From NCBI RefSeq assembly GCF_030066995.1, contig NZ_JASJAP010000003.1, forward strand, positions 248,001 through 312,000: DNA of 64,000 nucleotides. The letters run 5' to 3'. This document shows, piece by piece, positions 1-64,000 of the stretch. How positions within the stretch are numbered: the first letter of the stretch is position 1; each line of letters begins with the position of its first letter. The stretch comes from Erythrobacter sp. Its GTDB lineage: Bacteria > Pseudomonadota > Alphaproteobacteria > Sphingomonadales > Sphingomonadaceae. Under the pieces are notes generated by a model that was not told the origin of the DNA, searched no databases, and worked only from the letters and a program-made list of their open reading frames with translations. Position numbers and translations under genes: made by a program.

Positions 1-2
1 CC

Positions 3-482
3 GATTACGTTTTCAGCGATATGAAGATGAAAGAACTCGACTATACGTGCGACTTTCCCGATGTGAAGGCGCCGGAGGATGCAGCCCGCCTGCCCGACAA
101 CCCTGGCCCCAAATTCCTCAGTCGGTACGAACAGCGCGTCGCGCTCGGCCAGCCCTTCAGCGCGCAGGAGCGCCCTCATTCCGCCTTCTGGGTGCGCGAT
201 GCAGCGGACAGGCCCTGGGATGCCAAGGCGCTGCTGGCGCTGTCGGACACGCCGATGCCGCGTACCTTCTTTGTCGATCCGACACCGCGCTTTGGCTCGA
301 CGGTGCAATACGATCTGCATGTGATGTGCGGCGCCGATGATCTTGCCGCGTGCGGGAGCGACTATCTGCTGGTCGAAGCCTCCAGCGATCGGGTTTTCTC
401 GGGCCGCTTCAGCCAGGTGACGCGCATCTGGTCGCGCGAGAAGCGCTTGCTCGCGATCTCCAACCAATTGGCCTTTTACTGA
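3..482 (+). CDS. Acyl-CoA thioesterase-like protein (3' part)
   Basis: The reading frame is open to the left edge (first readable codons give DYVFSDM), so the gene starts outside the window and the Met at 21 is probably internal. About 159 residues remain. The C-terminal pattern, with conserved aromatic, charged and SNQLAFY-like residues, resembles the second half of TesB/HotDog-type acyl-CoA thioesterases, which hydrolyse acyl-CoA to free acid and CoA. The family call rests on overall pattern only; no catalytic residue can be assigned from this fragment. The next gene is convergent. Confidence 0.55.
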   Translation, partial: DYVFSDMKMKELDYTCDFPDVKAPEDAARLPDNPGPKFLSRYEQRVALGQPFSAQERPHSAFWVRDAADRPWDAKALLALSDTPMPRTFFVDPTPRFGSTVQYDLHVMCGADDLAACGSDYLLVEASSDRVFSGRFSQVTRIWSREKRLLAISNQLAFY

Positions 483-508
483 GCCGACGTCGGGCGCAAG
501 CCTGCGTC

Positions 509-1294
509 TTACGCGTTCTTGATGGTCAGCCCGCCGTCCACCGGGATCACCGCGCCGGTGATAAAGCTCGCCGATGGCAGCACCAGCGAAAGCGTTATGT
601 GCGCCACCTCTTCCGGGAAGCCATAGCGGCGCAGGGGCACGCGGCGTTTGGCGTAGATCTCTTTGTGCTCTTCGGGAATGGCCTCGGTGATGCCGGTCCG
701 GATCGGGCCGGGGCACACGCAGTTGACCGTTATCCCTTCGCGGCCCAGGTCCACCGCCATGCCGCGCGTAAGGCCGATGACGCCGTGCTTGGCCGCGACA
801 TAGGGCGAGTTTCCGGGCGTTGCGCCCTGCCCTTCGGTCGAGGCGATATTGACGATACGCGGATGCGCGCTTTGTCTGAGGTGGGGAAGGCTTGCACGGA
901 TGATGCGCTGTTGCGCGGTGAGCATCGCCTCAAGGCTGTCGCTCCAGACTTGCGGGTAGTGCTCGTCCTCGATCAGCGCGTGGCGCGCAAATCCGGCGTT
1001 GTTGACGACGATATCGAGCCCGCCGAACGCGTCGACTGCGGCGGCGATCGCGGTCTCGATCGCGGACGGATCGGTAACATCCAGCGCCATCGCAAGAGCA
1101 TCGCCCGGATAGCCCGCCTCGGCGATTTCCTGCGCGACCGCATCGCACTTGGCTTGATCAAGATCGGTCACCGCCACCTTTGCGCCCTGTGAGGCAAACA
1201 GATGCGCGCTCGCGCGGCCCATGCCGCTCGCCGCGCCGGTGATGATGGCGGTGTGCCCGGCAATCGAGCGGCTGAGATCCTTGTAGGGTTCCAT
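509..1294 (-). CDS. SDR family NAD(P)-dependent oxidoreductase
   Basis: A 261-residue classical short-chain dehydrogenase/reductase, close to the usual 250 residues. The cofactor motif TGAASGMG lies at residues 19-26, NNAG at 98-101, the catalytic Ser near 152, and the Tyr-x3-Lys pair at 165/169. The C-terminal ITGAVIPVDGG motif is typical. An Asp at the end of the second beta strand (VTDLD) suggests NAD rather than NADP. The substrate cannot be read from sequence. It is the last gene of a leftward group with a GST (10 bases upstream) and a photolyase, so it may belong to a stress or detoxification unit. Confidence 0.9.
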   Translation of the reverse strand: MEPYKDLSRSIAGHTAIITGAASGMGRASAHLFASQGAKVAVTDLDQAKCDAVAQEIAEAGYPGDALAMALDVTDPSAIETAIAAAVDAFGGLDIVVNNAGFARHALIEDEHYPQVWSDSLEAMLTAQQRIIRASLPHLRQSAHPRIVNIASTEGQGATPGNSPYVAAKHGVIGLTRGMAVDLGREGITVNCVCPGPIRTGITEAIPEEHKEIYAKRRVPLRRYGFPEEVAHITLSLVLPSASFITGAVIPVDGGLTIKNA

Positions 1295-1304
1295 CAGGCG
1301 CCCC

Positions 1305-1937
1305 TCAATCGAGCTTTGGCGGAAAGCCGGGTTCGGCCTTGGCCATGGCGCGTTGATACGCTTCGCGCGCGCCGATGCGTTTGAGGTAGGCTTGCAGATT
1401 GGGCTTGTCGTCGATCGGCTGCTCGCGAAACGCGCGGCTGGTGGTGAGCTGGAACACCATCATGATGTCCGCCGTCGTCAGCTGCGACCCGCCGAAGTAA
1501 TCGGCCTCGCCCAGCCGCCGCTCGATCTGCGCCCAGGCGTTGTTGACGCGGTTCATCATCGGCTCGGGCATCTCCGCCCCTGCAAAGGCGACCGCGATCT
1601 GCATCATCCCGTTGGTCATGAAGGTCGCGTTGGCGAAGTGGAACCAGTAGAGATGATCGGCGAAGTCGGGGTGATCGGGGCCGGGCACCAGATCGCTGTC
1701 GGGCGCGTACTTGCCGATGATGTACTCGACGATGGCGCCGCTCTCGCCCAGCAGCACGTCACCGTCTTCGATCAGCGGCGCGATCTGCATGGGGTGGAGC
1801 GCCTTCAACTCCGGCGGGGCGAGGCGCGTTTCGGGATCGCGATTATAGAGCTTGAGATCGTAATCGAGCCCGAGTTCCTCGCACAGCCAGACAATGCGTT
1901 CGGACTGCGAAATGCGCAGGTGATGAATGGTGAGCAT
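1305..1937 (-). CDS. Glutathione S-transferase family protein
   Basis: A 210-residue cytosolic GST. The N-terminal thioredoxin-fold domain (about 1-80) has an HHLRISQSERI start, where a Ser/Arg-rich loop contacts glutathione, and an ESGAIVEYI motif that binds the gamma-glutamyl part. The rest is the alpha-helical domain, with a TTADIMM motif. I start at the Met at 1937 rather than 1973, because the shorter protein begins directly with the thioredoxin fold and leaves 17 bases after the photolyase stop. It probably conjugates or reduces electrophiles with glutathione; the substrate is unknown. It sits between the photolyase and the SDR on the same strand. Confidence 0.88.
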   Translation of the reverse strand: MLTIHHLRISQSERIVWLCEELGLDYDLKLYNRDPETRLAPPELKALHPMQIAPLIEDGDVLLGESGAIVEYIIGKYAPDSDLVPGPDHPDFADHLYWFHFANATFMTNGMMQIAVAFAGAEMPEPMMNRVNNAWAQIERRLGEADYFGGSQLTTADIMMVFQLTTSRAFREQPIDDKPNLQAYLKRIGAREAYQRAMAKAEPGFPPKLD

Positions 1938-1954
1938 GGCTTTGAGAATCTCCT

Positions 1955-3523
1955 CTAGTTCTCGCGCGCCCACCCTTTGCGAGCCGGCTGGAGAGAGTCG
2001 AGGAATTTGTCGGCGCTTTCGAGATACTCGCGCTTTTTTGCATCGCCCATCCGGTCCCAGGTCGCGTAAATGCGGCCGATGCGATGGTTGCTTTCAAGCC
2101 GCTCGCGGTGGCGGTCCATGAAGTGCCAGTAGAGCGGATTGAACGGGCAGGCGCCTTCGCCGGTCTTCTTGCTGACCGAGTACGTGCATTCCTTGCAGTA
2201 GTTGGACATCTTGTTGATGTAATTGCCGCTCGCCGCGTAGGGCTTGGTCGCGAGCTTGCCGCCATCGGCGTAGAGGATCATGCCCGATACGTTGGGTAGC
2301 TCGACCCATTGATAGGCGTCGGCGTACACCGCGAGATACCAATCCTGGACATCGGCGGGATCGATCCCGGCGATAAGGCAGAAATTGCCCAGCACCATGA
2401 GCCTTTGAATGTGGTGCGCGTGCGCGTCCTCGTGGGTGGAACGGATGCAGTCGGCAAGGCAGCGCATGTCGGTTTCGCCGGTCCAGAAGAACTCCGGCAG
2501 CGGGCGCGTCGCCTCAAGCGCGTTGTCACTTTCGAGACCCGGCATGTGCAGCCAGTAAAACCCGCGAATATATTCGCGCCATCCGATGATCTGGCGGATG
2601 AAGCCTTCGACCGAATTGATCGGCGCGCGGCCTTCCTCGTAGGCTTGCTCGGCGCGTTCGCACAGGTCGAGCGGGTCCAGAAGGCCGCAGTTGAGGCTGG
2701 TCGAGAGCATTGAGTGATACATGTCGTCCTGCCCGTGGACCATCGCGTCCTGATAGGGACCGAACTGCTCGATACGCTGTTTGAAGAAGGCGTCGGCGGC
2801 CTTGTTCGCTTCGTCCGAGGTGACTGGCCAGTGAAAGCTTTCAAGGCTGCCGAAGTGGTCGCCGAAGCGATTCTCGACCAGATCGATCACCTCGCGGGTG
2901 ATGTCGTCGGGTTCGAAATGCGGGACGGCGGGCGGGTCCATATCCTCTTTTGGCGGCTCGCGATTGTCCTTGTCGTAGTTCCAGTCGCCTCCCTTGGGTT
3001 TGCCGTCATCGGTCATCAGGATGCCGGTGCGTCTGCGCATCTCGCGGTAGAAATGCTCCATGGTCAGGTGCTTGCGACCCTCCGCCCATTCGCGAAAGGT
3101 TGCGTGGTCGCAGACAAACCGGTCATCGGGGAATATCTCGACCTCGCAGGCGAACTTGTCCGGCCATTCTTCGAGCGCCTGTTGCACGCGCCACTCGCCC
3201 GCTTCGGTTATGTGGACGGCGCGCGGTTCGTGGCGTTCGATCGCGCGCGCGACCTCGCCGGTGAAGCTGCCCGAATTGTCTTTATCGTCGAGCTTCACAT
3301 AATCGACGCTCCACCCGTCGTCGCGCAGCTCCTTCGCAAAATGACGCATCGCCGAAAAGACGAGGACAATCTTCTGCTTGTGGTGTTTGACGTAAGCGGC
3401 CTCGTCCCAGACCTCCATCATCAGGATGACGGTATCGTCTTTGGTCCGGCCCCGGATGCTCGAAAGCGTGCGGGTCAATTGATCGCCGAGGATCGGGACG
3501 AGGATCGGAGTTCGAGCGGGCAT
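1955..3523 (-). CDS. Cryptochrome/photolyase, FeS-BCP (PhrB-like) class
   Basis: A 522-residue protein of the prokaryotic iron-sulfur photolyase/cryptochrome class, whose characterised members (PhrB, CryB) repair (6-4) photoproducts using FAD and light. The N-terminal antenna Rossmann domain begins ILVPILGDQLT, followed by the helical FAD domain. Near the C terminus a Cys-x2-Cys-x12-Cys run (CKEC ... GAC) gives cluster ligands, with another candidate Cys upstream, and HRIGRIYATW follows. Start at 3523 (MPARTPIL) is preferred; the 54 extra residues of the longer ORF are Pro/Arg-rich and look like translated upstream DNA. It lies upstream of the GST and SDR genes on the same strand and is probably cotranscribed. 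Confidence 0.88.
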   Translation of the reverse strand: MPARTPILVPILGDQLTRTLSSIRGRTKDDTVILMMEVWDEAAYVKHHKQKIVLVFSAMRHFAKELRDDGWSVDYVKLDDKDNSGSFTGEVARAIERHEPRAVHITEAGEWRVQQALEEWPDKFACEVEIFPDDRFVCDHATFREWAEGRKHLTMEHFYREMRRRTGILMTDDGKPKGGDWNYDKDNREPPKEDMDPPAVPHFEPDDITREVIDLVENRFGDHFGSLESFHWPVTSDEANKAADAFFKQRIEQFGPYQDAMVHGQDDMYHSMLSTSLNCGLLDPLDLCERAEQAYEEGRAPINSVEGFIRQIIGWREYIRGFYWLHMPGLESDNALEATRPLPEFFWTGETDMRCLADCIRSTHEDAHAHHIQRLMVLGNFCLIAGIDPADVQDWYLAVYADAYQWVELPNVSGMILYADGGKLATKPYAASGNYINKMSNYCKECTYSVSKKTGEGACPFNPLYWHFMDRHRERLESNHRIGRIYATWDRMGDAKKREYLESADKFLDSLQPARKGWAREN

Positions 3524-3575
3524 GGTGGCGAAACGCGCGGGTGGCCGCTTCGCTCCCGGACCGGGATTTGATCGA

Positions 3576-4211
3576 TCAGGGTTCGGCCCTGGCGGCGGCG
3601 ATCTCCTTCGCCGGCGCTGCGGTCGGCTCGGTCGGCCTGGGCTCGGCGCCGAAATCGGCCCGCTTGAAAGCGTCTGAAGGGACAAACCGGAATTTCGAGG
3701 TGCCTTGCCGGTAAAGCACCGAGCCTGTGCAGTTCGTGTCGCGTTTCATATGGCCATCTGAGGCGAAAGCCTGGCGCGCTTCCTCTTCGCTTTCGCGAAA
3801 GTAGATCTCGTTGACGTGGTTGCCCGTCGGCCCGTTGATCCATTTGTAGGCGGTTGGCGAGCGATCGCGCAGATAGCCCAGCCAAGCGCCGACGACCGCG
3901 TTGGCGTGCGCTTGCGAAATCGCGCTTGGACCATCGAAGATGATCGGGTCATATGTGCTGACCTTGTAGACCGGCTTCTTGCATCGTTCCGGGTCGTAAG
4001 GTTCGTAAATGGCGAGCATCACGTACCACGTCTTGCTGGCCTCAGCGTGGTCTGGCGCCGGTTCTGGGGCGGCGGAGGGCACCGTGGCCTTACGCTGTGA
4101 AGCTTCTGGCGATGGGGCCCTGGCCGCTTGGGTGGGCTCTGTCTGAGCTAGAGCCGGGAGCGCCAGAGTGGCGCTTGCTACGAGGCCCAGCCATACCGTT
4201 GCATGCTTCAT
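3576..4211 (-). CDS. Secreted hypothetical protein
   Basis: This 211-residue protein starts with a clear signal peptide (MKHATVWLGLVASATLALPALAQ, probable cleavage after ALA). A Pro/Ala-rich linker (about 25-60) leads to a globular core with two Cys residues (ERCKKP and TNCTG) that could form a disulfide, then an Ala/Pro/Glu tail. I do not recognise a family. Its stop lies 52 bases before the photolyase start on the same strand, so it could be the first gene of that transcript. Predicted location is the periplasm. Confidence 0.65.
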   Translation of the reverse strand: MKHATVWLGLVASATLALPALAQTEPTQAARAPSPEASQRKATVPSAAPEPAPDHAEASKTWYVMLAIYEPYDPERCKKPVYKVSTYDPIIFDGPSAISQAHANAVVGAWLGYLRDRSPTAYKWINGPTGNHVNEIYFRESEEEARQAFASDGHMKRDTNCTGSVLYRQGTSKFRFVPSDAFKRADFGAEPRPTEPTAAPAKEIAAARAEP

Positions 4212-4296
4212 ATTGCCCTCATGCGTTACCTTCCGACCGGCACCATTCGCACATGAGGATTAGGATAGGGCTAAAGTAACGAACGAGCCGACCTGT

Positions 4297-6465
4297 TTAC
4301 ACAAAGCTGTAAGGGTCAATGTCGATCCCAACACGCACGCCGGGTGGGAAGTCATGTGCGTCCAGCCAGTCGCGTATTGTCGCCTGCAGGTTGGCGGTTC
4401 GGCGCGCGTTGATGAGGAACCGGTAGCGATAGCGACCGCGCAGCAACGCCATCGGGGCAGGGGCTGGTCCCAGGATGTAGAGATCATCGGCGTGGGGGCG
4501 TGTATCGCCAAGTCTGGCGGCGGCGGCGCGCGCTTCGCGTTCGTCTTCGCTCGAAAGAATGATGGACGCCCAGCGGCCAAAGGGTGGGGCGCCTGCGTCG
4601 CGCCGCGCGTCGGTCTCGGCGGCGTAGAAGGCGTCGCGGTCTCCATTGGCGAGCGCGGCGATGACGGGCGCGTCGGTGTGGCGCGTCTGGATCAGCACTT
4701 CGCCCGGCTTGGACCCGCGTCCCGCGCGTCCGGCCACTTGCGCGACCTGCTGGTAGGTGCGCTCTGCGGCGCGCAAGTCTCCGCCTTCAAGGCCCAGGTC
4801 TGCGTCGATCACACCGACGAGGGTGAGCTCGGGGAAGTGGAAGCCTTTGGTGACGAGCTGCGTTCCCACGATCACGTCGATCGCTTTGTTCTGCACCTTC
4901 TCGAGGAAATCCGCCGTGCGCTCGGGCGAGTTGAGCGTGTCCGAGGTCGCAATGGCCACGCGTGCCTCGGGGAAGAGCTCGCTGACCTCGTCTGCGATGC
5001 GCTCAACGCCGGGTCCGCAGGCAACCAAGGCGTCTTTTTCGCCGCATTCCGGGCATTCGTCCGGAACCTGTCCCTCGAACCCGCAATGGTGGCAGGCGAG
5101 GCGGCTGGAGAGCCGGTGCTCGACCAGCCAGGCCGAGCAATTGGGGCATTTGAAGCGGTGACCGCAATTGCGACACAACGTCAGCGGCGCGTAGCCACGG
5201 CGATTGAGAAACAGAAGCGACTGCTCGCCGCGCGCAAGGCGGTCCTCAAGGCCCTGGACCAGTGGTTGCGCCAGCCAGCGACCCTCGCCCGGCTTGTCGA
5301 TGGTGAGATCGACAAGCTGAATTTCGGGCAATTGCGCCCCGCCAAACCGACTGGGCAGATCGAGCTTTTGATAGATCCCGCTCGCCGCCATATGCAGGCT
5401 TTCAAGCGCGGGCGTCGCGCTGGCAAGTACCACGGGCAGCCCTTCGAAACGGGCGCGCATCACCGAGACATCGCGCGCGTTGTAGCGCACGCCGTCATCC
5501 TGTTTGAAACTCACCTCGTGTGCTTCGTCGACGACGATGAGGCCGAGGTTCGCATAAGGCAGGAACAGCGCCGAGCGCGCGCCGACGACGACTTGCGCGG
5601 TCCCCTCGCTGATCGCGCGCCACGCGCGCCGTCGTTCGGTCGATTTGAGCGAGGAATGCCAAAGCACAGGCGCTGCCCCGAAGCGCTGCTCAAAGCGCGA
5701 CAGGAAGTTCTCGGTCAGCGCAATCTCGGGCAGCAACACCAGCACCTGCCGCCCCATCCGGATTGCGGCGGCGATGGGTTCGAAATAGGTCTCTGTCTTG
5801 CCTGAGCCTGTCACTCCGTCGAGCAGGAAAGGCGCGTATTCCTGGGCTTCGACCGCTTTCACTAATGTCTTTGCGACCCGCAGCTGGTCGGCTGAAAGCG
5901 CGGGCTGGTAGAAGTCCGGTTCGGCGGGCGGGTAGGGGCGGTCTATGGCCACCGTCACCGGCTCGATAACGCCTTGATTGACGAGACCGCGCAGCACGCC
6001 CTCGGACACGCCGGCTATCCCGGATAGCTCGCGAATGGTCGCCTGCTCGCCCTCGAGCGCCTCGATAGCGACCGCGCGTTGCGGCGTCATGCGCTCGGGC
6101 ACACCGCCGCTCAGGCGATACTCGGTGGTCGTGCTCGGCCCACCCAGCGCGCCGCCGCTCGAAAGCACCATCCGCGCTACATTGGCCATGGCGGCGCAGT
6201 AATAGTCGGCGGTCCATTCGATCAGGCGACGAAGCGGCTCAGACAGCGGCGGGACGGGCGAGACCTCCAGAATCGCGCGCAGCTTTGCGGCGGGGACTTC
6301 GGCGCCCGGCAAGCGGCCTTCATCCCAGACAATGCCGGTGACTTTGCGCGGACCCAACGGGGCGACCACAACACTACCGGGCTCGACGGTGCAGCCCTCG
6401 GGCAGCTTGTAATCCAGCGGGCCCAGAGCCGCGTTCAGAACCAGCAGGCGAATGCGTTGCGTCAC
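4297..6465 (-). CDS. priA: Primosomal protein N' (replication restart helicase PriA)
   Basis: A 722-residue superfamily 2 helicase that recognises stalled forks and loads the replisome. The N-terminal 3'-DNA-binding domain is followed by a winged helix. Walker A DGVTGSGKTE is near 216-225 and DEAH at 313-316. Eight Cys residues (431, 434, 440, 443, 458, 461, 471, 474) form the two zinc sites typical of PriA, and the C-terminal helicase lobe carries a QVAGRAGRG motif. Length is normal. The Met at 6465 begins directly with the conserved N-terminal domain. The frame opposite carries long antisense ORFs, which are GC-skew artefacts. Confidence 0.97.
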   Translation of the reverse strand: MTQRIRLLVLNAALGPLDYKLPEGCTVEPGSVVVAPLGPRKVTGIVWDEGRLPGAEVPAAKLRAILEVSPVPPLSEPLRRLIEWTADYYCAAMANVARMVLSSGGALGGPSTTTEYRLSGGVPERMTPQRAVAIEALEGEQATIRELSGIAGVSEGVLRGLVNQGVIEPVTVAIDRPYPPAEPDFYQPALSADQLRVAKTLVKAVEAQEYAPFLLDGVTGSGKTETYFEPIAAAIRMGRQVLVLLPEIALTENFLSRFEQRFGAAPVLWHSSLKSTERRRAWRAISEGTAQVVVGARSALFLPYANLGLIVVDEAHEVSFKQDDGVRYNARDVSVMRARFEGLPVVLASATPALESLHMAASGIYQKLDLPSRFGGAQLPEIQLVDLTIDKPGEGRWLAQPLVQGLEDRLARGEQSLLFLNRRGYAPLTLCRNCGHRFKCPNCSAWLVEHRLSSRLACHHCGFEGQVPDECPECGEKDALVACGPGVERIADEVSELFPEARVAIATSDTLNSPERTADFLEKVQNKAIDVIVGTQLVTKGFHFPELTLVGVIDADLGLEGGDLRAAERTYQQVAQVAGRAGRGSKPGEVLIQTRHTDAPVIAALANGDRDAFYAAETDARRDAGAPPFGRWASIILSSEDEREARAAAARLGDTRPHADDLYILGPAPAPMALLRGRYRYRFLINARRTANLQATIRDWLDAHDFPPGVRVGIDIDPYSFV

Positions 6466-6673
6466 GCCTCCTCTTATGGGCGCAGCGCCGTGTGCGGTTC
6501 AAGCGGTGCGGCGACGCAATCGACTGGTGATTGCAGCGTTACGAGCACCCCTTGCGCATCGTAAACTGAATGTGGGGACGCCCTGCGATGCGCCAGCCGC
6601 CGCCTTCAAAAGGCCCCTTTAGCCACCAGCGCGGACGCCTTCTTCATTCGACGCCGGATAAGCGCGGTCTTGC

Positions 6674-7345
6674 TCAAAACGTGGAATGCAGACCCAGTAT
6701 CGGCGCGTGGCCCACGGTCTCAACTTCCCGTTGCTCGAGATCGTATTGCATCAGATAGCCCGCTTTCAGCTTGAGATTTTCGCTCACTTTGTGCGCCACG
6801 GCGATCTGAGTCCGCATCTCGGACTTGCCGATATCGCCTCCCGGATTTGAATTGCGCAGAGTGACGAAGCTCTCGATATCGGGCGAGAAGAACCAGGTTT
6901 TCCGACCGTCGAGCGGAATATCGGCGCCGATGCGGGCGCGCACACGGAGCCCCATCCGGCCGCCTGAGTTTTCAGCGAAGCGTTGTTCCAGCCGCAGACG
7001 CATCCGGGCTACGCTATATCGGCCGGTGGCTTGCTGCATGGTGCGGACTTCGTCGCGCCGTCCGTCATTGATGCGCCGTTCCACAGCCCCGGCCAGGGTC
7101 AGGCCCGAGCTTACCTTTTGCTTGGCCCACAGGCGAAAGAAATAGGTGTCAGGGCGCCCTTCGCTCTCGCGTCTGAGGCGCTGTGCGGTTTCCAATTTGA
7201 CCGATGTGTCCTCATCAAGGGCAACAGCAATGGTGGGATTGAACCAGAATTCGATGTCATCGTCGGTTGCGTGAGCGGCGCAGGGCGTCGTGGCCATCAG
7301 AGCAACCCAGCATGCGTGTAAAACAGGTCTTGAGGTGAGAGGCAT
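6674..7345 (-). CDS. DUF2490 domain-containing protein (outer-membrane barrel-like)
   Basis: A 223-residue exported protein with a signal peptide (MPLTSRPVLHACWVALMATTPCAAHA) and alternating polar/apolar strands ending in a terminal Phe (LGLHSTF), the usual signature of an outer-membrane beta barrel. The FWFNPTIAVAL start and the strand pattern match DUF2490, a family of unknown function. It follows a second DUF2490 gene on the same strand after a 73-base gap, so the pair is probably one transcript. Confidence 0.75.
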   Translation of the reverse strand: MPLTSRPVLHACWVALMATTPCAAHATDDDIEFWFNPTIAVALDEDTSVKLETAQRLRRESEGRPDTYFFRLWAKQKVSSGLTLAGAVERRINDGRRDEVRTMQQATGRYSVARMRLRLEQRFAENSGGRMGLRVRARIGADIPLDGRKTWFFSPDIESFVTLRNSNPGGDIGKSEMRTQIAVAHKVSENLKLKAGYLMQYDLEQREVETVGHAPILGLHSTF

Positions 7346-7418
7346 TGGAAAAATACCCCTTTGCCGGGCATGTCTTGCTCCGACGCGCGACCCCTCTCCC
7401 GCGAGCCCGAGCAGACGT

Positions 7419-8081
7419 TCAAAAATTCATGAAGAGCATGACATTGGCGATGTGGTCCGACCGGTCACGTCCATCGCGAAAGACGTGCTGATTGAGATAA
7501 CCTGGTACGGCCTCAACACCGCGGGCGATGGGTATCGAAATCCCTGCAAAATTGCGCCACAAGGCCAGCCCGCCGCGCTGAACTGGCGTCTCATTGAGCG
7601 CGACAAGCGGCTCGGTGTAGACAACCAGCTTGTTGCGTGCGTTCAAGGGCGCCCTGAGCTGAACAAAGTTGCGAAAACGCCAGGCGAGTTCGCCGTCCTC
7701 TTCGAAGGTGCGTTGCTCCAGCCGCGTGCGCGAGTGGAGAGTTAATCCGCCTTTCTCGACCAGGTGGATGTTCAACTCTTGATAGAAACGATGTTCGTTG
7801 ACTTCGGCCGGGCCCTCTGGATCAGTCAGGATATAGGCGTACCCACCGCCAAGATCGACGCGCTTTGAGATCCGGTATCCCACAAAGCTGCGCAAAAGCA
7901 GCTGGCCCAGCCGGTCCGCATCGTTGGTAAAACGCTCCTGCGCTTCGCCGCGTATGTAGACATCGTCGGTGATATCGATCGAGGCAAATTGAGCGCCCCA
8001 GATGTTGAAATCGTCCTCATTGGCGCTGGCAGGCGCAGCGGTGAGGGCCGTAAGAATGCCAAGGGCAAAGGCGCAGCGCAT
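7419..8081 (-). CDS. DUF2490 domain-containing protein (paralogue)
   Basis: I start at the Met at 8081 ([20 protein letters not shown]), which gives a clean signal peptide; the longer frame to 8147 only adds an Arg-rich stretch. The mature part ([12 protein letters not shown] onward) has repeated amphipathic strands, a [15 protein letters not shown] repeat unit and a terminal Phe (MLFMNF), as expected for an outer-membrane barrel of the DUF2490 family. It is similar in layout to the next gene leftward. Function unknown. It is divergent from the transaldolase gene, sharing the 8082-8212 interval. Confidence 0.75.
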
Positions 8082-8212
8082 CGGAAAAATCCTGTTTGGC
8101 GAGAGGCGCGCTGCGCGGGCAAACTGTCGATACCGCGCTGGCCTCACAGGCGACGCTATGCCATCGCTCGCGTCAACCGAGTCGTAACCACGTTCTGAGG
8201 GAAAACGCGCGT

Positions 8213-8866
8213 ATGAAATTCTTCGTCGACACCGCCGAGATTGACGACATCAAGGAACTGGCCGCCACCGGGTTGCTTGATGGCGTCACCACCAATCCCT
8301 CGCTGATCCACAAGTCGGGCCGCGATTTCATGGAAGTCACCAAGGAAATCTGCGGGATCGTTGATGGGCCGGTGAGCGCCGAAGTCGTCGCGCTCGATCA
8401 CGAAACGATGATGAAAGAGGCCGAGGTGCTGCGCAAGATTGCGGACAATGTCTGCATCAAGGTGCCGCTGACCGTCGATGGCCTCAAGACCTGCCGCGCG
8501 TTGACGGGCGATGGCACGATGGTGAACGTCACGCTGTGTTTCTCCGCCAATCAGGCGCTGCTTGCGGCCAAGGCGGGCGCGACCTTCATCTCGCCTTTTG
8601 TCGGACGCCACGACGATAACGGTTTCGACGGGATGGACCTCATCAGCGATATCCGCCTCATCTACGACAATTACGACTTCGAGACGGAAATTCTCGTCGC
8701 GAGCGTGCGCCACGTGACCCACGTTCTGGAAAGCGCAAAGATTGGCGCGGACGTGATGACCGCGCCGCCCAAGGTGATCCATGGCCTGTTCAAGCATGTC
8801 TTGACCGACAAGGGGATCGAAGGATTCCTCAAGGACTGGGAAGCGACCGGGCAGAGCATTATCTGA
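8213..8866 (+). CDS. Transaldolase / fructose-6-phosphate aldolase (small type)
   Basis: A 217-residue single-domain TIM barrel of the short transaldolase/FSA class. It begins [16 protein letters not shown] and has [11 protein letters not shown]. The Schiff-base Lys is in IKVPLT (residue 83), and [11 protein letters not shown] and ASVRHVTHV motifs follow. It transfers dihydroxyacetone units in the non-oxidative pentose phosphate pathway, or cleaves fructose 6-phosphate; sequence alone does not separate these. The Met at 8213 is the start, preceded by TGAGGG about 10 bases upstream; the ORF to 8096 is an artefact. Two hairpin repeats follow the stop. Confidence 0.9.
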
Positions 8867-8875
8867 CCGCTCTGC

Positions 8876-8940
8876 GCTCCTGCGAAGGCAGGAGCCTAGC
8901 GAGATTTTTCGCAGCCCTGGCTTCCTGCTTTCGCAGGAAG
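8876..8940. repeat. Pair of dispersed 8-bp-stem hairpins
   Basis: Two perfect hairpins lie between the transaldolase gene and cobT. At 8876-8895 GCTCCTGC pairs with GCAGGAGC around a GAAG loop; at 8921-8940 CTTCCTGC pairs with GCAGGAAG around TTTC. They resemble hairpins at 11140-11157 and 37872-37939 (loop CTTC/TTTC, stem ending CTGC or CCGC), so they are members of a dispersed repeat family. They might also terminate or stabilise the transaldolase transcript. Confidence 0.8.
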
Positions 8941-8965
8941 TCACGAGTTGCTAACGAAAACCCAT

Positions 8966-10810
8966 ATGTCAGAAGAATCCCCCCTCGATCAGTTCAAACA
9001 GGCGCTTACCGGCGCCGCGCGCGCCATTTCGCACGATCCCGATGTCGAAGTGGCCTGGAGCGCGGACGTGCCGGGCGCGTCGGGCAACCGCTTTCGGGTG
9101 CCGCTGCCGGGGCGCGACCTGCCACCCGAACAGATCACCGAAGCGCGCGGCTTTGCTGACAGCTTTGCCTTGAAGCTGCGCCATCACGACGCCGGCCTGC
9201 ACGCAGGCGCCGCTCCGCCCGAGCCGGTCGCGCGCGCGTGCTACGACGCGATCGAGCAGGTGCGCTACGAAGCGATCGGCGCCAACCGGTTTGACGGGAT
9301 CAGGGACAATCTCGACGCGGCGACCGAGATGCGCACCTCGGGCGATTCGATCGTGCGCGCCTACAACGCCGCCGAAGTGCCCTTGCAGACCGCGCTGGCG
9401 CTGATGGTGCGCGAGGCGCTGACCGGGGAAGCGGTGCCCGACAAGGCCGAGCGGGGGGTGAGCCTTGTCCGCTCCGATATCGAGGCCAAGATCGGCGGCG
9501 ATTTCTCCGCGCTGCTCGACAATCTCGACGATCAGGAGGCCTTCCAGAAGCTCTCGCTCGATATCCTGCGCGATCTCGATCTCACCCGCCCGACCGAAAC
9601 GCCCGACGAAACCGATCAGGACGAGGGTGACGAGGAGGATGGCCAGGACGACGATCAGCCCGGCGATGACGAGCAGGAAGGCGACGCCGATCCGCAAAGC
9701 GCCGAGGTTGCGGGCGATATGGCCGAGGGCGACGGCGAGGGCGAGGCGGACAGCGATCTCACCTCCGATGAAGAGATGCAGGATGGCGAGCCGAGCGAAG
9801 AGGGCGATGCCTCGAACGCGCCGGTGCGCCCCAATCGTCCGCCGCCCGACATTCCTGAAGGCCTCGACTACAAGGCCTTTACCGAGAAGTTCGACGAGGA
9901 GATCGAAGCCCCCGAACTGTGCGACAGCGAGGAGCTTGATCGCCTGCGCGCTTATCTCGACAGTCAGCTAACCGGGCTGCAAGGCGTCGTCACGCGGCTC
10001 GCCAACCGCTTGCAACGCCGCCTGATGGCGCAGCAGAACCGCAGCTGGGACTTCGACCAGGAAGAGGGCATTCTCGACGCCGCGCGCCTTTCCCGCGTGG
10101 TCGTCTCGCCGGGGACCGCGCTCAGCTACAAGGTTGAGCGCGATATCGAGTTTCGCGACACGGTGGTGACGCTGTTGATCGACAATTCGGGCTCGATGCG
10201 CGGGCGGCCGATCAGCATAGCTGCGATCAGCGCCGACATTCTGGCGCGCACGCTGGAGCGCTGCGGGGTCAAGACCGAGATCCTCGGCTTCACCACCCGC
10301 GCGTGGAAGGGCGGACAGAGCCGCGAAGCGTGGCTAGCCGATGGCAAGCCGCAAGGGCCGGGCCGCCTCAACGACCTCCGGCACATCATCTACAAACAGG
10401 CCGACGAGCCCTGGCGCCGCGCGCGCCGCAATCTCGGCCTGATGATGCGCGAGGGGCTGCTGAAGGAAAACATCGACGGCGAAGCGCTACTCTGGGCGCA
10501 CAGCCGCCTGATCTACCGCCCCGAGGAACGCCGCATCCTGATGGTGATCTCCGACGGCGCGCCGGTGGATGATTCGACGTTGAGCGTGAACAGCGCAGGC
10601 TATCTCGAAGCGCATTTGCGCGGCGTGATCGAGTGGGTCGAAAAGGTAAGCCCCGTGCAACTGGTCGCCATCGGCATCGGCCACGACGTGACGCGCTACT
10701 ACCGCCGCGCGGTGACGATCATGGATGTCGAACAACTCGGCGGCACGATCATGGAGCAACTCGCGGAGTTGTTTGAGGATGAGAAGGGGCCGGGGAGGGG
10801 GCGGCGGTGA
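8966..10810 (+). CDS. cobT: Cobaltochelatase subunit CobT
   Basis: A 614-residue subunit of the ATP-dependent aerobic cobaltochelatase (CobNST), which inserts cobalt into hydrogenobyrinic acid a,c-diamide during B12 synthesis. An N-terminal helical part is followed by a very acidic Asp/Glu-rich segment (about 210-300), then a von Willebrand A domain with the MIDAS motif DNSGSMRG near 405 and ISDGAP. I choose ATG 8966 ([10 protein letters not shown]) over the TTG at 8948. No cobS or cobN lies in the window, although cobS usually sits next to cobT. The next gene overlaps its stop. Confidence 0.93.
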
Positions 10811-11160
10811 AGCTCTGGGTCCCAATCTCGCTGGCACTCGGCATGCTCTATTGGATGTGGGTGGATTCTCAGCTCGGCGTAACCGAGCCATGGGACTCTG
10901 AGCATTTCTGGTCGTACTACCTTCCCGCCTTGCCAATTGGCTTCCTGATCGGGTTTGTATCCCGGCAGCGAAGCGTGTTGATTGGTGGGATATTCGTTCT
11001 TGCCATGTTGCCGGTGATGGCACTCCAATCCGGTGTGGGGCCTCTGATCGCGGTGGGCATTTTGCTGCTCCTTTTCCTGTCAGCCCCGGCGGCTGTCTCA
11101 AGTTGGGTAGGAGGTCACCTCAGGCAGAAGCTATCTGGACCCCTGCCTTCGCAGGGGTGA
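10807..11160 (+). CDS. Small membrane protein, hypothetical
   Basis: A 117-residue protein with three to four hydrophobic segments (about 4-20, 38-53, 60-74, 80-100). It starts at a GTG that overlaps the cobT stop by four bases, so it is translationally coupled. The last residues (GPLPSQG) and the stop codon are encoded by a dispersed hairpin repeat (11140-11157), so the original C terminus was probably different. I do not recognise the family. Confidence 0.55.
11140..11157. repeat. Dispersed hairpin repeat overlapping a gene end
   Basis: CCCCTGC and GCAGGGG form a perfect 7-bp stem with a CTTC loop. The following GTGACG supplies the TGA stop of the small membrane protein. Same family as the elements at 8876 and 37872. 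Confidence 0.8.
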
Positions 11161-11176
11161 CGAAGAAAGAGAATCG

Positions 11177-11836
11177 ATGAACGTCACCGAAGCCGTCACC
11201 AGCCGCCGCTCTGTGCGGGAATTCCTCGACAAGCCGGTCGAGCTCGAAACGATCCGCCGCGTCATGGACAAAGCCCGCTGGGCGGCTTCGGGCTGCAATT
11301 ATCAGCCTTGGGAAGCGACCATCCTTACCGGTCAGCCGCTCAAGGATCTGCAGGCCAAGATCACTTCCACGCCGCCGCAACAGCTCGAATACGATTGGGA
11401 CGCTCCCAAAACCGAGGACGCTTACAAGGAGCGTCTCTACGGCATTTCCAAAGGCATGTTCGAAGCGCTCGGCATTGCGCGCGACGATGGTGCGGCGCGC
11501 ATGGCGGCGATGGGCCGCAACGCCACCAGCTTTGATGCGCCCGCGGTGATGTTCGTCTACTTCCCCAGGCTGATGAAAGAGCCGCAATGGTCCGATACCG
11601 GCATGTGGCTGCAAACGGTCGCGCTGCTGCTGCGCGAGGAAGGGCTCGATAGCTGTTTTCAGGAATTCATGGCCTACTACGCCGACGTAATCCGCGACCA
11701 CCTCGGCCTCGATCACGAGCGCTACATGTTCTTTTGCGGCATGGCCATCGGCTATCGCGATCCGGACGCGCCGGTGAACAAATTCGAGCGCGAGCGTGTG
11801 CCTTTGGAAGAGCAGGTCAGGTTCGTCGGGTTCTGA
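11177..11836 (+). CDS. Nitroreductase family protein
   Basis: A 219-residue FMN-dependent nitroreductase-fold enzyme. The N-terminal SRRSVREF motif and the WAASGCNYQPW segment bind FMN phosphate and isoalloxazine; EEGLDSCFQE and the C-terminal FCGMAIGYRD match the family. These enzymes reduce nitroaromatics, quinones or related substrates with NAD(P)H. The physiological substrate is unknown. It starts 16 bases after the preceding stop. A second nitroreductase-fold gene lies at 49349, from a different subfamily. Confidence 0.9.
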   Translation: MNVTEAVTSRRSVREFLDKPVELETIRRVMDKARWAASGCNYQPWEATILTGQPLKDLQAKITSTPPQQLEYDWDAPKTEDAYKERLYGISKGMFEALGIARDDGAARMAAMGRNATSFDAPAVMFVYFPRLMKEPQWSDTGMWLQTVALLLREEGLDSCFQEFMAYYADVIRDHLGLDHERYMFFCGMAIGYRDPDAPVNKFERERVPLEEQVRFVGF

Positions 11837-11840
11837 GCTT

Positions 11841-11930
11841 CGTCATTGCGAGCCGTAGGCGAAGCAATCCAGGGCGATCGAGCCCGGCGGCTCTGGATTG
11901 CCGCGGCGACTGCGTCGCCTCGCAATGACG
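11841..11930. repeat. Dispersed imperfect inverted repeat (CGTCATTGCGAG type)
   Basis: The outer arms are CGTCATTGCGAG (11841-11852) and CTCGCAATGACG (11919-11930), and the inner arms GCAATCCAG (11864-11872) and CTGGATTGC (11893-11901). The element fills most of the gap between the nitroreductase and cysS. A second copy with the same outer arms is at 13509-13632, just after cysS. Confidence 0.88.
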
Positions 11931-11976
11931 ATGCGATTGACGGGTCGCTAAACGCTGGGCAAAGCGCAGTGTAGCT

Positions 11977-13506
11977 ATGACCGATGATACAACATCTCAT
12001 GATCTGTGCCTGTTCAACTCGCTGACCCGCGAGCTTGAGACCTTCACCCCCGTCCACCCCGGTGAAGCGCGTGTCTATTCGTGCGGGCCGACGGTCTACA
12101 ACTATCAGCATGTCGGCAATATGCGCGCCTATGTGTTCGCCGATACGTTGGGGCGCGCACTGCAATACAAGGGCTATAAGCTCACCCACGTCGTCAACAT
12201 CACCGATGTCGGCCACCTAACCTCGGACGCCGATGAGGGTGAGGACAAGATGGAGAAGATGGCGGCGCTTCAGGGTAAGTCGGCTTGGGATATCGCGGCC
12301 TTCTACCAAGCGGACTTCGAGCAGGATTTGCGCCGTCTCAATATCGAGCCCAAGCAGCATCCGCGCGCGACCGAATATGTCGACAAGATGATCGAATGGG
12401 GCAAGAGCATCGCCGACAAGCATTGCTACGAACTCGACAGCGGGCTCTACTTCGACGTCTCGACGATCGAAGATTACGGTCGGCTTGCGCGCGCCGTTAC
12501 CGAAGATGGAGAAGGCCGCATCGACACGGTCGAGGGCAAGCGCAACGCCGCCGATTTCGCAATCTGGCGCAAAACGCCTGAGGGCGAAACACGCCAGATG
12601 GAGTGGGACAGCCCGTGGGGCAAAGGCGCTCCTGGCTGGCATCTGGAATGCTCGGTGATGGGCGAGGAATTGCTGGGCTTTCCCTTCGACATTCACACCG
12701 GCGGGATCGATCACCGCGAGATCCACCACCCCAACGAGATTGCGCAGAACCAGGCCTATTGCTGCGCGGGCGGGCTGTCCGAGGCGAGGAATTCGGGCGC
12801 GAACATCTGGATGCACAACAACTTCCTGGTGGAACGGTCAGGCAAGATGTCGAAGTCGTCGGGCGAGTTCCTGCGGCTGCAATTGCTGGTCGACAAGGGC
12901 TTTCACCCGCTCGCCTATCGCCTGATGTGCCTGCAGGCGCACTACCGCAGCGAGCTGGAGTTCAGCTGGGAAGGGCTGGAAGCGGCGCTGACCAGGCTGA
13001 AGCGGATGGTGATGGCGGTGCAGACGCTCAAAGCCCGACATGCTGAACTCGTTTCAGCATCCATCGCCGACGCTGCGCCATGGATGGCGGATGAGGGATG
13101 GACCCTGAAACAAGTTCAGGGTGACGGCTGGGGCAAGCTTGGACCATCCCTTGAGAAATTCGACGGCGCCATTTCGGATGATCTGAACACTCCCGTCGCA
13201 TTGACGGCACTGGATGATGTTCTCGGAATGAAGAAGGTTGACCCTGTCAAGAAGGGCAAACTCGCCGCTGCCATGGACGAGGTTCTTGGCCTTAACCTGT
13301 TTGGTCTCACACGCGTAGACTTGCGCATCCGACCGGTCTCAGCCGAGATCACCGAAGCCGAAATCGAGGACGCGCTCGACCGTCGCAAGGCCGCGCGCGC
13401 TCAGAAGGACTTTGCGACCTCCGATGCCATCCGCGATGAACTTGCGGCCAAGGGCGTGGAGGTGATGGATGGCGATCCGCTGGGCTGGGAGTGGAAGCTC
13501 TCTTGA
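11977..13506 (+). CDS. cysS: Cysteinyl-tRNA synthetase with in-frame palindromic insertion
   Basis: A class I aminoacyl-tRNA synthetase (509 residues) that charges tRNA-Cys. The N-terminal CGPTVYNYQHVGN segment contains the zinc Cys and the HIGH-like HVGN; KMSKSSGEF is the KMSKS loop, and HHPNEIAQ carries a further zinc ligand. The C-terminal helical part ends AKGVEVMDGDPLGWEWKL. Residues about 355-384 (HAELVSAS ... LKQVQGDG) do not look like CysRS; they are the translation of an inverted-repeat element at 13039-13124 in a helical linker before LEKFDGAISDDLNTP. The frame stays open, and both flanks are conserved, so the enzyme is probably active. Confidence 0.95.
   Translation: MTDDTTSHDLCLFNSLTRELETFTPVHPGEARVYSCGPTVYNYQHVGNMRAYVFADTLGRALQYKGYKLTHVVNITDVGHLTSDADEGEDKMEKMAALQGKSAWDIAAFYQADFEQDLRRLNIEPKQHPRATEYVDKMIEWGKSIADKHCYELDSGLYFDVSTIEDYGRLARAVTEDGEGRIDTVEGKRNAADFAIWRKTPEGETRQMEWDSPWGKGAPGWHLECSVMGEELLGFPFDIHTGGIDHREIHHPNEIAQNQAYCCAGGLSEARNSGANIWMHNNFLVERSGKMSKSSGEFLRLQLLVDKGFHPLAYRLMCLQAHYRSELEFSWEGLEAALTRLKRMVMAVQTLKARHAELVSASIADAAPWMADEGWTLKQVQGDGWGKLGPSLEKFDGAISDDLNTPVALTALDDVLGMKKVDPVKKGKLAAAMDEVLGLNLFGLTRVDLRIRPVSAEITEAEIEDALDRRKAARAQKDFATSDAIRDELAAKGVEVMDGDPLGWEWKLS
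13039..13124 (+). repeat. Palindromic element inserted in frame in cysS
   Basis: The left arm contains CTGAACTCGTTTCAG (from about 13043) and the right arm CTGAAACAAGTTCAG (from 13105). The right arm matches the reverse complement of the left at 14 of 15 positions. Between them is a shorter inverted part (CATGGATGGCGGATGAGG with CCATCG). In translation the element gives HAELVSAS and LKQVQGD. It has no stop in the cysS frame. Confidence 0.85.
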
Positions 13507-13508
13507 TC

Positions 13509-13632
13509 CGTCATTGCGAGGAGCGTAGCGACGAAGCAATCCAGAGTTCGTAGCAGAGCGGCTCTACGTTGCCTCGCTTGGTTTATCCAAAGCGACTGCT
13601 GCAAGCGGTCAGCTGAAGGGCTCGCAATGACG
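13509..13632. repeat. Dispersed imperfect inverted repeat (second CGTCATTGCGAG copy)
   Basis: CGTCATTGCGAG (13509-13520) pairs with CTCGCAATGACG (13621-13632), with GCAATCCAG at 13536-13544 as in the copy at 11841. The centre differs, and contains GGTTTATCC. It occupies nearly the whole cysS to hydroxyacid-dehydrogenase gap, and the ribosome-binding sequence of the next gene (GGGAGAGGAAAG) directly follows it. Confidence 0.85.
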
Positions 13633-13646
13633 AGGGAGAGGAAAGC

Positions 13647-14585
13647 ATGACCAAACTCGCCATTTCCGGTCTCATCCGCCCGCTCCTTGAACCTCGATTT
13701 CCCGGCGATCTCGACGTGCGCTGGTTCATGACCAAGGAGGAGGCGATCGATGCTGTCGCCGACGCTGAAATCGGCTGGTTCGACATGAACGAGCAGGACG
13801 CGATGGCTGAGACATTGCTCGCGGCCAAGAAGCTCAAATGGCTCAATTCGATCTACGCCGGGCTCGATTTCCTGCCGATGGACGTGCTGATCGAGCGCGG
13901 GATTACCGTTACCAACGGCGCCGGGATCAACGCCATCACGATCGCCGAGTATGTCGTGATGGGCATGCTCGCTATGTCCAAGGGGTACCGCGACGTCGTG
14001 CGCGCCCAAGACCGCCGGGAATGGCTTACGGATTCGCCCGGCAAACGCGAACTCTACGGCTCGGAAGCCCTGTTGCTGGGCTATGGCGCGATCGGCAAGC
14101 TCATCAAGCCGCGGCTGGAAGCCTTCGATGTCGAAGTGACGGTGGTGCGCCGGACGCCCGCCGAGGGCGCGCTGACGCCCGATCAATGGCGCGGCAAGCT
14201 CGGCGAATTCGACTGGGTGATCCTGGCTGTTCCCGCAACGCCCGAGACCGACAACATGATCGGCGCGGACGAGTTGGCGGCGATGAAGCGGGACGCGGTT
14301 CTGGTCAACATCGCGCGAGGGGCGGTGGTCGATCAGGAGGCGCTGGTCGCGGCCCTTGAGGCGAAGTCGATCGGTGGGGCGTTCCTCGATGTGACCACGC
14401 CCGAGCCGCTGCCCGCCGAACACCCCTTGTGGGGCCTCGACAACGCGCACATCACCATGCACCTGTCCGGGCGTGCGCAGGACAAGATGTTCATCCGCAG
14501 CGCCGAGCGGTTCCTCGACAATCTCCAAAAATACCGCCGAGGAGAGCCGGTGTCCCCGATCTTCGATCCCGCGCGCGGATACTAA
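13647..14585 (+). CDS. D-isomer-specific 2-hydroxyacid dehydrogenase
   Basis: A 312-residue member of the D-2-hydroxyacid dehydrogenase family, which interconverts 2-oxoacids and D-2-hydroxyacids with NAD(P). The Rossmann motif is LLGYGAIGK; LVNIARGAVVDQEAL is the family signature, with catalytic Arg; the acidic residue is in FLDVTTPEPLP; and HLSG replaces the usual HxG/S catalytic His region. Substrate unknown. It lies upstream of an acetolactate-synthase-like gene and an aldehyde dehydrogenase on the same strand, after a 151-base gap, which hints at a related small-acid pathway. Confidence 0.87.
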   Translation: MTKLAISGLIRPLLEPRFPGDLDVRWFMTKEEAIDAVADAEIGWFDMNEQDAMAETLLAAKKLKWLNSIYAGLDFLPMDVLIERGITVTNGAGINAITIAEYVVMGMLAMSKGYRDVVRAQDRREWLTDSPGKRELYGSEALLLGYGAIGKLIKPRLEAFDVEVTVVRRTPAEGALTPDQWRGKLGEFDWVILAVPATPETDNMIGADELAAMKRDAVLVNIARGAVVDQEALVAALEAKSIGGAFLDVTTPEPLPAEHPLWGLDNAHITMHLSGRAQDKMFIRSAERFLDNLQKYRRGEPVSPIFDPARGY

Positions 14586-14693
14586 GGCGCGAAAACCCCT
14601 ATCCTATTGCCAACCGCTTGACTCGCGTCCTCGGAAAGCTCCACGGGTCGTCGCGACTGTTACTCCGGGATCGAACACAGCCACAGTAATCCA

Positions 14694-14714
14694 GCGCCGC
14701 GCGTCTTGCGGCGC
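14694..14714 (+). other. GC-rich hairpin before the acetolactate-synthase-like gene
   Basis: GCGCCGC (14694-14700) and GCGGCGC (14708-14714) form a 7-bp stem with a 7-base loop in the 151-base gap upstream of the GTG at 14737. No T-run follows. It could be a terminator-like or leader structure, or chance in GC-rich DNA. Confidence 0.35.
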
Positions 14715-14736
14715 GTCCGGCCATGGAGACGTCCAC

Positions 14737-16413
14737 GTGAGCGATACCAAGAAAGCGTCAGACCTGTTCATCGAGTGCCTTGAGGCGGAAGGCTGCGAGT
14801 ACATCTTCGGTGTTCCGGGTGAGGAAAACCTCGATCTGCTTGATTCGCTTAGCCGAGCAAAGCGGATCAAGCTGGTGCTGACCCGCCACGAACAGAGCGC
14901 GGCGTTCATGGCCGCCACCTATGGTCGGCACACCGGCAAGGTTGGCGTGTGCCTCGCGACGCTCGGGCCGGGCGCGACGAATCTTGTAACCGGCGCGGCT
15001 TACGCAACGCTGGGCGGTATGCCCATCATGATGATCACCGGCCAGAAACCGATCAAGCATTCCAAGCAGGGCCGTTTCCAGATCCTTGACGTGGTCGATA
15101 TGATGGGGCCGATCACCAAGTTCACGCACCAGCTAGCAAGCGGCGACAATATCCCCAGCCGAGTGCGCGAGGCGTTCCGTTTGGCGCAGGAGGAAAAGCC
15201 CGGCGCAACGCATCTGGAATTGCCCGAGGATATTGCGGACGAGCAGACCGGCAGCCGTCCGCTGCAACCCTCGCTGGCTCGGCGCCCCTCCGCCGAAGCG
15301 AAGGCGGTTCGCATGGCGGTTGAGGCGATCGAGCAGGCGCGCAAGCCCGTGCTCGTTATCGCGGCGGGGGCAAACCGCACGATGACGGGCCGGATGCTCA
15401 ACCAGTTCATCGAGAAGACCGGTATTCCCTTCGTCACGACGCAAATGGGCAAAGGCGTCATCGATGAACGCCACCCGCTGTTTCTGGGCTGCGCGGCGCT
15501 CTCCTCAGGCGATTTCTGCCATCGCGCGATCGAGGACGCGGACTGCATCATCAATGTAGGCCACGATGTTATCGAGAAGCCGCCGTTCTTCATGCGTGAC
15601 GCCTTCGACGATCCCAAAGAGGGCGGCACGAAGGTCATCCATATCTCGAACAAGACCGCCGAGGTGGATCCCGTCTACTTCCCCCAGATCGAGGTGATCG
15701 GCGATATCGCCAACGCGATCTGGCAGATCAAGGAAGCGATAACACCCCAGCAGACCTGGAATTTCGACCCCTTGCTTTGCTATCGCCGCGCGGAGGTCAG
15801 ACACTCCGAACCGCTGGAGCAGGATGCGCGTTTTCCCATCTTCCCCCCTCATCTCGTCAAGCAAGTCAGGGAGGCCATGCCCGAAGACGCCATCATCTGC
15901 CTCGACAACGGGATCTACAAGATCTGGTTTGCGCGTAATTACACCGCCTACTTTCCCAACACGGTGCTGCTCGACAACGCGCTCGCCTCGATGGGGGCGG
16001 GGCTGCCATCGGCGATGATGAGCGCGATGCTCTATCCCGAGCGAGCGGTCATGGCGATCTGCGGCGATGGCGGCTTCATGATGAACAGTCAGGAGATGGA
16101 AACCGCGGTGCGCCTTGGGCTAAATCTCACCGTCCTCATCTTGCGCGACGATGCCTACGGAATGATCCGCTGGAAGCAGGCGAATATGGGCTTCGCCGAT
16201 TACGGGCTGACCTATGGCAACCCCGATTTTGTCAAATATGCCGAGAGCTATGGCGCGAGCGGCCACCGGGTGGAATCGTCTGAACACCTGACCGAACTGC
16301 TCGCCTCATGCCGGAATACGCCGGGGGTTCATCTGATCGACTGCCCGGTCGATTACAGCGAGAACGACCAGATCCTGAACCATGATATCAAAGAATTGAG
16401 CGCGGACCTGTAA
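14737..16413 (+). CDS. Acetolactate synthase large-subunit-like ThDP enzyme
   Basis: A 558-residue thiamine-diphosphate enzyme of the acetolactate synthase/pyruvate oxidase group. The N-terminal Pyr domain has FGVPGEENLDLLDSL with the ThDP-activating Glu nearby (RHEQSAAFMAATYGR), a central FAD-domain-like part, and a C-terminal PP domain with the GDGGFMMNSQEME ThDP/Mg motif. I start at GTG 14737 (VSDTKKASDLF), as the upstream extension has no family resemblance. No regulatory small subunit follows, so it may not be the biosynthetic IlvBN enzyme. It is 25 bases upstream of an aldehyde dehydrogenase and probably cotranscribed with it. Confidence 0.88.
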   Translation: MSDTKKASDLFIECLEAEGCEYIFGVPGEENLDLLDSLSRAKRIKLVLTRHEQSAAFMAATYGRHTGKVGVCLATLGPGATNLVTGAAYATLGGMPIMMITGQKPIKHSKQGRFQILDVVDMMGPITKFTHQLASGDNIPSRVREAFRLAQEEKPGATHLELPEDIADEQTGSRPLQPSLARRPSAEAKAVRMAVEAIEQARKPVLVIAAGANRTMTGRMLNQFIEKTGIPFVTTQMGKGVIDERHPLFLGCAALSSGDFCHRAIEDADCIINVGHDVIEKPPFFMRDAFDDPKEGGTKVIHISNKTAEVDPVYFPQIEVIGDIANAIWQIKEAITPQQTWNFDPLLCYRRAEVRHSEPLEQDARFPIFPPHLVKQVREAMPEDAIICLDNGIYKIWFARNYTAYFPNTVLLDNALASMGAGLPSAMMSAMLYPERAVMAICGDGGFMMNSQEMETAVRLGLNLTVLILRDDAYGMIRWKQANMGFADYGLTYGNPDFVKYAESYGASGHRVESSEHLTELLASCRNTPGVHLIDCPVDYSENDQILNHDIKELSADL

Positions 16414-16438
16414 CGCGGATCGGCACTGGAGAAGAGCC

Positions 16439-17878
16439 ATGTCGCAGTTGAAAGACACCTACCCTCTCTATCTCAACAACAAGGCCGCGCAGCCCAACAC
16501 CGATCTGGAAGTCACGGACAAGTACACCGGTGAGGTTGCCTTTCGCACGGCGCTCGCCGACCCTGAAACGATCGACACAGCGATTGTCGGCGCAGTGGCG
16601 GCGACCGAGCCGATGGGGAAGCTGGCGGCATACGAACGCCAGGATGTGCTGATGCACTGCGTCGCCCGCTTCAAGGAGCGCTTCGATGAACTGGCCTACG
16701 CCTTGTGCGTGGAGGCGGGTAAGCCGATCAAGGATTCCGAAGGCGAGGTCACACGGCTGATCGACACCTTTCGGATCGCGGCCGAAGAGGCGGTGCGCAT
16801 TTACGGGGAGATCATGCCGCTCGACATTTCCGCGCGCGCCAGGGGCTATTCCTCGATGTGGAAACGCTATCCGATTGGCCCGTGCAGTTTTATCTCCCCT
16901 TTCAACTTTCCGCTTAATCTCGCGGCGCACAAGATCGCGCCTGCCCTTGCGGTGGGCTGTCCGTTCGTGATGAAGCCCGCCTCCAAGACGCCGCTTGGCG
17001 CGCTCATCATGGGTGAGGTGCTGGCCGAATGCGACATCCTGCCCGAAGGCGCTTTTTCGATCCTGCCCGCGCGCCGCGATGGGGCGGACCTGTTTACCGA
17101 GGATGAGCGCCTCAAACTGCTGAGCTTCACCGGCTCACCGGCGGTGGGCTGGGCCCTGAAAGCCAAGGCGGGCAAGAAGAAGGTCGTTCTGGAATTGGGC
17201 GGCAACGCAGCGGTTATTGTTGATCACGATGCGGACCTGGAAGACGCGTTGGAGCGGATCATCTTCGGGGCGTTTTACCAGTCCGGCCAGTCGTGCATCG
17301 GGGTCCAGCGAATCCTCATTCACGAAAATGTCTATGACCGCTTCAAGGAGATGCTCGTCGCGAAGACCAAGACGCTCGTGGCAGGTGATCCCAAGGATCC
17401 CGACGTGTTCATCGGCCCGATGATTTCCGAGGGCGAGGCGACGCGCCTGAAAGGCTGGATCGATGAAGCCGTCGAAGCGGGCGCGAGCCTTTTGTGCGGA
17501 GGCGGGTTGTCGCGTGGCAACATGCTGGAGGCGACGCTGCTTGAGAATGTCGACCGGGACGCGCGGGCGCTGAACGACGAGGCGTTCGGTCCGCTCGCGG
17601 TCCTGATCAAGTTCGCGGATTTCGATGAGGCGCTCGCTGAAGTAAACCGCTCCCAATTCGGCCTTCAGGCCGGCATCTTCACGCGCGACCTGTTCAAGAT
17701 GTTCGACGCCTGGGACCGACTGGAAGTGGGCGGCGTCGTCATCAACGATGTGCCCAGCTACCGGGTCGACAACATGCCCTATGGCGGCGTCAAGGACTCG
17801 GGCCTTGGCCGCGAGGGCATCCGCTTCGCGATGGAGGACATGAGCGAAATCCGCAATCTGGTGGTGCGGCGCGCTTAG
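16439..17878 (+). CDS. Aldehyde dehydrogenase family protein
   Basis: A 479-residue NAD(P)-dependent aldehyde dehydrogenase. Cofactor and active-site motifs are present: the SPFNFPLN segment, FTGSPAVGW, ELGGNA with the general-base Glu, GQSCIG with the nucleophilic Cys near 285, and EAFGPLAVL and MPYGGVKDSG near the C terminus. It oxidises an aldehyde to an acid; the aldehyde is not identifiable. Close linkage to the ThDP enzyme suggests that enzyme may make its aldehyde (inference). The opposite-strand gene at 17901 converges on it. Confidence 0.92.
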   Translation: MSQLKDTYPLYLNNKAAQPNTDLEVTDKYTGEVAFRTALADPETIDTAIVGAVAATEPMGKLAAYERQDVLMHCVARFKERFDELAYALCVEAGKPIKDSEGEVTRLIDTFRIAAEEAVRIYGEIMPLDISARARGYSSMWKRYPIGPCSFISPFNFPLNLAAHKIAPALAVGCPFVMKPASKTPLGALIMGEVLAECDILPEGAFSILPARRDGADLFTEDERLKLLSFTGSPAVGWALKAKAGKKKVVLELGGNAAVIVDHDADLEDALERIIFGAFYQSGQSCIGVQRILIHENVYDRFKEMLVAKTKTLVAGDPKDPDVFIGPMISEGEATRLKGWIDEAVEAGASLLCGGGLSRGNMLEATLLENVDRDARALNDEAFGPLAVLIKFADFDEALAEVNRSQFGLQAGIFTRDLFKMFDAWDRLEVGGVVINDVPSYRVDNMPYGGVKDSGLGREGIRFAMEDMSEIRNLVVRRA

Positions 17879-17900
17879 CCCGCTGTACCTGAGGAGGCGC

Positions 17901-18305
17901 TTACACCTCCTCAAGCAGCAGCAGGACGCACGTCACCACCATGCGCTCATCGGCGCCGAAGCGGTGGTCCACTTCGCGCACGCTGGCGTCGGCGACCAGT
18001 TGTCCGGGAATGCGGAATTCGTGCTCGGGCAACTCGGCGATGAAGGTCTCCCCGGCTTCGACCGCGTCGCAGCCGTCAAAGTCGAGCACGACTTCATGGC
18101 GGGTGCCGGTGAAGGTGATCGACGACCACGCGCTTTCTTCATGCGTCACCACTTCGCCGTGGCTTTCGGCGAGCGCGAGCAGCGCCGCCCGCAGACGGTC
18201 TGCGGTCGAGCGGCGCGGGCGGTAACGCGCCGGGCGCGCTGGAGTTGCATTCGCGGCTTTATCCGATTCGGCGGATTTGGTTTCGAGCAATTCGATTTCA
18301 AACAT
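17901..18305 (-). CDS. Conserved hypothetical protein
   Basis: A 134-residue soluble protein starting MFEIELLETKSAE. A basic stretch (ARYRPRRSTADRLRAALLALAESHG) precedes a beta-rich region (WSSITFTGTRHEVVLDFDG ... EFRIPGQLVADASVREVDHR). I recognise no catalytic motif. Its ATG overlaps the stop of the upstream 88-residue gene by 8 bases, so they are translationally coupled. The longer frame to 18476 is overlapping coding DNA of that gene. The pair is divergent from the S24 repressor and may be controlled by it. Confidence 0.65.
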   Translation of the reverse strand: MFEIELLETKSAESDKAANATPARPARYRPRRSTADRLRAALLALAESHGEVVTHEESAWSSITFTGTRHEVVLDFDGCDAVEAGETFIAELPEHEFRIPGQLVADASVREVDHRFGADERMVVTCVLLLLEEV

Positions 18306-18564
18306 GGGCAAACCCCTTCGTTTCGCTGGCGGCTTCGGTTGGGACGGGGGCTGGGTCCGGAACTGAGGCCGGGACTGGGGCCGGGGCCGCGACTGTGCGA
18401 TAGCTTGCCATCCAGGCCAGGGTGCGCGCCTCGGTCTCGGCGCGCGGGATCCGCCCCATCCGCAAGTCGAGCACAAAGCGAGGGTCGTGCGCAGCGAGGC
18501 GTCCGAACTTGGTGGCTGGCATATCGTGCTCGCGCAGGAATTGTTCGACTTTCCGAATCAGCAT
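18298..18564 (-). CDS. Small putative HTH protein
   Basis: An 88-residue protein. The N-terminal half (LIRKVEQFLREHDMPATKFGRLAAHDPRFVLDLRMGR, residues 2-38) has the spacing of a small Cro-like helix-turn-helix, a layout I know from short alphaproteobacterial proteins. The C-terminal part is a Pro/Ala repeat tail (PAPVPASVPDPAPVP), probably disordered. It is the first gene of a leftward pair and its start lies 142 bases from the divergent repressor start. DNA binding is inferred, not shown. Confidence 0.6.
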   Translation of the reverse strand: MLIRKVEQFLREHDMPATKFGRLAAHDPRFVLDLRMGRIPRAETEARTLAWMASYRTVAAPAPVPASVPDPAPVPTEAASETKGFAHV

Positions 18565-18664
18565 GACGGTGGTTCTCCCTGTTGTTTGTGTGCGGGTGGG
18601 TGGTGGTTCACCGAGCGACCGATCCCGCGAATCGCCCGGTGTTCTTGAAACGTTCCACGCGAAA

Positions 18665-18698
18665 TCCTACTTGTCTAGGAAAAATCCTTCATGTAGGA
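18665..18698. promoter_or_regulatory. Candidate repressor operator (TCCT/AGGA inverted repeats)
   Basis: Just upstream of the S24 repressor ATG (18707) are TCCTAC (18665-18670), TAGGA (18676-18680), TCCTT (18685-18689) and GTAGGA (18693-18698), forming overlapping inverted repeats. The outer pair TCCTAC/GTAGGA is perfect. The inner AGGAAAAATCCT (18677-18688) recurs inside the repressor gene at 18945-18956. The position between divergent genes suits an autoregulatory operator. Confidence 0.55.
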
Positions 18699-18706
18699 AG
18701 AATGGC

Positions 18707-19387
18707 ATGACCAAATCGACTGAAACTCCGCTGTCCGGCGCCCGTGCGCGCCTTCTCGCACTCTCGCAGGAGCGCGGGGCAAGCCTCTCGAGCCTGTCCG
18801 AGATGCTAGGTCGCAACCCGAGCTATCTCCAACAATTCATTCGCAAAGGATCACCGCGAAAGCTGGAGGAGAGTGATCGCCGCACACTGTCGCAGTTCTT
18901 CGGTGTGGATGAGAATGAGCTCGGTCCTGAAGGGTCTTCTTTAAAGGAAAAATCCTATATCAGGCGGCAGGATGATCTTACGCCGAGCTATGTTGACGTG
19001 CCGCGGCTCGCGATTGGCGCGTCCGCCGGGCCGGGTTCGCTGCCCGATGCTGAGGTCGTGTTCGACGCGTTCAAATTCTCACGGCGCTGGCTAACCGAGC
19101 AGGGGCTGGAGCACGGGCAGTTGTCGGTGATTACGGTCGAGGGCGATTCGATGGAGCCGCTGCTCAATGACTGTGACGAAATCCTGGTCGATCGCTCGCA
19201 ACGCGCGTTTCGCGATGGCGTGCACGTCGTGCGGCTGGGTGAGACGCTGATGGTCAAACGCGTGGCGAGCGCTGGGGCGGGGCGGTTCTCGCTGCTAAGC
19301 CAGAACCTGGCCTATCCGCCGGTCAATGTGGAGGCTGACGAGGTGGAGATTATCGGTCGGGTTGTGTGGAAGGGCGGGCGGATTTAG
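18707..19387 (+). CDS. S24/LexA-like repressor with N-terminal HTH
   Basis: A 226-residue CI/LexA-type transcriptional regulator. The N-terminal HTH covers about 12-50 (LSSLSEMLGRNPSYLQQFIRKG). The linker contains an Ala-Gly (ASAGPG, about 105-110) that may be the self-cleavage site. The S24 peptidase fold carries Ser148 in EGDSMEP and Lys184 in LMVKRV, the catalytic dyad. Such proteins repress until RecA-linked self-cleavage, though some only use the fold for dimerisation. The Met at 18707 is the start, as the upstream frame crosses the divergent gene. No integrase or phage structural gene is near. Confidence 0.87.
   Translation: MTKSTETPLSGARARLLALSQERGASLSSLSEMLGRNPSYLQQFIRKGSPRKLEESDRRTLSQFFGVDENELGPEGSSLKEKSYIRRQDDLTPSYVDVPRLAIGASAGPGSLPDAEVVFDAFKFSRRWLTEQGLEHGQLSVITVEGDSMEPLLNDCDEILVDRSQRAFRDGVHVVRLGETLMVKRVASAGAGRFSLLSQNLAYPPVNVEADEVEIIGRVVWKGGRI
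18945..18956. promoter_or_regulatory. Intragenic copy of operator-like motif
   Basis: AGGAAAAATCCT occurs here inside the repressor coding region, identical to 18677-18688 upstream of the gene, and is followed by TATATCAGG. A second internal binding site could act as a roadblock or looping partner. This is an inference from an exact 12-base match. Confidence 0.4.
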
Positions 19388-20062
19388 ATGGGCGCCATGA
19401 CCGACCAACCGCTTCCCCCCATGCGCGCGGCAATCCTTCCCGTGACGCCGCTCCAGCAGAACTGCTCCCTCATTTGGTGCACCAGGACCATGAAGGCCGC
19501 GCTGGTCGATCCTGGGGGCGATCTCGACAAGTTGAAAGCTGGCGTCGCCAAAGCGGGCGTGACGCTGGAAAAGCTGCTCATCACGCATGGGCATCTCGAT
19601 CATTGCGGGCAGGCGGGGATGCTCGCGGATGAGCTTGGGCTACCGATCGAAGGCCCGCACAAGGATGATCTGTTCTGGATCGAGCAATTGGACGATGACG
19701 GCGCGCGCTGGGGGATGGAAGCCAAGACGTTCACACCCACGCGCTGGCTTGAGCATGGCGACACCGTGACGGTCGGCGATCTCATGCTCGATGTCATCCA
19801 TTGCCCCGGCCACACGCCCGGGCATGTGGTGTTCTTCCATCGGCCGAGCCGGTTTGCGATTGTCGGCGACGTGCTGTTCCAGGGCTCGATCGGGCGCACG
19901 GATTTTCCGCGCGGCAATCATCAGGATCTGATCGATTCGATCACCCAGCGCCTCTGGCCGCTCGGCGAAGACATCACCTTCATCCCCGGACATGGTCCCA
20001 CCAGCACGTTTGGTCAGGAACGCAAGAACAACGCGTTCGTCTCGGATTACGCTTTGTCCTGA
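19388..20062 (+). CDS. MBL-fold metallo-hydrolase (glyoxalase II-like)
   Basis: A 224-residue metallo-beta-lactamase-fold hydrolase with THGHLDHCGQ (metal motif HxHxDH), a His in CPGHTPGH, Asp in GDVLFQGSIGRTDFPRGN and the final His in PGHGPTSTFGQE. The layout matches the short YcbL/GloC type of hydroxyacylglutathione hydrolase, which acts on thioesters such as S-lactoylglutathione. Start is either the ATG at 19388, immediately after the repressor stop, or 19397. The 3' end overlaps the convergent ArsR gene by 16 bases. Confidence 0.88.
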   Translation: MGAMTDQPLPPMRAAILPVTPLQQNCSLIWCTRTMKAALVDPGGDLDKLKAGVAKAGVTLEKLLITHGHLDHCGQAGMLADELGLPIEGPHKDDLFWIEQLDDDGARWGMEAKTFTPTRWLEHGDTVTVGDLMLDVIHCPGHTPGHVVFFHRPSRFAIVGDVLFQGSIGRTDFPRGNHQDLIDSITQRLWPLGEDITFIPGHGPTSTFGQERKNNAFVSDYALS

Positions 20063-20373
20063 TCGCCCGATGCGGCCTTGTTCATCGCGTGGCTCTCGCG
20101 CTTGAGCGGGTGCGACACGGGGCAGACTTCCTGCACATAACCGTCGAGCGTGTTGGTCAGGTTTTCGCGCACGATCCGGTAGTGAACGAACTGCCCGCGC
20201 TTTTCGCTTTCGATCAATCCGGCGTTTTGCAGCACGCTGAGGTGCTGGGAGACCGCGGGTTTGGAGATGTCGAAGCGGTCCGCAATCTGCCCCGCTGTCA
20301 ACTCGGTCTCCGAGAGATAGGCGAGGATCTTGCGGCGAACGCTGGATGCAAGGGCTTCAAAGACTTTCTGCAT
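20047..20373 (-). CDS. ArsR/SmtB family transcriptional regulator
   Basis: A 108-residue winged-helix regulator: VFEALASSVRRKILAYL, then ELTAGQIADRFDISKPAVSQHLSVLQNAGLIES as the recognition helix region and GQFVHYRI as the wing. No CVCxxC-type metal site is present; one Cys occurs in the C-terminal tail (EVCPVSH). The layout resembles SdpR-like members. Start at 20373 is chosen because upstream residues in the longer frame are not family-like. A 22-bp inverted repeat (20386-20407) lies directly upstream, suggesting autoregulation. Confidence 0.88.
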   Translation of the reverse strand: MQKVFEALASSVRRKILAYLSETELTAGQIADRFDISKPAVSQHLSVLQNAGLIESEKRGQFVHYRIVRENLTNTLDGYVQEVCPVSHPLKRESHAMNKAASGDQDKA

Positions 20374-20385
20374 CGCCCCGATATA

Positions 20386-20407
20386 TAAGCGCTTGCCTAA
20401 TTGCTTA
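20386..20407. promoter_or_regulatory. Candidate ArsR operator
   Basis: TAAGC (20386-20390) and GCTTA (20403-20407) form an inverted repeat with a 12-base spacer, 12 bases upstream of the ArsR start codon and next to a TATATA stretch. Size and placement fit ArsR-family operators; binding is inferred. Confidence 0.45.
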
Positions 20408-20498
20408 CTGGTTTGCGGGTAGCGCTGGGAGAACGATAAGGGTTCCGCGGGATGGAGCGCGGCCAATGACGCGCGAGACAAGGCCCTTCGCACAATAC

Positions 20499-20526
20499 TT
20501 GCGCTCCAGAAAAATTTCGCTATAGG
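20499..20526 (+). promoter_or_regulatory. Candidate sigma-70 promoter of the rpmF operon
   Basis: TTGCGC (20499-20504) and TATAGG (20521-20526), separated by 16 bases containing an A/T-rich run, are the best promoter-like pair in the 292-base gap before rpmF. A start site near 20533 would give a leader of about 130 bases. The rest of the gap shows no gene. Confidence 0.5.
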
Positions 20527-20665
20527 CAGCGGCTTTCCGACACAACCGGGCCGGAACGCTGCGCGACAACGCTTGCGCCGCCTGCTGCGGACCCCTAAGT
20601 GCGGCATCGAGTTACCTGAGCGCCCCGCGCTGCAAACGCATGAATTTTGAGGAATTGGTGTAGCC

Positions 20666-20848
20666 ATGGCTGTCCCAAAGAGAAAAGTATCGCCCCACCG
20701 CCGTGGCAATCGCCGCGCGCATGACGCGCTGAAGGTTGAAGCCTTCCACGAATGCCCGAATTGCGGCGAACTCAAGCGCCCGCACAATGTGTGCGGCCAT
20801 TGCGGCTATTATAACGGCCGTCAGGTGCTGATGCCCAAGGGCATCTGA
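20666..20848 (+). CDS. rpmF: 50S ribosomal protein L32
   Basis: A 60-residue protein that is L32 throughout: [20 protein letters not shown] at the N terminus, then [26 protein letters not shown] with the four zinc Cys (two CxxC pairs). It is part of the large subunit near the peptidyl transferase centre. GAGGA at 20649-20653 is the ribosome-binding site. The gene leads the conserved rpmF-plsX-fabH-ihfA-merR order, tying ribosome output to lipid synthesis. Confidence 0.98.
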
Positions 20849-20876
20849 TCACACATTTGAGTGAAGGATAAACGGC

Positions 20877-22001
20877 ATGGCCCTTCCGCGTATCGCTCTT
20901 GATGCGATGGGCGGCGATGAGGGTGTGCGCGTCATGATTGAGGGCGCGGCGCTCGCTCGGCGTGATCACGACGCGTTTCAATTCCTGTTAGTCGGCGATC
21001 AGGCGCGTATCGAGCGCGCGCTGGATAATCACCCCGGTCTTCGCGGCGCTTCTGAGATTCTTCATTGCGATGACGTCGTGGCGGGCGACGAGCTGCCCAG
21101 TAAGGCCTTGCGCCGATCCAAGACGACGTCGATGGGACTGGCCGTGAACGCGGTGAAGGCGGGCGATGCGGGTGCGGCGGTGAGCGCAGGCAACACCGGC
21201 GCTCTGATGGCGATGAGCAAGATCGCGCTGCGCACTATGCCCGGTATCGACCGGCCGGCGCTCGCAGCCTTGATGCCGACGCTCGAAGAGCACGATGTCG
21301 TGATGCTCGATCTGGGCGCCAACACAGAAGCGGACGCGCGCAATCTGGTGCAGTTTGCCGTCATGGGTGCGGCCTATTCGCGGATCGTGAACGGTTTCGA
21401 ACGTCCGCGCGTGCGCTTGCTCAATATCGGTACCGAAGAAATCAAGGGAACCGACGCTCTGCGCGATGCGGCCGCTCAATTGCAGGCGGCGAGCGAAGAC
21501 GAAGTGGGTGGTCTGGCGCTGGAATTTGCCGGGTTCGTCGAATCCGACAAGATCAATCGCGGGGAAACCCATGTGGTCGTCACCGACGGGTTTTCGGGCA
21601 ATATCGCGCTCAAGGCGATCGAAGGCTCCGCTCGTTTCGTGACCGACCTCTTGCGGCAGGCGTTCACCAGTTCGCTGCGCTCCAAGTTCGGTTTTCTCGT
21701 CTCGCGCCCGGCAACCGAGCTGCTGCGCCATCATCTCGATCCCAACAATCATAACGGCGCGGTCTTTCTTGGCCTGAACGGCGTGATCGTGAAGAGCCAT
21801 GGCAGCGCCAACGCCAAGGGTGTGAGCCATGCGGTGGCTGTCACCGCCAGCCTTTTGTCGAACGCACTGACGGAACGGATTGCCGAGGACCTAGCGCGGC
21901 TGGGAAGCGATTGGGGCAACGGCGCCGGAGCCGGTACCAGCGCAGGTGCCGGAACCTCGTCCTCGCCAAGCCAAGCGTCGGATAAAGAGCAAACCGCGTG
22001 A
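20877..22001 (+). CDS. plsX: Phosphate acyltransferase PlsX
   Basis: A 374-residue enzyme that makes acyl-phosphate from acyl-ACP, the first acyl donor step of phospholipid synthesis in the PlsX/Y pathway. LDAMGGDEG at the N terminus, [28 protein letters not shown] and [12 protein letters not shown] are the family motifs. The C-terminal 30 residues are a Gly/Ser/Ala-rich tail ([18 protein letters not shown]), not part of the fold. Its stop overlaps the fabH start. Confidence 0.97.
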
Positions 22002-22984
22002 CAGGTCCAACGCCCGGCGCCCGATTGCTGGGCTCAGGCTCAGCTCTGCCGCCGCGCGTCGTCACGAACGCGGAACTCGCTGAGAAGATCGACACCAGCG
22101 ACGAGTGGATCGTCGCTCGCACGGGCATTCGTCAGCGGCATATTGCCGGTGATGGGGAAACCACCGCCACGCTCGCGACACAGGCGGCGCGCGCCGCTCT
22201 CGATGACGCTGATCTGACACCGGCTGATATCGATCTGATTATCGTCGCAACGGCGACGCCGGATAACACCTTCCCGGCAACCGCGACCAAGGTGCAGCAC
22301 GCGCTCGGCTGCAACGGCGGACCGGCCTTCGACGTTGCGGCGGTGTGCTCAGGATTTCTTTACGCGCTGGCGACAGCCGATTCGCTGCTTCGGACCGGGG
22401 GAGCGACTCGCGCGCTTGTCATCGGCGCGGAAACGTTCAGCCGTATCCTCGACTGGGAGGACCGCACGACCTGCGTCCTGTTCGGAGACGGCGCGGGTGC
22501 CGTGGTGCTTGAGGCGCCGGGCCTCGACACCGCGCGCAAGGGCGAGGCTGGGATCCTCGCAACCCGCCTTCACGCCGACGGCGCGCAGCACGATCTGCTT
22601 TACGTTGATGGCGGCCCGTCAAGCACGCAAACGGTTGGGCACTTGCGGATGAAGGGACGCGAAGTGTTTCGTCACGCGGTCGTCAATCTCGCCGGGGTTC
22701 TCGGTGAAGTGCTTGAAGACGCTGGCGTTTCGGCTGAAGAGATCGATTGGGTCGTGCCGCACCAGGCCAACGCCCGCATCCTTGATGCCACAGCGAAGAA
22801 GCTGGGCATTCCGCCTGAAAAAGTGATCGTGACGGTTGATCGCCACGCCAATACTTCCGCCGCTTCGGTGCCGCTCGCGCTCGACGAAGCGCGCCGCGAC
22901 GGTCGCATAAAGGCCGGAGACCTGCTCATGCTCGAAGCAATGGGTGGCGGTTTCACCTGGGGAGCCTGCCTCCTGCGGGCCTGA
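21998..22984 (+). CDS. fabH: 3-oxoacyl-ACP synthase III
   Basis: A 328-residue KAS III, which condenses acetyl-CoA with malonyl-ACP to start fatty-acid synthesis. The nucleophilic Cys is in [12 protein letters not shown], the His in [10 protein letters not shown] and the Asn in [15 protein letters not shown]; the glycine-rich GGFTWGA end is conserved. The GTG start overlaps the plsX stop by four bases, so the two are coupled. Position in the operon matches other alphaproteobacteria. Confidence 0.97.
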
Positions 22985-23115
22985 CGGCCAGGCGGCTTCA
23001 CGTCGACATTTGTGCACAGGCAGCGTCTGACGGGCGTGTTATGTTGCGGGAATAGTGGGAAAGTTGTATGTTTCTCACACGCTTGGGTCGCACCAAAGAG
23101 AAAGGATCGCGCGCA

Positions 23116-23415
23116 ATGCGTTCAGTTGGAACTCTGACACGGGCCGACTTGGCTGAGACCATCAATCGCAAGATGGGTCTTAGTCGAGCGGAATCGCTGG
23201 AGCTGGTGGAATCGATCCTCGACCATATGTGCGACGCGCTGGCCAACGGCGAGAATGTGAAAGTGTCCGGGTTCGGCAGTTTCGTTCTGCGGGACAAGAA
23301 TGAACGGATCGGTCGCAACCCCAAGACCGGCGTCGAAGTGCCGATTACGCCGCGCCGGGTCATGACGTTCCGCGCCAGCCAGCTCCTCAAAGAACAGATC
23401 GCCAAAGCCGGTTAG
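23116..23415 (+). CDS. ihfA: Integration host factor subunit alpha
   Basis: A 99-residue HU/IHF-family DNA-bending protein: [18 protein letters not shown] at the N terminus, then [28 protein letters not shown], with the DNA-intercalating beta arm NPKTG. It pairs with IhfB to bend DNA at specific sites. Start at 23116 (MRSVGTL) is favoured; the frame from 23068 adds 16 unrelated residues. It lies 131 bases after fabH and 11 before the MerR gene. Confidence 0.93.
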
Positions 23416-23426
23416 CGCGCGAAACC

Positions 23427-23858
23427 ATGGCGGAATTCGACGACGGCAAGGACGAGAACGCGCTTCGCACGATTGGTGAGGTCAGCGAAGCGCTCGAGAT
23501 AAAGCCGCACGTCCTGCGGTACTGGGAACAGCAATTCTCGCTTCTCAAGCCCCTGAAACGCAGCGGTGGGCGTCGCTATTACCGGCTCGACGATGTCAAG
23601 CTGGTCGAAGAAATCGATCGGCTGGTCAATCAGGAAGGCTATACGCTCAAGGGCGCCGAAGCCGTGTTGCGGGCTCGAAGCAAGTCGGAGCTCGATCGGC
23701 GCAGCGGAGAGGACCGCCGAAAGGGGGACCGCCGCGCAAACGAGGGCGCGAACCCCGATACGCACGTCACTGTTGAAACGCTCAAGCCCGATCACTCGGA
23801 GACGATCGCGGCGCTCAAGGCTGTCCGGGACCGGCTGGCCAAAGCGATCAAGGCCTGA
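23427..23858 (+). CDS. MerR family transcriptional regulator
   Basis: A 143-residue protein whose N-terminal half is a MerR DNA-binding domain: RTIGEVSEALEIKPHVLRYWEQQF (HTH), then GGRRYYRLDDVKLVEEIDRLV. The C-terminal half is charged (RRSGEDRRKGDRRANEG) with a short helix and has no ligand-binding Cys, so a metal sensor is unlikely. It is the usual last member of the rpmF-plsX-fabH-ihfA operon. Targets unknown. It converges on smc. Confidence 0.9.
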   Translation: MAEFDDGKDENALRTIGEVSEALEIKPHVLRYWEQQFSLLKPLKRSGGRRYYRLDDVKLVEEIDRLVNQEGYTLKGAEAVLRARSKSELDRRSGEDRRKGDRRANEGANPDTHVTVETLKPDHSETIAALKAVRDRLAKAIKA

Positions 23859-23900
23859 GGATCGCTGTGCGCGCGCGTCGTTGACAGGCGAGGGCGCGGG

Positions 23901-26900
23901 TCACTCCGCGGCCATCAATTCCGCTTCACCCAGGTCAACGCTGACGAGGCGCGAGACCCCTTTTTCGGCCATAGTTACGCCAAATAGGCGATGCATCCGG
24001 CTCATCGTGACCGCGTTGTGCGTGACGATTAGATAGCGCGTGGTTGTTGTGCGCACCATCGAATCGAGCAGATCGCAAAACCGCTCCACATTGGCATCAT
24101 CAAGCGGCGCATCAACTTCGTCGAGCACGCAGATCGGCGCCGGATTGGTGAGGAACAAAGCGAAAATGAGCGCGGTCGCGGTCAGCGCCTGCTCGCCGCC
24201 TGACAGGAGCGAAAGCGATTGCAGGCGCTTGCCCGGCGGCTGAGCGAAAATCTCAAGGCCGGCTTCCAGGGGGTCATCGCTGTCCACCAGCGCAAGATGG
24301 GCCTGGCCGCCCTGAAACAGGCGCGGGTAGAGCTCCTGAAAATGGGCGTTCACCTCTTCGAAGGCCGTGCGCAAGCGTTCGCGCCCTTCGCGGTTGAGAT
24401 TGCCGATCGAACCGCGAAGGCGCGCAACCGCTTCGGTCAGCTCGGCCTGTTCGGACGCGTTGGCGCCGTGCTCCTCCTCGATCCGCTTGAGTTCGTCGGC
24501 GGCGACAAGGTTGACCGGACCGATGCGTTCGCGCGCGGCGGTAAGCCGGTCGAGCTCTTCGCTCTCGGCCTGCGCGTGCTCCACCGCCTCCACCTCGAAG
24601 CCGAAGCGCTCCGAAAGCAGCGGTGGAGGAGCCTGGAATCGTTCGCCGGAGATTCGAGCCAGTTCGCTCCGGCGCGATTCCTGGCTTTCGGCTCGCGCGG
24701 CGAGGGTTGCGCGGCCCTCGCGCGCGACGGCGAGCTCCTCGTTCGCGGCGGCGAGCGCTTCGTTCGCCATCCGCGCCCGCGCCTCGCAATCGTCGAGCGC
24801 CAATTGGGCCTCGTTGAGCTCACGGGTCAGCCGCTCGCGCACTGTATCGCCCTGTTCGATCTCAGCCATCAGTGTTGCCGGCTTTGCGGCGATGACGGCG
24901 CTTTCCTCTTCGATCTCTTCCAGCCGCCGGCCCGCTTGCGCGACGCGTTGCTCGGCCTCGCTCGAGCGCGATTTCCAGTTCGCGTAGTCAGCCTGTTGCG
25001 CGGCAAGCCGTTCGCGCGCCACCGCCAGAGTCTGATCGTGCGCGGCGAGTTCGGCGAGGGACGCCTGCACGGCGGTGCGCGCGGCGTCGTGCTTGGCTTG
25101 CGCGGCTTCCAGCGCGGCGCGCCCGGCGTCCGGTGCGGGCAGGGCGGAGCGCGCGGCCTGCGCCGACACCAGATCGCCGCGCGCGGATGAGAGCTGTTCG
25201 GCAAGATCCTTCGCCCCCGCGCCGAGTTCGTCCAGCCGCGCCGCAAGCCTTTCCCTGGCCGCCTCGGCGGCGTCGAGCTGACGAAGCGCGCCGCGTTCCG
25301 CCTCGACGGCGCCCGCCAAGCTGCGTTCAAGGGCAATAAGGTCGCGCTGAAGCGTCGAAAGATCTTCGCGAGCGGTGGCTTCGGCTCTCGCCGCTTGCTC
25401 GACTGTCTCGCGCAAGGAGGGCAATTGCGATTCAAGCTCCGCAAGCCGGTTGGCCGCCTCAAGCCGCGCCGCCTCTGCCGAGCCCTCGCCGCGCGCGATG
25501 AAACCGTCCCAGCGCCGCAAATGCCCAGCGAGCGTCACCAGCCACTCGCCGGGCTTCAGCGCGCGGTCGTCATCCTCTTTGACAAGGTGGACGAGCGCCA
25601 GGCGCGCGCGGAGCTCGGAAGGGCAATCATCGATGTGAGCCAGCAGGCTGTCGGCGACCGCCTCGGGAGGCTCACTGCCGGTCCAGAACCGCCCATCGGT
25701 CACGCTGGAAGAGGTGCCAAGAGGGGACTTCGCGTCGCGGCCGAGCGCCGCGGCCAGCGCACGCTCATAGCCCGGAGCCACGCGGATCCGATCGAGCGCT
25801 GCGGGCAATCCTTCGCGGTTTTTGGCGCTCTTGAGGCGGGCGTCGCGATCACGGGCGAGGGCATTGTGCTCGCGCTCAACCCCCGCCAGTTCCGCCCGCG
25901 CTGTCGCAAGCGCGTTGGCCGCCTCGTCGCGCGCGATCTGGAGCTCGCCCTTGCGCGTCTGATCCGTCTCCAGTGTGGTCCGCAGACGCGTCACCTCGCC
26001 CGCCGCTTCCTCGGCGGCTTCGCGCGCTGCGATCACCGCATGTTCGGCGTTGTCTCCGCTGCCGAGTTCAGCCCGCGTGGCGACGATACGCTCTTCGTCG
26101 CGCTGGAGACGCTCAAGGCGGCTCTGCGCTTGCTCTATGGCGGCTTCGGCGACGCGCCATTCGGCTTCGACGCCCGCCTGATCCGCCGTTGCCTTTGCCA
26201 GCGCCATTTCCGCAGCCCGGCTAGCGCTCTCGGCCCGCTCGTTCCGCTCGACAACTCGAGGGCGTTCGTCCTCGGCTTCGGCTAGCCCCGCGCGGCTGGC
26301 TTGGAGGTCGGCTTCCAGCTTGGCAAGCGCGTCGACCGCGTCACCCGTCAGGCGATCCGCCGCCGCGCGATCCTGCTCAAGCTGCTCGCGTTGACGTGTG
26401 AGATCAGCCAAGCGGGCTTCAGCCGCTTCGAGCTTCTCCGACAAGGCCGCCATGCGGTGGCCGTGCGCGCTGGCGTCATCGCGGCGGTCGGCGAGTTCCT
26501 CGCGCGCTTCGGACAATTCCTGCGCAATCGTCGCCTGATCGCGCTCGGCGGCCTCGGCGGCCTGCTTCGCCCTGGCGACGTTGTCCTCAGCTCCTTGCGC
26601 GGCCTCGCGCGCTTCCTTTGCGGCCTGCGCCGCTTCGCGCCAGCGGGCAAACAGCAGGCGCGCTTCGGCGGTGGTGATCTGCTCGGTCAGCTTGGTGTAG
26701 CGCTCGGCCTGCTTCGCTTGCCGCTTGAGCGCGGCCATTTGCGAATCCAGTCCCGCCATCAGGTCCTCGAGCCGCGCCAGATTGGCCTCGGTGGAGCGCA
26801 GCTTGCTCTCGGCGTCCTTGCGCCGGACATGCAGACCCGCGATTCCGGCGGCTTCTTCAAGCATCTGACGGCGCTGGGCGGGCTTGGCCGCAATAACCTG

Positions 26901-27323
26901 CGCGATTTTGCCCTGGCTGACCAGCGCGGGAGAATGCGCGCCAGTCGCGGCGTCGGCGAAGGTGAGCGCTACATCCTTGGCGCGTACATCCGCCCCGTTC
27001 ACCCGGTAGGCCGAGCCCGCGCCGCGTTCGATCCGGCGGGTAACCACCAACTCTTCGCCTGCGTCGTCTTCGGCGTGCAGCACCACTTCGGCAAAGGCGC
27101 GTTCGGGCCGCGTCGAGGTGCCCGCGAAGATCACATCTTCCATGCCGCCCGAGCGCATCGACTTGGCCGAGGTTTCACCCATGACCCAGCGGATGGCTTC
27201 CAAGACGTTGGATTTGCCGCAACCATTCGGCCCGACGACACCCGTCAGCCCCGGCTCGATTCGCAATTCAGCGGGTTCGACAAAGCTCTTGAATCCGCTG
27301 AGTTTGAGCCGGTTTATCTGCAT
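23901..27323 (-). CDS. smc: Chromosome segregation protein SMC
   Basis: A 1140-residue SMC ATPase, core of condensin SMC-ScpAB. Walker A VGPNGCGKSN is near 30-39. Two long Ala/Glu/Arg-rich coiled coils (about 165-480 and 630-920) flank the hinge region around 490-620. The C-terminal head has the signature SLLSGGEQALTA and Walker B PICVLDEVDAPLDD. It is last in a leftward run with dciA and two dsbA-like genes. The high Ala/Arg/Glu content yields many spurious antisense ORFs, ignored here. Confidence 0.98.
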   Translation of the reverse strand: MQINRLKLSGFKSFVEPAELRIEPGLTGVVGPNGCGKSNVLEAIRWVMGETSAKSMRSGGMEDVIFAGTSTRPERAFAEVVLHAEDDAGEELVVTRRIERGAGSAYRVNGADVRAKDVALTFADAATGAHSPALVSQGKIAQVIAAKPAQRRQMLEEAAGIAGLHVRRKDAESKLRSTEANLARLEDLMAGLDSQMAALKRQAKQAERYTKLTEQITTAEARLLFARWREAAQAAKEAREAAQGAEDNVARAKQAAEAAERDQATIAQELSEAREELADRRDDASAHGHRMAALSEKLEAAEARLADLTRQREQLEQDRAAADRLTGDAVDALAKLEADLQASRAGLAEAEDERPRVVERNERAESASRAAEMALAKATADQAGVEAEWRVAEAAIEQAQSRLERLQRDEERIVATRAELGSGDNAEHAVIAAREAAEEAAGEVTRLRTTLETDQTRKGELQIARDEAANALATARAELAGVEREHNALARDRDARLKSAKNREGLPAALDRIRVAPGYERALAAALGRDAKSPLGTSSSVTDGRFWTGSEPPEAVADSLLAHIDDCPSELRARLALVHLVKEDDDRALKPGEWLVTLAGHLRRWDGFIARGEGSAEAARLEAANRLAELESQLPSLRETVEQAARAEATAREDLSTLQRDLIALERSLAGAVEAERGALRQLDAAEAARERLAARLDELGAGAKDLAEQLSSARGDLVSAQAARSALPAPDAGRAALEAAQAKHDAARTAVQASLAELAAHDQTLAVARERLAAQQADYANWKSRSSEAEQRVAQAGRRLEEIEEESAVIAAKPATLMAEIEQGDTVRERLTRELNEAQLALDDCEARARMANEALAAANEELAVAREGRATLAARAESQESRRSELARISGERFQAPPPLLSERFGFEVEAVEHAQAESEELDRLTAARERIGPVNLVAADELKRIEEEHGANASEQAELTEAVARLRGSIGNLNREGRERLRTAFEEVNAHFQELYPRLFQGGQAHLALVDSDDPLEAGLEIFAQPPGKRLQSLSLLSGGEQALTATALIFALFLTNPAPICVLDEVDAPLDDANVERFCDLLDSMVRTTTTRYLIVTHNAVTMSRMHRLFGVTMAEKGVSRLVSVDLGEAELMAAE

Positions 27324-27341
27324 AGACGCGCCCCCGCGACC

Positions 27342-28112
27342 TTATTCCTGACGCGCGCCGGCGCGCTGGAGGATCGGTTCGAGCCCGTCCCACTGGTTAG
27401 CGTCGACCTTCGCGCCGTTGAGCGTGAAGGTCGGTGTGCCTGTGACACCAACCTCGTTCGCTTTGTCACCGGCGGCCTCGACCATCGCTTCGATGTTCTC
27501 GCTCTGCGCAAGGCACATACGCGCCTGATCCGACGAAAGCCCGCGCGCGGCGAAGAAATCAATGAGGCCCGTGACCTCGCCGATCCGAACGAAGCGTTGG
27601 CTTACATCGAGCTGTCCGGCGGACTGGGCGGCCTCGGAATTATTCTGAATGCCTTGCATCACGCTCGACAGGTTCTGCCACACCTCGTCTGAAAGCGTCT
27701 GAAAGCGCTCATCCGGCCCACACCGAGCAAGCGATGCGATCACCACGTCAAACGTGTTCAGGAAGACTTCGCGCTGTTCGAAACTTACAACGCCTGTCTC
27801 GACATATTCTTTCAGCGATGGTTTGCCTGTCACGGCAAAATTCGCGCACGCGCCGCAGGTGTGAGAGGCGTATTCCGCAAGCTTCAAGGGCGCCTCGGGA
27901 TTGCCCACTATGTAACCTTGGCCATCTTCCGACACGGTGAAGGTTTCGAGCCACGCTGTGCCTTCCGGCGCTGCAATCGGCGCGATCGGCTCGCCGCGCG
28001 GGATGTCCTGGACGGCGGCATCTTCACTGCAAGCCGCCAGAGCAAGCGGTGCGCCGAGCGCCAGAGCGAGCGCGGAGAAAGGGGTGCGAAAGGTGAGGCG
28101 GGCGGAAATCAT
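27342..28112 (-). CDS. DsbA-like thiol oxidoreductase, lipoprotein
   Basis: A 256-residue thioredoxin-fold protein. The N terminus has a lipobox-like LALAACSE, so it is probably an envelope lipoprotein. The redox motif is CGAC (SHTCGACANF), with the usual helical insertion, and the cis-Pro is in GVTGTPTFTLNG. It likely oxidises or isomerises exported protein disulfides. It is separated from smc by 18 bases and follows a second DsbA-like gene on the same strand. The two share the fold and the TPTF motif but differ in redox motif. Confidence 0.85.
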   Translation of the reverse strand: MISARLTFRTPFSALALALGAPLALAACSEDAAVQDIPRGEPIAPIAAPEGTAWLETFTVSEDGQGYIVGNPEAPLKLAEYASHTCGACANFAVTGKPSLKEYVETGVVSFEQREVFLNTFDVVIASLARCGPDERFQTLSDEVWQNLSSVMQGIQNNSEAAQSAGQLDVSQRFVRIGEVTGLIDFFAARGLSSDQARMCLAQSENIEAMVEAAGDKANEVGVTGTPTFTLNGAKVDANQWDGLEPILQRAGARQE

Positions 28113-28276
28113 GGAGGTATCCTTTTTGTCACGTGAGGTTTGCAGCGAACACGCCGCAGGTAAAGGTCAGGCACGCAGCGCTTGTGTAAAATTGTGTCAG
28201 TTCTGTGTAGAAACCCTTAGAGGCGCCCGCATTTCAGTGAGAGTGTGGATCAGAATCCTCGGCGCCCGTCGCGTTT

Positions 28277-29065
28277 TCAACCGCCGGTGACGCTCTCTTG
28301 CGGATCGGGACGGAACCTTGCCTGCAGCGTGGCCGACAGCGCAGGCCAATCGTGAACTTCGTCCAGCTTTTCCCCGTTGAACGCGAAGGTAGGCGTGCTG
28401 GTTATCTCGAACTTGGCCCGGTCGTCCTTGTCGTTAGCGAGGATTTCCTGCGCCGCGCGCTCATCTCTTAGGCAGGTGTTGATTTGAGGCATGGTCACCC
28501 CTTTGGCCACGAGGGTCTGTTCAAAACCGAGCGCTTTGGCGGCGTTGATCCGGCCCTCCGCTGTTCCGCGCGACCATATCGCTTTCTGGGATTGCGGCGC
28601 CTTGATCGCCTTATCGAGCCACTCGTCTTGCGTGTAAAGAAACGTGCGGTGGCGGTCTTTGAACCCGGCTGGGTCTCCGCATTGCACAAGCATGGTCACC
28701 ACCAGGTCGAGATAGTTGCGGATCACCGGGCGCACTTCGACAGAGAGATAGCCCGGACCAATGGCTGCCACATCAAGGGTGCCGTCGCTCTGTTTTGCGA
28801 AATCCGCGCAGTGGCTACAGGTGTAGCTGATAAACTCGATGAGCTGTCCTTCAGCCTCGGGTTTCCCGATGCGATAGCCGTGCGACGTTCTCTCGACCAC
28901 ACTTAGCCAGGCTTGCGGTGGCAGGTCGACAAAGTCGCTTTGCGGGTTAGCCAGGCTCTGAGCGCCACCCGGCGCCGCTGAGCCCAGTCCAAGAGCGAGC
29001 GCAGACAGGCCGACAAACGCGCCGCAGGCGACCCGCAGGGCTGATAGCGTGCGAAAGGCTCTCAC
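28277..29065 (-). CDS. DsbA-like thiol oxidoreductase, exported
   Basis: A 262-residue exported thioredoxin-fold protein, with a signal sequence through GLGSAAPGGAQS. The redox motif is CSHC (SYTCSHCADF) and the cis-Pro segment STPTFAFNG. The GTG start overlaps the dciA stop by four bases (GTGA), so it is coupled to dciA. A second DsbA-like gene lies 164 bases downstream on the same strand, so the cell encodes two paralogues here with different active-site dipeptides. Confidence 0.85.
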   Translation of the reverse strand: MRAFRTLSALRVACGAFVGLSALALGLGSAAPGGAQSLANPQSDFVDLPPQAWLSVVERTSHGYRIGKPEAEGQLIEFISYTCSHCADFAKQSDGTLDVAAIGPGYLSVEVRPVIRNYLDLVVTMLVQCGDPAGFKDRHRTFLYTQDEWLDKAIKAPQSQKAIWSRGTAEGRINAAKALGFEQTLVAKGVTMPQINTCLRDERAAQEILANDKDDRAKFEITSTPTFAFNGEKLDEVHDWPALSATLQARFRPDPQESVTGG

Positions 29066-29631
29066 TTTGAAGTTTCGTCCTTCGTATCGTCTTTGTTGTC
29101 GAGACTGCGGGCCAGCGATTCCAGCACGGTGCGCAATTCCGGGTCCCCAATATCGCGCAAACTGTCCCCCAGTTCCATCGGGATGGGCTTAAGCGAAGGT
29201 GGCGCTTTGGCAGCGGCCTTGTCTTGAGGAGGCTTAACCGCACCTTGACGCAGCTTGATGCGGGCAACCGCGCTGTAGCCGAAAAAGCGGTTCACCCGCT
29301 CAATGATCTCTGGCGTGACCTGCTGGATCAGCGGGGCATGAGCGGGCGTGACAACGAGTTGGAGGATGCCCTCGGACTTTTCCCCCGGGGGGAAACGCAA
29401 GCTTTCCGGCGCGCAGAAACGGGCGTGGTGCGGGCCGACAATTTCGGGCCAGCGCGTGACGATCGAGCTTTGCACAAAGCCGAAGCGGCGAAACGCGGTC
29501 CGACCGATTTCGGGCATGAGCTCGCCGATAGGCTTCGCCGCGCCCCCGCGTGGGCGCTCGAAATGCTTGGCGCGTTTCGAGGTTTTCCCGGAGCTTCGTT
29601 TGGTGCCGCTTCCCATGACGCTCGTGCCCAT
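29062..29631 (-). CDS. dciA: DciA-like protein (DUF721), replicative helicase loader
   Basis: A protein of about 189 residues with the DUF721 domain: a basic N-terminal tail (GSGTKRSSGKTSKRAKHFERPRGGA), then PIGELMPEIGRTAFRRFGF and VTRWPEIVGPHHARFCAPESLRFP. DciA/DUF721 proteins interact with DnaB helicase in bacteria lacking DnaC. The C-terminal tail is charged. Two Met codons (29631, 29616) are possible starts, and both leave the domain intact. It is divergent from mutY, whose start is 14 bases away. The dciA-dsbA-smc order next to mutY is common in Alphaproteobacteria. Confidence 0.8.
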   Translation of the reverse strand: MGTSVMGSGTKRSSGKTSKRAKHFERPRGGAAKPIGELMPEIGRTAFRRFGFVQSSIVTRWPEIVGPHHARFCAPESLRFPPGEKSEGILQLVVTPAHAPLIQQVTPEIIERVNRFFGYSAVARIKLRQGAVKPPQDKAAAKAPPSLKPIPMELGDSLRDIGDPELRTVLESLARSLDNKDDTKDETSK

Positions 29632-29645
29632 GCCATAAAGCGTGC

Positions 29646-30689
29646 GTGACCTCCAGCGCCCCCGAAACAATATCCCAGCGTCTGCTCGACTGGTACGACA
29701 AGAACGCGCGCGAACTTCCTTGGCGCAACCCTCCCGGTAGGGCCAGACCCACCGATCCGAACTGGCCCTATCGCGTGTGGCTTTCAGAGGTCATGTTGCA
29801 GCAGACGACGGTTGCGGCGGTGAAGCCTTATTTCGAGAAGTTCACAAGGGTGTGGCCGAGTGTCTTCGATCTGGCCGCGGCGGAAGATGAGGCGATCATG
29901 GCGGCCTGGGCGGGGCTGGGCTATTATTCGCGGGCTAGAAACCTTGTGAAGTGCGCTCGAGAAGTGGCCGTTCTTGGTGGCTTTCCCGAAACGGAGGCCG
30001 AACTGCGCGAGCTCCCGGGACTCGGCGCCTACACGGCGGCCGCGATCGCAGCGATTGCCTTTGGTCAGCGTGCCGTGGTGGTGGATGCAAATGTTGAGCG
30101 GGTGGTTGCGCGGCTGTTCGCGATTGAGAAGCCGCTGCCCGGCGCGCGCAAGGCGATCCGCAGCGACGCCGAAGCCATCACGCCCGAGGCGCGAGCCGGT
30201 GATTTCGCGCAGGCGATGATGGATCAGGGCTCCAGCATATGCACGACCAAAGCGCCGCGCTGTCTGTTGTGTCCGGTAAGCGAGGTATGCGAGGCGCGAA
30301 AGCAGGGCGAGCCTGAGCGATTGCCGGTCAAACCCGCCAAGAAAGCGAAGCCTGAGCGACTGGGCACTGCCTACTGGATCGAGCGCGAAGGGCAGGTGTG
30401 GCTCGTCACAAGACCTCCAATGGGCATGTTGGGATCGATGCGGGCGATTCCGGATGATGGCTGGACCGCACAGAGCGATGGTTCGGACGAGCCTCCTATC
30501 GCTGCGCAATGGGAAGATTTGGGTGCCGTCCGCCACACCTTTACCCATGCGCACCTGACCTTGCGGGTAAAACGCGGAAGTGTCGAAATGAATCCTGCCA
30601 TTGCAGGCGAATGGTGGCGGATAAGCGATCTCGACGAAGCGGGTCTGCCAAGCCTGTTCGCCAAGGCGGCCAGGCTCGCGCTGGTCTAA
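29646..30689 (+). CDS. mutY: A/G-specific adenine glycosylase
   Basis: A 347-residue base-excision enzyme that removes adenine opposite 8-oxoguanine. The HhH-GPD core has LQQTTVAAVKPYFEKF, the catalytic region LPGLGAYTAAAIAAIAFGQRAVVVDANVERV, and the 4Fe-4S ligands as Cys-x6-Cys-x2-Cys-x5-Cys (CTTKAPRCLLCPVSEVC). The C-terminal part is the Nudix-like 8-oxoG recognition domain. It starts with GTG. The divergent dciA means the two genes share regulatory DNA. Confidence 0.97.
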   Translation: MTSSAPETISQRLLDWYDKNARELPWRNPPGRARPTDPNWPYRVWLSEVMLQQTTVAAVKPYFEKFTRVWPSVFDLAAAEDEAIMAAWAGLGYYSRARNLVKCAREVAVLGGFPETEAELRELPGLGAYTAAAIAAIAFGQRAVVVDANVERVVARLFAIEKPLPGARKAIRSDAEAITPEARAGDFAQAMMDQGSSICTTKAPRCLLCPVSEVCEARKQGEPERLPVKPAKKAKPERLGTAYWIEREGQVWLVTRPPMGMLGSMRAIPDDGWTAQSDGSDEPPIAAQWEDLGAVRHTFTHAHLTLRVKRGSVEMNPAIAGEWWRISDLDEAGLPSLFAKAARLALV

Positions 30690-30705
30690 AAGTCCGCGCG
30701 GGCCG

Positions 30706-30927
30706 TCAGGCGACTCCGCCAAAGACGGACAGCCGCAGGATAATCAGCACAAACACCAGAATGTTGAAATTGCGTCCGCTGTCTTTCGAGGACAGCGCGC
30801 CGATCAGAATGCCCAGCGCGCAAACCGGCAGGAGCAGCCACAAGAGGATGCCGACGACTGGGATCAAGAGCGGAATCCCGAGGATGAGGCAGACAAGGCC
30901 GATGAGCCAGGAGATCAGATTGAGCAT
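30706..30927 (-). CDS. Small membrane protein, hypothetical
   Basis: A 73-residue, very hydrophobic protein starting MLNLISWLIGLV, with two transmembrane segments (about 3-35 and 52-70) around a short polar loop SSKDSGRNF. No family motif is visible. I take the Met at 30927; the frame to 30969 is possible but adds unlikely residues. It is convergent with mutY. Confidence 0.5.
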   Translation of the reverse strand: MLNLISWLIGLVCLILGIPLLIPVVGILLWLLLPVCALGILIGALSSKDSGRNFNILVFVLIILRLSVFGGVA

Positions 30928-31052
30928 GTGTGTTATATGGGTATAACACCTCGACATTGCAAGGCTCAATATGAGGCAGGCCGAGCGGATTGACGCTTTG
31001 GGTGATCTGCCCCAAACACGCGCGCAAAACCTCTTGGGAGATTCCTCAGATC

Positions 31053-32372
31053 ATGGCTTTCCGCACCTTCGATACCCTCGGCCACGCGCCGGAAATCTCG
31101 CGCCGTTCGCTTTTTCGCGGCGGCGCCTATCTGGCGAGCGCAGCGGCTTTGTCGGGCCTGCCCTTCGGTCGAGACCTGCTGGCGCACGACGTAGCAGAAG
31201 CGTGGCCCAATGTGGCCGCCATGGCCGAGAAGTACGTCTCGGAAGGCAAAGTGGCGAACATGTTCCTGACCTTCGGCTGGGATCAGGAGGACCACGCGCA
31301 TACCGTAGGCGGAGGTACGCTCAGCCTGAATGGCAGCGCTCCGGTCGACGAGGACACGCTCTATCGCATCTACTCGATGTCAAAACCGATTACCGGCATG
31401 GCGATCATGATGCTGATCGATGAAGGTAAGCTCGGTCTCGAAATGCCCCTGCAGGAGGTGATCCCCGCCTTTCGCGATATGCAGGTTCTGGTCGATCCTG
31501 AAGGCCCACTGGATAACACCGTGCCCGCCGAGCGCCCGATCACGATCCGCCAATTGCTGACCCACACCGCGGGGCTCGGCTACACGATCGTCAGCAAGGG
31601 CCCGCTGCTCGACGCCTATGTTGAGAACGGAATTGTCGGCGGGCGCGTCAGTCGCTTCCCGATCCCGGGCGTTCCGAACCCCGAGCCGGCCCCCGGCCTT
31701 GAGGTGTGGGCCGATCGCCTGGCCGAACTCCCGCTCATGTACCAGCCGGCTAGCAAGTGGAGCTATTCGTGCAGCATCGACCTGTTGGGCCGCGTGATCG
31801 AGGTGGTCTCGGGCATGGAGTTTGAAGCGTTCCTCAAGGAGCGTCTGTTCGATCCTCTGGGCATGACCAGCACCTTCATGACAGTTCCGGAAAGCGAGAA
31901 GGGGCGCCTGGCGGACAATTACGGCGTCTTGAACGGCACGGTCCTGCCGCTCGATCCAGCTTCGAACTCGATCTATCTTGATCCGCCCAAAGTGCCCTCG
32001 GGCGGGGGCGGCCTGGTCTCCAGTCCCAAGGATTATGACCGCTTCCTGCGCATGCTGCTGGGCTTTGGCAAGCTCGGTGAAGAGCGGATCATGAGCGAGC
32101 AAGCGGTGCGCGTGGGGACATCGGACCTTATTCCAGCGAGCGTCGACAAGACCGGTTCGTGGATGGAAAAAGAGGGCCACGGCGCTGGCGGACGCTCGGT
32201 CGGCGACACGTTCGGATGGGGCGGCGCGGCGGGCACGCTGGGCGCGATCGATTACAAACTGGGCCTGCGCACCGCCTTGTGGACGCAATACATGCCGCCG
32301 GAAAGCTATCCGGTGCGCGAAGAGTACCTTGCAGCGATTCAGGAAGACCTGAAAGTCATGAAGAAGGGGTGA
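31053..32372 (+). CDS. Serine hydrolase (beta-lactamase/esterase EstB family), probably Tat-exported
   Basis: A 439-residue protein of the class C beta-lactamase-like family. The N terminus has a twin-arginine pattern SRRSLFR followed by a hydrophobic stretch, suggesting Tat export. The catalytic SxxK is SMSK (YSMSKPITG), the Tyr is in SYSCSIDLLG, and HTAGLGYT and GLVSSPKDY are family motifs. These proteins act as esterases or carboxypeptidases; a penicillin target is not implied. It lies 8 bases before nudC. Confidence 0.88.
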   Translation: MAFRTFDTLGHAPEISRRSLFRGGAYLASAAALSGLPFGRDLLAHDVAEAWPNVAAMAEKYVSEGKVANMFLTFGWDQEDHAHTVGGGTLSLNGSAPVDEDTLYRIYSMSKPITGMAIMMLIDEGKLGLEMPLQEVIPAFRDMQVLVDPEGPLDNTVPAERPITIRQLLTHTAGLGYTIVSKGPLLDAYVENGIVGGRVSRFPIPGVPNPEPAPGLEVWADRLAELPLMYQPASKWSYSCSIDLLGRVIEVVSGMEFEAFLKERLFDPLGMTSTFMTVPESEKGRLADNYGVLNGTVLPLDPASNSIYLDPPKVPSGGGGLVSSPKDYDRFLRMLLGFGKLGEERIMSEQAVRVGTSDLIPASVDKTGSWMEKEGHGAGGRSVGDTFGWGGAAGTLGAIDYKLGLRTALWTQYMPPESYPVREEYLAAIQEDLKVMKKG

Positions 32373-32380
32373 GAGAAGCC

Positions 32381-33277
32381 ATGCTCGATGCGAGCTGCGC
32401 TCCGATTGCCTTTGCGGGGTCGCCCATGGACCGCGCGGACAATATCCGCGTCGATCCAGAGGCGCTCGGCAACCTGATGAACTGGCGCGCGCGCGTCATG
32501 GAACTGGATGGCCTGCTTCCGTCAGTCGACGAGACGGGCGGGTTGATCTGGGGCACGCTCGCCGACGTTGATCCGGATACCGAGCTCGTCTTTCTCGGCA
32601 TGATGGATGACAAGGCGCATTTCGCGCCGGTCCCGCCGCAGGGTTCCACTTCCCCCGCCATGCCGCGCGCCTGGCAAGTGATGCAGCTGCTACGTCCGGA
32701 AGAGCTGGCGGTGTATGGAGGCGCGAAGTCGCTTGTCGACTGGCACGCCCGGCACAAGTTCTGCGCCAATTGCGGAGCGCCGACCAAGATCACCAAAGGC
32801 GGCTGGCAGCGAGACTGCGGCAATTGCGGCGCGCAGCATTTCCCGCGCACCGATCCCGTCACGATCATGCTTGTTGAGCATGAGGACAAGTTGCTGCTGG
32901 GCCGCCAGCCGCGCTTTCCGCCCAAGATCTATTCCGCGCTTGCAGGCTTCGTCGAGCCGGGCGAAACGATCGAGGAAGCGGTGGCGCGCGAGGTGTGGGA
33001 GGAGGTTGGCGTGCGCGTTTCGGGCGTGCGCTATCTCGCCAGCCAGCCCTGGCCCTTCCCAAGCCAGATGATGATCGGCTGCACGAGCATCGCCGAAACG
33101 ACCGAGCTTACCATCGACAAGACCGAGCTGGACGACGCGCGCTGGTTCGACCGCGAAGAGCTGGAGGACGCGCGAAACGCCGGGCCGGGCGGCAATGAGA
33201 CGCTGATCTTTCCACAGCGTTTCGCCATCGCACACCGGCTTGTGACCTGGTGGCTGGATAAGGGAGCCGACGCATGA
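32381..33277 (+). CDS. nudC: NAD(+) diphosphatase / NAD-cap hydrolase
   Basis: A 298-residue NudC. The zinc site is a four-Cys pattern (CANC and CGNC), the Nudix box GFVEPGETIEEAVAREVWEEVGV is complete, and the NudC-specific SQPWPFPSQMM follows. It hydrolyses NAD(H) to NMN and AMP and removes the NAD cap from RNA in characterised members. Start at 32381 is the first Met after the upstream stop; the frame from 32159 overlaps that gene. Its stop overlaps the next start (ATGA). Confidence 0.95.
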   Translation: MLDASCAPIAFAGSPMDRADNIRVDPEALGNLMNWRARVMELDGLLPSVDETGGLIWGTLADVDPDTELVFLGMMDDKAHFAPVPPQGSTSPAMPRAWQVMQLLRPEELAVYGGAKSLVDWHARHKFCANCGAPTKITKGGWQRDCGNCGAQHFPRTDPVTIMLVEHEDKLLLGRQPRFPPKIYSALAGFVEPGETIEEAVAREVWEEVGVRVSGVRYLASQPWPFPSQMMIGCTSIAETTELTIDKTELDDARWFDREELEDARNAGPGGNETLIFPQRFAIAHRLVTWWLDKGADA

Positions 33278-33963
33278 CCGAGCGCCTGACCATCGATATC
33301 TATTCCGACGTGGTGTGCCCATGGTGCGCGATTGGCTACGGCCAGCTGACCAGGGCTCTCGCCGAACTGGAGGGTGAGATTGAGGCTCAGGTGCGCTGGC
33401 GCCCGTTTGAGCTCAACCCGGGAATGCTGCCGGAAGGCGAAGGCTTCGAGGAGCATTTGAGCCGCAAATATGGCCGCTCGGCCGAGGAAGGCGCGGCGGT
33501 GCGCGCGCAGATGAAGGACATCGCCAAAGAGGCGGGCGTTTCGCTCTCCTATGAAGGGGAGGGCACCCCTCCTCCTCAGCGCATGTGGAACACGCGCGAT
33601 TGCCACAAGCTTTTGACCTTCGCGCTCGAGGAAGCGGGGCCAGAGGTGCAGACCGCGCTCAAGCTCGCTTTCTTCAAGGCGCATTTCAACCAGCGCCAGC
33701 CCCTGAACGATCGCGATGCGCTGCTCGACATTGCGGCGAGCGTCGGCGTGCACCGCGAAGCGGCGAAAGCGGCGCTGGATGATCCCGATCTCGAAGCCCG
33801 TGTGATCGCTGAAGAAAAGCAGGCCTGGGATTACAACATCACCGGCGTTCCGGCGATGATCGTGGGCGGCAAATTCATGATCCCTGGAGCGCAAGCGCCT
33901 GAGACCTATGTCAACGCGCTGCGCAGAGTGGTCGAGAAAACGCGCAGCGCTGCATCCGCCTGA
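33274..33963 (+). CDS. DsbA family oxidoreductase (FrnE-like)
   Basis: A 229-residue thioredoxin-fold protein without signal peptide. The redox motif is CPWC (DVVCPWCAIG), the cis-Pro is in ITGVPAMIVGG, and the helical insertion carries the ARVIAEEKQAW segment typical of FrnE/polyketide-type cytosolic DsbA-like proteins. It is translationally coupled to nudC and is the third DsbA-fold protein in the window, the only cytoplasmic one. Substrate unknown. Confidence 0.9.
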   Translation: MTERLTIDIYSDVVCPWCAIGYGQLTRALAELEGEIEAQVRWRPFELNPGMLPEGEGFEEHLSRKYGRSAEEGAAVRAQMKDIAKEAGVSLSYEGEGTPPPQRMWNTRDCHKLLTFALEEAGPEVQTALKLAFFKAHFNQRQPLNDRDALLDIAASVGVHREAAKAALDDPDLEARVIAEEKQAWDYNITGVPAMIVGGKFMIPGAQAPETYVNALRRVVEKTRSAASA

Positions 33964-33990
33964 TCGATCGAGCGCGTATATGGGGCAGTC

Positions 33991-34869
33991 ATGAAAAGCA
34001 TCCTCACCTTCCTGATCGTCACGGCTATCGCGTTTGCTTTCGGCATTGCGGCGGGCTCGCAGACCATCGCGGTCGGGAATTATTCCGCCTATTTCCTGTG
34101 CGTCGTGCTGGCGATGGTCATCAACTGGGTGGCTTTTGTGCCCTCCGCCATCGCCAAGTCGGACACATTCTACGACACGACCGGTGCGATCACCTATTTC
34201 ACCGTGACGGTGGCGGCGTGCTTCATGGCGTACAGCCACCACGGCGCAATCGATCTGCGCAGCCTGGCAATCGCGGCGATGGTGGTGATCTGGTGCGCGA
34301 GGCTCGGCACCTTCCTGTTCATTCGCATCCACGCGATGGGCGGCACGGATTCGCGCTTCGAGAAGATCAAGGTGAACCCGGCGCGCTTTCTTGTCGCCTG
34401 GACCCTGCAAGGGCTGTGGGTGGTGCTCACCGCTTCGGCGGCGCATGTTGCGATCCTGGCCCAGACCCGCGCGCCAATCGGGCTTTACTTCTTCATCGGC
34501 GCGGCGGTGTGGTTGTTTGGCTTTGTCTGGGAGAGCGTCGCCGACGCGCAGAAAAGCGCGTTCAAGAAGGACCCCGCGAACAAGGGCAAGTTCATCAATG
34601 TCGGTCTGTGGCGCTGGTCGCGCCATCCCAACTATTTCGGCGAGATCACGCTGTGGACCGGCGTGCTGATCGCCGCGATCCCGGTGCTGAGCGGCCTTTC
34701 CTGGCTGGTGGTCATCTCGCCCATCTTCATAACGCTGCTCCTCACAAAGGTCAGCGGCGTCAATCTGCAGAAGCAGCAGGCGCTTGAACGCTGGGGCGAT
34801 GACCCGGACTACCGCGAATATCTGGCGAACACGCCGATGCTGGTGCCCCAGCCGCCCAAGCTGGGCTAG
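33991..34869 (+). CDS. DUF1295 family membrane protein (steroid-reductase-like)
   Basis: A 292-residue integral membrane protein with about seven hydrophobic helices. The conserved C-terminal sequence LWRWSRHPNYFGEITLW and the GKFINVGLW lead-in are the hallmark of the DUF1295/steroid 5-alpha-reductase-like group, which binds NADPH there in characterised relatives. The substrate in bacteria is unknown. It follows frnE on the same strand after 27 bases. Confidence 0.87.
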   Translation: MKSILTFLIVTAIAFAFGIAAGSQTIAVGNYSAYFLCVVLAMVINWVAFVPSAIAKSDTFYDTTGAITYFTVTVAACFMAYSHHGAIDLRSLAIAAMVVIWCARLGTFLFIRIHAMGGTDSRFEKIKVNPARFLVAWTLQGLWVVLTASAAHVAILAQTRAPIGLYFFIGAAVWLFGFVWESVADAQKSAFKKDPANKGKFINVGLWRWSRHPNYFGEITLWTGVLIAAIPVLSGLSWLVVISPIFITLLLTKVSGVNLQKQQALERWGDDPDYREYLANTPMLVPQPPKLG

Positions 34870-34872
34870 ACC

Positions 34873-35262
34873 CTAGATCAGCGCCAGCTTCTCCAGCTTC
34901 GCCGCCAGCTTGCCCGGGAGAGCATCCCCGATGTCTTCGCCCGGTGCCAGATCGCGCGGAGGATCGCCTTTCAGATAGCGCCAGCCCTGATGCGCGCGTT
35001 TGGAACGTGGGTGGACGCGGATGAGTTCGGGCTCCAGCTCGATCCGCCAGCGCCCGCTTTCCTCCTGGCTGAAACCGGTGATCTCGGAACGCGCGACGAT
35101 CGCGTGCTGGTGGATCCAGTAAAGCGATCCGCCGATGCACTCCTGCCACTTGGTGGGGCGGTACTTCGTCGTCAGGTACGGGCTGCGTCGCCCCGCATAC
35201 CAGCTTTCGATATCGGAATAGCTCTGCGCGCCAAACGCGATCTTCGTCAGATGAAGGGGCAT
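34873..35262 (-). CDS. DUF1489 family protein
   Basis: A 129-residue soluble protein starting MPLHLTKIAFGAQSY. The pattern of W/Y residues (SLYWIHQHAIVARSEI, HQGWRYLKG DPPRDL) matches the alphaproteobacterial DUF1489 family, of unknown function. I start at 35262, which begins the family domain; the longer frame to 35316 adds unrelated residues. It is 31 bases downstream of mgtE on the same strand and convergent with the DUF1295 gene. Confidence 0.75.
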   Translation of the reverse strand: MPLHLTKIAFGAQSYSDIESWYAGRRSPYLTTKYRPTKWQECIGGSLYWIHQHAIVARSEITGFSQEESGRWRIELEPELIRVHPRSKRAHQGWRYLKGDPPRDLAPGEDIGDALPGKLAAKLEKLALI

Positions 35263-35293
35263 GCGAGGAAGGTAGGGCGAGGGCGCCGGCGGC

Positions 35294-36748
35294 TCAACCC
35301 ATGGGGACAAGCCCACTCACAACGGCAAGGCCGAGGAAAGCGAAGAAGCCCATACTGTCGGTGATCATCGATACAAAAACCGACGAAGCCACCGCCGGAT
35401 CTTGCTTCAAGCGTTCGAAAATCACGGGCACCAGAACGCCCGCCATGCCCGCCACCACGATGTTGATCACCATGGCGAGCGCGATCACCGCGCCCATCAT
35501 GGGCTCGAAGATCAGCCCGGCGGCGATCCCGATCAAGATGGCGACCGTCGTGCCATTGAGCATAGCCACGCGCAATTCGCGCCAGACGATCCTCCAGGTG
35601 TTGGCCCTCGTCAGCTGATTGGTCGCTATCGCCCGTACCGCCACCGCCATGGTCTGCGTGCCCGCATTGCCCCCGATGCTGGCGACGATCGGCATCAGCA
35701 CGGCGAGCGCCACCAGCGCCTCAATCGCTGCGCCGAACAGTGCAATGATCGCCGAGGCGACGACAGCCGTCCCGAGATTGGCGATGAGCCAGCGCACGCG
35801 GGCGGAATAGGCCTCGCGGATCGGTTCGTTGATGTCGCCATCGCCCGCGCCCGAGAGCAAAAGCGCGTCCTCGCCCGCTTCCTGGGAGATGATGTGGACG
35901 ATGTCATCGACCGTCATCTGGCCCACAAGCCGCCCGCTTTCGTCCACTACCGCGGCCGAGATCAGCGCGTATTTCTGGAACATCAGCGCGACCTCTTCCT
36001 GATCCATGGTCACTGGGATCAGGGTCTGGTCGCGTTTCATGACGTCGGTAAGCTTGACCGTGCGCGGGCTGGTGAGGATCCAGTTGAGCGCGCAGGTGCC
36101 CACCGGGTGGAACGAGGCGTCGACGACGAAGACCTCGAAGAAATCGTGTTCGAAATCGCCTTCGTTGCGCAGGTAATCGATGAGGTCGCCGACCCGCATA
36201 TGCTCTGGTGCCGCCATCACATGACGGTTCATCAGACGCCCGGCGGTTTCCTCCGGGTAAGCGAGCGCGCTCTCGACCGCGGCCTGTGTTTCCGGCTCCA
36301 GCTCGGCGATGATCGCCTTCTGATCGTCTTCGTCGAGGTCTTCTAGCAGCTGGACCGCATCATCGGTCTCAAGCTGCTCGGTGATTGCGGCAACATCGAC
36401 GGGGGCCAGAGCCTCCATCATGTCTTCGCGAACGAAATCATTGAGCTCCGCAACGACGTCGGAGCTCATAAGGTCGGTGATCGACGCGGCGAGACCGGCG
36501 CGCTCATCCTTGTCGAAGATTTCGAGGAGATCGGCGATGTCAGCCGGGTGAAGCGGCTCAACCAGCTCGTAGACCGTGCCCTTCTCGCCCGCTTCCAGCG
36601 CGTCCCGCACGCTGGCGATATAGCTGGGTTTCAGCCGGTTTTCGGTGTCGTGGCGGTCATCGTCGATCCGGTCATCGGGCCGCACTTCTTCTTCGGTCGC
36701 GGAGTCCGCTTCCAGAACATCGTCCTCAAGAGCCGGATCGTGCGCCAT
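35294..36748 (-). CDS. mgtE: Magnesium transporter MgtE
   Basis: A 484-residue MgtE. The N-terminal domain (LVEPLHPADIADLLEIFDKDERAG) and paired CBS domains (AAPEHMRVGDLIDYL and VPVTMDQEEVALMFQKY) sense Mg. The C-terminal pore domain has five membrane helices, with the VASIGGNAGTQTMAV filter segment. It imports Mg2+ and is gated by cytosolic Mg. Start at the Met at 36748 (MAHDPALEDD) is preferred over 36784. Confidence 0.96.
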   Translation of the reverse strand: MAHDPALEDDVLEADSATEEEVRPDDRIDDDRHDTENRLKPSYIASVRDALEAGEKGTVYELVEPLHPADIADLLEIFDKDERAGLAASITDLMSSDVVAELNDFVREDMMEALAPVDVAAITEQLETDDAVQLLEDLDEDDQKAIIAELEPETQAAVESALAYPEETAGRLMNRHVMAAPEHMRVGDLIDYLRNEGDFEHDFFEVFVVDASFHPVGTCALNWILTSPRTVKLTDVMKRDQTLIPVTMDQEEVALMFQKYALISAAVVDESGRLVGQMTVDDIVHIISQEAGEDALLLSGAGDGDINEPIREAYSARVRWLIANLGTAVVASAIIALFGAAIEALVALAVLMPIVASIGGNAGTQTMAVAVRAIATNQLTRANTWRIVWRELRVAMLNGTTVAILIGIAAGLIFEPMMGAVIALAMVINIVVAGMAGVLVPVIFERLKQDPAVASSVFVSMITDSMGFFAFLGLAVVSGLVPMG

Positions 36749-36862
36749 GGGCACGGGGTTTAGGCGGGGGAACACGAAAAGCAAGCGCGGTCCGGTGGTT
36801 GTGGGTGACAGCTAGAAGCAAACCCTTTAGGCGCAGGGCCAACGCAATTCAGGAGATTCCAA

Positions 36863-37324
36863 ATGGCTGAGAAGCTCACATTTACGCTCGACACCGGAGA
36901 TGGTGAGAACAAGGACGTCGTCATCAAGCTGCGCCCCGACCTTGCGCCCGGCCATGTGGAGCGCATCACTGAGCTCGCGAGCGAAGGTTTCTATGACGGC
37001 GTTGTCTTCCACCGCGTGATCGATGGCTTCATGGCGCAGGGCGGCGATCCGACCGGGACCGGCATGGGCGGCAGCGACCGTCCGGACCTGAAGGCCGAAT
37101 TCAACGATGAGCCGCATGTCGAAGGCGTGTGCTCAATGGCGCGCGCGCAGAACCCGGACAGCGCAAATTCGCAATTCTTCATCTGCATCGACGACGCGCG
37201 CTTCCTCGACAAGCAATACACCGTGTGGGGCCAGGTCGAGAGCGGCATGGAACACGTCCACGCGCTGCCCAAAGGCGAACCGCCGGCCGCTCCGGGCAAG
37301 ATCGTGAAAGCGAGCGTTGCCTAA
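36863..37324 (+). CDS. Peptidyl-prolyl cis-trans isomerase, cyclophilin type
   Basis: A 153-residue cytoplasmic cyclophilin (no signal peptide) that accelerates proline isomerisation. Conserved core: GFYDGVVFHRVIDGFMAQGGDPTGTGMGG, containing the catalytic Arg region, NSQFFICI and LDKQYTVWGQVESGME. AGGAG about 10 bases before the ATG is the ribosome-binding site. The following small gene overlaps its 3' end by 8 bases. Confidence 0.95.
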   Translation: MAEKLTFTLDTGDGENKDVVIKLRPDLAPGHVERITELASEGFYDGVVFHRVIDGFMAQGGDPTGTGMGGSDRPDLKAEFNDEPHVEGVCSMARAQNPDSANSQFFICIDDARFLDKQYTVWGQVESGMEHVHALPKGEPPAAPGKIVKASVA

Positions 37325-37772
37325 CCTCGCCAGCGAGGTCAGTCAGTCTCTGAGCGCGGTGGCGCAAGCGCTAGCCACAGCGCGTGATCCCTGGTGGGTG
37401 ATAGGGAGCGCAGCGGTCGCTCTGCATGGCGGAGCACCGGGAGCGATCGCTGATGTGGACGTCATCGTCTCGCTTCACGATCTCGATCATCTCTATCGAC
37501 GCCTGCCTCTCACCAACACGCCGGAAGAGGGCAAGATCTTGTTCACGTCCGACCGGTTCGGGCGCTGGTCCGAGCCGCCATTGGACGTTGAGTTCATGGC
37601 CAATTTGAAGCTGCGTGTAGAGGATGAGTGGCAGCCGATTCAGCCAGCAACGCGCCAAGCCGCCCAGCTTGGCGAGCGCAGGCTATACGTGCCCGAAAAG
37701 GGAGAACTGATCGCCATTCTCCACCGCTTCGGGCGCGAGAAAGACCGGCGACGAGCAGCAAGCCTGACCTAG
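37317..37772 (+). CDS. Nucleotidyltransferase-fold protein, hypothetical
   Basis: A 151-residue protein beginning at a TTG that overlaps the cyclophilin stop by 8 bases. WWVIGSAAVALHGGAPGAIADVDVIV (residues 26-51) has the GS motif at 30-31 and two Asp residues at 46/48, the metal-binding DxD of minimal nucleotidyltransferases. It is not of the cGAS/DncV type as far as I can see, and the C terminus (EKDRRRAASLT) is short. Antitoxin-like AbiEii/MNT relatives use this fold. Function is not assigned; no partner toxin is adjacent. Confidence 0.6.
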   Translation: MPNLASEVSQSLSAVAQALATARDPWWVIGSAAVALHGGAPGAIADVDVIVSLHDLDHLYRRLPLTNTPEEGKILFTSDRFGRWSEPPLDVEFMANLKLRVEDEWQPIQPATRQAAQLGERRLYVPEKGELIAILHRFGREKDRRRAASLT

Positions 37773-37864
37773 GTTCGCTTTTCCACAATCCCCTCCAGCA
37801 CCTTCGTCACCGGCACATGAAACGGCAGCTTTGTGTTGGTGTGGTGCCGCGCAGTGATCGGCAT
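37769..37864 (-). pseudogene. Remnant of a duplicated 3' gene end
   Basis: Read leftward, this 31-codon frame encodes [19 protein letters not shown] near its end, almost identical to the C terminus of the neighbouring alpha/beta-hydrolase-like gene ([19 protein letters not shown]). In DNA, 37793-37848 matches 37986-38041 at 49 of 56 positions, including a 36-base block with one mismatch. The rest of the copy is missing; a hairpin repeat (37872-37939) abuts the break point. Confidence 0.75.
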
Positions 37865-37871
37865 TCCGCTT

Positions 37872-37939
37872 CCCCGCGGAGGCGGGGATCCAGGGTTAGG
37901 TTGCTCGGAAGTTGCTCTGGGCCCCCGCCTTTGCGGGGG
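37872..37939. repeat. Dispersed hairpin pair
   Basis: CCCCGC/GCGGGG (37872-37887, loop GGAG) and CCCCCGC/GCGGGGG (37922-37939, loop CTTT) frame a GGATCCAGGG core. Same design as 8876-8940. It sits between the gene remnant and the intact gene and may have mediated the deletion. Confidence 0.75.
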
Positions 37940-37967
37940 AGCATCGGTAGGGCGCAGGGCAAGGCAA

Positions 37968-38849
37968 TCAGCCTCGCGCGATTTTCTCCAGCACCTTTGT
38001 CACCGGCACATGAAACGGCAGGCGCGTATTCGTGTGGTGCCAGGCGTTCGGGATAGTCACGTCCACCGCGATATCGGGGCGTGAGTTGAGCGCGCCGAAG
38101 CTGTCGAGATCGCCCATCACATCGATGACCCGCTCGATCTGGTTCGGCATCGCGATGCGCGCGCCGAAGGTGACGATGGGCACCTCGCGCGCGACCGTTT
38201 CGAACCGCTTGGGGTGACGTGCGCGCAAGGCGTAGAGCGCTTCGGATATCACCAGATTACCCTTTGAGTGGCCGACCAGCCAGTCGGTCTCCACCTCGCG
38301 CGCCAGCAGTCGCATGAGCGCCTTTACGTCTTCGCTGAAACTGGCGAGCTGAAAGCCTTGCCCGGGATCGACGCTCGATAGTGGGGGCGAGGGCAGCCAG
38401 GGGTTCAGCGCTCGTATCGCGTCAACGGTCCGGTCGAACGAATTCACACCGTGGCGCATCGCGTTGAGACCGCCGAACAGGAAGAACCCGCCCATCGCCT
38501 CGCTGGCGATGTCCGCGACGCCGTGGCCCGATACCACCGCGAGGACCCTGCCCCTGACCGCGTCCGCGACGTTGCGTGCGAGCGCCGCAGCGCCAAGCGC
38601 GGAACTGCCGACACCCGCCACGGTGATCGCGCGATACCGCTTGGCCAGCCCCTCGCACTGGGAGAGTTTGTACCACACGCGCAAGGATGCGTCCCAGGAG
38701 GGACCAACCTCCAGGATCATGCCCTCGACCTTGCTGGGATGCCGAAGTCTTGTCCTCTCATCGCGGCTCAGAGCGTCGAGATCGTAGAAGAGGCCATCAA
38801 GAGCGGTGTTTTCCGCTAGGTTGAGCGAGGAAAGGGGAGAAAGCGCCAT
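37968..38849 (-). CDS. Alpha/beta-hydrolase-like protein, hypothetical
   Basis: A 293-residue protein. [16 protein letters not shown] (near 190-205) has the GxSxG-like nucleophile elbow GHSKG of lipase/hydrolase folds, and an earlier glycine-rich segment ([15 protein letters not shown]) precedes [15 protein letters not shown]. The terminal [17 protein letters not shown] offers a possible catalytic His. No signal peptide is obvious. Substrate unknown. Its 3' end has been duplicated just downstream (remnant at 37769-37864). Confidence 0.6.
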
Positions 38850-38966
38850 AAATCGCGCGCCTTCTATCGCCTTCCTTCTCGCAGTGCACGCCCTCCTTTG
38901 TGCGGAGATCCCCGATCAAGCGAGCAATTGAAGCGGCGCCGCAATCCCGCTAAGGCGCGGCCGATC

Positions 38967-40313
38967 ATGAAACCGCAAACACTCCCCCTGAACCGGCCAA
39001 AGACCTACCGGGTCAAGTCCTTCGGCTGCCAGATGAACGTCTATGATGGCGAGCGCATGGGCGAGCTTCTGGCCGAGAAGGGCATCGCGCCCGCGCCCGA
39101 AGGCGAAGAGGCCGATCTGGTGGTGCTCAACACCTGCCACATCCGCGAGAAGGCCGCCGAAAAGGTCTATTCGGATATCGGGCGTCTCAAGAAAGAGGAC
39201 GGCACCAAGCCGATCATCGCGGTCGCGGGATGCGTCGCGCAGGCCGAGGGCGAGGAGATCATGGAGCGCGCGCCCTCGGTCTCGATGGTGGTCGGCCCGC
39301 AGGCTTATCACAGGTTGCCCGACATGCTCGACAAAGCGGTGAAGGGCCAGCGCGCGACCGATACGGACATGCCTGCGATCGCGAAATTCGATTCGCTCCC
39401 CAAGCGAAAGAAACGCTCGCCGACCGCGTTTCTGACGGTGCAGGAGGGCTGCGACAAGTTCTGCACCTATTGCGTGGTGCCTTATACGCGCGGCGCTGAA
39501 ATCTCGCGCCCCTACAGCGACTTGATCGATGAAGCTTACAGACTGGTTGACGCTGGCGCGCGCGAGATCACGTTGCTGGGACAGAACGTAAACGCCTGGT
39601 CGGGCGAGGATGCGAATGGCCGGCGCGCGGGGTTGGGCGAACTCATCCACGCCATCGCCAGGATCGATGGCCTCGAGCGCATTCGCTACACCACAAGCCA
39701 CCCGAACGACATGGATGACGCGCTGATCGAGGCGCACGGCTCGTCCGACAAGCTGATGCCCTATCTCCATTTGCCGGTGCAGTCTGGCAACGACCGGGTG
39801 CTCAAGGCAATGAACCGCGCGCACACCGCCGAGAGCTATCTCAGGCTGCTTGAGCGTTTCCGCACGGTCCGGCCCGATATCGCGCTGTCGGGCGACTTCA
39901 TCGTCGGATTTCCGGGCGAGACCGAGGCGGAGTTTGAAGACACGCTGAGCCTGATTGACGAAGTGCGCTACAGCCAAGCGTTCAGCTTCAAGTATTCCCC
40001 GCGCCCCGGCACGCCCGCTGCGACGATGGACAATCAGATCGCGCCCGAGGTGATGAGCGAGCGCCTGCATCGTCTGCAGGCGCGCCTCAACCGCGATCAG
40101 ATCGCCTTCAACGAGGCAAGCGTAGGCAAGACGTGCCAAGTGCTGGTCGAACGCAAGGGCAAGCATCCGGGCCAATGGCTCGGCAAATCGCCCTGGCTGC
40201 AAAGCGTGTGGTTCGAAGGCGAGGCGCAGATCGGCGATCTGATCGAAGTCGAACTGGTCGAAGCCGGGCCGAACTCACTCAAGGGCGCGCTTTTGACACC
40301 GGCCATCGCCTGA
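38967..40313 (+). CDS. miaB: tRNA-2-methylthio-N6-dimethylallyladenosine synthase
   Basis: A 448-residue radical SAM methylthiotransferase that modifies A37 of tRNAs reading UNN codons. The N-terminal UPF0004 domain has three cluster Cys ([23 protein letters not shown]), the radical SAM motif is Cys-x3-Cys-x2-Cys (CDKFCTYC), and a TRAM domain ends the protein. Start at 38967 (MKPQTLPL). It leads the conserved miaB-phoH-ybeY-corC series. Confidence 0.97.
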
Positions 40314-40430
40314 GGAGGCGGATGACAACCCGGTGACTTTCCACCGCTACGCTCTGGTGATCCGCTTGCTTTGCGCGAGGTAGCCCCTAGGCTTCCGACT
40401 CGACCGTCCAACGCAGCCAAAAAGGGACCT

Positions 40431-41471
40431 ATGGGCCGCAGACCGACACGCAAGATTGATCCAGCCGCCTTGCCCGAGGCTATCGCAGACGATGGCACGC
40501 AGCGCGCGAAGGCGGAGCTGACGTTCGAGAACCAGTCGCTGCTCGGTGCGCTGTTTGGCCAGTTCGACGCCAACCTGGTTCAGGTGGAAAACCGGCTCGG
40601 TGTGTTTATCCACGCGCGCGGTGACAAGATCGTTATCGAGGGGCCTGAGGACTCGGTGGCGCGGGCGCGCGACACGCTCAACACGATGTATGATCGCCTT
40701 GCCATGGGTCAGGACTTAGACGCGGGCGCAATCGAGTCGCTCATTGCCCATTCGATCCAGGTGTCCAACGAGCCGACGCTCGACGGCATTGTCCGCAGGG
40801 ACAAAAGCGAACCGCCGATCATGATCCGCACGCGCAAGAAGACGATTGTGCCGCGCTCGGCGGCGCAGATCGACTACATGCGCGCGCTGGTTCGCGACGA
40901 TATCGTCTTCGCGCTCGGCCCGGCAGGCACGGGCAAAACCTATATCGCGGTCGCGCAGGCGGTCAGCCAGCTTATCACCGGCAGCGTGCAGCGCCTGATC
41001 CTGTCGCGCCCGGCGGTGGAAGCAGGCGAAAAGCTGGGCTTCCTGCCCGGCACGGAGAAGGAGAAGGTCGATCCCTATCTGCGCCCGCTCTATGACGCGC
41101 TCAACGATTGCATGCCGCCCGAACAGGTCCAGCGCCGGATCGACAACGGCGAGATCGAGATCGCGCCGATTGCGTTTATGCGCGGGCGCACGCTGTCGGA
41201 TGCGTTCGTGATCCTCGACGAAGCGCAGAACACGACGCGCGAGCAGATGAAGATGTTCCTAACCCGCTTTGGCCAGAACAGCCGGATGGTGGTGTGCGGA
41301 GACCCGTTGCAGGTCGACATTCCCGGCGGCATAGTGATGAGCGGCCTGGCTGACGCGGTCGAGAAGCTGGAGGATGTCGAGGGCTTCGGCACCATCCGCT
41401 TCAGCGCTGCCGATGTGGTCCGCCACCCGATCGTGGGCCGAATCGTCGAGGCGTATGAGGGCGATGGATAA
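40431..41471 (+). CDS. PhoH family protein
   Basis: A 346-residue P-loop ATPase with an N-terminal KH-like RNA-binding region (NRLGVFIHARGDKIVIEG) and the PhoH core: Walker A FALGPAGTGKTYIAVA, Walker B VILDEAQNTTREQMKMF and VVCGDPLQVDIPGG. PhoH-like proteins work in RNA metabolism with YbeY. Start at 40431 (MGRRPTRK). The usual direct neighbour ybeY is displaced here by an inserted gene. Confidence 0.93.
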   Translation: MGRRPTRKIDPAALPEAIADDGTQRAKAELTFENQSLLGALFGQFDANLVQVENRLGVFIHARGDKIVIEGPEDSVARARDTLNTMYDRLAMGQDLDAGAIESLIAHSIQVSNEPTLDGIVRRDKSEPPIMIRTRKKTIVPRSAAQIDYMRALVRDDIVFALGPAGTGKTYIAVAQAVSQLITGSVQRLILSRPAVEAGEKLGFLPGTEKEKVDPYLRPLYDALNDCMPPEQVQRRIDNGEIEIAPIAFMRGRTLSDAFVILDEAQNTTREQMKMFLTRFGQNSRMVVCGDPLQVDIPGGIVMSGLADAVEKLEDVEGFGTIRFSAADVVRHPIVGRIVEAYEGDG

Positions 41472-41501
41472 CCTGGCCTTTTCCCGTCGCATCGGCTCCT
41501 G

Positions 41502-42896
41502 ATGGTCACCACAAGAAGAGAGCATAAATGGCTACGCTACGCTCTAGGTCGTTCCTTATGGCCGGACCTCCTTTCCGCCCTCGCAGCGGTGGTCGGGGTA
41601 GTCGCGCTTGCTGACTATGTCATAGCCTATCTGGCGGGCGCGCTTACGAGCGCCAACATCGCATTTGCCATAATCGCAAGCGCTTCAGTTGTTCTGAGCG
41701 TCGTCCTCATTTGGAGAGGACGAGCGTCCTACGTGCGGAAGGCCAATGCAAAGCTGAATGCGACGCTTGCGACTAAGATCGCATCCGATCTGAAAATTGA
41801 ATTACCCAGCGATTACAGGACGAGCGGGTATGAGTTGGTCGGAGGAAAACACGGATTCGGATTTTGGAGTAGATACACTACCTCTCAATTATTCCGTAAG
41901 TCGGGAGCGAAAGAATTGTCGGGGACGATTCGTATTCGCGCCGGAAAGTTTACAGGACGAGAGGATCTGCGGCGTTCGATAGGCGCAAGGAATGCAGTGA
42001 ACGCAATCCGCAGTCAGACACTCTTCCGCAATGATCGGAAGATCAGACTGCGCAGCAATCTGTTAAAGGCGACCTGGAGTGGCGGAAATGTCGAACTTCA
42101 AGAAACCGATTATCTTGCGTCGCGCATCAGCAACGATATCTCTTTTCAGACCATCAGTTTGCGCAACGCAGCGCTCGATAGTCCGGACGAAGCCACGACC
42201 GAAGTTCTCTATGACGGGCTGTCATTCTTTCTCAAGACCAAAGCTGAGGGTCGCGAGTTTCGCGGCTATTGCGATACCGATTGTTCGAACCAGATTGGAG
42301 TTTCGACGCTCGCCTTCACTAGCGATGGTTACCTGTTGCTCGTAGACCAGTTGAGCGGTGGCCTCGAAAGTGCTGAACTTATTGCACCCAGTGGTTCCGG
42401 CTCTCTCGATTGGGAAGACTTGCCGTCTGATCCCGATGGTAAGGATTTCTGGACATGGATTACTCAAGCAGCTAAGCGCGAACTGCGAGAAGAACTTGGT
42501 CTGTGCCACTACAGCCTCTCTTTGCTCGAGCGAATAAGGCATCGTCATAAAGTGCGATGGATGAAATCACTCAGCATTGAGCCCGCCCTGATCGGCATAG
42601 GGGGCCTGATGCATCGCGGTGGAAAGCCAGACCTATTCTTCCTTGCCAAGCTTGATTGCACCGTCGACGATATTCGAAGATACTCCGTTTACGGAGCCGA
42701 GGAAAAGTTTCTTTCGCAGCGTTGTGGATTGGATGCTGCGAAGAAACTGACTGATTGGACGCCGCAAAGCGTGCAGGAGTTGGTAGGCCGAAACACGACA
42801 GATCGGGATTCGTTCCCATTAGAGTTGTGCTTCTTAATGCTGTTGGAGTTGTGCCAGACTTGCCCCGGAGAGTTGCAGTCATTCCTTGAAGACTAA
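41502..42896 (+). CDS. Two-TM protein with C-terminal Nudix domain (Cap16-like architecture)
   Basis: A 464-residue protein: basic N terminus, two hydrophobic helices (about 22-47 and 52-71), a charged soluble region (75-260), then a Nudix-like domain from about 262 to 430. The Nudix box is present as RELREELGL (326-334), which keeps the REuxEE metal-binding core; the upstream Gly and Glu of the consensus are not in register. 2TM plus NUDIX is the architecture reported for the CBASS effector Cap16. No CD-NTase, E1/E2 or JAB gene is nearby. GC is lower: two 60-base lines I counted (41881, 42661) are 50%, against 72% for the line at 43021. It interrupts phoH-ybeY. Confidence 0.75.
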   Translation: MVTTRREHKWLRYALGRSLWPDLLSALAAVVGVVALADYVIAYLAGALTSANIAFAIIASASVVLSVVLIWRGRASYVRKANAKLNATLATKIASDLKIELPSDYRTSGYELVGGKHGFGFWSRYTTSQLFRKSGAKELSGTIRIRAGKFTGREDLRRSIGARNAVNAIRSQTLFRNDRKIRLRSNLLKATWSGGNVELQETDYLASRISNDISFQTISLRNAALDSPDEATTEVLYDGLSFFLKTKAEGREFRGYCDTDCSNQIGVSTLAFTSDGYLLLVDQLSGGLESAELIAPSGSGSLDWEDLPSDPDGKDFWTWITQAAKRELREELGLCHYSLSLLERIRHRHKVRWMKSLSIEPALIGIGGLMHRGGKPDLFFLAKLDCTVDDIRRYSVYGAEEKFLSQRCGLDAAKKLTDWTPQSVQELVGRNTTDRDSFPLELCFLMLLELCQTCPGELQSFLED

Positions 42897-42988
42897 CCCG
42901 TTGGTGTGGAACCGGCAGGTCACCAAACTGGTCGCTTCCATGGGGCCGAGCCTACGCTAGTGAGCGTTTCAGAGTTGCAGAATTCGCG

Positions 42989-43474
42989 ATGAAATTGGAT
43001 ATCGACATCGAAGGTTGGCCCGCGGGCGAGTGGAAGACGCTTGCGGCGCGATCGGTGGATGCGGTGAACGGCGTCGCCTCCGAACTGGCGAACGCTCGGC
43101 TGACCGCGAGTCTCCTCCTCACCACCGACACCGAGGTCCACACCCTCAACCGCGAATGGCGCGAGCGCGACAAGGCGACGAATGTGCTGAGCTTCCCCAT
43201 GCTCGACCGCGCCGAATTGCTCGACCTGACCCGGGACGGCCCGCCCGTCATGCTCGGCGATATCGCGCTCGCTTACGAGACCTGCGCGCGCGAGGCTGAG
43301 GAGAAGGGTATCGAACTCGAAGCGCACGCTGCGCACCTTATCGTCCACGGATTGCTGCACCTCGCGGGATACGATCATGTGCACTCGGACGAGGAAGCCG
43401 AGGCCATGGAGGCGCTGGAAACGCGCGCTCTTGCAAAATTGGGCCTTGAGGACCCATATGATGACAGAGACTGA
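42989..43474 (+). CDS. ybeY: Endoribonuclease YbeY (rRNA maturation)
   Basis: A 161-residue single-domain zinc endoribonuclease for 16S rRNA 3' processing and 70S quality control. The metal motif HGLLHLAGYDH (HxxxHxxxxxH) is complete. The Arg of the conserved NREWRERDKATNVLSFP motif and the following GDIALAYE are present. It sits between the inserted 2TM-Nudix gene and corC, 23 bases before the latter. Confidence 0.96.
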   Translation: MKLDIDIEGWPAGEWKTLAARSVDAVNGVASELANARLTASLLLTTDTEVHTLNREWRERDKATNVLSFPMLDRAELLDLTRDGPPVMLGDIALAYETCAREAEEKGIELEAHAAHLIVHGLLHLAGYDHVHSDEEAEAMEALETRALAKLGLEDPYDDRD

Positions 43475-43497
43475 ACGGAGGAAACCTCGCTAGGGCC

Positions 43498-44442
43498 ATG
43501 CCCGATTCACAAAGCCCCGCGGGAGACGCGGAGAGTAGCAGCGGGCTCTGGTCCAATCTGGGGCTCGCTTTCAGACGATTGACAGGGGCCGGTGACGGCG
43601 ATCGCTCCTTGCGTGCGCAGCTTGAGGAGGCAATCGACGAGCACGAGGGCGAAAACGGCGACGACACGCCCGATGAGGGCGGGAGCGCCAGTGGCGACCT
43701 GTTGCCGGTTGAGCGGCAGATGTTGCGCAACCTCCTGCACTTCTCCGACCACGACGCCGACGATGTCGCAGTGCCGCGCGGTGAGATCGTCGCGGTGGAC
43801 GCCAAGATCGACTGGGAAGAGCTGGTCGCCACCTTCTCCGAGCACGGTCATTCGCGCATGCCGGTCTATCGCGAGACGCTCGATGAGGTGATCGGCATGA
43901 TCCACATCAAGGACGTGTTTTCCTACCTTGCCAACGGCAAAACGCCGCCTTCGGACTGGACGACGCTGATGCGGCAACCGCTCTACGTGCCGCAGGTGCG
44001 CGGCGCGCTTGATGTGCTCGCGGACATGCGCGCGCGGCGAGTGCACCTTGCCATCGTGCTTGACGAGTTTTCCGGGACCGACGGTATCATCACCATCGAA
44101 GACCTGGTCGAAGAGATCGTCGGGGAAATCGAGGATGAACACGATGAGACGCCCGAAGCGCTGATCGTTCCGATTGGCGAGGGCATGTGGGATTGCGACG
44201 CGCGCGCCGAGCTGGAGGACGTGGCTGAGATGGTCGATCCGCGCCTTGCCGAGGTTGAAGAATCGGTCGACACTCTGGGCGGGCTGGCGTTCGTTCTCGC
44301 CGAAGCGGTGCCACAGGTCGGCGCAATGGTGGAACATCCCAGCGGCTGGCGGATTGAGGTAACAGCGGGCGATGAGACGCATGTGAAACGTCTGCGGCTG
44401 CATCGACCGGACGCCGCGCCAGTTGCGAGTGACATGCAATAA
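43498..44442 (+). CDS. corC: Hemolysin-family/CorC-like protein with CBS domains
   Basis: A 314-residue cytosolic protein: an acidic N terminus, a CBS pair (about 95-215; VPRGEIVAVDAKIDWEEL ... HLAIVLDEFSGTDGIITIEDLVEEIVGEI) and a C-terminal CorC_HlyC domain (WDCDARAELEDVAEM). Relatives influence Mg/Co export. The usual following lnt gene is absent; a LysR gene comes next. Confidence 0.87.
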   Translation: MPDSQSPAGDAESSSGLWSNLGLAFRRLTGAGDGDRSLRAQLEEAIDEHEGENGDDTPDEGGSASGDLLPVERQMLRNLLHFSDHDADDVAVPRGEIVAVDAKIDWEELVATFSEHGHSRMPVYRETLDEVIGMIHIKDVFSYLANGKTPPSDWTTLMRQPLYVPQVRGALDVLADMRARRVHLAIVLDEFSGTDGIITIEDLVEEIVGEIEDEHDETPEALIVPIGEGMWDCDARAELEDVAEMVDPRLAEVEESVDTLGGLAFVLAEAVPQVGAMVEHPSGWRIEVTAGDETHVKRLRLHRPDAAPVASDMQ

Positions 44443-44493
44443 TCGCACGGCAAGAGCGTTTTTTCACCGAAATCTTCCGTTTTTTGCATCCAA

Positions 44494-44506
44494 TTCGCTT
44501 GGCGAA
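44494..44506. promoter_or_regulatory. Candidate LysR-type T-N11-A site
   Basis: TTCGC-TTG-GCGAA is a perfect 5-3-5 inverted repeat whose ends satisfy the T-N11-A rule for LysR regulators. It lies 29 bases before the LysR start, fitting autoregulation. Confidence 0.45.
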
Positions 44507-44535
44507 CGTATTTCCTATCAGGGATAGGAGTTTGC

Positions 44536-45420
44536 ATGCCTTCACGTCGTTTGCCACCGCTTCGCGCGCTCGAAGCCTTCATGCGCACCGTTCGCCTTGG
44601 CTCCGCGCGCGCCGCCGCTGAGGAGATCGGGCTGAGCCCGTCCGCGCTCTCACGCCGGATCACCAATCTGGAAGAGTTTGTCGGCAAAAAGCTCTTCACT
44701 CGCGCGCGCCAGTCGATGCAGCTGACCGATGAAGGCCAGGCCTTCTATGAGGCGGTGAACCCGCATCTGGAATCGCTCGCGCGCGCGGTCGAGAGCCAGT
44801 CGGACAACGTTTCGCTGCTGCGCCTGCGCCTCGGCGTCCTTCCCATGTTCGGCAGCCAGCGCCTGTTCCCGCGTCTTGGCGAATTGCGCAAGCGCCATCC
44901 CCTGCTGCACATCGATATCGACACCGCTCCGCATCTGGAAGACCGGGTGGGCGACACGCTGGATGCGGCCATCATCCTCTCTCGCGGCCCCGACACCAAC
45001 CTTCACGCCGTGCGGCTCGACCACAACCTCGTCCACGCGCTGTGCTCGAAAGAGATCGCGCAGATTGTCGGTGAGGACATCACCGCCGAGCGGCTCGCCA
45101 AGCAGACCTTCCTGATCCACAACGAATTGCCCGAGAGCTTTCGCGCGTGGAAGCAGGCCTATCGCCTCGAAGATATGGAGCCCGCCGCGATTGATCACTA
45201 CGATTCCGGCCAGCTGATGCTGGAGGCCGCCGCCCAAGGGCTAGGCATTGCGATCATGCACGACGATCACCTGCGCCGCGCCGCCGACAGCCGCCTCACC
45301 AATCTCGGCTCGCTGACCGTGGAGAGCCCGTACAGCTACTGGTTTGTGTGCAAACCGACAGCGTTGGAGGCGAGGCCGGTGCGGCTGTTTCACGATTGGC
45401 TCGTGCGCGCGGCCCTTTAG
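44536..45420 (+). CDS. LysR family transcriptional regulator (GcvA-like)
   Basis: A 294-residue LysR-type regulator. The N-terminal winged HTH is RRLPPLRALEAF ... SARAAAEEIGLSPSALSRRITNLEEFVGKKLFTRA; the C-terminal part is the substrate-binding co-inducer domain. The RLPPLRALEAF start resembles GcvA-type members. No obvious partner gene is divergent from it; it follows corC and converges on a GNAT gene. Confidence 0.92.
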   Translation: MPSRRLPPLRALEAFMRTVRLGSARAAAEEIGLSPSALSRRITNLEEFVGKKLFTRARQSMQLTDEGQAFYEAVNPHLESLARAVESQSDNVSLLRLRLGVLPMFGSQRLFPRLGELRKRHPLLHIDIDTAPHLEDRVGDTLDAAIILSRGPDTNLHAVRLDHNLVHALCSKEIAQIVGEDITAERLAKQTFLIHNELPESFRAWKQAYRLEDMEPAAIDHYDSGQLMLEAAAQGLGIAIMHDDHLRRAADSRLTNLGSLTVESPYSYWFVCKPTALEARPVRLFHDWLVRAAL

Positions 45421-45445
45421 GCGCGCAAAGCCCTTGTTCGGTTTC

Positions 45446-45970
45446 CTACGCTGTTGATGTGTGGAAGACCTCGACTTCGCGTCCGCATGTGGGATCAACA
45501 GTGCGTCGATCAAAGCGCATGCCGAGCTTTTCGATCACCCGCCGCGAAGCTACATTCTCGATCTGAAAAACGCTCACAATCGTTGGCAGTCCAAGGTCCT
45601 GCAGGCCAAATTGAAGCGCCGCCTGTGCGGCCTCCGTTGCATAGCCTTGTCCCCAGTGCTTGTGGGCAAGCCTCCAGCCAATCTCCACGGCAGGCATGAT
45701 CTCGGGAAGAAAAGTGGGCTCGGACAGACCGGTAAAGCCTATGAAATTTCCATTCTTCAAGAGCTCCACCGCGAACAGGCCGAAGCCCTTCTCATCCCAT
45801 TCGCGTTCAAAGGCGTCGATTGATCGTTCGACCTCTTCGCGTGTTCGGGTGTTTCCGCCGCCGATGAACCGCATGACCTCGCGATCGCGGCACATGGCTG
45901 CGAAGAATTCGATATCGTCAGAGCGCCATCTTCGCAGCAGGAGGCGGCCCGTTGTGATTGATGGGTCCAT
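45446..45970 (-). CDS. GNAT family N-acetyltransferase (RimJ/RimL-like)
   Basis: A 174-residue GNAT protein: TTGRLLLRRWRSDDIEFF at the N terminus, the acetyl-CoA loop HWGQGYATEAAQAAL (Q/RxxGxG/A type) and a VASRRVIEKLGM end, as in RimJ/L-type acetyltransferases. Start at 45970 (MDPSITTG) is preferred over 46009. Substrate unknown. It lies 56 bases after plsC on the same strand. Confidence 0.9.
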   Translation of the reverse strand: MDPSITTGRLLLRRWRSDDIEFFAAMCRDREVMRFIGGGNTRTREEVERSIDAFEREWDEKGFGLFAVELLKNGNFIGFTGLSEPTFLPEIMPAVEIGWRLAHKHWGQGYATEAAQAALQFGLQDLGLPTIVSVFQIENVASRRVIEKLGMRFDRRTVDPTCGREVEVFHTSTA

Positions 45971-46026
45971 TATCGTCACATAACAAAGACAAGGGAGAAC
46001 CGGCCACAATCAGATCTGAGCAAGCC

Positions 46027-46914
46027 TCACTGCGTCTCCACCGGCACCTTTTCGCGCGGCGCTTCGTAGCGCACGGGCGGCACCGAGTGGCTGAACTCGC
46101 GCAAGGGTTTGCCCAGCGCGTCGCAAAGAGCCTCTTCGATCCGGCGGCGCGCTTCGGCGCTGATCGCCTTGCGCCCGCGATGGTCCTCGGGGCTGAAGGG
46201 CTCAAGAAAGGTTACGCGCAAGCGGAAGGTGCCCTTGCGCGACAAAAGGCGTTTGGCGTTGTTCAGCCCGCCTTCCTCGCCGATCCAGCCGATCCATTCG
46301 GCAACCGGTCCATAATCGAGCAGAACCGGCTGAACGAGCACGCCGGGGGGAGGGGGCTCCAGCACCGAGAGCATGCTGGTCTTGAAGGGCAGCAGCGATT
46401 GCCCGTCCGTCGTGGTTCCTTCGGGAAAAACGGTGACCGACCAATTGTCCGCCAGCGCCTCCTTGAGCGCGTTGATCTGTTCCGCGACGCCCAGCCGGTG
46501 TTCGCGTTTGACGAAGACGGTGCGATTGAGCGAGGCGAGCCAGCCGACGATGGGGGATTGTTCCAGCTCCGCCTTGGCGACGAAGGCCGTCCCGCTCGCC
46601 CCCGCCAGCGCCAGAATATCGATCCAGGAGACGTGGTTGGCGACGTAGAATACATCGCGCTTCAGGTGGGTGCCCACGGTCTCGACCCGCGCGCCGCACA
46701 CCCGCGCGGCGCAGCGCAGAAACAGCATCGGGAAAGGCGAGCCGTAAAGCACCGTGCGGTATATGTAGTGGAGCGGCATAAACACCGCGAGAAGCCCGAT
46801 CAGGCCCAGCGCGCGCCAGACGATGCGCATCCAGCCGATAGCCGAGATCGCGGTCGTCTCTCCGCGCGCCGCGGCGACGCGATCCTGCCAGGCTTTGGTG
46901 TTCTCTTCTGTCAT
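46027..46914 (-). CDS. plsC: 1-acyl-sn-glycerol-3-phosphate acyltransferase
   Basis: A 295-residue acyltransferase that adds the second acyl chain to lysophosphatidate. A membrane segment (about 30-50) precedes the catalytic motif NHVSWID (Hx4D), and FPEGTTTDG is the substrate-binding motif. Start at 46914 (MTEENTKAW). It comes 29 bases after fur in a conserved tsaB-rimI-mucR-fur-plsC order. Confidence 0.93.
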   Translation of the reverse strand: MTEENTKAWQDRVAAARGETTAISAIGWMRIVWRALGLIGLLAVFMPLHYIYRTVLYGSPFPMLFLRCAARVCGARVETVGTHLKRDVFYVANHVSWIDILALAGASGTAFVAKAELEQSPIVGWLASLNRTVFVKREHRLGVAEQINALKEALADNWSVTVFPEGTTTDGQSLLPFKTSMLSVLEPPPPGVLVQPVLLDYGPVAEWIGWIGEEGGLNNAKRLLSRKGTFRLRVTFLEPFSPEDHRGRKAISAEARRRIEEALCDALGKPLREFSHSVPPVRYEAPREKVPVETQ

Positions 46915-46943
46915 TCGCCCCTTCGTGCGTCCACCGCGTCGGC

Positions 46944-47366
46944 TCAATCGTCGCGAGAGAGCCGCACGCCGTATAGCTCCATCCGGTGGTCAACCAGGCG
47001 GTAGCCCAGTTTTTCCGCGATCTGGCGTTGCAGCGACTCGACCTCGGGATCGACGAATTCGACCACTTTGCCGGTTTCGACATCGATCAGATGATCGTGG
47101 TGCGCCTCGGGCACCGGCTCATAGCGCGACCGGCCATCGCCGAAATCGTGGCGATCGAGGATGCCGGCCTCCTCGAACAGGCGGACGGTGCGGTAAACGG
47201 TCGCGATCGAGATCTTGGGGTCGATGGCCGAGGCGCGGTTGTGCAGCAGTTCGACGTCGGGGTGATCGTCGCTTTCGGACAGAACCTTGGCGATGACGCG
47301 CCGCTGCTCGGTGATGCGCAGACCCTTTTCGGCGCACAATTGCTCAAGATCGATCTTCTGGCTCAA
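46944..47366 (-). CDS. fur: Fur family transcriptional repressor
   Basis: A 140-residue Fur protein with the winged HTH (GLRITEQRRVIAKVLSESDDHPDVELLHNRA ... ISIATVYRTVRLFEEAG) and metal-binding HHDHLIDVETGKVVEF. The CxxC zinc pair of E. coli Fur is absent (VET in its place), as in many alphaproteobacterial members. I start at TTG 47366 (read MSQKIDLEQL): AGGGGAG lies 5 bases upstream, and the longer ATG frame at 47405 adds 13 unlike residues. Confidence 0.9.
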   Translation of the reverse strand: MSQKIDLEQLCAEKGLRITEQRRVIAKVLSESDDHPDVELLHNRASAIDPKISIATVYRTVRLFEEAGILDRHDFGDGRSRYEPVPEAHHDHLIDVETGKVVEFVDPEVESLQRQIAEKLGYRLVDHRMELYGVRLSRDD

Positions 47367-47548
47367 GGTGGCTCCCCTGACGTGATGGACGCCGTGTGGC
47401 CGCAACAGCGGCGCCCGAAAGCCGCGCCCGGTAGGTGTGTTCGCCCGCTGTCTTACAAAGACGAGAGCGATGGCTCAAGCGCGAGCCGTGGAAAGGTGTC
47501 GGACCACCTTTCAAGCGACTGCGCTGCGTTGCCTCTGGGAGAGACTCG

Positions 47549-47585
47549 AAACCGCCGCCTTGCGCACACGGCATAGCGGCGGTTT
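47549..47585. other. Perfect 10-bp hairpin between mucR and fur
   Basis: AAACCGCCGC (47549-47558) pairs with GCGGCGGTTT (47576-47585) around a 17-base loop. It lies downstream of mucR in the 264-base mucR-fur gap; no T-run follows on the minus strand. It may end or process the mucR transcript. The remainder of the gap shows no ORF worth calling. Confidence 0.5.
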
Positions 47586-47630
47586 GCGGTACCAGTGAGG
47601 CGCTCAATCGCGCCTTTTCGTCAGGCGGTC

Positions 47631-48068
47631 CTAGGCAGCCTTGCGGCGGCCGCGCCCGCTGCCCGGCTTGCGGCCCAGACCGATTTTCTTCGCGAGATCG
47701 CGGCGCTTTTCAGCGTAATTGGGTGCGACCATCGGATAGTCCGACGGCAGGTTCCAGCGCGCGCGGTACTCTTCAGGCGTCATGTTGTAATTGGTGCGCA
47801 GATAGCGCTTGAGCATTTTGAGCTTCTTGCCGTCTTCCAGGCAGACAATGTAATCCGGCTTGACTGACGCGCGAATGGAAACGGCAGGCTCGGGCCGTTC
47901 TTCGGCGGCTTCAGCGGCCTCGCCAAGACCAGACAGAGCGCCAAAGACGTTGGTTATCAGCCCCGGCACATCATCCACCGCCACATCGTTGTTGCTGACA
48001 TGCGCTGCGACGATATCACTGGTTAGTGTGATCAGTGTTTCTTTCATTTCTGAATCAAGTTCTTGCAT
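47631..48068 (-). CDS. mucR: MucR family transcriptional regulator
   Basis: A 145-residue Ros/MucR-type regulator. The conserved core is SIRASVKPDYIVCLEDGKKLKMLKRYLRTNYNMTPEEYRARWNLP, then DYPMVAPNYAEKRRDLAKKIGLG. Of the Cys2His2 zinc ligands only the first Cys remains; the others are Asp, Tyr and Asn, so a classical zinc finger cannot form. Such zinc-less MucR proteins are known in rhizobia. The N terminus is the oligomerisation region. The upstream 48069-48202 gap is A/T-rich, which suits MucR binding to its own promoter. Confidence 0.92.
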   Translation of the reverse strand: MQELDSEMKETLITLTSDIVAAHVSNNDVAVDDVPGLITNVFGALSGLGEAAEAAEERPEPAVSIRASVKPDYIVCLEDGKKLKMLKRYLRTNYNMTPEEYRARWNLPSDYPMVAPNYAEKRRDLAKKIGLGRKPGSGRGRRKAA

Positions 48069-48202
48069 GAGTTCCTCGTCTCTTTTGTCGAAGTCCAGCT
48101 ATCTTGCCGGTGACCTCCCTTTGGACTGTAGGTTTCGTCTGCGCAAGACATAGATCGTTTAAGATGTGATTAAACTCATCTAAAACGAAGATAACTCGGT
48201 GA

Positions 48203-48688
48203 TTAAAGGGCGCGACCGAAAGTAATGGCATCGATTCGGCTGCCGTCCGAGGAACTGTAATAGTTGGGGCGCTCGCCGATCGGCTCAAAGCCGAGTTTGC
48301 GGTAAAGATGGATCGCCGGATTACCACGCCGCATTTCGAGAAAGACACGGGTAACGCCTCGCCGTGCGGCGGCCCAGAGCAAATGATCTATCAACGCGCG
48401 GCCCAGGCCTTGCGCTCGGTGTTCAGGCCGGACCGCAATCAACAGCAGCTCCTCCTCATCCGCCGCGTGGCGCGAGAGCACAAATCCGGCTGGAGCGACG
48501 TCCGCATCTTCGGTGATCGCACCGCCCTTGGCGTCGACCAGCAGAGCGTGTGTGCTCGGCAAGAGCAGCGCGTCGCTGATCTGGCGACGGTTCCACGCCT
48601 CACCGAAGGCCGGATCGAAGGCCGCGTCCATCACCTGCATGATGCCATCGACCAGATGCGGGCGAAGCTGCGCGGGCCGGGTGCTCAC
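48203..48688 (-). CDS. rimI: Ribosomal-protein-alanine N-acetyltransferase RimI
   Basis: A 161-residue GNAT acetyltransferase. Acetyl-CoA motif RPEHRAQGLGRALIDHLL and VFLEMRRGNPAIHLYRKLGFEPIGERPNYY are typical of RimI, which acetylates the N terminus of S18. The GTG start overlaps the tsaB stop by four bases, which supports coupling and the assignment. Confidence 0.9.
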   Translation of the reverse strand: MSTRPAQLRPHLVDGIMQVMDAAFDPAFGEAWNRRQISDALLLPSTHALLVDAKGGAITEDADVAPAGFVLSRHAADEEELLLIAVRPEHRAQGLGRALIDHLLWAAARRGVTRVFLEMRRGNPAIHLYRKLGFEPIGERPNYYSSSDGSRIDAITFGRAL

Positions 48689-49311
48689 GAGGCGGCCGCC
48701 GCCTTTTGCGGGGTGGCATCGGGCGCGCGGCCATAGATCGGGCGCAGGTCCCGCGTGAAGCGATCGGGGCCGAGGCGATGCGCATCCCGCGCGTCCGGCA
48801 AAAGCTCCAGCACGGTGCGATCATCGGCGAACAGAGCGGCGCACTCGCTTGCCCGGTTGCCCGCGATCACGCGATGCACATCGGCCGCGCGCGTCTGCTC
48901 CGGCGTGAGCGAGCGGGCCGCGTCCTGGGGACACCCGTCAGCGGCGAAGTTCTGAAAGAACCACTCACCGTGCCCGCCATTCATGCAGACACTCACCGGA
49001 CCCGTCTCGCGGTGAAGGGCTGCGTGCGCGACAAGGCTTAGCGTGGGGTAGCCAAGAACCTCGGCTTTCCATGCCACACCCAGGGCGCGCGCGGCGGCGA
49101 GCCCCACGCGAACGCCGGTAAAGCTGCCCGGGCCGAGCGAGACGATGATCCGCTCCGCGCGGCCTTTGTCGGGCAGAGCCGCGATCATCGGGACCAATTG
49201 CTCGGCGTGGCCGCGACCCAGCACACGGTGGTCGCGCGCGATCACGCCCTCAGCGTCCGAAAGGGCGATCGAGCAGGCCTCGCTGGCCGTCTCTATGGCG
49301 AGAACACGCAT
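48685..49311 (-). CDS. tsaB: tRNA threonylcarbamoyladenosine biosynthesis protein TsaB
   Basis: A 208-residue ASKHA-fold protein, partner of TsaD in t6A37 synthesis. The N terminus MRVLAIETASEACSIAL and the SLGPGSFTGVRVGLAAARALG motif are diagnostic. It is first of the tsaB-rimI pair and follows a nitroreductase gene by 37 bases. Confidence 0.95.
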   Translation of the reverse strand: MRVLAIETASEACSIALSDAEGVIARDHRVLGRGHAEQLVPMIAALPDKGRAERIIVSLGPGSFTGVRVGLAAARALGVAWKAEVLGYPTLSLVAHAALHRETGPVSVCMNGGHGEWFFQNFAADGCPQDAARSLTPEQTRAADVHRVIAGNRASECAALFADDRTVLELLPDARDAHRLGPDRFTRDLRPIYGRAPDATPQKAAAAS

Positions 49312-49348
49312 CCCCTCCGCCCTGCCTCAGGCGCGGGCCGGGAGCAAG

Positions 49349-49957
49349 TCACACGATGGTGTTGAACTTTTCAAAGTCCGGGCGCGGCGAGCGATCGAAG
49401 ATGCTCTCGGGATCGCCATAGCCCACCGAACACAGGAAGTTCACGCGGTGGCGCGGCGCATCGGCAAAGAACGCCTGGTTCACCGCGTCCGCGTCAAAGC
49501 CGGACATCGGCCCGCAATCGAGACCCAGCGCGCGCGCGGCGAGGATCAGGTAGGCGCCCTGCAACGACGAATTGCGAAACGCGCCCTCCTTGCGGCCCTC
49601 TTCGTCGCCCTCGAACCAGCTCTTGGCGTCGGTATGCGGGAAGAGCCAGGGCAGTTCCTCATGAAAATCAATGTCGTATCCGACCACCGCCGTGACCGGC
49701 GCGGCCTTGATCTTGTCGCGATTGCCTTCCATCGCGCAGCCGGCGAGCCGGGCCTTTTCTTCCTCGGATTTGACCCACACTATCCGGACTGGCTGCATAT
49801 TGGCCGAGGTCGGCGCCATCTTCATCAAATCCCAGATGGCGTGAAGCTGCGCGTCGGAAACCGGCTTGTCGAGCCAGCCATTATAGGTGCGCGCTTCGTT
49901 AAACAGCTGAGCGAGAGCGTCGCCGCCCAGCGCGTGATCGTGAAACTGTTGGGTCAT
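49349..49957 (-). CDS. Nitroreductase-fold malonic semialdehyde reductase-like protein (RutE/HadB group)
   Basis: A 202-residue FMN nitroreductase-fold protein. The sequence ARTYNGWLDKPVSDAQLHAIWDLMKMAPTSANMQPVRIVWV near the N terminus and the FNTIV end match RutE/HadB-like members, which reduce malonic semialdehyde or related substrates with NADPH. No other rut gene is nearby, so pyrimidine degradation is not supported. It lies between nifU and tsaB on the same strand. Confidence 0.82.
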   Translation of the reverse strand: MTQQFHDHALGGDALAQLFNEARTYNGWLDKPVSDAQLHAIWDLMKMAPTSANMQPVRIVWVKSEEEKARLAGCAMEGNRDKIKAAPVTAVVGYDIDFHEELPWLFPHTDAKSWFEGDEEGRKEGAFRNSSLQGAYLILAARALGLDCGPMSGFDADAVNQAFFADAPRHRVNFLCSVGYGDPESIFDRSPRPDFEKFNTIV

Positions 49958-49983
49958 GGAAGTCCTTGGAGAAACGGCGAAAG

Positions 49984-50565
49984 TCAGGCGGCTCTGACTT
50001 CAACGACTTCCGGGACATAATGTTTCAGGAGACTTTCGATCCCCTGCTTGAGCGTCGCGGTGCTGGAGGGACAGCCAGAGCAGGCGCCCTGAAGGGCAAG
50101 GTAAACGACCCCGTCCTGAAAACCGCGATAGGCGATGTCACCGCCATCCCCGGCCACAGCCGGGCGAACGCGCGTTTCGAGCAATTCGTTGATGTTGGCG
50201 ATGATTTCGGCGTCTTCCTGACGATCCTCGACAACCGGAGCTTCGTTGTCCGCCGGGACATGGATACCCTCCGCGCTGCCGCCGGCAAACAGCGGCGCTT
50301 CGGAGACAAAATGGTCGAGCAGGATTGCGGTGACTTCGGGCTTGAGCGCGCTCCAATCCGCGCCGGGCGCGGCGGTCACCGTCACGAAATCGGAACCGAA
50401 AAAGACGTTCACCGCCTCGCCCGTGTCGAAAATCGCTTGCGCCAGAGGGCTCGCCTCCGCCGCTTCGGGCGAGGCAAATTCGCGCGTGCCGGTCGGCATC
50501 ACAGTGCGTCCGGGCAGGAACTTGAGGCTGGCTGGGTTCGGCGTCGTTTCGGTCTCGATAAACAT
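49984..50565 (-). CDS. NifU family iron-sulfur scaffold protein (NfuA-like)
   Basis: A 193-residue protein with an N-terminal Nfu_N domain (FIETETTPNPASLKFLPGR) and a C-terminal NifU domain with CSGCPSS (CxxC cluster ligands) near 160-165. It transfers 4Fe-4S clusters to targets. Start at 50565 (MFIETETT); the longer frame to 50619 adds a basic segment. It is divergent from the M16 protease gene. Confidence 0.93.
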   Translation of the reverse strand: MFIETETTPNPASLKFLPGRTVMPTGTREFASPEAAEASPLAQAIFDTGEAVNVFFGSDFVTVTAAPGADWSALKPEVTAILLDHFVSEAPLFAGGSAEGIHVPADNEAPVVEDRQEDAEIIANINELLETRVRPAVAGDGGDIAYRGFQDGVVYLALQGACSGCPSSTATLKQGIESLLKHYVPEVVEVRAA

Positions 50566-50664
50566 ACCAGAGGATATAGGATGCCGCCTGCGAGCGGGCA
50601 AGCGATCACAATCGGTCATGTGTTCACTATCCCTTCAGCGCTTTGCGTCCTATATGGTCGGGTT

Positions 50665-53600
50665 ATGAATCTGCTTTATCGGGGCGCACTCGCGCTCAGC
50701 CTGATCGCCGCGCCCCTTGCGCTCGCCTTTCCCTCGCTCGCTCAGCCGACCCCGGTTACGCCGGCGATCCCGGCTGAGGAGGCGTTTCCGGTTCCTGAAC
50801 CCACAGCGATTCAGGGTGAAGACGAAACGCCGTGGCTCTATCGCGGAAGCGACGTTCCGGTCGATCGCGAGTGGCTGTTCGGCGAAATGGAAAACGGCCT
50901 GCGATACGCGGTGCGAAAGAACGGTGTTCCGCCCGGACAGGTTTCGATTCGCGTGCGGGTCGATGTCGGCAGCCTGCACGAACGCGACTTCGAGCAGGGC
51001 TACGCGCACTTGCTGGAACACCTGCTGTTTCGCGAGAGCAAGTATCTTGGCCAGGCTGAGGCGATCGCCGCTTGGCAGCGCCTGGGTGCGACCTTTGGCG
51101 CGGACGCAAACGCCGAGACGAGCCCGACGCACACCGCCTACAAGATCGACCTGCCAAATATTGACCGCGCGAAGCTGGTCGAGAGCTTCAAGTACATCTC
51201 CGGCATGATCCGTGAACCGGTGCTCAACGATTTCAACGTCAACGCCGAATTGCCGATCGTCCTCGCCGAAAAACGCGAGCGCGGAGGCGCGGGGCAACGC
51301 GTCTCCGAGCTTACACGCACGACCTTCTTTGCCGGGCAACGCCTCGCAACGCGCAGCCCTATCGGCATTCTGGAAACCCTCAACGCGGCCGACGGCGCGA
51401 AGGTCGCTGAGTTCCACCGGCGTTGGTATCGCCCCGAAAACACGGTCATCGTCGTAGCGGGCGATGAAGATCCGCGCGTTCTGGCGGGTCTGGTCGAGCA
51501 ATGGTTCGGCGATTGGGAAGCGCGCGGAGAGGCTGCGATTACGCCGGACTTTGGCGATCCTCTCCCGCCCGAAGGCACGCAGAAAGCCGCGGGCACTGGC
51601 TGGCCGATCGGGCAAATGGCCGTGGCTGTCGAGCCTGACCTGCCGCGCAACCTGACCTATGCGATCATGCGTCCGTGGCGCAAAGTGGACGACACCATTG
51701 TTTATAATGAAGGGCTCCTGCTCGACGCCCTGTCGACCTCGATCATCAATCGCCGTCTCGAAGCGCGCGCGCGGTCGGGGGCCAGCTTCCTCTACGCCAG
51801 CGTCCAGCAGGATGACATTTCGCGTTCGACCGATGCGACGTTTGTCAGTTTCGCACCGTTGAGCGATGACTGGGCGGCCGCGCTCGCGGATGTGCGCAGC
51901 GTCATCGCCGATGCAATCGCCAACCCGCCCACACAGGAAGAGATCGACCGCGAAGCTGCCGAATTCGCGGTGGTGTTCGAAAATCAGGTGGAGCAGGAGA
52001 GCGTGCAGGCCGGGTCCAAGCTGGCGGATAACATCGTCAACGCGGTCGATATCCGGGAAACCGTGGCCGCGCCCAAGGTTGTGCGCGATGTGTTCGCCGG
52101 GATGAAAGACCGGCTCAACCCTACCGAAGTGCTCGAGCGAACCCGCGCGTTGTTTCAGGGCGATGTCGTGCGCTCGGTCTATGTGACGCCGCAGATGGGG
52201 GAAGCCGATGCCGACGCCTTGCGGCTGGCGCTGGCAACCGAAGTCGACATCGATTCGTCCGCGCGCCTGGCCGCGCAGTCGATCGAGTTTGACGACCTGC
52301 CGGCAATCGGCGCGCCCGGCGCGATTGTGAGCCGCCAGCCGCTCGGGATCCTTGAGGTGGAGCAGGTCAATTACGCCAATGGCGTGCGCGCGCTGCTCTG
52401 GGCAAACGACGCAGAGCCCGGGCGGGTGACGGTCAAAGTCCGCTTTGGCGCGGGCTATCGCGCGTTCGACCAGGACAGCGCGGTCTACGCCAAGATCGGC
52501 GAAGCGGCTCTGGTCGGTTCCGGCCTCGGCGAACTTGGCCAGAACGAGATCGACCGACTGGCAACGGGGCGCAAGCTCGGCTTTCAGTTCTCGATCGAAG
52601 ACGCGGTGTTCACCTTCGAGGCGCAGACCCGCTCAAGCGATGTGGAGGACCAGCTTTACCTGTTCGCCGCCAAGCTTGGTATGCCGCGCTGGGATCCGGA
52701 CCCGGTGATCCGGGCCAAAGCCGCCCTGCAACTCGCTTACAACACCTACGCGACAAGCCCCGGCGGGGTCGTCGGGCGGGACCTGGAATATCTCGTGACC
52801 GATCGTGACCCGCGCTTTGCAACGCCCGATCCGACCGCCCTCCAGACGGTGACGCCCGAGGCCTTTCGCGAGGTGTGGGAACCGCTCTTGAAGCAAGGCC
52901 CGATCGAGGTTCTGGTGTTTGGCGAGTTCGACAAGGAAGCGATCGTCGCCAAGCTTACTGAGACATTCGGCGCCTTGCCGCCCGCGCAGCCTGTGCCGCT
53001 CGAAATCGCAAAGCGCGAGCCGGGCTTTCCCGAAGGCGAGCCGCTGCCAACCGTACTTGAGCACCGGGGCGACGACAATCAGGCCGCAGCGGTGGTCGCT
53101 TGGGAGAGCGGCGCCGGAATGCGCTCCATCCGCGAATCGCGCCAGGTCGAGATCCTGACCCAGATCTTCAACAACCGTCTGCTCGACGCCCTGCGCGAGG
53201 ATGCAGGTGCGGCATACGCGCCGCAGGTCTATTCGAACTGGCCGACCGATATCGAAAGCGGCGGCACGATCACCGCCATCGCGCAGATCGAACCGGAAAT
53301 CCTGCCGCTGTTCTTCTCCGAAGCTGACCGGATCGCGAAGGACTTGGCCACCAATCCCCCCACCGATGACGAAATCGCGCGGGTGACCGGACCGCTTTCG
53401 CAGCGCATCCGGCGCGCCTCGACCGGCAACCTATTCTGGTTGTACAATCTTGAGGGGGCGAGCTTCGACCCGCAGCGTGTCGAGCTGTTGCGCTCTTTGC
53501 TCGCCGACTATTCGCGCACGGACCCCCGGATCATGCAGTTCCTCGCCGATCGGTATTTCGCGCGCGGCGCGCCGCTGCGCCTGGCGATCATTCCCGAGGG

Positions 53601-53700
53601 CCAGGAACTGGCCGAGGTCGCGCCGCTCGCGCCGCCCAAGGCCAAGGGCCCGGCGTCGCCGATCGGGCCGGTTCAGGGGCCCGGCGTGGCGGGGCGTTGA
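50665..53700 (+). CDS. M16 family metallopeptidase, exported
   Basis: A 1011-residue zinc peptidase with a signal peptide (MNLLYRGALALSLIAAPLALAFPSLAQ). The first M16 domain has the inverted zinc motif HLLEH followed, 70-odd residues on, by the third ligand region; the second half (from about 560) contains an inactive M16-like pair. Such periplasmic proteins clear peptides. The true start is the Met at 50665; the open frame extends back to 49966 only as antisense of nifU. Confidence 0.93.
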   Translation: MNLLYRGALALSLIAAPLALAFPSLAQPTPVTPAIPAEEAFPVPEPTAIQGEDETPWLYRGSDVPVDREWLFGEMENGLRYAVRKNGVPPGQVSIRVRVDVGSLHERDFEQGYAHLLEHLLFRESKYLGQAEAIAAWQRLGATFGADANAETSPTHTAYKIDLPNIDRAKLVESFKYISGMIREPVLNDFNVNAELPIVLAEKRERGGAGQRVSELTRTTFFAGQRLATRSPIGILETLNAADGAKVAEFHRRWYRPENTVIVVAGDEDPRVLAGLVEQWFGDWEARGEAAITPDFGDPLPPEGTQKAAGTGWPIGQMAVAVEPDLPRNLTYAIMRPWRKVDDTIVYNEGLLLDALSTSIINRRLEARARSGASFLYASVQQDDISRSTDATFVSFAPLSDDWAAALADVRSVIADAIANPPTQEEIDREAAEFAVVFENQVEQESVQAGSKLADNIVNAVDIRETVAAPKVVRDVFAGMKDRLNPTEVLERTRALFQGDVVRSVYVTPQMGEADADALRLALATEVDIDSSARLAAQSIEFDDLPAIGAPGAIVSRQPLGILEVEQVNYANGVRALLWANDAEPGRVTVKVRFGAGYRAFDQDSAVYAKIGEAALVGSGLGELGQNEIDRLATGRKLGFQFSIEDAVFTFEAQTRSSDVEDQLYLFAAKLGMPRWDPDPVIRAKAALQLAYNTYATSPGGVVGRDLEYLVTDRDPRFATPDPTALQTVTPEAFREVWEPLLKQGPIEVLVFGEFDKEAIVAKLTETFGALPPAQPVPLEIAKREPGFPEGEPLPTVLEHRGDDNQAAAVVAWESGAGMRSIRESRQVEILTQIFNNRLLDALREDAGAAYAPQVYSNWPTDIESGGTITAIAQIEPEILPLFFSEADRIAKDLATNPPTDDEIARVTGPLSQRIRRASTGNLFWLYNLEGASFDPQRVELLRSLLADYSRTDPRIMQFLADRYFARGAPLRLAIIPEGQELAEVAPLAPPKAKGPASPIGPVQGPGVAGR

Positions 53701-53883
53701 CGCGCGTGGTCATCGACGGAAGCGATTGCTGTGCGCGCGAAACATAATTGTCGCAAATGCACGCAGCCCTTTACAAATGTAACGGGACGCGTGTAGCGGC
53801 GCTCTCCATCTCGGGCGGTGCATTTGATAAGGCCTGGCCCGACTTTGTGACCCCATTGATCAGACAAAGACCGATTTATTCCT

Positions 53884-55257
53884 ATGGCTCGCACTTGGAA
53901 CCCGGACAGCTGGACCCGCTTTGAAGCAAAGCACCTCCCACATTACGAGGACGCGGCCGAACTGGCCGACGCGGAGGCGACGCTGGAGGCCTATCCCCCG
54001 CTCGTCTTTGCTGGCGAGGCGCGCGCGCTGAAGGCCGATCTCGCCGAGGTCGCCGAGGGGCGCGCCTTCCTGCTGCAGGGCGGCGATTGCGCCGAGAGCT
54101 TTGCCGAGTTCCATCCCAACAACATTCGCGACACCTTCCGTGTGCTGCTGCAAATGGCGGTCGTCATGACCTTTGCCAGCAAGCGCCCGGTGGTGAAGGT
54201 CGGACGCATGGCGGGACAGTTTGCCAAGCCGCGCTCCTCGCCCACGGAAAGCAAGGGCGATGTGACGCTCCCAAGCTATTTCGGCGACAACATCAACGGT
54301 ATCGAATTCGATCCGGTTGAGCGCCGCAACGATCCGGGGCGCATGGTGCGCGCCTATTCGCAGGCGGCGGCGACGCTCAATCTGCTGCGCGCCTTTGCCG
54401 GCGGGGGCTACGCGAACCTGCGGCAGGTCCACCAGTGGACGCTCGATTTCATGGGCCGTACGCCGTGGACCGAGAAGTTTTCGGAGACCGCGGACCGGAT
54501 CGGCGAGGCGCTCGATTTCATGGAAGCGTGCGGGATCGACCCGGCGACGGTGCCACAATTGCAGGGCACCAGTTTCTACACCAGTCACGAAGGGCTGTTG
54601 CTGCCCTACGAACAGGCGCTCACCCGCCGCGATTCGCTCACGGGCAGCTGGTACGCCACCTCGGCGCACATGCTGTGGATCGGCGACCGCACGCGCTTCC
54701 AAGGCAGCGCTCACGTCGAATTCGCGCGCGGCATCGGCAATCCGCTGGGCATGAAATGCGGTCCGAGCCTTGAGCCCGACGCGCTTCTGACGCTGCTGGA
54801 CGAGTTGAACCCGTCGCGTGAGCCGGGCCGCATCACGCTGATCAGCCGCTACGGGCACGACAAGGTGGAGGAGGGCCTGCCCAAGCTGGTGCGCGCGGTG
54901 AAGCGCGAAGGGCACCCGGTCGTGTGGAGCTGCGATCCGATGCACGGCAACGTCATCAAATCGGAAAGCGGCTACAAGACGCGCCCGTTTGATCGCATCC
55001 TGACCGAGGTGAAGGGCTTCTTCGCGGTTCACCGCGCCGAAGGCACTCATCCGGGGGGCATCCATATCGAGATGACCGGACAGGACGTGACCGAATGTGT
55101 CGGCGGCGCGGTGGCGATCACCGATGACGCGCTGGGCGATCGCTATCACACGCATTGCGATCCGCGGCTGAACGCCGAACAGTCGCTCGAGCTTGCGTTC
55201 CTGATCGCCGAGATGCTTAACGATGCGGCGAGCGAGCGACAGGCCGACGCGGCCTGA
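53884..55257 (+). CDS. 3-deoxy-7-phosphoheptulonate synthase, class II
   Basis: A 457-residue class II (plant/AroA-II type) DAHP synthase, first step of the shikimate pathway. [10 protein letters not shown] at the N terminus, [11 protein letters not shown] with the metal Cys, [15 protein letters not shown], and WSCDPMHGN and [13 protein letters not shown] at the metal/PEP site are all in place. The 183-base gap upstream shows no gene and only weak promoter-like sequence. Confidence 0.96.
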
Positions 55258-55356
55258 AAGCCCTGGTTCCGCGCGCCCCTCGGGGCGAAAAGCTAGGTAA
55301 ACAAACCTAGGACGGCTTGCGGCTCTTTGACGGGTTGTGGCGCTACGCCGAAAGGC

Positions 55357-56520
55357 ATGGCGACCATCTCTGCCTGTGTACTTGGCGCGATTCCCGGCGA
55401 TCCGCACGTCGTCGCTACGCTGGCGCTTGGCGCGCTGGGGCTGGCGGACGCCCCTTTGGCGCTGGGCGTCGCGGTCGGGACAGAAACGCTCCTTTTGCTC
55501 GTCGCTCTCATGATCGCGGTGGCGTTGGTGTCTCTTGGCACGGTCGTCGCCGTCCGGCGCGAGGCGCGCGACGCGGCCCGGCTCGCTCGCCAGCGCGCGC
55601 GGGCCATGAACGAGCTGCTGCGCACCGTGCGCATGGCCGAGAACATGGCCGATCTGGGGGTATGGCAATACGATCCCGTAACGGGCGAGCAGCAATGGTC
55701 CGACGGGATGCGACAATTGTTCGGCGTCGACCACACGGACGAGTTTGTCGCCGGGGACGCCGAGACGCTGCTCTACGCCAACGACATCGATCTGATCTCG
55801 CAGGTCTCGCAGCGCGCTAACGAGCGCACGCCCTTCACCTTGCGCTACGAAATTCATGGCTATGACGGTGTTCCACGTTCAATCTGTGTGCAGGCGTGCA
55901 ACCTGTTCGGGGAAGGCGGCGTTGTCGTGAGGATCGTGGCGGTGGTGCGCGATGTCACCGACCAGATAAGCCGCGAGCGGCAGCTTGAGGATTCGCGTAT
56001 GGCCGCCATTCGCGAGGCGCGGCGCGCGCGCGAGCTGGCTGACACCGATCCGCTGACCGGCCTTGCCAACCGCAGGCGGGTGATGGCCGAACTCGATCGC
56101 CTCATCATCGAAGCGCGCCAGGAGCGTAAGCCGCTGGTCCTGATCGTGTTCGATATCGACCGCTTCAAACAGGTCAACGACACTCATGGCCATCTGGAGG
56201 GCGACAAGGTGCTCAGACGCGTGGCGCAGATCAGCCAGGACCATGTGCGTGATCTCGACCTTGTGGGCCGGGTGGGCGGCGAAGAGTTTGTATGGGTCGT
56301 CCCGCAGGTCAGCCAGTTTCAGGCCGAGCCGATGGCGCAGCGCCTGCGCGAAGCGGTGGAGAACGGAAGCGGGGTCGGGGCGGTGCCTCATGTGACGATC
56401 AGCGTCGGCCTTGCCGAACTGCAGGACGGCGACACCTCGCTCACCCTGTTTTCGCGCGCGGACAACGCGCTCTACGCCGCGAAGAAGGGCGGGCGAAACA
56501 CCGTCAAGCTCGCCGCCTGA
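55357..56520 (+). CDS. Membrane diguanylate cyclase (PAS-GGDEF)
   Basis: A 387-residue protein: an N-terminal hydrophobic region (about 25-60) that probably anchors it, a PAS-like region (about 95-205; LGVWQYDPVTGEQQWSDGMRQLFGV), and a GGDEF domain (TDPLTGLANRRRVM ... RVGGEEF). GGEEF is an active form, and the inhibitory RxxD site RDLD lies five residues before it. It makes c-di-GMP under product inhibition. Start at 55357 is preferred over TTG 55327. Confidence 0.92.
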   Translation: MATISACVLGAIPGDPHVVATLALGALGLADAPLALGVAVGTETLLLLVALMIAVALVSLGTVVAVRREARDAARLARQRARAMNELLRTVRMAENMADLGVWQYDPVTGEQQWSDGMRQLFGVDHTDEFVAGDAETLLYANDIDLISQVSQRANERTPFTLRYEIHGYDGVPRSICVQACNLFGEGGVVVRIVAVVRDVTDQISRERQLEDSRMAAIREARRARELADTDPLTGLANRRRVMAELDRLIIEARQERKPLVLIVFDIDRFKQVNDTHGHLEGDKVLRRVAQISQDHVRDLDLVGRVGGEEFVWVVPQVSQFQAEPMAQRLREAVENGSGVGAVPHVTISVGLAELQDGDTSLTLFSRADNALYAAKKGGRNTVKLAA

Positions 56521-56670
56521 ACCATCGCCAGGCTTGCCTGTCAGTCGCGTTTGACATCGGCTTGCGACAAGCTGGCCTGAAATAAAGCTCTGACACGCCT
56601 TTCTTTTGTCACGGTGATGGGCCATGCCGCACGCTCGCTTCTGATGGGAGCGCAAATGCGAGGATGGCCG

Positions 56671-57966
56671 ATGAGCAAAACCGCGAGCAAACGCCCCGAT
56701 CCCGGGATCGCAGGATCGCCTGGCGAACCGGGCCTTGCGCGCCGCTTTGCCGCCACGCGCGCTCTGAGCGAGGCGCTTGTCGCGCCGCTCAGCGAAGCGG
56801 ATGCGTGCCTTCAGTCGATGGAGGATGCCTCGCCCGCCAAGTGGCATCTGGCGCACACGACGTGGTTTTGGGAGACCTTTCTGCTGCGCGATCGCCGGGC
56901 CGGATACCGTCTGTTCGATGATCGCTATCCCTATCTCTTCAATTCCTATTACGAGGCCGAGGGCGCGCGCCACGCGCGATGCGCGCGCGGGCTGCTGTCG
57001 CGCCCGAGCCTTGTCGAGATCCTCGAATGGCGCGCGGTGGTCGATCGGGCGATGGAGGACATGTTGGACGATCCCGCGCTCTCGCTGCTCATCGAGCTGG
57101 GTATCGCACACGAGCAGCAGCACATTGAGTTGCTGCTGACCGACATAAAGCACGCTCTGTTCCAGAACCCGCTTGGCCCGCAGATGTGGGAGAGCGCGCC
57201 GGGCCCGTGCGCGGGAGGGGCGTGCGCAGGGGGCGCCGAAATGGGTTGGCACGCGCACCCCGGCGGTGTGGCGCGCATCGGCCATGACGGTGAGGGCTTT
57301 GCCTTCGACAATGAAGGCCCCGCGCATCGCGTCCTGTTGGAGCCCTTTACGCTTGCCGACGGTCTAATCACCAACGCCGAGTGGGACCAGTTCATCGCCG
57401 ATGGTGGCTATCGCACGGCGAGCCTGTGGCTGGCCGATGGCTGGGCCTGGGTGAACGAGAACGCGATCACCGCGCCGCTCTATTGGCGAGGGGCCGAGCG
57501 CTTTACGCACACCGGCTGGCGCGAGCGCGATCCGAACGCGCCGGTGACGCATATCTCGCAATTCGAAGCGGACGCGTTTGCAGGCTGGGCCGGAGCCCGG
57601 CTGCCTACCGAATTCGAATGGGAGGCGATCGCGCGCGGACAGGACGCCGAGGGCACGCCCGCCGCGCACGATGCGAACGCGGGCAACCAGCTCGACCGCG
57701 CTACGCCGCCGGACCCGCGCGGCGGCGGTGATCTGTTCGGCGACGTCTGGCAATTCACTTCGTCCGCCTATCTGCCCTATCCGCGCTTTCGCGTCGCCGA
57801 GGGCGCGGTCGGCGAATATAACGGCAAGTTCATGAGCGGGCAGAGCGTGCTGAAGGGCGCGAGCTGCGCGAGCGTGCGCGGCCACTCGCGGGCCTCTTAT
57901 CGTAACTTCTTCTACCCCCATCAGCGCTGGCAATTCACTGGCCTGCGCCTTGCCAAGGATCTCTAA
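56671..57966 (+). CDS. egtB: Ergothioneine biosynthesis protein EgtB
   Basis: A 431-residue iron-dependent sulfoxide synthase, which joins hercynine to a thiol. The N-terminal DinB-like domain has HLAHTTWFWETF and HEQQHIELLLTD (His ligands); the C-terminal FGE-sulfatase-like domain has RLPTEFEWEAIA and SVRGHSRASYRNFFYPHQRWQF. Start at 56671 (MSKTASKRP). egtD begins 3 bases after its stop. No egtA, egtC or egtE is in the window. Confidence 0.93.
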   Translation: MSKTASKRPDPGIAGSPGEPGLARRFAATRALSEALVAPLSEADACLQSMEDASPAKWHLAHTTWFWETFLLRDRRAGYRLFDDRYPYLFNSYYEAEGARHARCARGLLSRPSLVEILEWRAVVDRAMEDMLDDPALSLLIELGIAHEQQHIELLLTDIKHALFQNPLGPQMWESAPGPCAGGACAGGAEMGWHAHPGGVARIGHDGEGFAFDNEGPAHRVLLEPFTLADGLITNAEWDQFIADGGYRTASLWLADGWAWVNENAITAPLYWRGAERFTHTGWRERDPNAPVTHISQFEADAFAGWAGARLPTEFEWEAIARGQDAEGTPAAHDANAGNQLDRATPPDPRGGGDLFGDVWQFTSSAYLPYPRFRVAEGAVGEYNGKFMSGQSVLKGASCASVRGHSRASYRNFFYPHQRWQFTGLRLAKDL

Positions 57967-57969
57967 GCC

Positions 57970-58956
57970 ATGCCCCAGGAACGCGGCCTAGCGCTGGTTG
58001 AACGCGACGCAGACGGGATCGACACGGCCTTTCGCGCCGATGTGCTCGACGGCCTGTCGCAGCCGCAAAAGGCGATTCCGGCTCGCTGGCTGTACGATGA
58101 CGCGGGTTCGCAATTGTTCGAAGAAATCACCAAGCTGCCCGAATACTACCCGACCCGCGCGGAAACCGAGATCCTGAAAGCGCGCGGGCGTGAATTCGCA
58201 AAGCGGATCGGCACAGGCCGCGCGGTGATCGAGTTTGGCTCGGGCTCTTCGGTCAAGACGCCGCTGCTGCTTGAGGCGATCGACCCCGCCGCCTACGTCC
58301 CGCTCGACATTTCGGGCGATTTCCTGCGCGCCTCGGCCCGCGAATTGGGCGCCAAGTTTCCCGGCCTTCCCGTGCACCCGGTCGAAGCGGATTTCATGCG
58401 CCGCGTCGAATTGCCCAAGGCCGTGGAAGACCTGCCCAAACTCGGCTTCTTTCCAGGCTCGACCATCGGCAACATGGTGGCCCCGAGCGCGGTGGATTTG
58501 CTGCGCACCATGCGCGCGACCTTGGGTGAGGGCGCCAAGCTGTTGATCGGGATGGACCTTATCAAGAACAAGGACACGCTGATCGCGGCCTATGACGATG
58601 AGGCGGGCGTCACGGCGCGCTTCAACCTCAATCTCGTCCACCGTATAAACCGGCAGCTGAAAGGCGATATTCCCGTCGACGCGCTGAAGCACGAGGCGCG
58701 CTGGAACGACGAGCACGCCCGGATCGAGATGCATCTGGTCGCGACGCGCGCGATGGTGTTCACGGTGGCGGGCAAGGGCTTTGCGATGGCCAAGGGCGAG
58801 AGCTTTCACACCGAGAACAGCCACAAGTTCAGCCGTCGCACCTCTTACATGGCGCTGCTGGCGGGCGGGTGGGAACCCGAGGCGCGCTGGCTCGACAGCG
58901 AAGAGCGTTTCTCGCTGCTGCTTGCCGAGGCGAGACCGCCGCGCATGGCGCCCTGA
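57970..58956 (+). CDS. egtD: L-histidine N(alpha)-methyltransferase EgtD
   Basis: A 328-residue SAM methyltransferase that trimethylates histidine to hercynine. RWLYDDAGSQLFEEITKLPEYYPTRAE and the SAM motif EFGSGSSVKT identify the family, with PGSTIGNM and HTENSHKFS farther on. It forms a two-gene unit with egtB. Confidence 0.94.
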   Translation: MPQERGLALVERDADGIDTAFRADVLDGLSQPQKAIPARWLYDDAGSQLFEEITKLPEYYPTRAETEILKARGREFAKRIGTGRAVIEFGSGSSVKTPLLLEAIDPAAYVPLDISGDFLRASARELGAKFPGLPVHPVEADFMRRVELPKAVEDLPKLGFFPGSTIGNMVAPSAVDLLRTMRATLGEGAKLLIGMDLIKNKDTLIAAYDDEAGVTARFNLNLVHRINRQLKGDIPVDALKHEARWNDEHARIEMHLVATRAMVFTVAGKGFAMAKGESFHTENSHKFSRRTSYMALLAGGWEPEARWLDSEERFSLLLAEARPPRMAP

Positions 58957-58993
58957 AACGAAACCGGGTGGGAAGTGGGGCGTTGAGCCTTCC

Positions 58994-59968
58994 ATGAGCG
59001 CATCACACAGCGATATCGCGATCATCGGCGCCGGCATGGCGGGGCTGGCCTGCGCGACCAGGCTCAAGGCGGCTGGCCGCTTGGTGCGGGTGTTCGACAA
59101 GGGACGCGGACCGGGCGGTCGCATGGCCGCGCGGCGGGTCGAACTGAACGGCGAAACCGTGCGCTTCGATCACGGCGCGCAATACTTCACAGCGCGCGAT
59201 CCGGCCTTTCGCGACGCGGTAGCAGGCTGGGAAGCGCAAGGCGTGGTGGCGCGCTGGCACGCGGCCTCGCGGGCCGCGGAAGACCCCGCCTTTGTCGGCG
59301 CGCCCGGCATGAACGGGCCGATCAAGGCGATGGCCAACGCGGTCGGGGGTGTGCATTGGAGCACCCGGATCAAAGACCTCACGCGCGACGGCGATATGTG
59401 GCGCATGACCACGACCGACAGCGCGGACTACACCGCCAGCACCGTCTTGATCGCGATTCCCGCTGAACAGGCGAGCGACCTGTTGCAAACGGTCGCACCC
59501 GAATTCGCCGATATCGCCGCGAGCGTCACATCCGAACCGTGCTGGGCGGTCATGGCCGCCTTTGCCCGGCCTCTCGCGATCGAACCGGATACCTTGCGCG
59601 ATGCCGAGGCGAAGATCTCTTGGGCGGCGCGCAATTCGGCCAAGCCGGGGCGCGGCGGGCCGGAGGGCTGGGTGCTGCACGCCTCACCGCGGCGCAGTCG
59701 CCAGATCATCGACCGGGCCAAACAGGACGCCGCCGAAATCCTGCTCGCCGATTTCTTCGATCAAACCGGCACGGATCGTGTGGACCCCATCCACCTTGTC
59801 GCTCACCGCTGGCTGTACGCGCAGCCCACCAGCCTCAAGGGCGAGCCGGCGCGCTACGAGCCCAAGGCGCGGATCGGGATTGCGGGAGATTACCTGCACA
59901 GCCCGCGCGTCGAGGGAGCGTGGGTATCGGGGACCGCGCTGGCGGATCTGGTTCTGGGCGGTGGCTAG
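58994..59968 (+). CDS. FAD-dependent oxidoreductase (renalase-like)
   Basis: A 324-residue FAD protein. The N-terminal dinucleotide motif IIGAGMAGLACATRLKAAG, the following FDKGRGPGGRMAARR and RFDHGAQYFTARD, and the C-terminal GIAGDYLHSPRVEGAWVSG are typical of renalase/amine-oxidase-like NAD(P)H oxidoreductases. Start at 58994; the frame from 58781 overlaps egtD. It follows egtD by 37 bases and may be cotranscribed; a role with ergothioneine is speculative. Confidence 0.85.
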   Translation: MSASHSDIAIIGAGMAGLACATRLKAAGRLVRVFDKGRGPGGRMAARRVELNGETVRFDHGAQYFTARDPAFRDAVAGWEAQGVVARWHAASRAAEDPAFVGAPGMNGPIKAMANAVGGVHWSTRIKDLTRDGDMWRMTTTDSADYTASTVLIAIPAEQASDLLQTVAPEFADIAASVTSEPCWAVMAAFARPLAIEPDTLRDAEAKISWAARNSAKPGRGGPEGWVLHASPRRSRQIIDRAKQDAAEILLADFFDQTGTDRVDPIHLVAHRWLYAQPTSLKGEPARYEPKARIGIAGDYLHSPRVEGAWVSGTALADLVLGGG

Positions 59969-60055
59969 CTCCCACATTGCGATTTCGGTCCGAAGGGCCG
60001 CAAGCGCGACCGTGCGCCCGGACCGGCCCCGCAGTGGAGCGAAGCGAAACGAAGG

Positions 60056-60084
60056 GCATTGCCGGGAGGACGAACCGGCAATGC
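60056..60084 (+). repeat. Dispersed repeat/hairpin after the FAD gene
   Basis: GCATTGCCGG and CCGGCAATGC form a perfect 10-bp stem with a 9-base loop. It ends a dispersed-repeat-like stretch (about 59985-60090, containing GGAGCGAAGCGAAACGAAGG) between the FAD gene and tRNA-Gln. It may also end the FAD transcript. Confidence 0.6.
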
Positions 60085-60102
60085 CGGTTCATGAAGCAGG
60101 AA

Positions 60103-60177
60103 TGGCTGGGGTGGCAGGGATCGAACCTGCGAATGGCGGTACCAAAAACCGCTGCCTTACCACTTGGCTACACCCCA
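60103..60177 (-). tRNA. tRNA-Gln (anticodon TTG)
   Basis: A 75-nt tRNA read leftward. Acceptor TGGGGTG pairs with CACCCCA, discriminator G and an encoded CCA tail (60103-60105). The anticodon stem GCGGT/ACCGC encloses TTTTGGT with anticodon TTG. The T arm carries GGTTCGATCC. D arm AGCC...GGCA is normal. The opposite strand reads as a spurious peptide (GWQGSNLRMAVPKTA), not a gene. Confidence 0.97.
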
Positions 60178-60238
60178 GCAGGAGGAGGGCCGTATAACGC
60201 GCCCCGCACAAATGTGAAGGCTCTAATCGCGCTGGTCC

Positions 60239-61666
60239 TCACACGGTCGAACGCCGCGCGGTGAGATCGGTTTCCACTTGTCGCATCAGCTTGTGGCTGA
60301 GCGGGTAGAACATCATCGCGATACCGGCCGGGATCAGGACGAGGCCGGGCAGCCAGGCGAAGGCGAACTCGATGCCCGCCAGCGCCTCGGCGCTTTGCGC
60401 AACCTCGCGCTCAAAGCCGGTCAGCTCCAGCACCAGCCCCGGCGTTGCAGCGCCAAGCCCCGCGCCCACCTTCACCGCGAAGATCGAGGCCGACATGGTC
60501 AGCGCGGTCATCTGCACGCCCGAGCGCCAGTCGATGAACTCGGCGATATCGGTGAACATCGAGAAGGATAGCACCATAAGAAACCCAAAGCCGGTCCCGA
60601 CCATCAATTGCGCGAGCGTCTGCGGCCAGACCGCGTCGAGCGGCAGGAGGTAGAAGATCGCGATGCCGCTGATCTTCATGAGGCCGCCTGTGATGATCAG
60701 GTGCGACTTCTCGAACCGTCTTTGCAGCGCGTAGCCCAGCACAACTCCGCTCACCTGGCCCAGCGCCAGCGCGGTCAGGAACAGGCCGAAGCGGTCGAGG
60801 AACAGGAAGACAGGCGCGCCGTCATCGCCCGCGACATATTTGAACCAGAACCGCGCGCTGGTGGCGCGGCTGGCGATGGAGAGGACGCCGAAAATCGCTG
60901 CAATCGCGGTGGCGATCCACGCGCCGGTGCGCACCAGTCGGCCCAGATCGCCCTTGACCGAGCCGGTGGTGGGCGCGGCGGGTATGCGCTCCTTGGTGGT
61001 CGCAAAGGTGATGAGAAAGCACAGGCTCGAAATTGCAGCGAACAGCCCCATGGTGAGCTTGATGCCGAGCGCTTCGTCCCCGCCGCCCAACTCGCGCACC
61101 AAAGTGGTCGCCAATACCCCCACCATGATGCCGGCAAAACCGGAGAAGAACATGCGATAGGCGGTCACATTCGCGCGTTGCTCGGTGGAAGGCGAGATCA
61201 CGCCGAGCAGACCGGAATAGGGCACATTGGTCGCGGTAAACGCCAGCATACACAGACCGTAGCTGACGTAGGCCCAGACCAGCAGCCAGCCGGGCGACAG
61301 ATCGGCCGCGGCGAAGATCAGGTAGCCCGTCACTCCATAGGGGATCGCGCCGAATGCGATGTAAGGCCGATAACGCCCCCAGCGGGTGCGGGTGCGATCG
61401 CTGATCATCCCCATCACAGGATCGGTGAACGCGTCGAACACGCGGCTCAAAAGCAGCATGAGCGCCATCGCTGCGGGTGCGACGCCGCCCAGATCGACGA
61501 AGAAAAACAGCAGGTAAGCGCTGAAGAAGTTGAGATAGAGCCCTGAGGGGATGTCCCCCAGTCCATAGCCCAGCTTTTCGATTAGGCCGATGCGCTCATC
61601 CGCCCCTTTTTCCGCTGGTGTGTCCGCCGGTGATGGCGCGCTCGGTATGGTTGGCTGTGAGGCCAA
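60239..61666 (-). CDS. MFS transporter, GPH (MelB-like) sugar:cation symporter family
   Basis: A 475-residue twelve-helix membrane protein. GYGLGDIPSGLYLNFFSAYLLFFF, DAFTDPVMGMISDRTRTRWGRYRPY, and the WRSGVQMTALT segment in the C-terminal half are characteristic of glycoside-pentoside-hexuronide:cation symporters. The TTG at 61666 is the likely start; the next Met is already in the transmembrane part. Substrate unknown. Confidence 0.88.
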   Translation of the reverse strand: MASQPTIPSAPSPADTPAEKGADERIGLIEKLGYGLGDIPSGLYLNFFSAYLLFFFVDLGGVAPAAMALMLLLSRVFDAFTDPVMGMISDRTRTRWGRYRPYIAFGAIPYGVTGYLIFAAADLSPGWLLVWAYVSYGLCMLAFTATNVPYSGLLGVISPSTEQRANVTAYRMFFSGFAGIMVGVLATTLVRELGGGDEALGIKLTMGLFAAISSLCFLITFATTKERIPAAPTTGSVKGDLGRLVRTGAWIATAIAAIFGVLSIASRATSARFWFKYVAGDDGAPVFLFLDRFGLFLTALALGQVSGVVLGYALQRRFEKSHLIITGGLMKISGIAIFYLLPLDAVWPQTLAQLMVGTGFGFLMVLSFSMFTDIAEFIDWRSGVQMTALTMSASIFAVKVGAGLGAATPGLVLELTGFEREVAQSAEALAGIEFAFAWLPGLVLIPAGIAMMFYPLSHKLMRQVETDLTARRSTV

Positions 61667-61750
61667 TCGCGATTTCCTCTCACTGCCAATCGATAATGGG
61701 CCCGGACCGAAGCAATTTCCAGCCCATTATCCTTTGGTCAAGCGGAGGGG

Positions 61751-62617
61751 TCAGAACGACCAGTCGAGCTTCTTGCCTTCGAAATCGGCCGCCGAGTGCC
61801 GCTCGATCAGCTGCGTTTCCTCATCGCCCCACGACTTGTTGACGATGCGCCCGCGCTGAACCGCAGGCCGCGCGGCGATCTCGCGCGCCCAGCGACCGAC
61901 ATTCTCGTAGCCGTCGATCGAGAGGAAGGTCTTGGCCTCGTTATAGATCGTGCCGGCGACGAACGGGGCGAGCCAGGGCCAGTTGGCGACATCGGCAATC
62001 GTGTATTCGTCGCCCGCCAGATAGCGCGTTTTTGCCAGGCGCTGGTCGACTACATCGAAGATACGCTTGGCTTCCATCGCGTAGCGGTTGATCGGGTATT
62101 CGTACTTGTCCGGCGCGTAGGCGTAGAAGTGGCCAAAGCCCCCGCCGATAAAGGGGCCGGTGCCGACCTGGAAGAAGACCCAGCTCAAGACCTCGGCTCT
62201 GGCGGCGGGATCGGCGGGAAGGAATTCTCCGAATTTTTCGGCAAGGTGAACGAGGATGGCGCCGGATTCGAACACGCGGAAGGGTTTACCGCCGCTCTTG
62301 TCCAGCAGCGCGGGGATCTTCGAGTTGGGGTTGACCGCGACAAAGCCGCTGGTGAACTGCACGGCCTCGCTGATATTGACCGTGTAGGCGTCGTATTCAG
62401 CCCCTGCATGGCCCTTTTCGAGCAGCTCTTCGAACATGATGGTCGCCTTGACGCCGTTGGGCGTAGCGAGGCTGTAGAGCTGGAACGGGTGGTCGCCCTC
62501 GGGCAAGTCCTTCTCTTCGCGCGCGCCCGCGGTGGGGCGGTTGATGCTGGCGAACCGCCCGCCCGATTCGGTGTCGTGCGTCCAGACTTCGGGCGGCGTG
62601 TAGGTGGGATCGGCCAT
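61751..62617 (-). CDS. yghU: Glutathione-dependent disulfide-bond oxidoreductase (YghU-like GST)
   Basis: A 288-residue Nu-class GST of the YghU type. The long N terminus (YTPPEVWTHDTESGGRFASINRPTAGAREEKDLPEG) precedes the thioredoxin fold, with LYSLATPNGVKATIMFEEL and VNISEAVQFTSGFVAVNPNSKIPAL; ESGAILVHLAEKF binds glutathione. YghU relatives reduce disulfides with two glutathiones. The true start is 62617 (MADPTYTPP); the 725-residue open frame is an antisense extension over nadE. Confidence 0.9.
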   Translation of the reverse strand: MADPTYTPPEVWTHDTESGGRFASINRPTAGAREEKDLPEGDHPFQLYSLATPNGVKATIMFEELLEKGHAGAEYDAYTVNISEAVQFTSGFVAVNPNSKIPALLDKSGGKPFRVFESGAILVHLAEKFGEFLPADPAARAEVLSWVFFQVGTGPFIGGGFGHFYAYAPDKYEYPINRYAMEAKRIFDVVDQRLAKTRYLAGDEYTIADVANWPWLAPFVAGTIYNEAKTFLSIDGYENVGRWAREIAARPAVQRGRIVNKSWGDEETQLIERHSAADFEGKKLDWSF

Positions 62618-62779
62618 GGTACGTGTTCTCCTGATTGAGAGCGGAAATGCGGTAACACCCTGACGCGCTTCCAACTGGCGCTTTGTCACCTTGCGCGCAA
62701 CCGCCCCGATGGCTGCAATCGCTGCTAGTCCTGATAGCGCAGCTTTGCAGCCCTGCGCGAAGCCGCTAGAGCGCATCGC

Positions 62780-64000
62780 ATGGCCGAGACCGCAACCACC
62801 CACCGCTTTTTCGACATGCACGCGCAGGGCTTTGTGCGCGTGGCGACTTCGACACCGTGCGTGCGACCGGCGGATGTGGCCTCCAACACGGCGGGGGTGA
62901 TAAGCGAGGCGCGGCGCGCGGCGCAGAGCCATGTCGACCTGCTGGTCTATCCCGAGCTGACGCTGTCGTCCTACGCGATCGACGACCTGCATCTTCAGGC
63001 TGCGCTGCTGGACCGGGTGGAGCAAGGCGTCGCCGAGGTGATCGAGGCGAGCCGTGATCTTGCCCCGGTGCTGATAATCGGAGCGCCGCTGCGCCGGGGC
63101 GACAAGATCTTCAATTGCGCGCTGGTGATCGCGGGCGGCGAGCTGCTGGGCGTGGTGCCCAAGAGCTATCTTCCCAATTACCGCGAGTTTTATGAAAAGC
63201 GCTATTTTGCGCATGGCCGCGATTGCCAGGATCTGTGGATCGCGGTGGCAGGAGAGGAGGTGCCGTTCGGGACCGATCTGGTGTTCGCCGCCTCGAACCT
63301 GCCCGGCTTCACCTTTGGCGTCGAGATTTGCGAGGACTTCTGGGCGCCCTATCCCCCCGGCCACATGGCCGCGCTCGCGGGCGCGCGCATCGTGTGCAAC
63401 CTTTCTGCCTCGCCGATCACGATCGGGCGCGCCGATGACCGCCACTTGCATTGCCGCTCCAGCTCTTCGCGGGCCATGTGCGCGTATGTCTATTCGGCGA
63501 GCGGCCACGGGGAGAGCACGACCGACCTCGCCTGGGACGGGCAGGGCGTGATCTACGAGCTTGGCGGATTGCTTGGCGAAAGCACCCGCTTCGATCTCGA
63601 GCCCGAGCTGTGCATCGTCGATGTCGACACCGATCGCATCGCGCTGGAGCGAATGCGCAACGGCACGTTCAACGACGCCGCCGAAGCGCATGGTCGGCCC
63701 GAAGATACGTTCCGCCGTGTGGTGTTCGAACACGCCTGTGACGAAGGCGATGTCGGTCTCATGCGCCCGGTGCGCCGCTTTCCGTTTGTGCCGAGCGATC
63801 CCAGGTCGCTGGACGAGGACTGCTATGAGGCCTTCAACATCCAGGTCGATGCGCTCATGCGCCGGATGCAGGCGACCGGTACCAAGAGCCTCATCATCGG
63901 GATTTCGGGCGGCCTTGATTCCACTCACGCGCTGATCGTGGCGGCCAAGGCCTGCGACCGGCTGGGCCTGCCGCGCAGCACGATCCGGGGCTACACCATG
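62780..64000 (+). CDS. nadE: Glutamine-dependent NAD(+) synthase, 5' part
   Basis: The first 407 codons of a two-domain NAD synthase; the gene runs off the right edge. The N-terminal nitrilase-type glutaminase has Glu in YPELTLSSY, Lys in PKSYLPNYREFYEKRYF and Cys in GVEICEDFW. The synthetase domain begins with the ATP P-loop SGGLDST (near 376). It amidates deamido-NAD using glutamine-derived ammonia. The ATG at 62780 (MAETATTHRFF) is the start; the 162-base gap before it shows no gene. Confidence 0.95.
   Translation, partial: MAETATTHRFFDMHAQGFVRVATSTPCVRPADVASNTAGVISEARRAAQSHVDLLVYPELTLSSYAIDDLHLQAALLDRVEQGVAEVIEASRDLAPVLIIGAPLRRGDKIFNCALVIAGGELLGVVPKSYLPNYREFYEKRYFAHGRDCQDLWIAVAGEEVPFGTDLVFAASNLPGFTFGVEICEDFWAPYPPGHMAALAGARIVCNLSASPITIGRADDRHLHCRSSSSRAMCAYVYSASGHGESTTDLAWDGQGVIYELGGLLGESTRFDLEPELCIVDVDTDRIALERMRNGTFNDAAEAHGRPEDTFRRVVFEHACDEGDVGLMRPVRRFPFVPSDPRSLDEDCYEAFNIQVDALMRRMQATGTKSLIIGISGGLDSTHALIVAAKACDRLGLPRSTIRGYTM

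Follow-up and report, generated by a model that had tools for sequence, protein, structure and literature searches.

The REP Pair within cysS

The window analyzed here, a stretch of 64,000 nt from an Erythrobacter genome (hereafter G000), contains the cysteinyl-tRNA synthetase (CysRS) gene cysS, which harbors a pair of short inverted palindromes in its coding sequence (Table 1). The product of this gene scores 368.5 bits against the TIGR00435 profile (cut-off 340) and is also matched by PF01406. Both arms of the pair are small palindromes in themselves, and the 15-mers at 13043-13057 (plus strand) and 13105-13119 (minus strand) are complementary at 14 of 15 positions. The whole unit occupies 13036-13126 (91 nt), with the tags outermost, and is translated as CysRS residues ~354-384 without interrupting the cysS frame. 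The arm pattern, allowing two mismatches, occurs twice in the window versus 0.12 expected, and none of 100 shuffles reached two; allowing one mismatch, it occurs 19 times in G000, versus no match for the reversed control pattern. The cysS segment is a presumably mobile DNA palindrome pair, a short dimer of CGTC-tagged REPs, that is translated inside CysRS. The preliminary description of the locus had correctly noted the inverted repeat and the intact frame, and the search for further genome copies that it proposed was successful; its limits for the segment (13039-13124, residues 355-384) are extended here by a few nucleotides on either side.

Table 1. Features at the cysS locus (positions in the window)
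Feature	Position	Strand	Description
cysS, cysteine--tRNA ligase, 509 aa, host of the insert	11977..13506	+	ORF; TIGR00435 and PF01406; PDB CysRS matches
Left REP	13036..13063	+	tag CGAC, stem ATGCTGAA/TTCAGCAT, loop CTCGT, tail CCA; translated RHAELVSAS
Spacer between REPs, 35 nt	13064..13098	+	fast evolving
Right REP, inverted	13099..13126	-	tag CGTC, stem ACCCTGAA/TTCAGGGT, loop CTTGT, tail CCA; plus strand reads WTLKQVQGD
Repeat pair of another CGTC-type family, CGTCATTGCGAG...AAGCAATCC	11841..11934		between upstream gene and cysS
Second repeat pair with CGTCATTGCGAG ends	13509..13633		directly after cysS stop

The catalytic-domain profile of CysRS stops at residue 337, ahead of the insert, and two alignments with PDB CysRS entries are gapped across the insert-bearing stretch. 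The AlphaFold model of the protein is poor (mean pLDDT 47.6), so the insert was located by sequence alone. The host enzyme had been presumed essential. This has to be qualified for G000, which encodes a second CysRS-like protein (C1:399383-400741, a 467-aa frame with 42% identity over residues 10-351 of the window CysRS); in G001 and G026, the insert-bearing gene is the sole CysRS among the matches listed. Weak second CysRS matches were also observed in G022, G025, G034, and G036.

The two repeat pairs on either side of cysS, already recognized in the preliminary description, are real and belong to a different CGTC-type family; arms like those with CGTCATTGCGAG ends bracket some of the GIY-YIG nuclease genes described below, for example in G107 and G125. 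In addition, a lone CGTC REP, CGTCACCCCTGCGAAGGCAGGGGTCCA, is located on the minus strand at 11136-11162 of the window, just ahead of the gene at 11177.

Assignment to the CGTC-2 Family

CGTC-tagged REPs fall into four families according to the 2013 survey (Di Nocera et al., 2013; PMC3733652): stems of 8 bp characterize families 1 and 2, the loop of family 2 measures 5 nt, the tails are mostly CCA, the hosts are mostly Alphaproteobacteria, and the repeats are chiefly intergenic. Both cysS arms have an 8-bp stem and a 5-nt loop, as well as the CCA tail, the arrangement in inverted dimers, and the dispersed copies of CGTC-2. An unpaired terminal tag of the expected kind (CGTC, or TGTC/CCTC) is present, being CGTC on the right arm; the left-arm tag is CGAC in the window strain and CGTC in the other 35 of the 36 insert-bearing CysRS sequences described below. 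A further CGTC-2 trait at the stem is found in the left arm, the right arm having A-T then C-G. Judged by these sequence features, the cysS pair is assigned to the CGTC-2 type.

In the same survey, CGTC and GTAG REPs have been reported in frame within genes, including truB and tRNA synthetase genes of S. alaskensis and E. litoralis (written 'lithoralis' in that paper; PMC3733652). REP insertion into cysS is thus a known kind of event, and the expectation of the preliminary description that such repeats are usually intergenic holds, without making a translated copy in a synthetase gene unprecedented. In G000, most REP copies lie outside mechanical stop-to-stop frames or at their ends; two copies (L011 and L012) fall within frames that are 262 and 126 codons long, so cysS is not claimed as the sole translated copy. 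An in-frame CGTC-2 dimer reading RHAELVSAS...LKQVQGD was also identified in two genes (L238 in G001 and L242 in G025) that, by their sequence, we take to be truB. In another case, an in-frame REP dimer was observed within a reading frame exceeding 1000 codons, in the same context in two species (L239 in G001 and L244 in G010).

Occurrence at the Same CysRS Site in Sphingomonads

We compared CysRS sequences drawn from genomes of the genus and the family as well as from named contigs (217 sequences, 197 of them distinct). Its nearest named CysRS relatives place the window strain in Erythrobacter in the broad sense. The same REP pair is present in 36 of the 197 distinct sphingomonad sequences at an identical site, in identical orientation and frame, and the carriers are scattered patchily over the CysRS tree in several genera, with host records that include Erythrobacter, Altererythrobacter, Novosphingobium, and Sphingorhabdus. 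This rules out a strain-specific insertion, which the preliminary description had proposed to check by such a comparison. The ATGC-type arm leads in all 36 sequences, 35 of which have it beginning 42 nt past the start of the RLKR codons; the remaining one (L220, G479) is shifted by an in-frame duplication of 21 nt that covers part of the REP head. The arms are spaced by 63 nt in 25 sequences, 60 nt in six, 48 nt in three, 57 nt in one, and 84 nt in one, and in eight sequences both arms match the consensus perfectly over 56 nt (two 28-nt arms). Genomes with few REP copies can also carry good cysS arms, for instance G342 with 2 + 2 arms in the whole genome. In four more sequences (G028, G085, G091, and G100), this register is taken by a different, CGTC-like REP family whose junctions match. 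Eroded-looking REP dimers were observed at the same place in L175, L167, L168, and L060 (RHADKGQ...GGWTF and similar).

These counts describe a non-random sample ranked by similarity to the insert-bearing query, in which 20 of 60 fetched CysRS stretches were picked for long matches. Inclusion among the 36 required each 28-nt arm to have no more than nine mismatches, a criterion that favors conserved arms and leaves eroded forms outside. One sequence (L188) was dropped for having no reading frame by motif; the REP-pair scan passed over sequences lacking the anchor motif, and L062, L101, and L122 had no similar anchor in another scan, so inserts in anchor-less sequences could be missed.

Conservation of the Arms at Silent Sites

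Synonymous identity among the 36 sequences is 0.881 in the arms versus a mean of 0.599 and a maximum of 0.772 in 437 windows of 18 codons elsewhere in the gene, a difference that the selection of the sequences by arm similarity overstates for the family as a whole. In 5000 random draws of 16 conserved codons, the silent identity of the arms was never matched, and the GC3 of the arms is 0.39 versus 0.80 for the gene. Perfect arms shared between lineages that are ~60% identical at silent sites elsewhere need recent insertion, conversion, or selection; we infer that the arms have been kept uniform by repeated insertion, by conversion, or by selection acting on the hairpins.

In the 25 gapless sequences, 96.5% of the cells of the two small hairpins are paired. 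Their covariation (0.060 versus 0.043 in shuffled alignments, none of 500 as high) comes from a single pair changed on both sides, a T-A to C-G replacement in four sequences that is silent by the codon table. A long stem formed between the two arms was rejected as a conserved structure, since its covariation (0.046) equals that of shuffled alignments (0.047; 270 of 500 as high).

History of the cysS Insert

When mapped on a rapidly built tree of 196 CysRS rows (insert removed, L122 omitted), presence of the insert requires at least 25 changes, 14 of them forced by well-supported branches, versus a mean of 33.5 after shuffling (none of 500 as low). Spacer identity in 15 pairs of the Erythrobacter core clade ranges from 0.49 to 0.78, the best pairs reaching 0.75-0.78, versus 0.54-0.59 for shuffled spacers; family-wide, pairs with less than 80% protein identity have spacer identities of 0.56-0.57 versus 0.52 for shuffled spacers. 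Spacer homology was dropped as a proof of a single ancestral insertion, because, at family scale, the spacers are close to shuffled ones and a motif resembling that of the cysS spacer occurs in other dimers (truB and others). The in-register swap of REP families tends to favor a recurrent insertion hot spot over one old insertion followed by many losses.

GIY-YIG Nuclease Genes Bracketed by CGTC REPs

In G000, a gene for a GIY-YIG protein between two genes that we take from their sequences to be ruvB and ruvA is enclosed by two REP arms 374 nt apart. A profile search identified the PF01541 domain in its product (E-value 6.3e-15). The GIY and YIG tyrosines, R31, H35, and E68 are at least 97% conserved in 77 GIY-YIG proteins, which retain the tyrosines, the arginine, and the glutamate characteristic of GIY-YIG nucleases; these residues presumably have catalytic roles, and we assume that the proteins belong with the small YhbQ/COG2827-like ones.

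GIY-YIG matches were found in 83 of the 114 genus genomes. Among the matches listed, 83 loci were scanned for terminal inverted repeats, and five were dropped as short or less than 45% identical, leaving 78. A score of at least 16 was obtained for 62 of the 78 full loci versus none of 56 control genes, drawn from 57 mechanically called ORFs of the window; the best control score, 15, belongs to cysS, owing to its flanking repeats at 11841 and 13509. Class-wide, matches were found in 123 genomes; of the 29 best-match loci scanned among these, 14 pass, each belonging to a different family, versus one of 218 control placements. The loci below the threshold (16 of 78 in the genus and 15 of 29 in the class) include several that are virtually free of repeats.

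In the plasmid collection, where 12 loci were sampled from 33 matching records, eight score at least 20, namely those of N. gonorrhoeae and A. caviae (chromosome-sized records filed as plasmids), A. lipoferum, Rhizobium sp. CIAT894, S. meliloti, Shinella, N. aromaticivorans, and Sphingobium, and those of Photobacterium, R. tumorigenes, Planktothrix, and Spirosoma fall below 20. Four of 48 nearby control placements also reach 20, probably being placed close enough to catch the same REPs. Like the CysRS sequences, the GIY-YIG loci were sampled by similarity rank and not at random.

The bracketing repeats are mostly CGTC-type palindromes that differ with the nuclease lineage. For instance, the clade A nucleases (16 genomes, at least 76% identity) are flanked by CGTCATGCTGAACTTGTTTCAGCATCCA and its stem variants, and arms of other lineages are CGTCATCCTGAACTTGTTTCAGGATAAC, TGTCATCCCCGCGAAAGCGGGGACCCAG, CGTCATTCCCGCGAACGCGGGAATCCA, and CGTCATTGCGAGCGAAGCGAAGCAATCC. 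A Mantel test on 61 of the 77 distinct proteins revealed a correlation between protein identity and arm similarity (r = 0.70, none of 2000 permutations as high; r = 0.395 for pairs below 70% identity). At another G000 locus (C1:1247777-1249404), two closely spaced GIY-YIG copies, one match being in two pieces, are flanked by GTGAGTCCCCGCGCAGGCGGGGACCTC.

At least four REP-GIY-REP units of a multicopy subfamily were found in G000 (L280, L281, L285, and L286). They are 94-98% identical in their shared part and have different flanks, and the boundary of the unit lies ~20-30 nt beyond the REPs. Stop codons are present in some copies, and two of the four run into a contig end.

Co-occurrence of REPs and Clade A Nucleases

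REP arms beyond the two flanking ones are present in all 16 clade A genomes versus 42 of the 98 others (medians 12 and 0; Fisher's exact test, 9.4e-6, uncorrected for kinship and draft quality). One genome with a 50-residue clade-A-like fragment (G120) was counted among the 98; if the ruvA-ruvB relatives are grouped with clade A, 38 of 94 genomes without it are REP-positive. In all 16 genomes the clade A nuclease sits between ruvA and ruvB, and this one conserved place means that the correlation between nuclease lineage and arm sequence partly reflects shared descent and is inflated by syntenic loci.

The ruvA-ruvB survey yielded 91 rows, from which 72 genomes were classified (14 rows had no ruvB in reach, three were odd, and two were repeats). 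The interval contains the nuclease with at least two arms in 17 genomes, one arm in five, and no arm in 49, some of the arm-free intervals being only 5-12 nt long; in G017, a short REP dimer lies in a 118-nt interval where others have the nuclease unit. The ruvA-ruvB interval thus occurs in three states: nuclease unit, short dimer, and empty.

Discussion

We propose, with a probability of roughly 0.66, that the cysS unit is a non-autonomous REP dimer in a length-variable connection of CysRS, the corresponding full unit consisting of REPs and a GIY-YIG gene whose nuclease would cut the hairpins and spread the REPs. In a complete unit, a small gene for a GIY-YIG nuclease would lie between two CGTC REPs in inverted orientation, and the short dimers would be REPs without the gene. 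The nuclease would recognize the hairpin that tag, 8-bp stem, and 5-nt loop of a REP form, either single-stranded or as a cruciform, and cut it, so that REP-bounded DNA might be moved or copied in trans via cutting and host repair. RAYT transposases, which are unrelated enzymes, are thought to do likewise for GTAG REPs. The cysS gene would tolerate the unit because one frame through both arms, as read from the sequence, is free of stops. The bracketing associates the GIY-YIG nuclease with CGTC REPs and makes it a candidate for the enzyme that acts on them and moves them.

A competing explanation regards the GIY-YIG gene as a passenger tolerated between REPs, with the dimers being moved by a RAYT in trans or by host processes. 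The similar GTAG REPs are associated with RAYTs (PMC3733652), a Y1_Tnp domain was detected in seven of the 114 genus genomes, and many REP-bearing genomes lack a full-length clade A nuclease. The domain is nevertheless absent from G000 and from 53 of the 58 REP-positive genus genomes by profile search, which led us to reject a RAYT as the REP driver, and distinct nuclease lineages carry distinct REPs around them; we therefore consider the passenger explanation unlikely. In our estimate marginally less probable still is a single ancient sphingomonad insertion, often lost and otherwise kept as a protein linker with its arms conserved for the sake of the peptide. The uniform site, frame, and orientation in 36 sequences, some alignable spacers within the Erythrobacter core clade, and the eroded-looking forms are in its favor, but the conservation extends to silent sites with low GC3, which a peptide does not need, the well-supported branches force at least 14 changes, and a different REP family is found in the same register.

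Identity with a Rickettsia palindromic element as such is very improbable. The superfamily is shared with RPE-4 and RPE-6, and the ~30 residues inserted in frame recall them; however, RPE-4 and RPE-6 correspond to sister CGTC families from another host, and the 8-bp stem and 5-nt loop of the cysS arms, which occur in an Erythrobacter, fit CGTC-2 instead of CGTC-4 (9 bp, 5 nt) or CGTC-1 (8 bp, 4 nt). The likeness to these elements drawn in the preliminary description is nonetheless sound, as a dispersed repeat lies within a gene with the frame intact. A chance palindrome in the CysRS coding sequence, for which nothing spoke, has a practically negligible probability given the copy numbers in the window and the genome. 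The preliminary description had taken conservation of the segment in CysRS of distant genera, or a lack of further genome copies, to speak against an inserted element; the former is what we observe (36 of 197 sequences, in several genera), the latter is not, and the existence of other copies together with arms conserved as DNA means that the insert is no ordinary conserved peptide. As a whole, the interpretation given there is partly supported, and the GIY-YIG link was beyond its reach.

The proposed GIY-YIG unit resembles several known systems. CGTC-2 REPs share with the cysS unit the tag, 8-bp stem, 5-nt loop, CCA tail, dimers, alphaproteobacterial hosts, and occasional in-frame insertion, including tRNA synthetase genes and truB; the 2013 survey states that CGTC REPs have no associated transposase (PMC3733652), whereas GIY-YIG genes are bracketed by them here. 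In the RAYT/REPtron and REPIN systems of GTAG REPs (PMC3733652; see also PMC3116915), inverted REPs likewise flank an enzyme gene, the enzyme lineages are repeat-specific, and short dimers are gene-free; their enzyme is an HUH tyrosine transposase, instead of which a GIY-YIG nuclease is found here, and no such transposase (Y1_Tnp) flanked by REPs was found in G000. GIY-YIG homing endonucleases and small GIY-YIG proteins share the PF01541 domain and catalytic-type residues; what sets the genes described here apart is their bracketing by REP hairpins, and no intron or defined homing site was seen. A literature search by title and start of abstract, with preprints and most subscription papers outside its coverage, retrieved no report linking GIY-YIG or COG2827 proteins to REPs, palindromes, or mobility. 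New in this work are the same-site recurrence and silent conservation in cysS and the REP bracketing of GIY-YIG genes.

Taking these observations together, we give about even odds to the broader proposal that small GIY-YIG nucleases drive a new class of mobile units, each lineage having its own REP, and that CGTC REPs serve as their recognition hairpins. The nuclease and host repair would then copy, swap, and convert REPs at preferred sites, which would explain why REP families are exchanged in register and why the REP pair in cysS is so uniform at silent sites. The REP-bracketed GIY-YIG gene is a concrete, small, and testable candidate for a REP group that was stated to lack a dedicated transposase and that corresponds to two Rickettsia elements known to enter proteins. 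If the proposal is true, it would represent a second, HUH-independent type of REP system, for which the cysS site provides a natural record of the entry, swapping, and retention of such a unit inside a coding gene.
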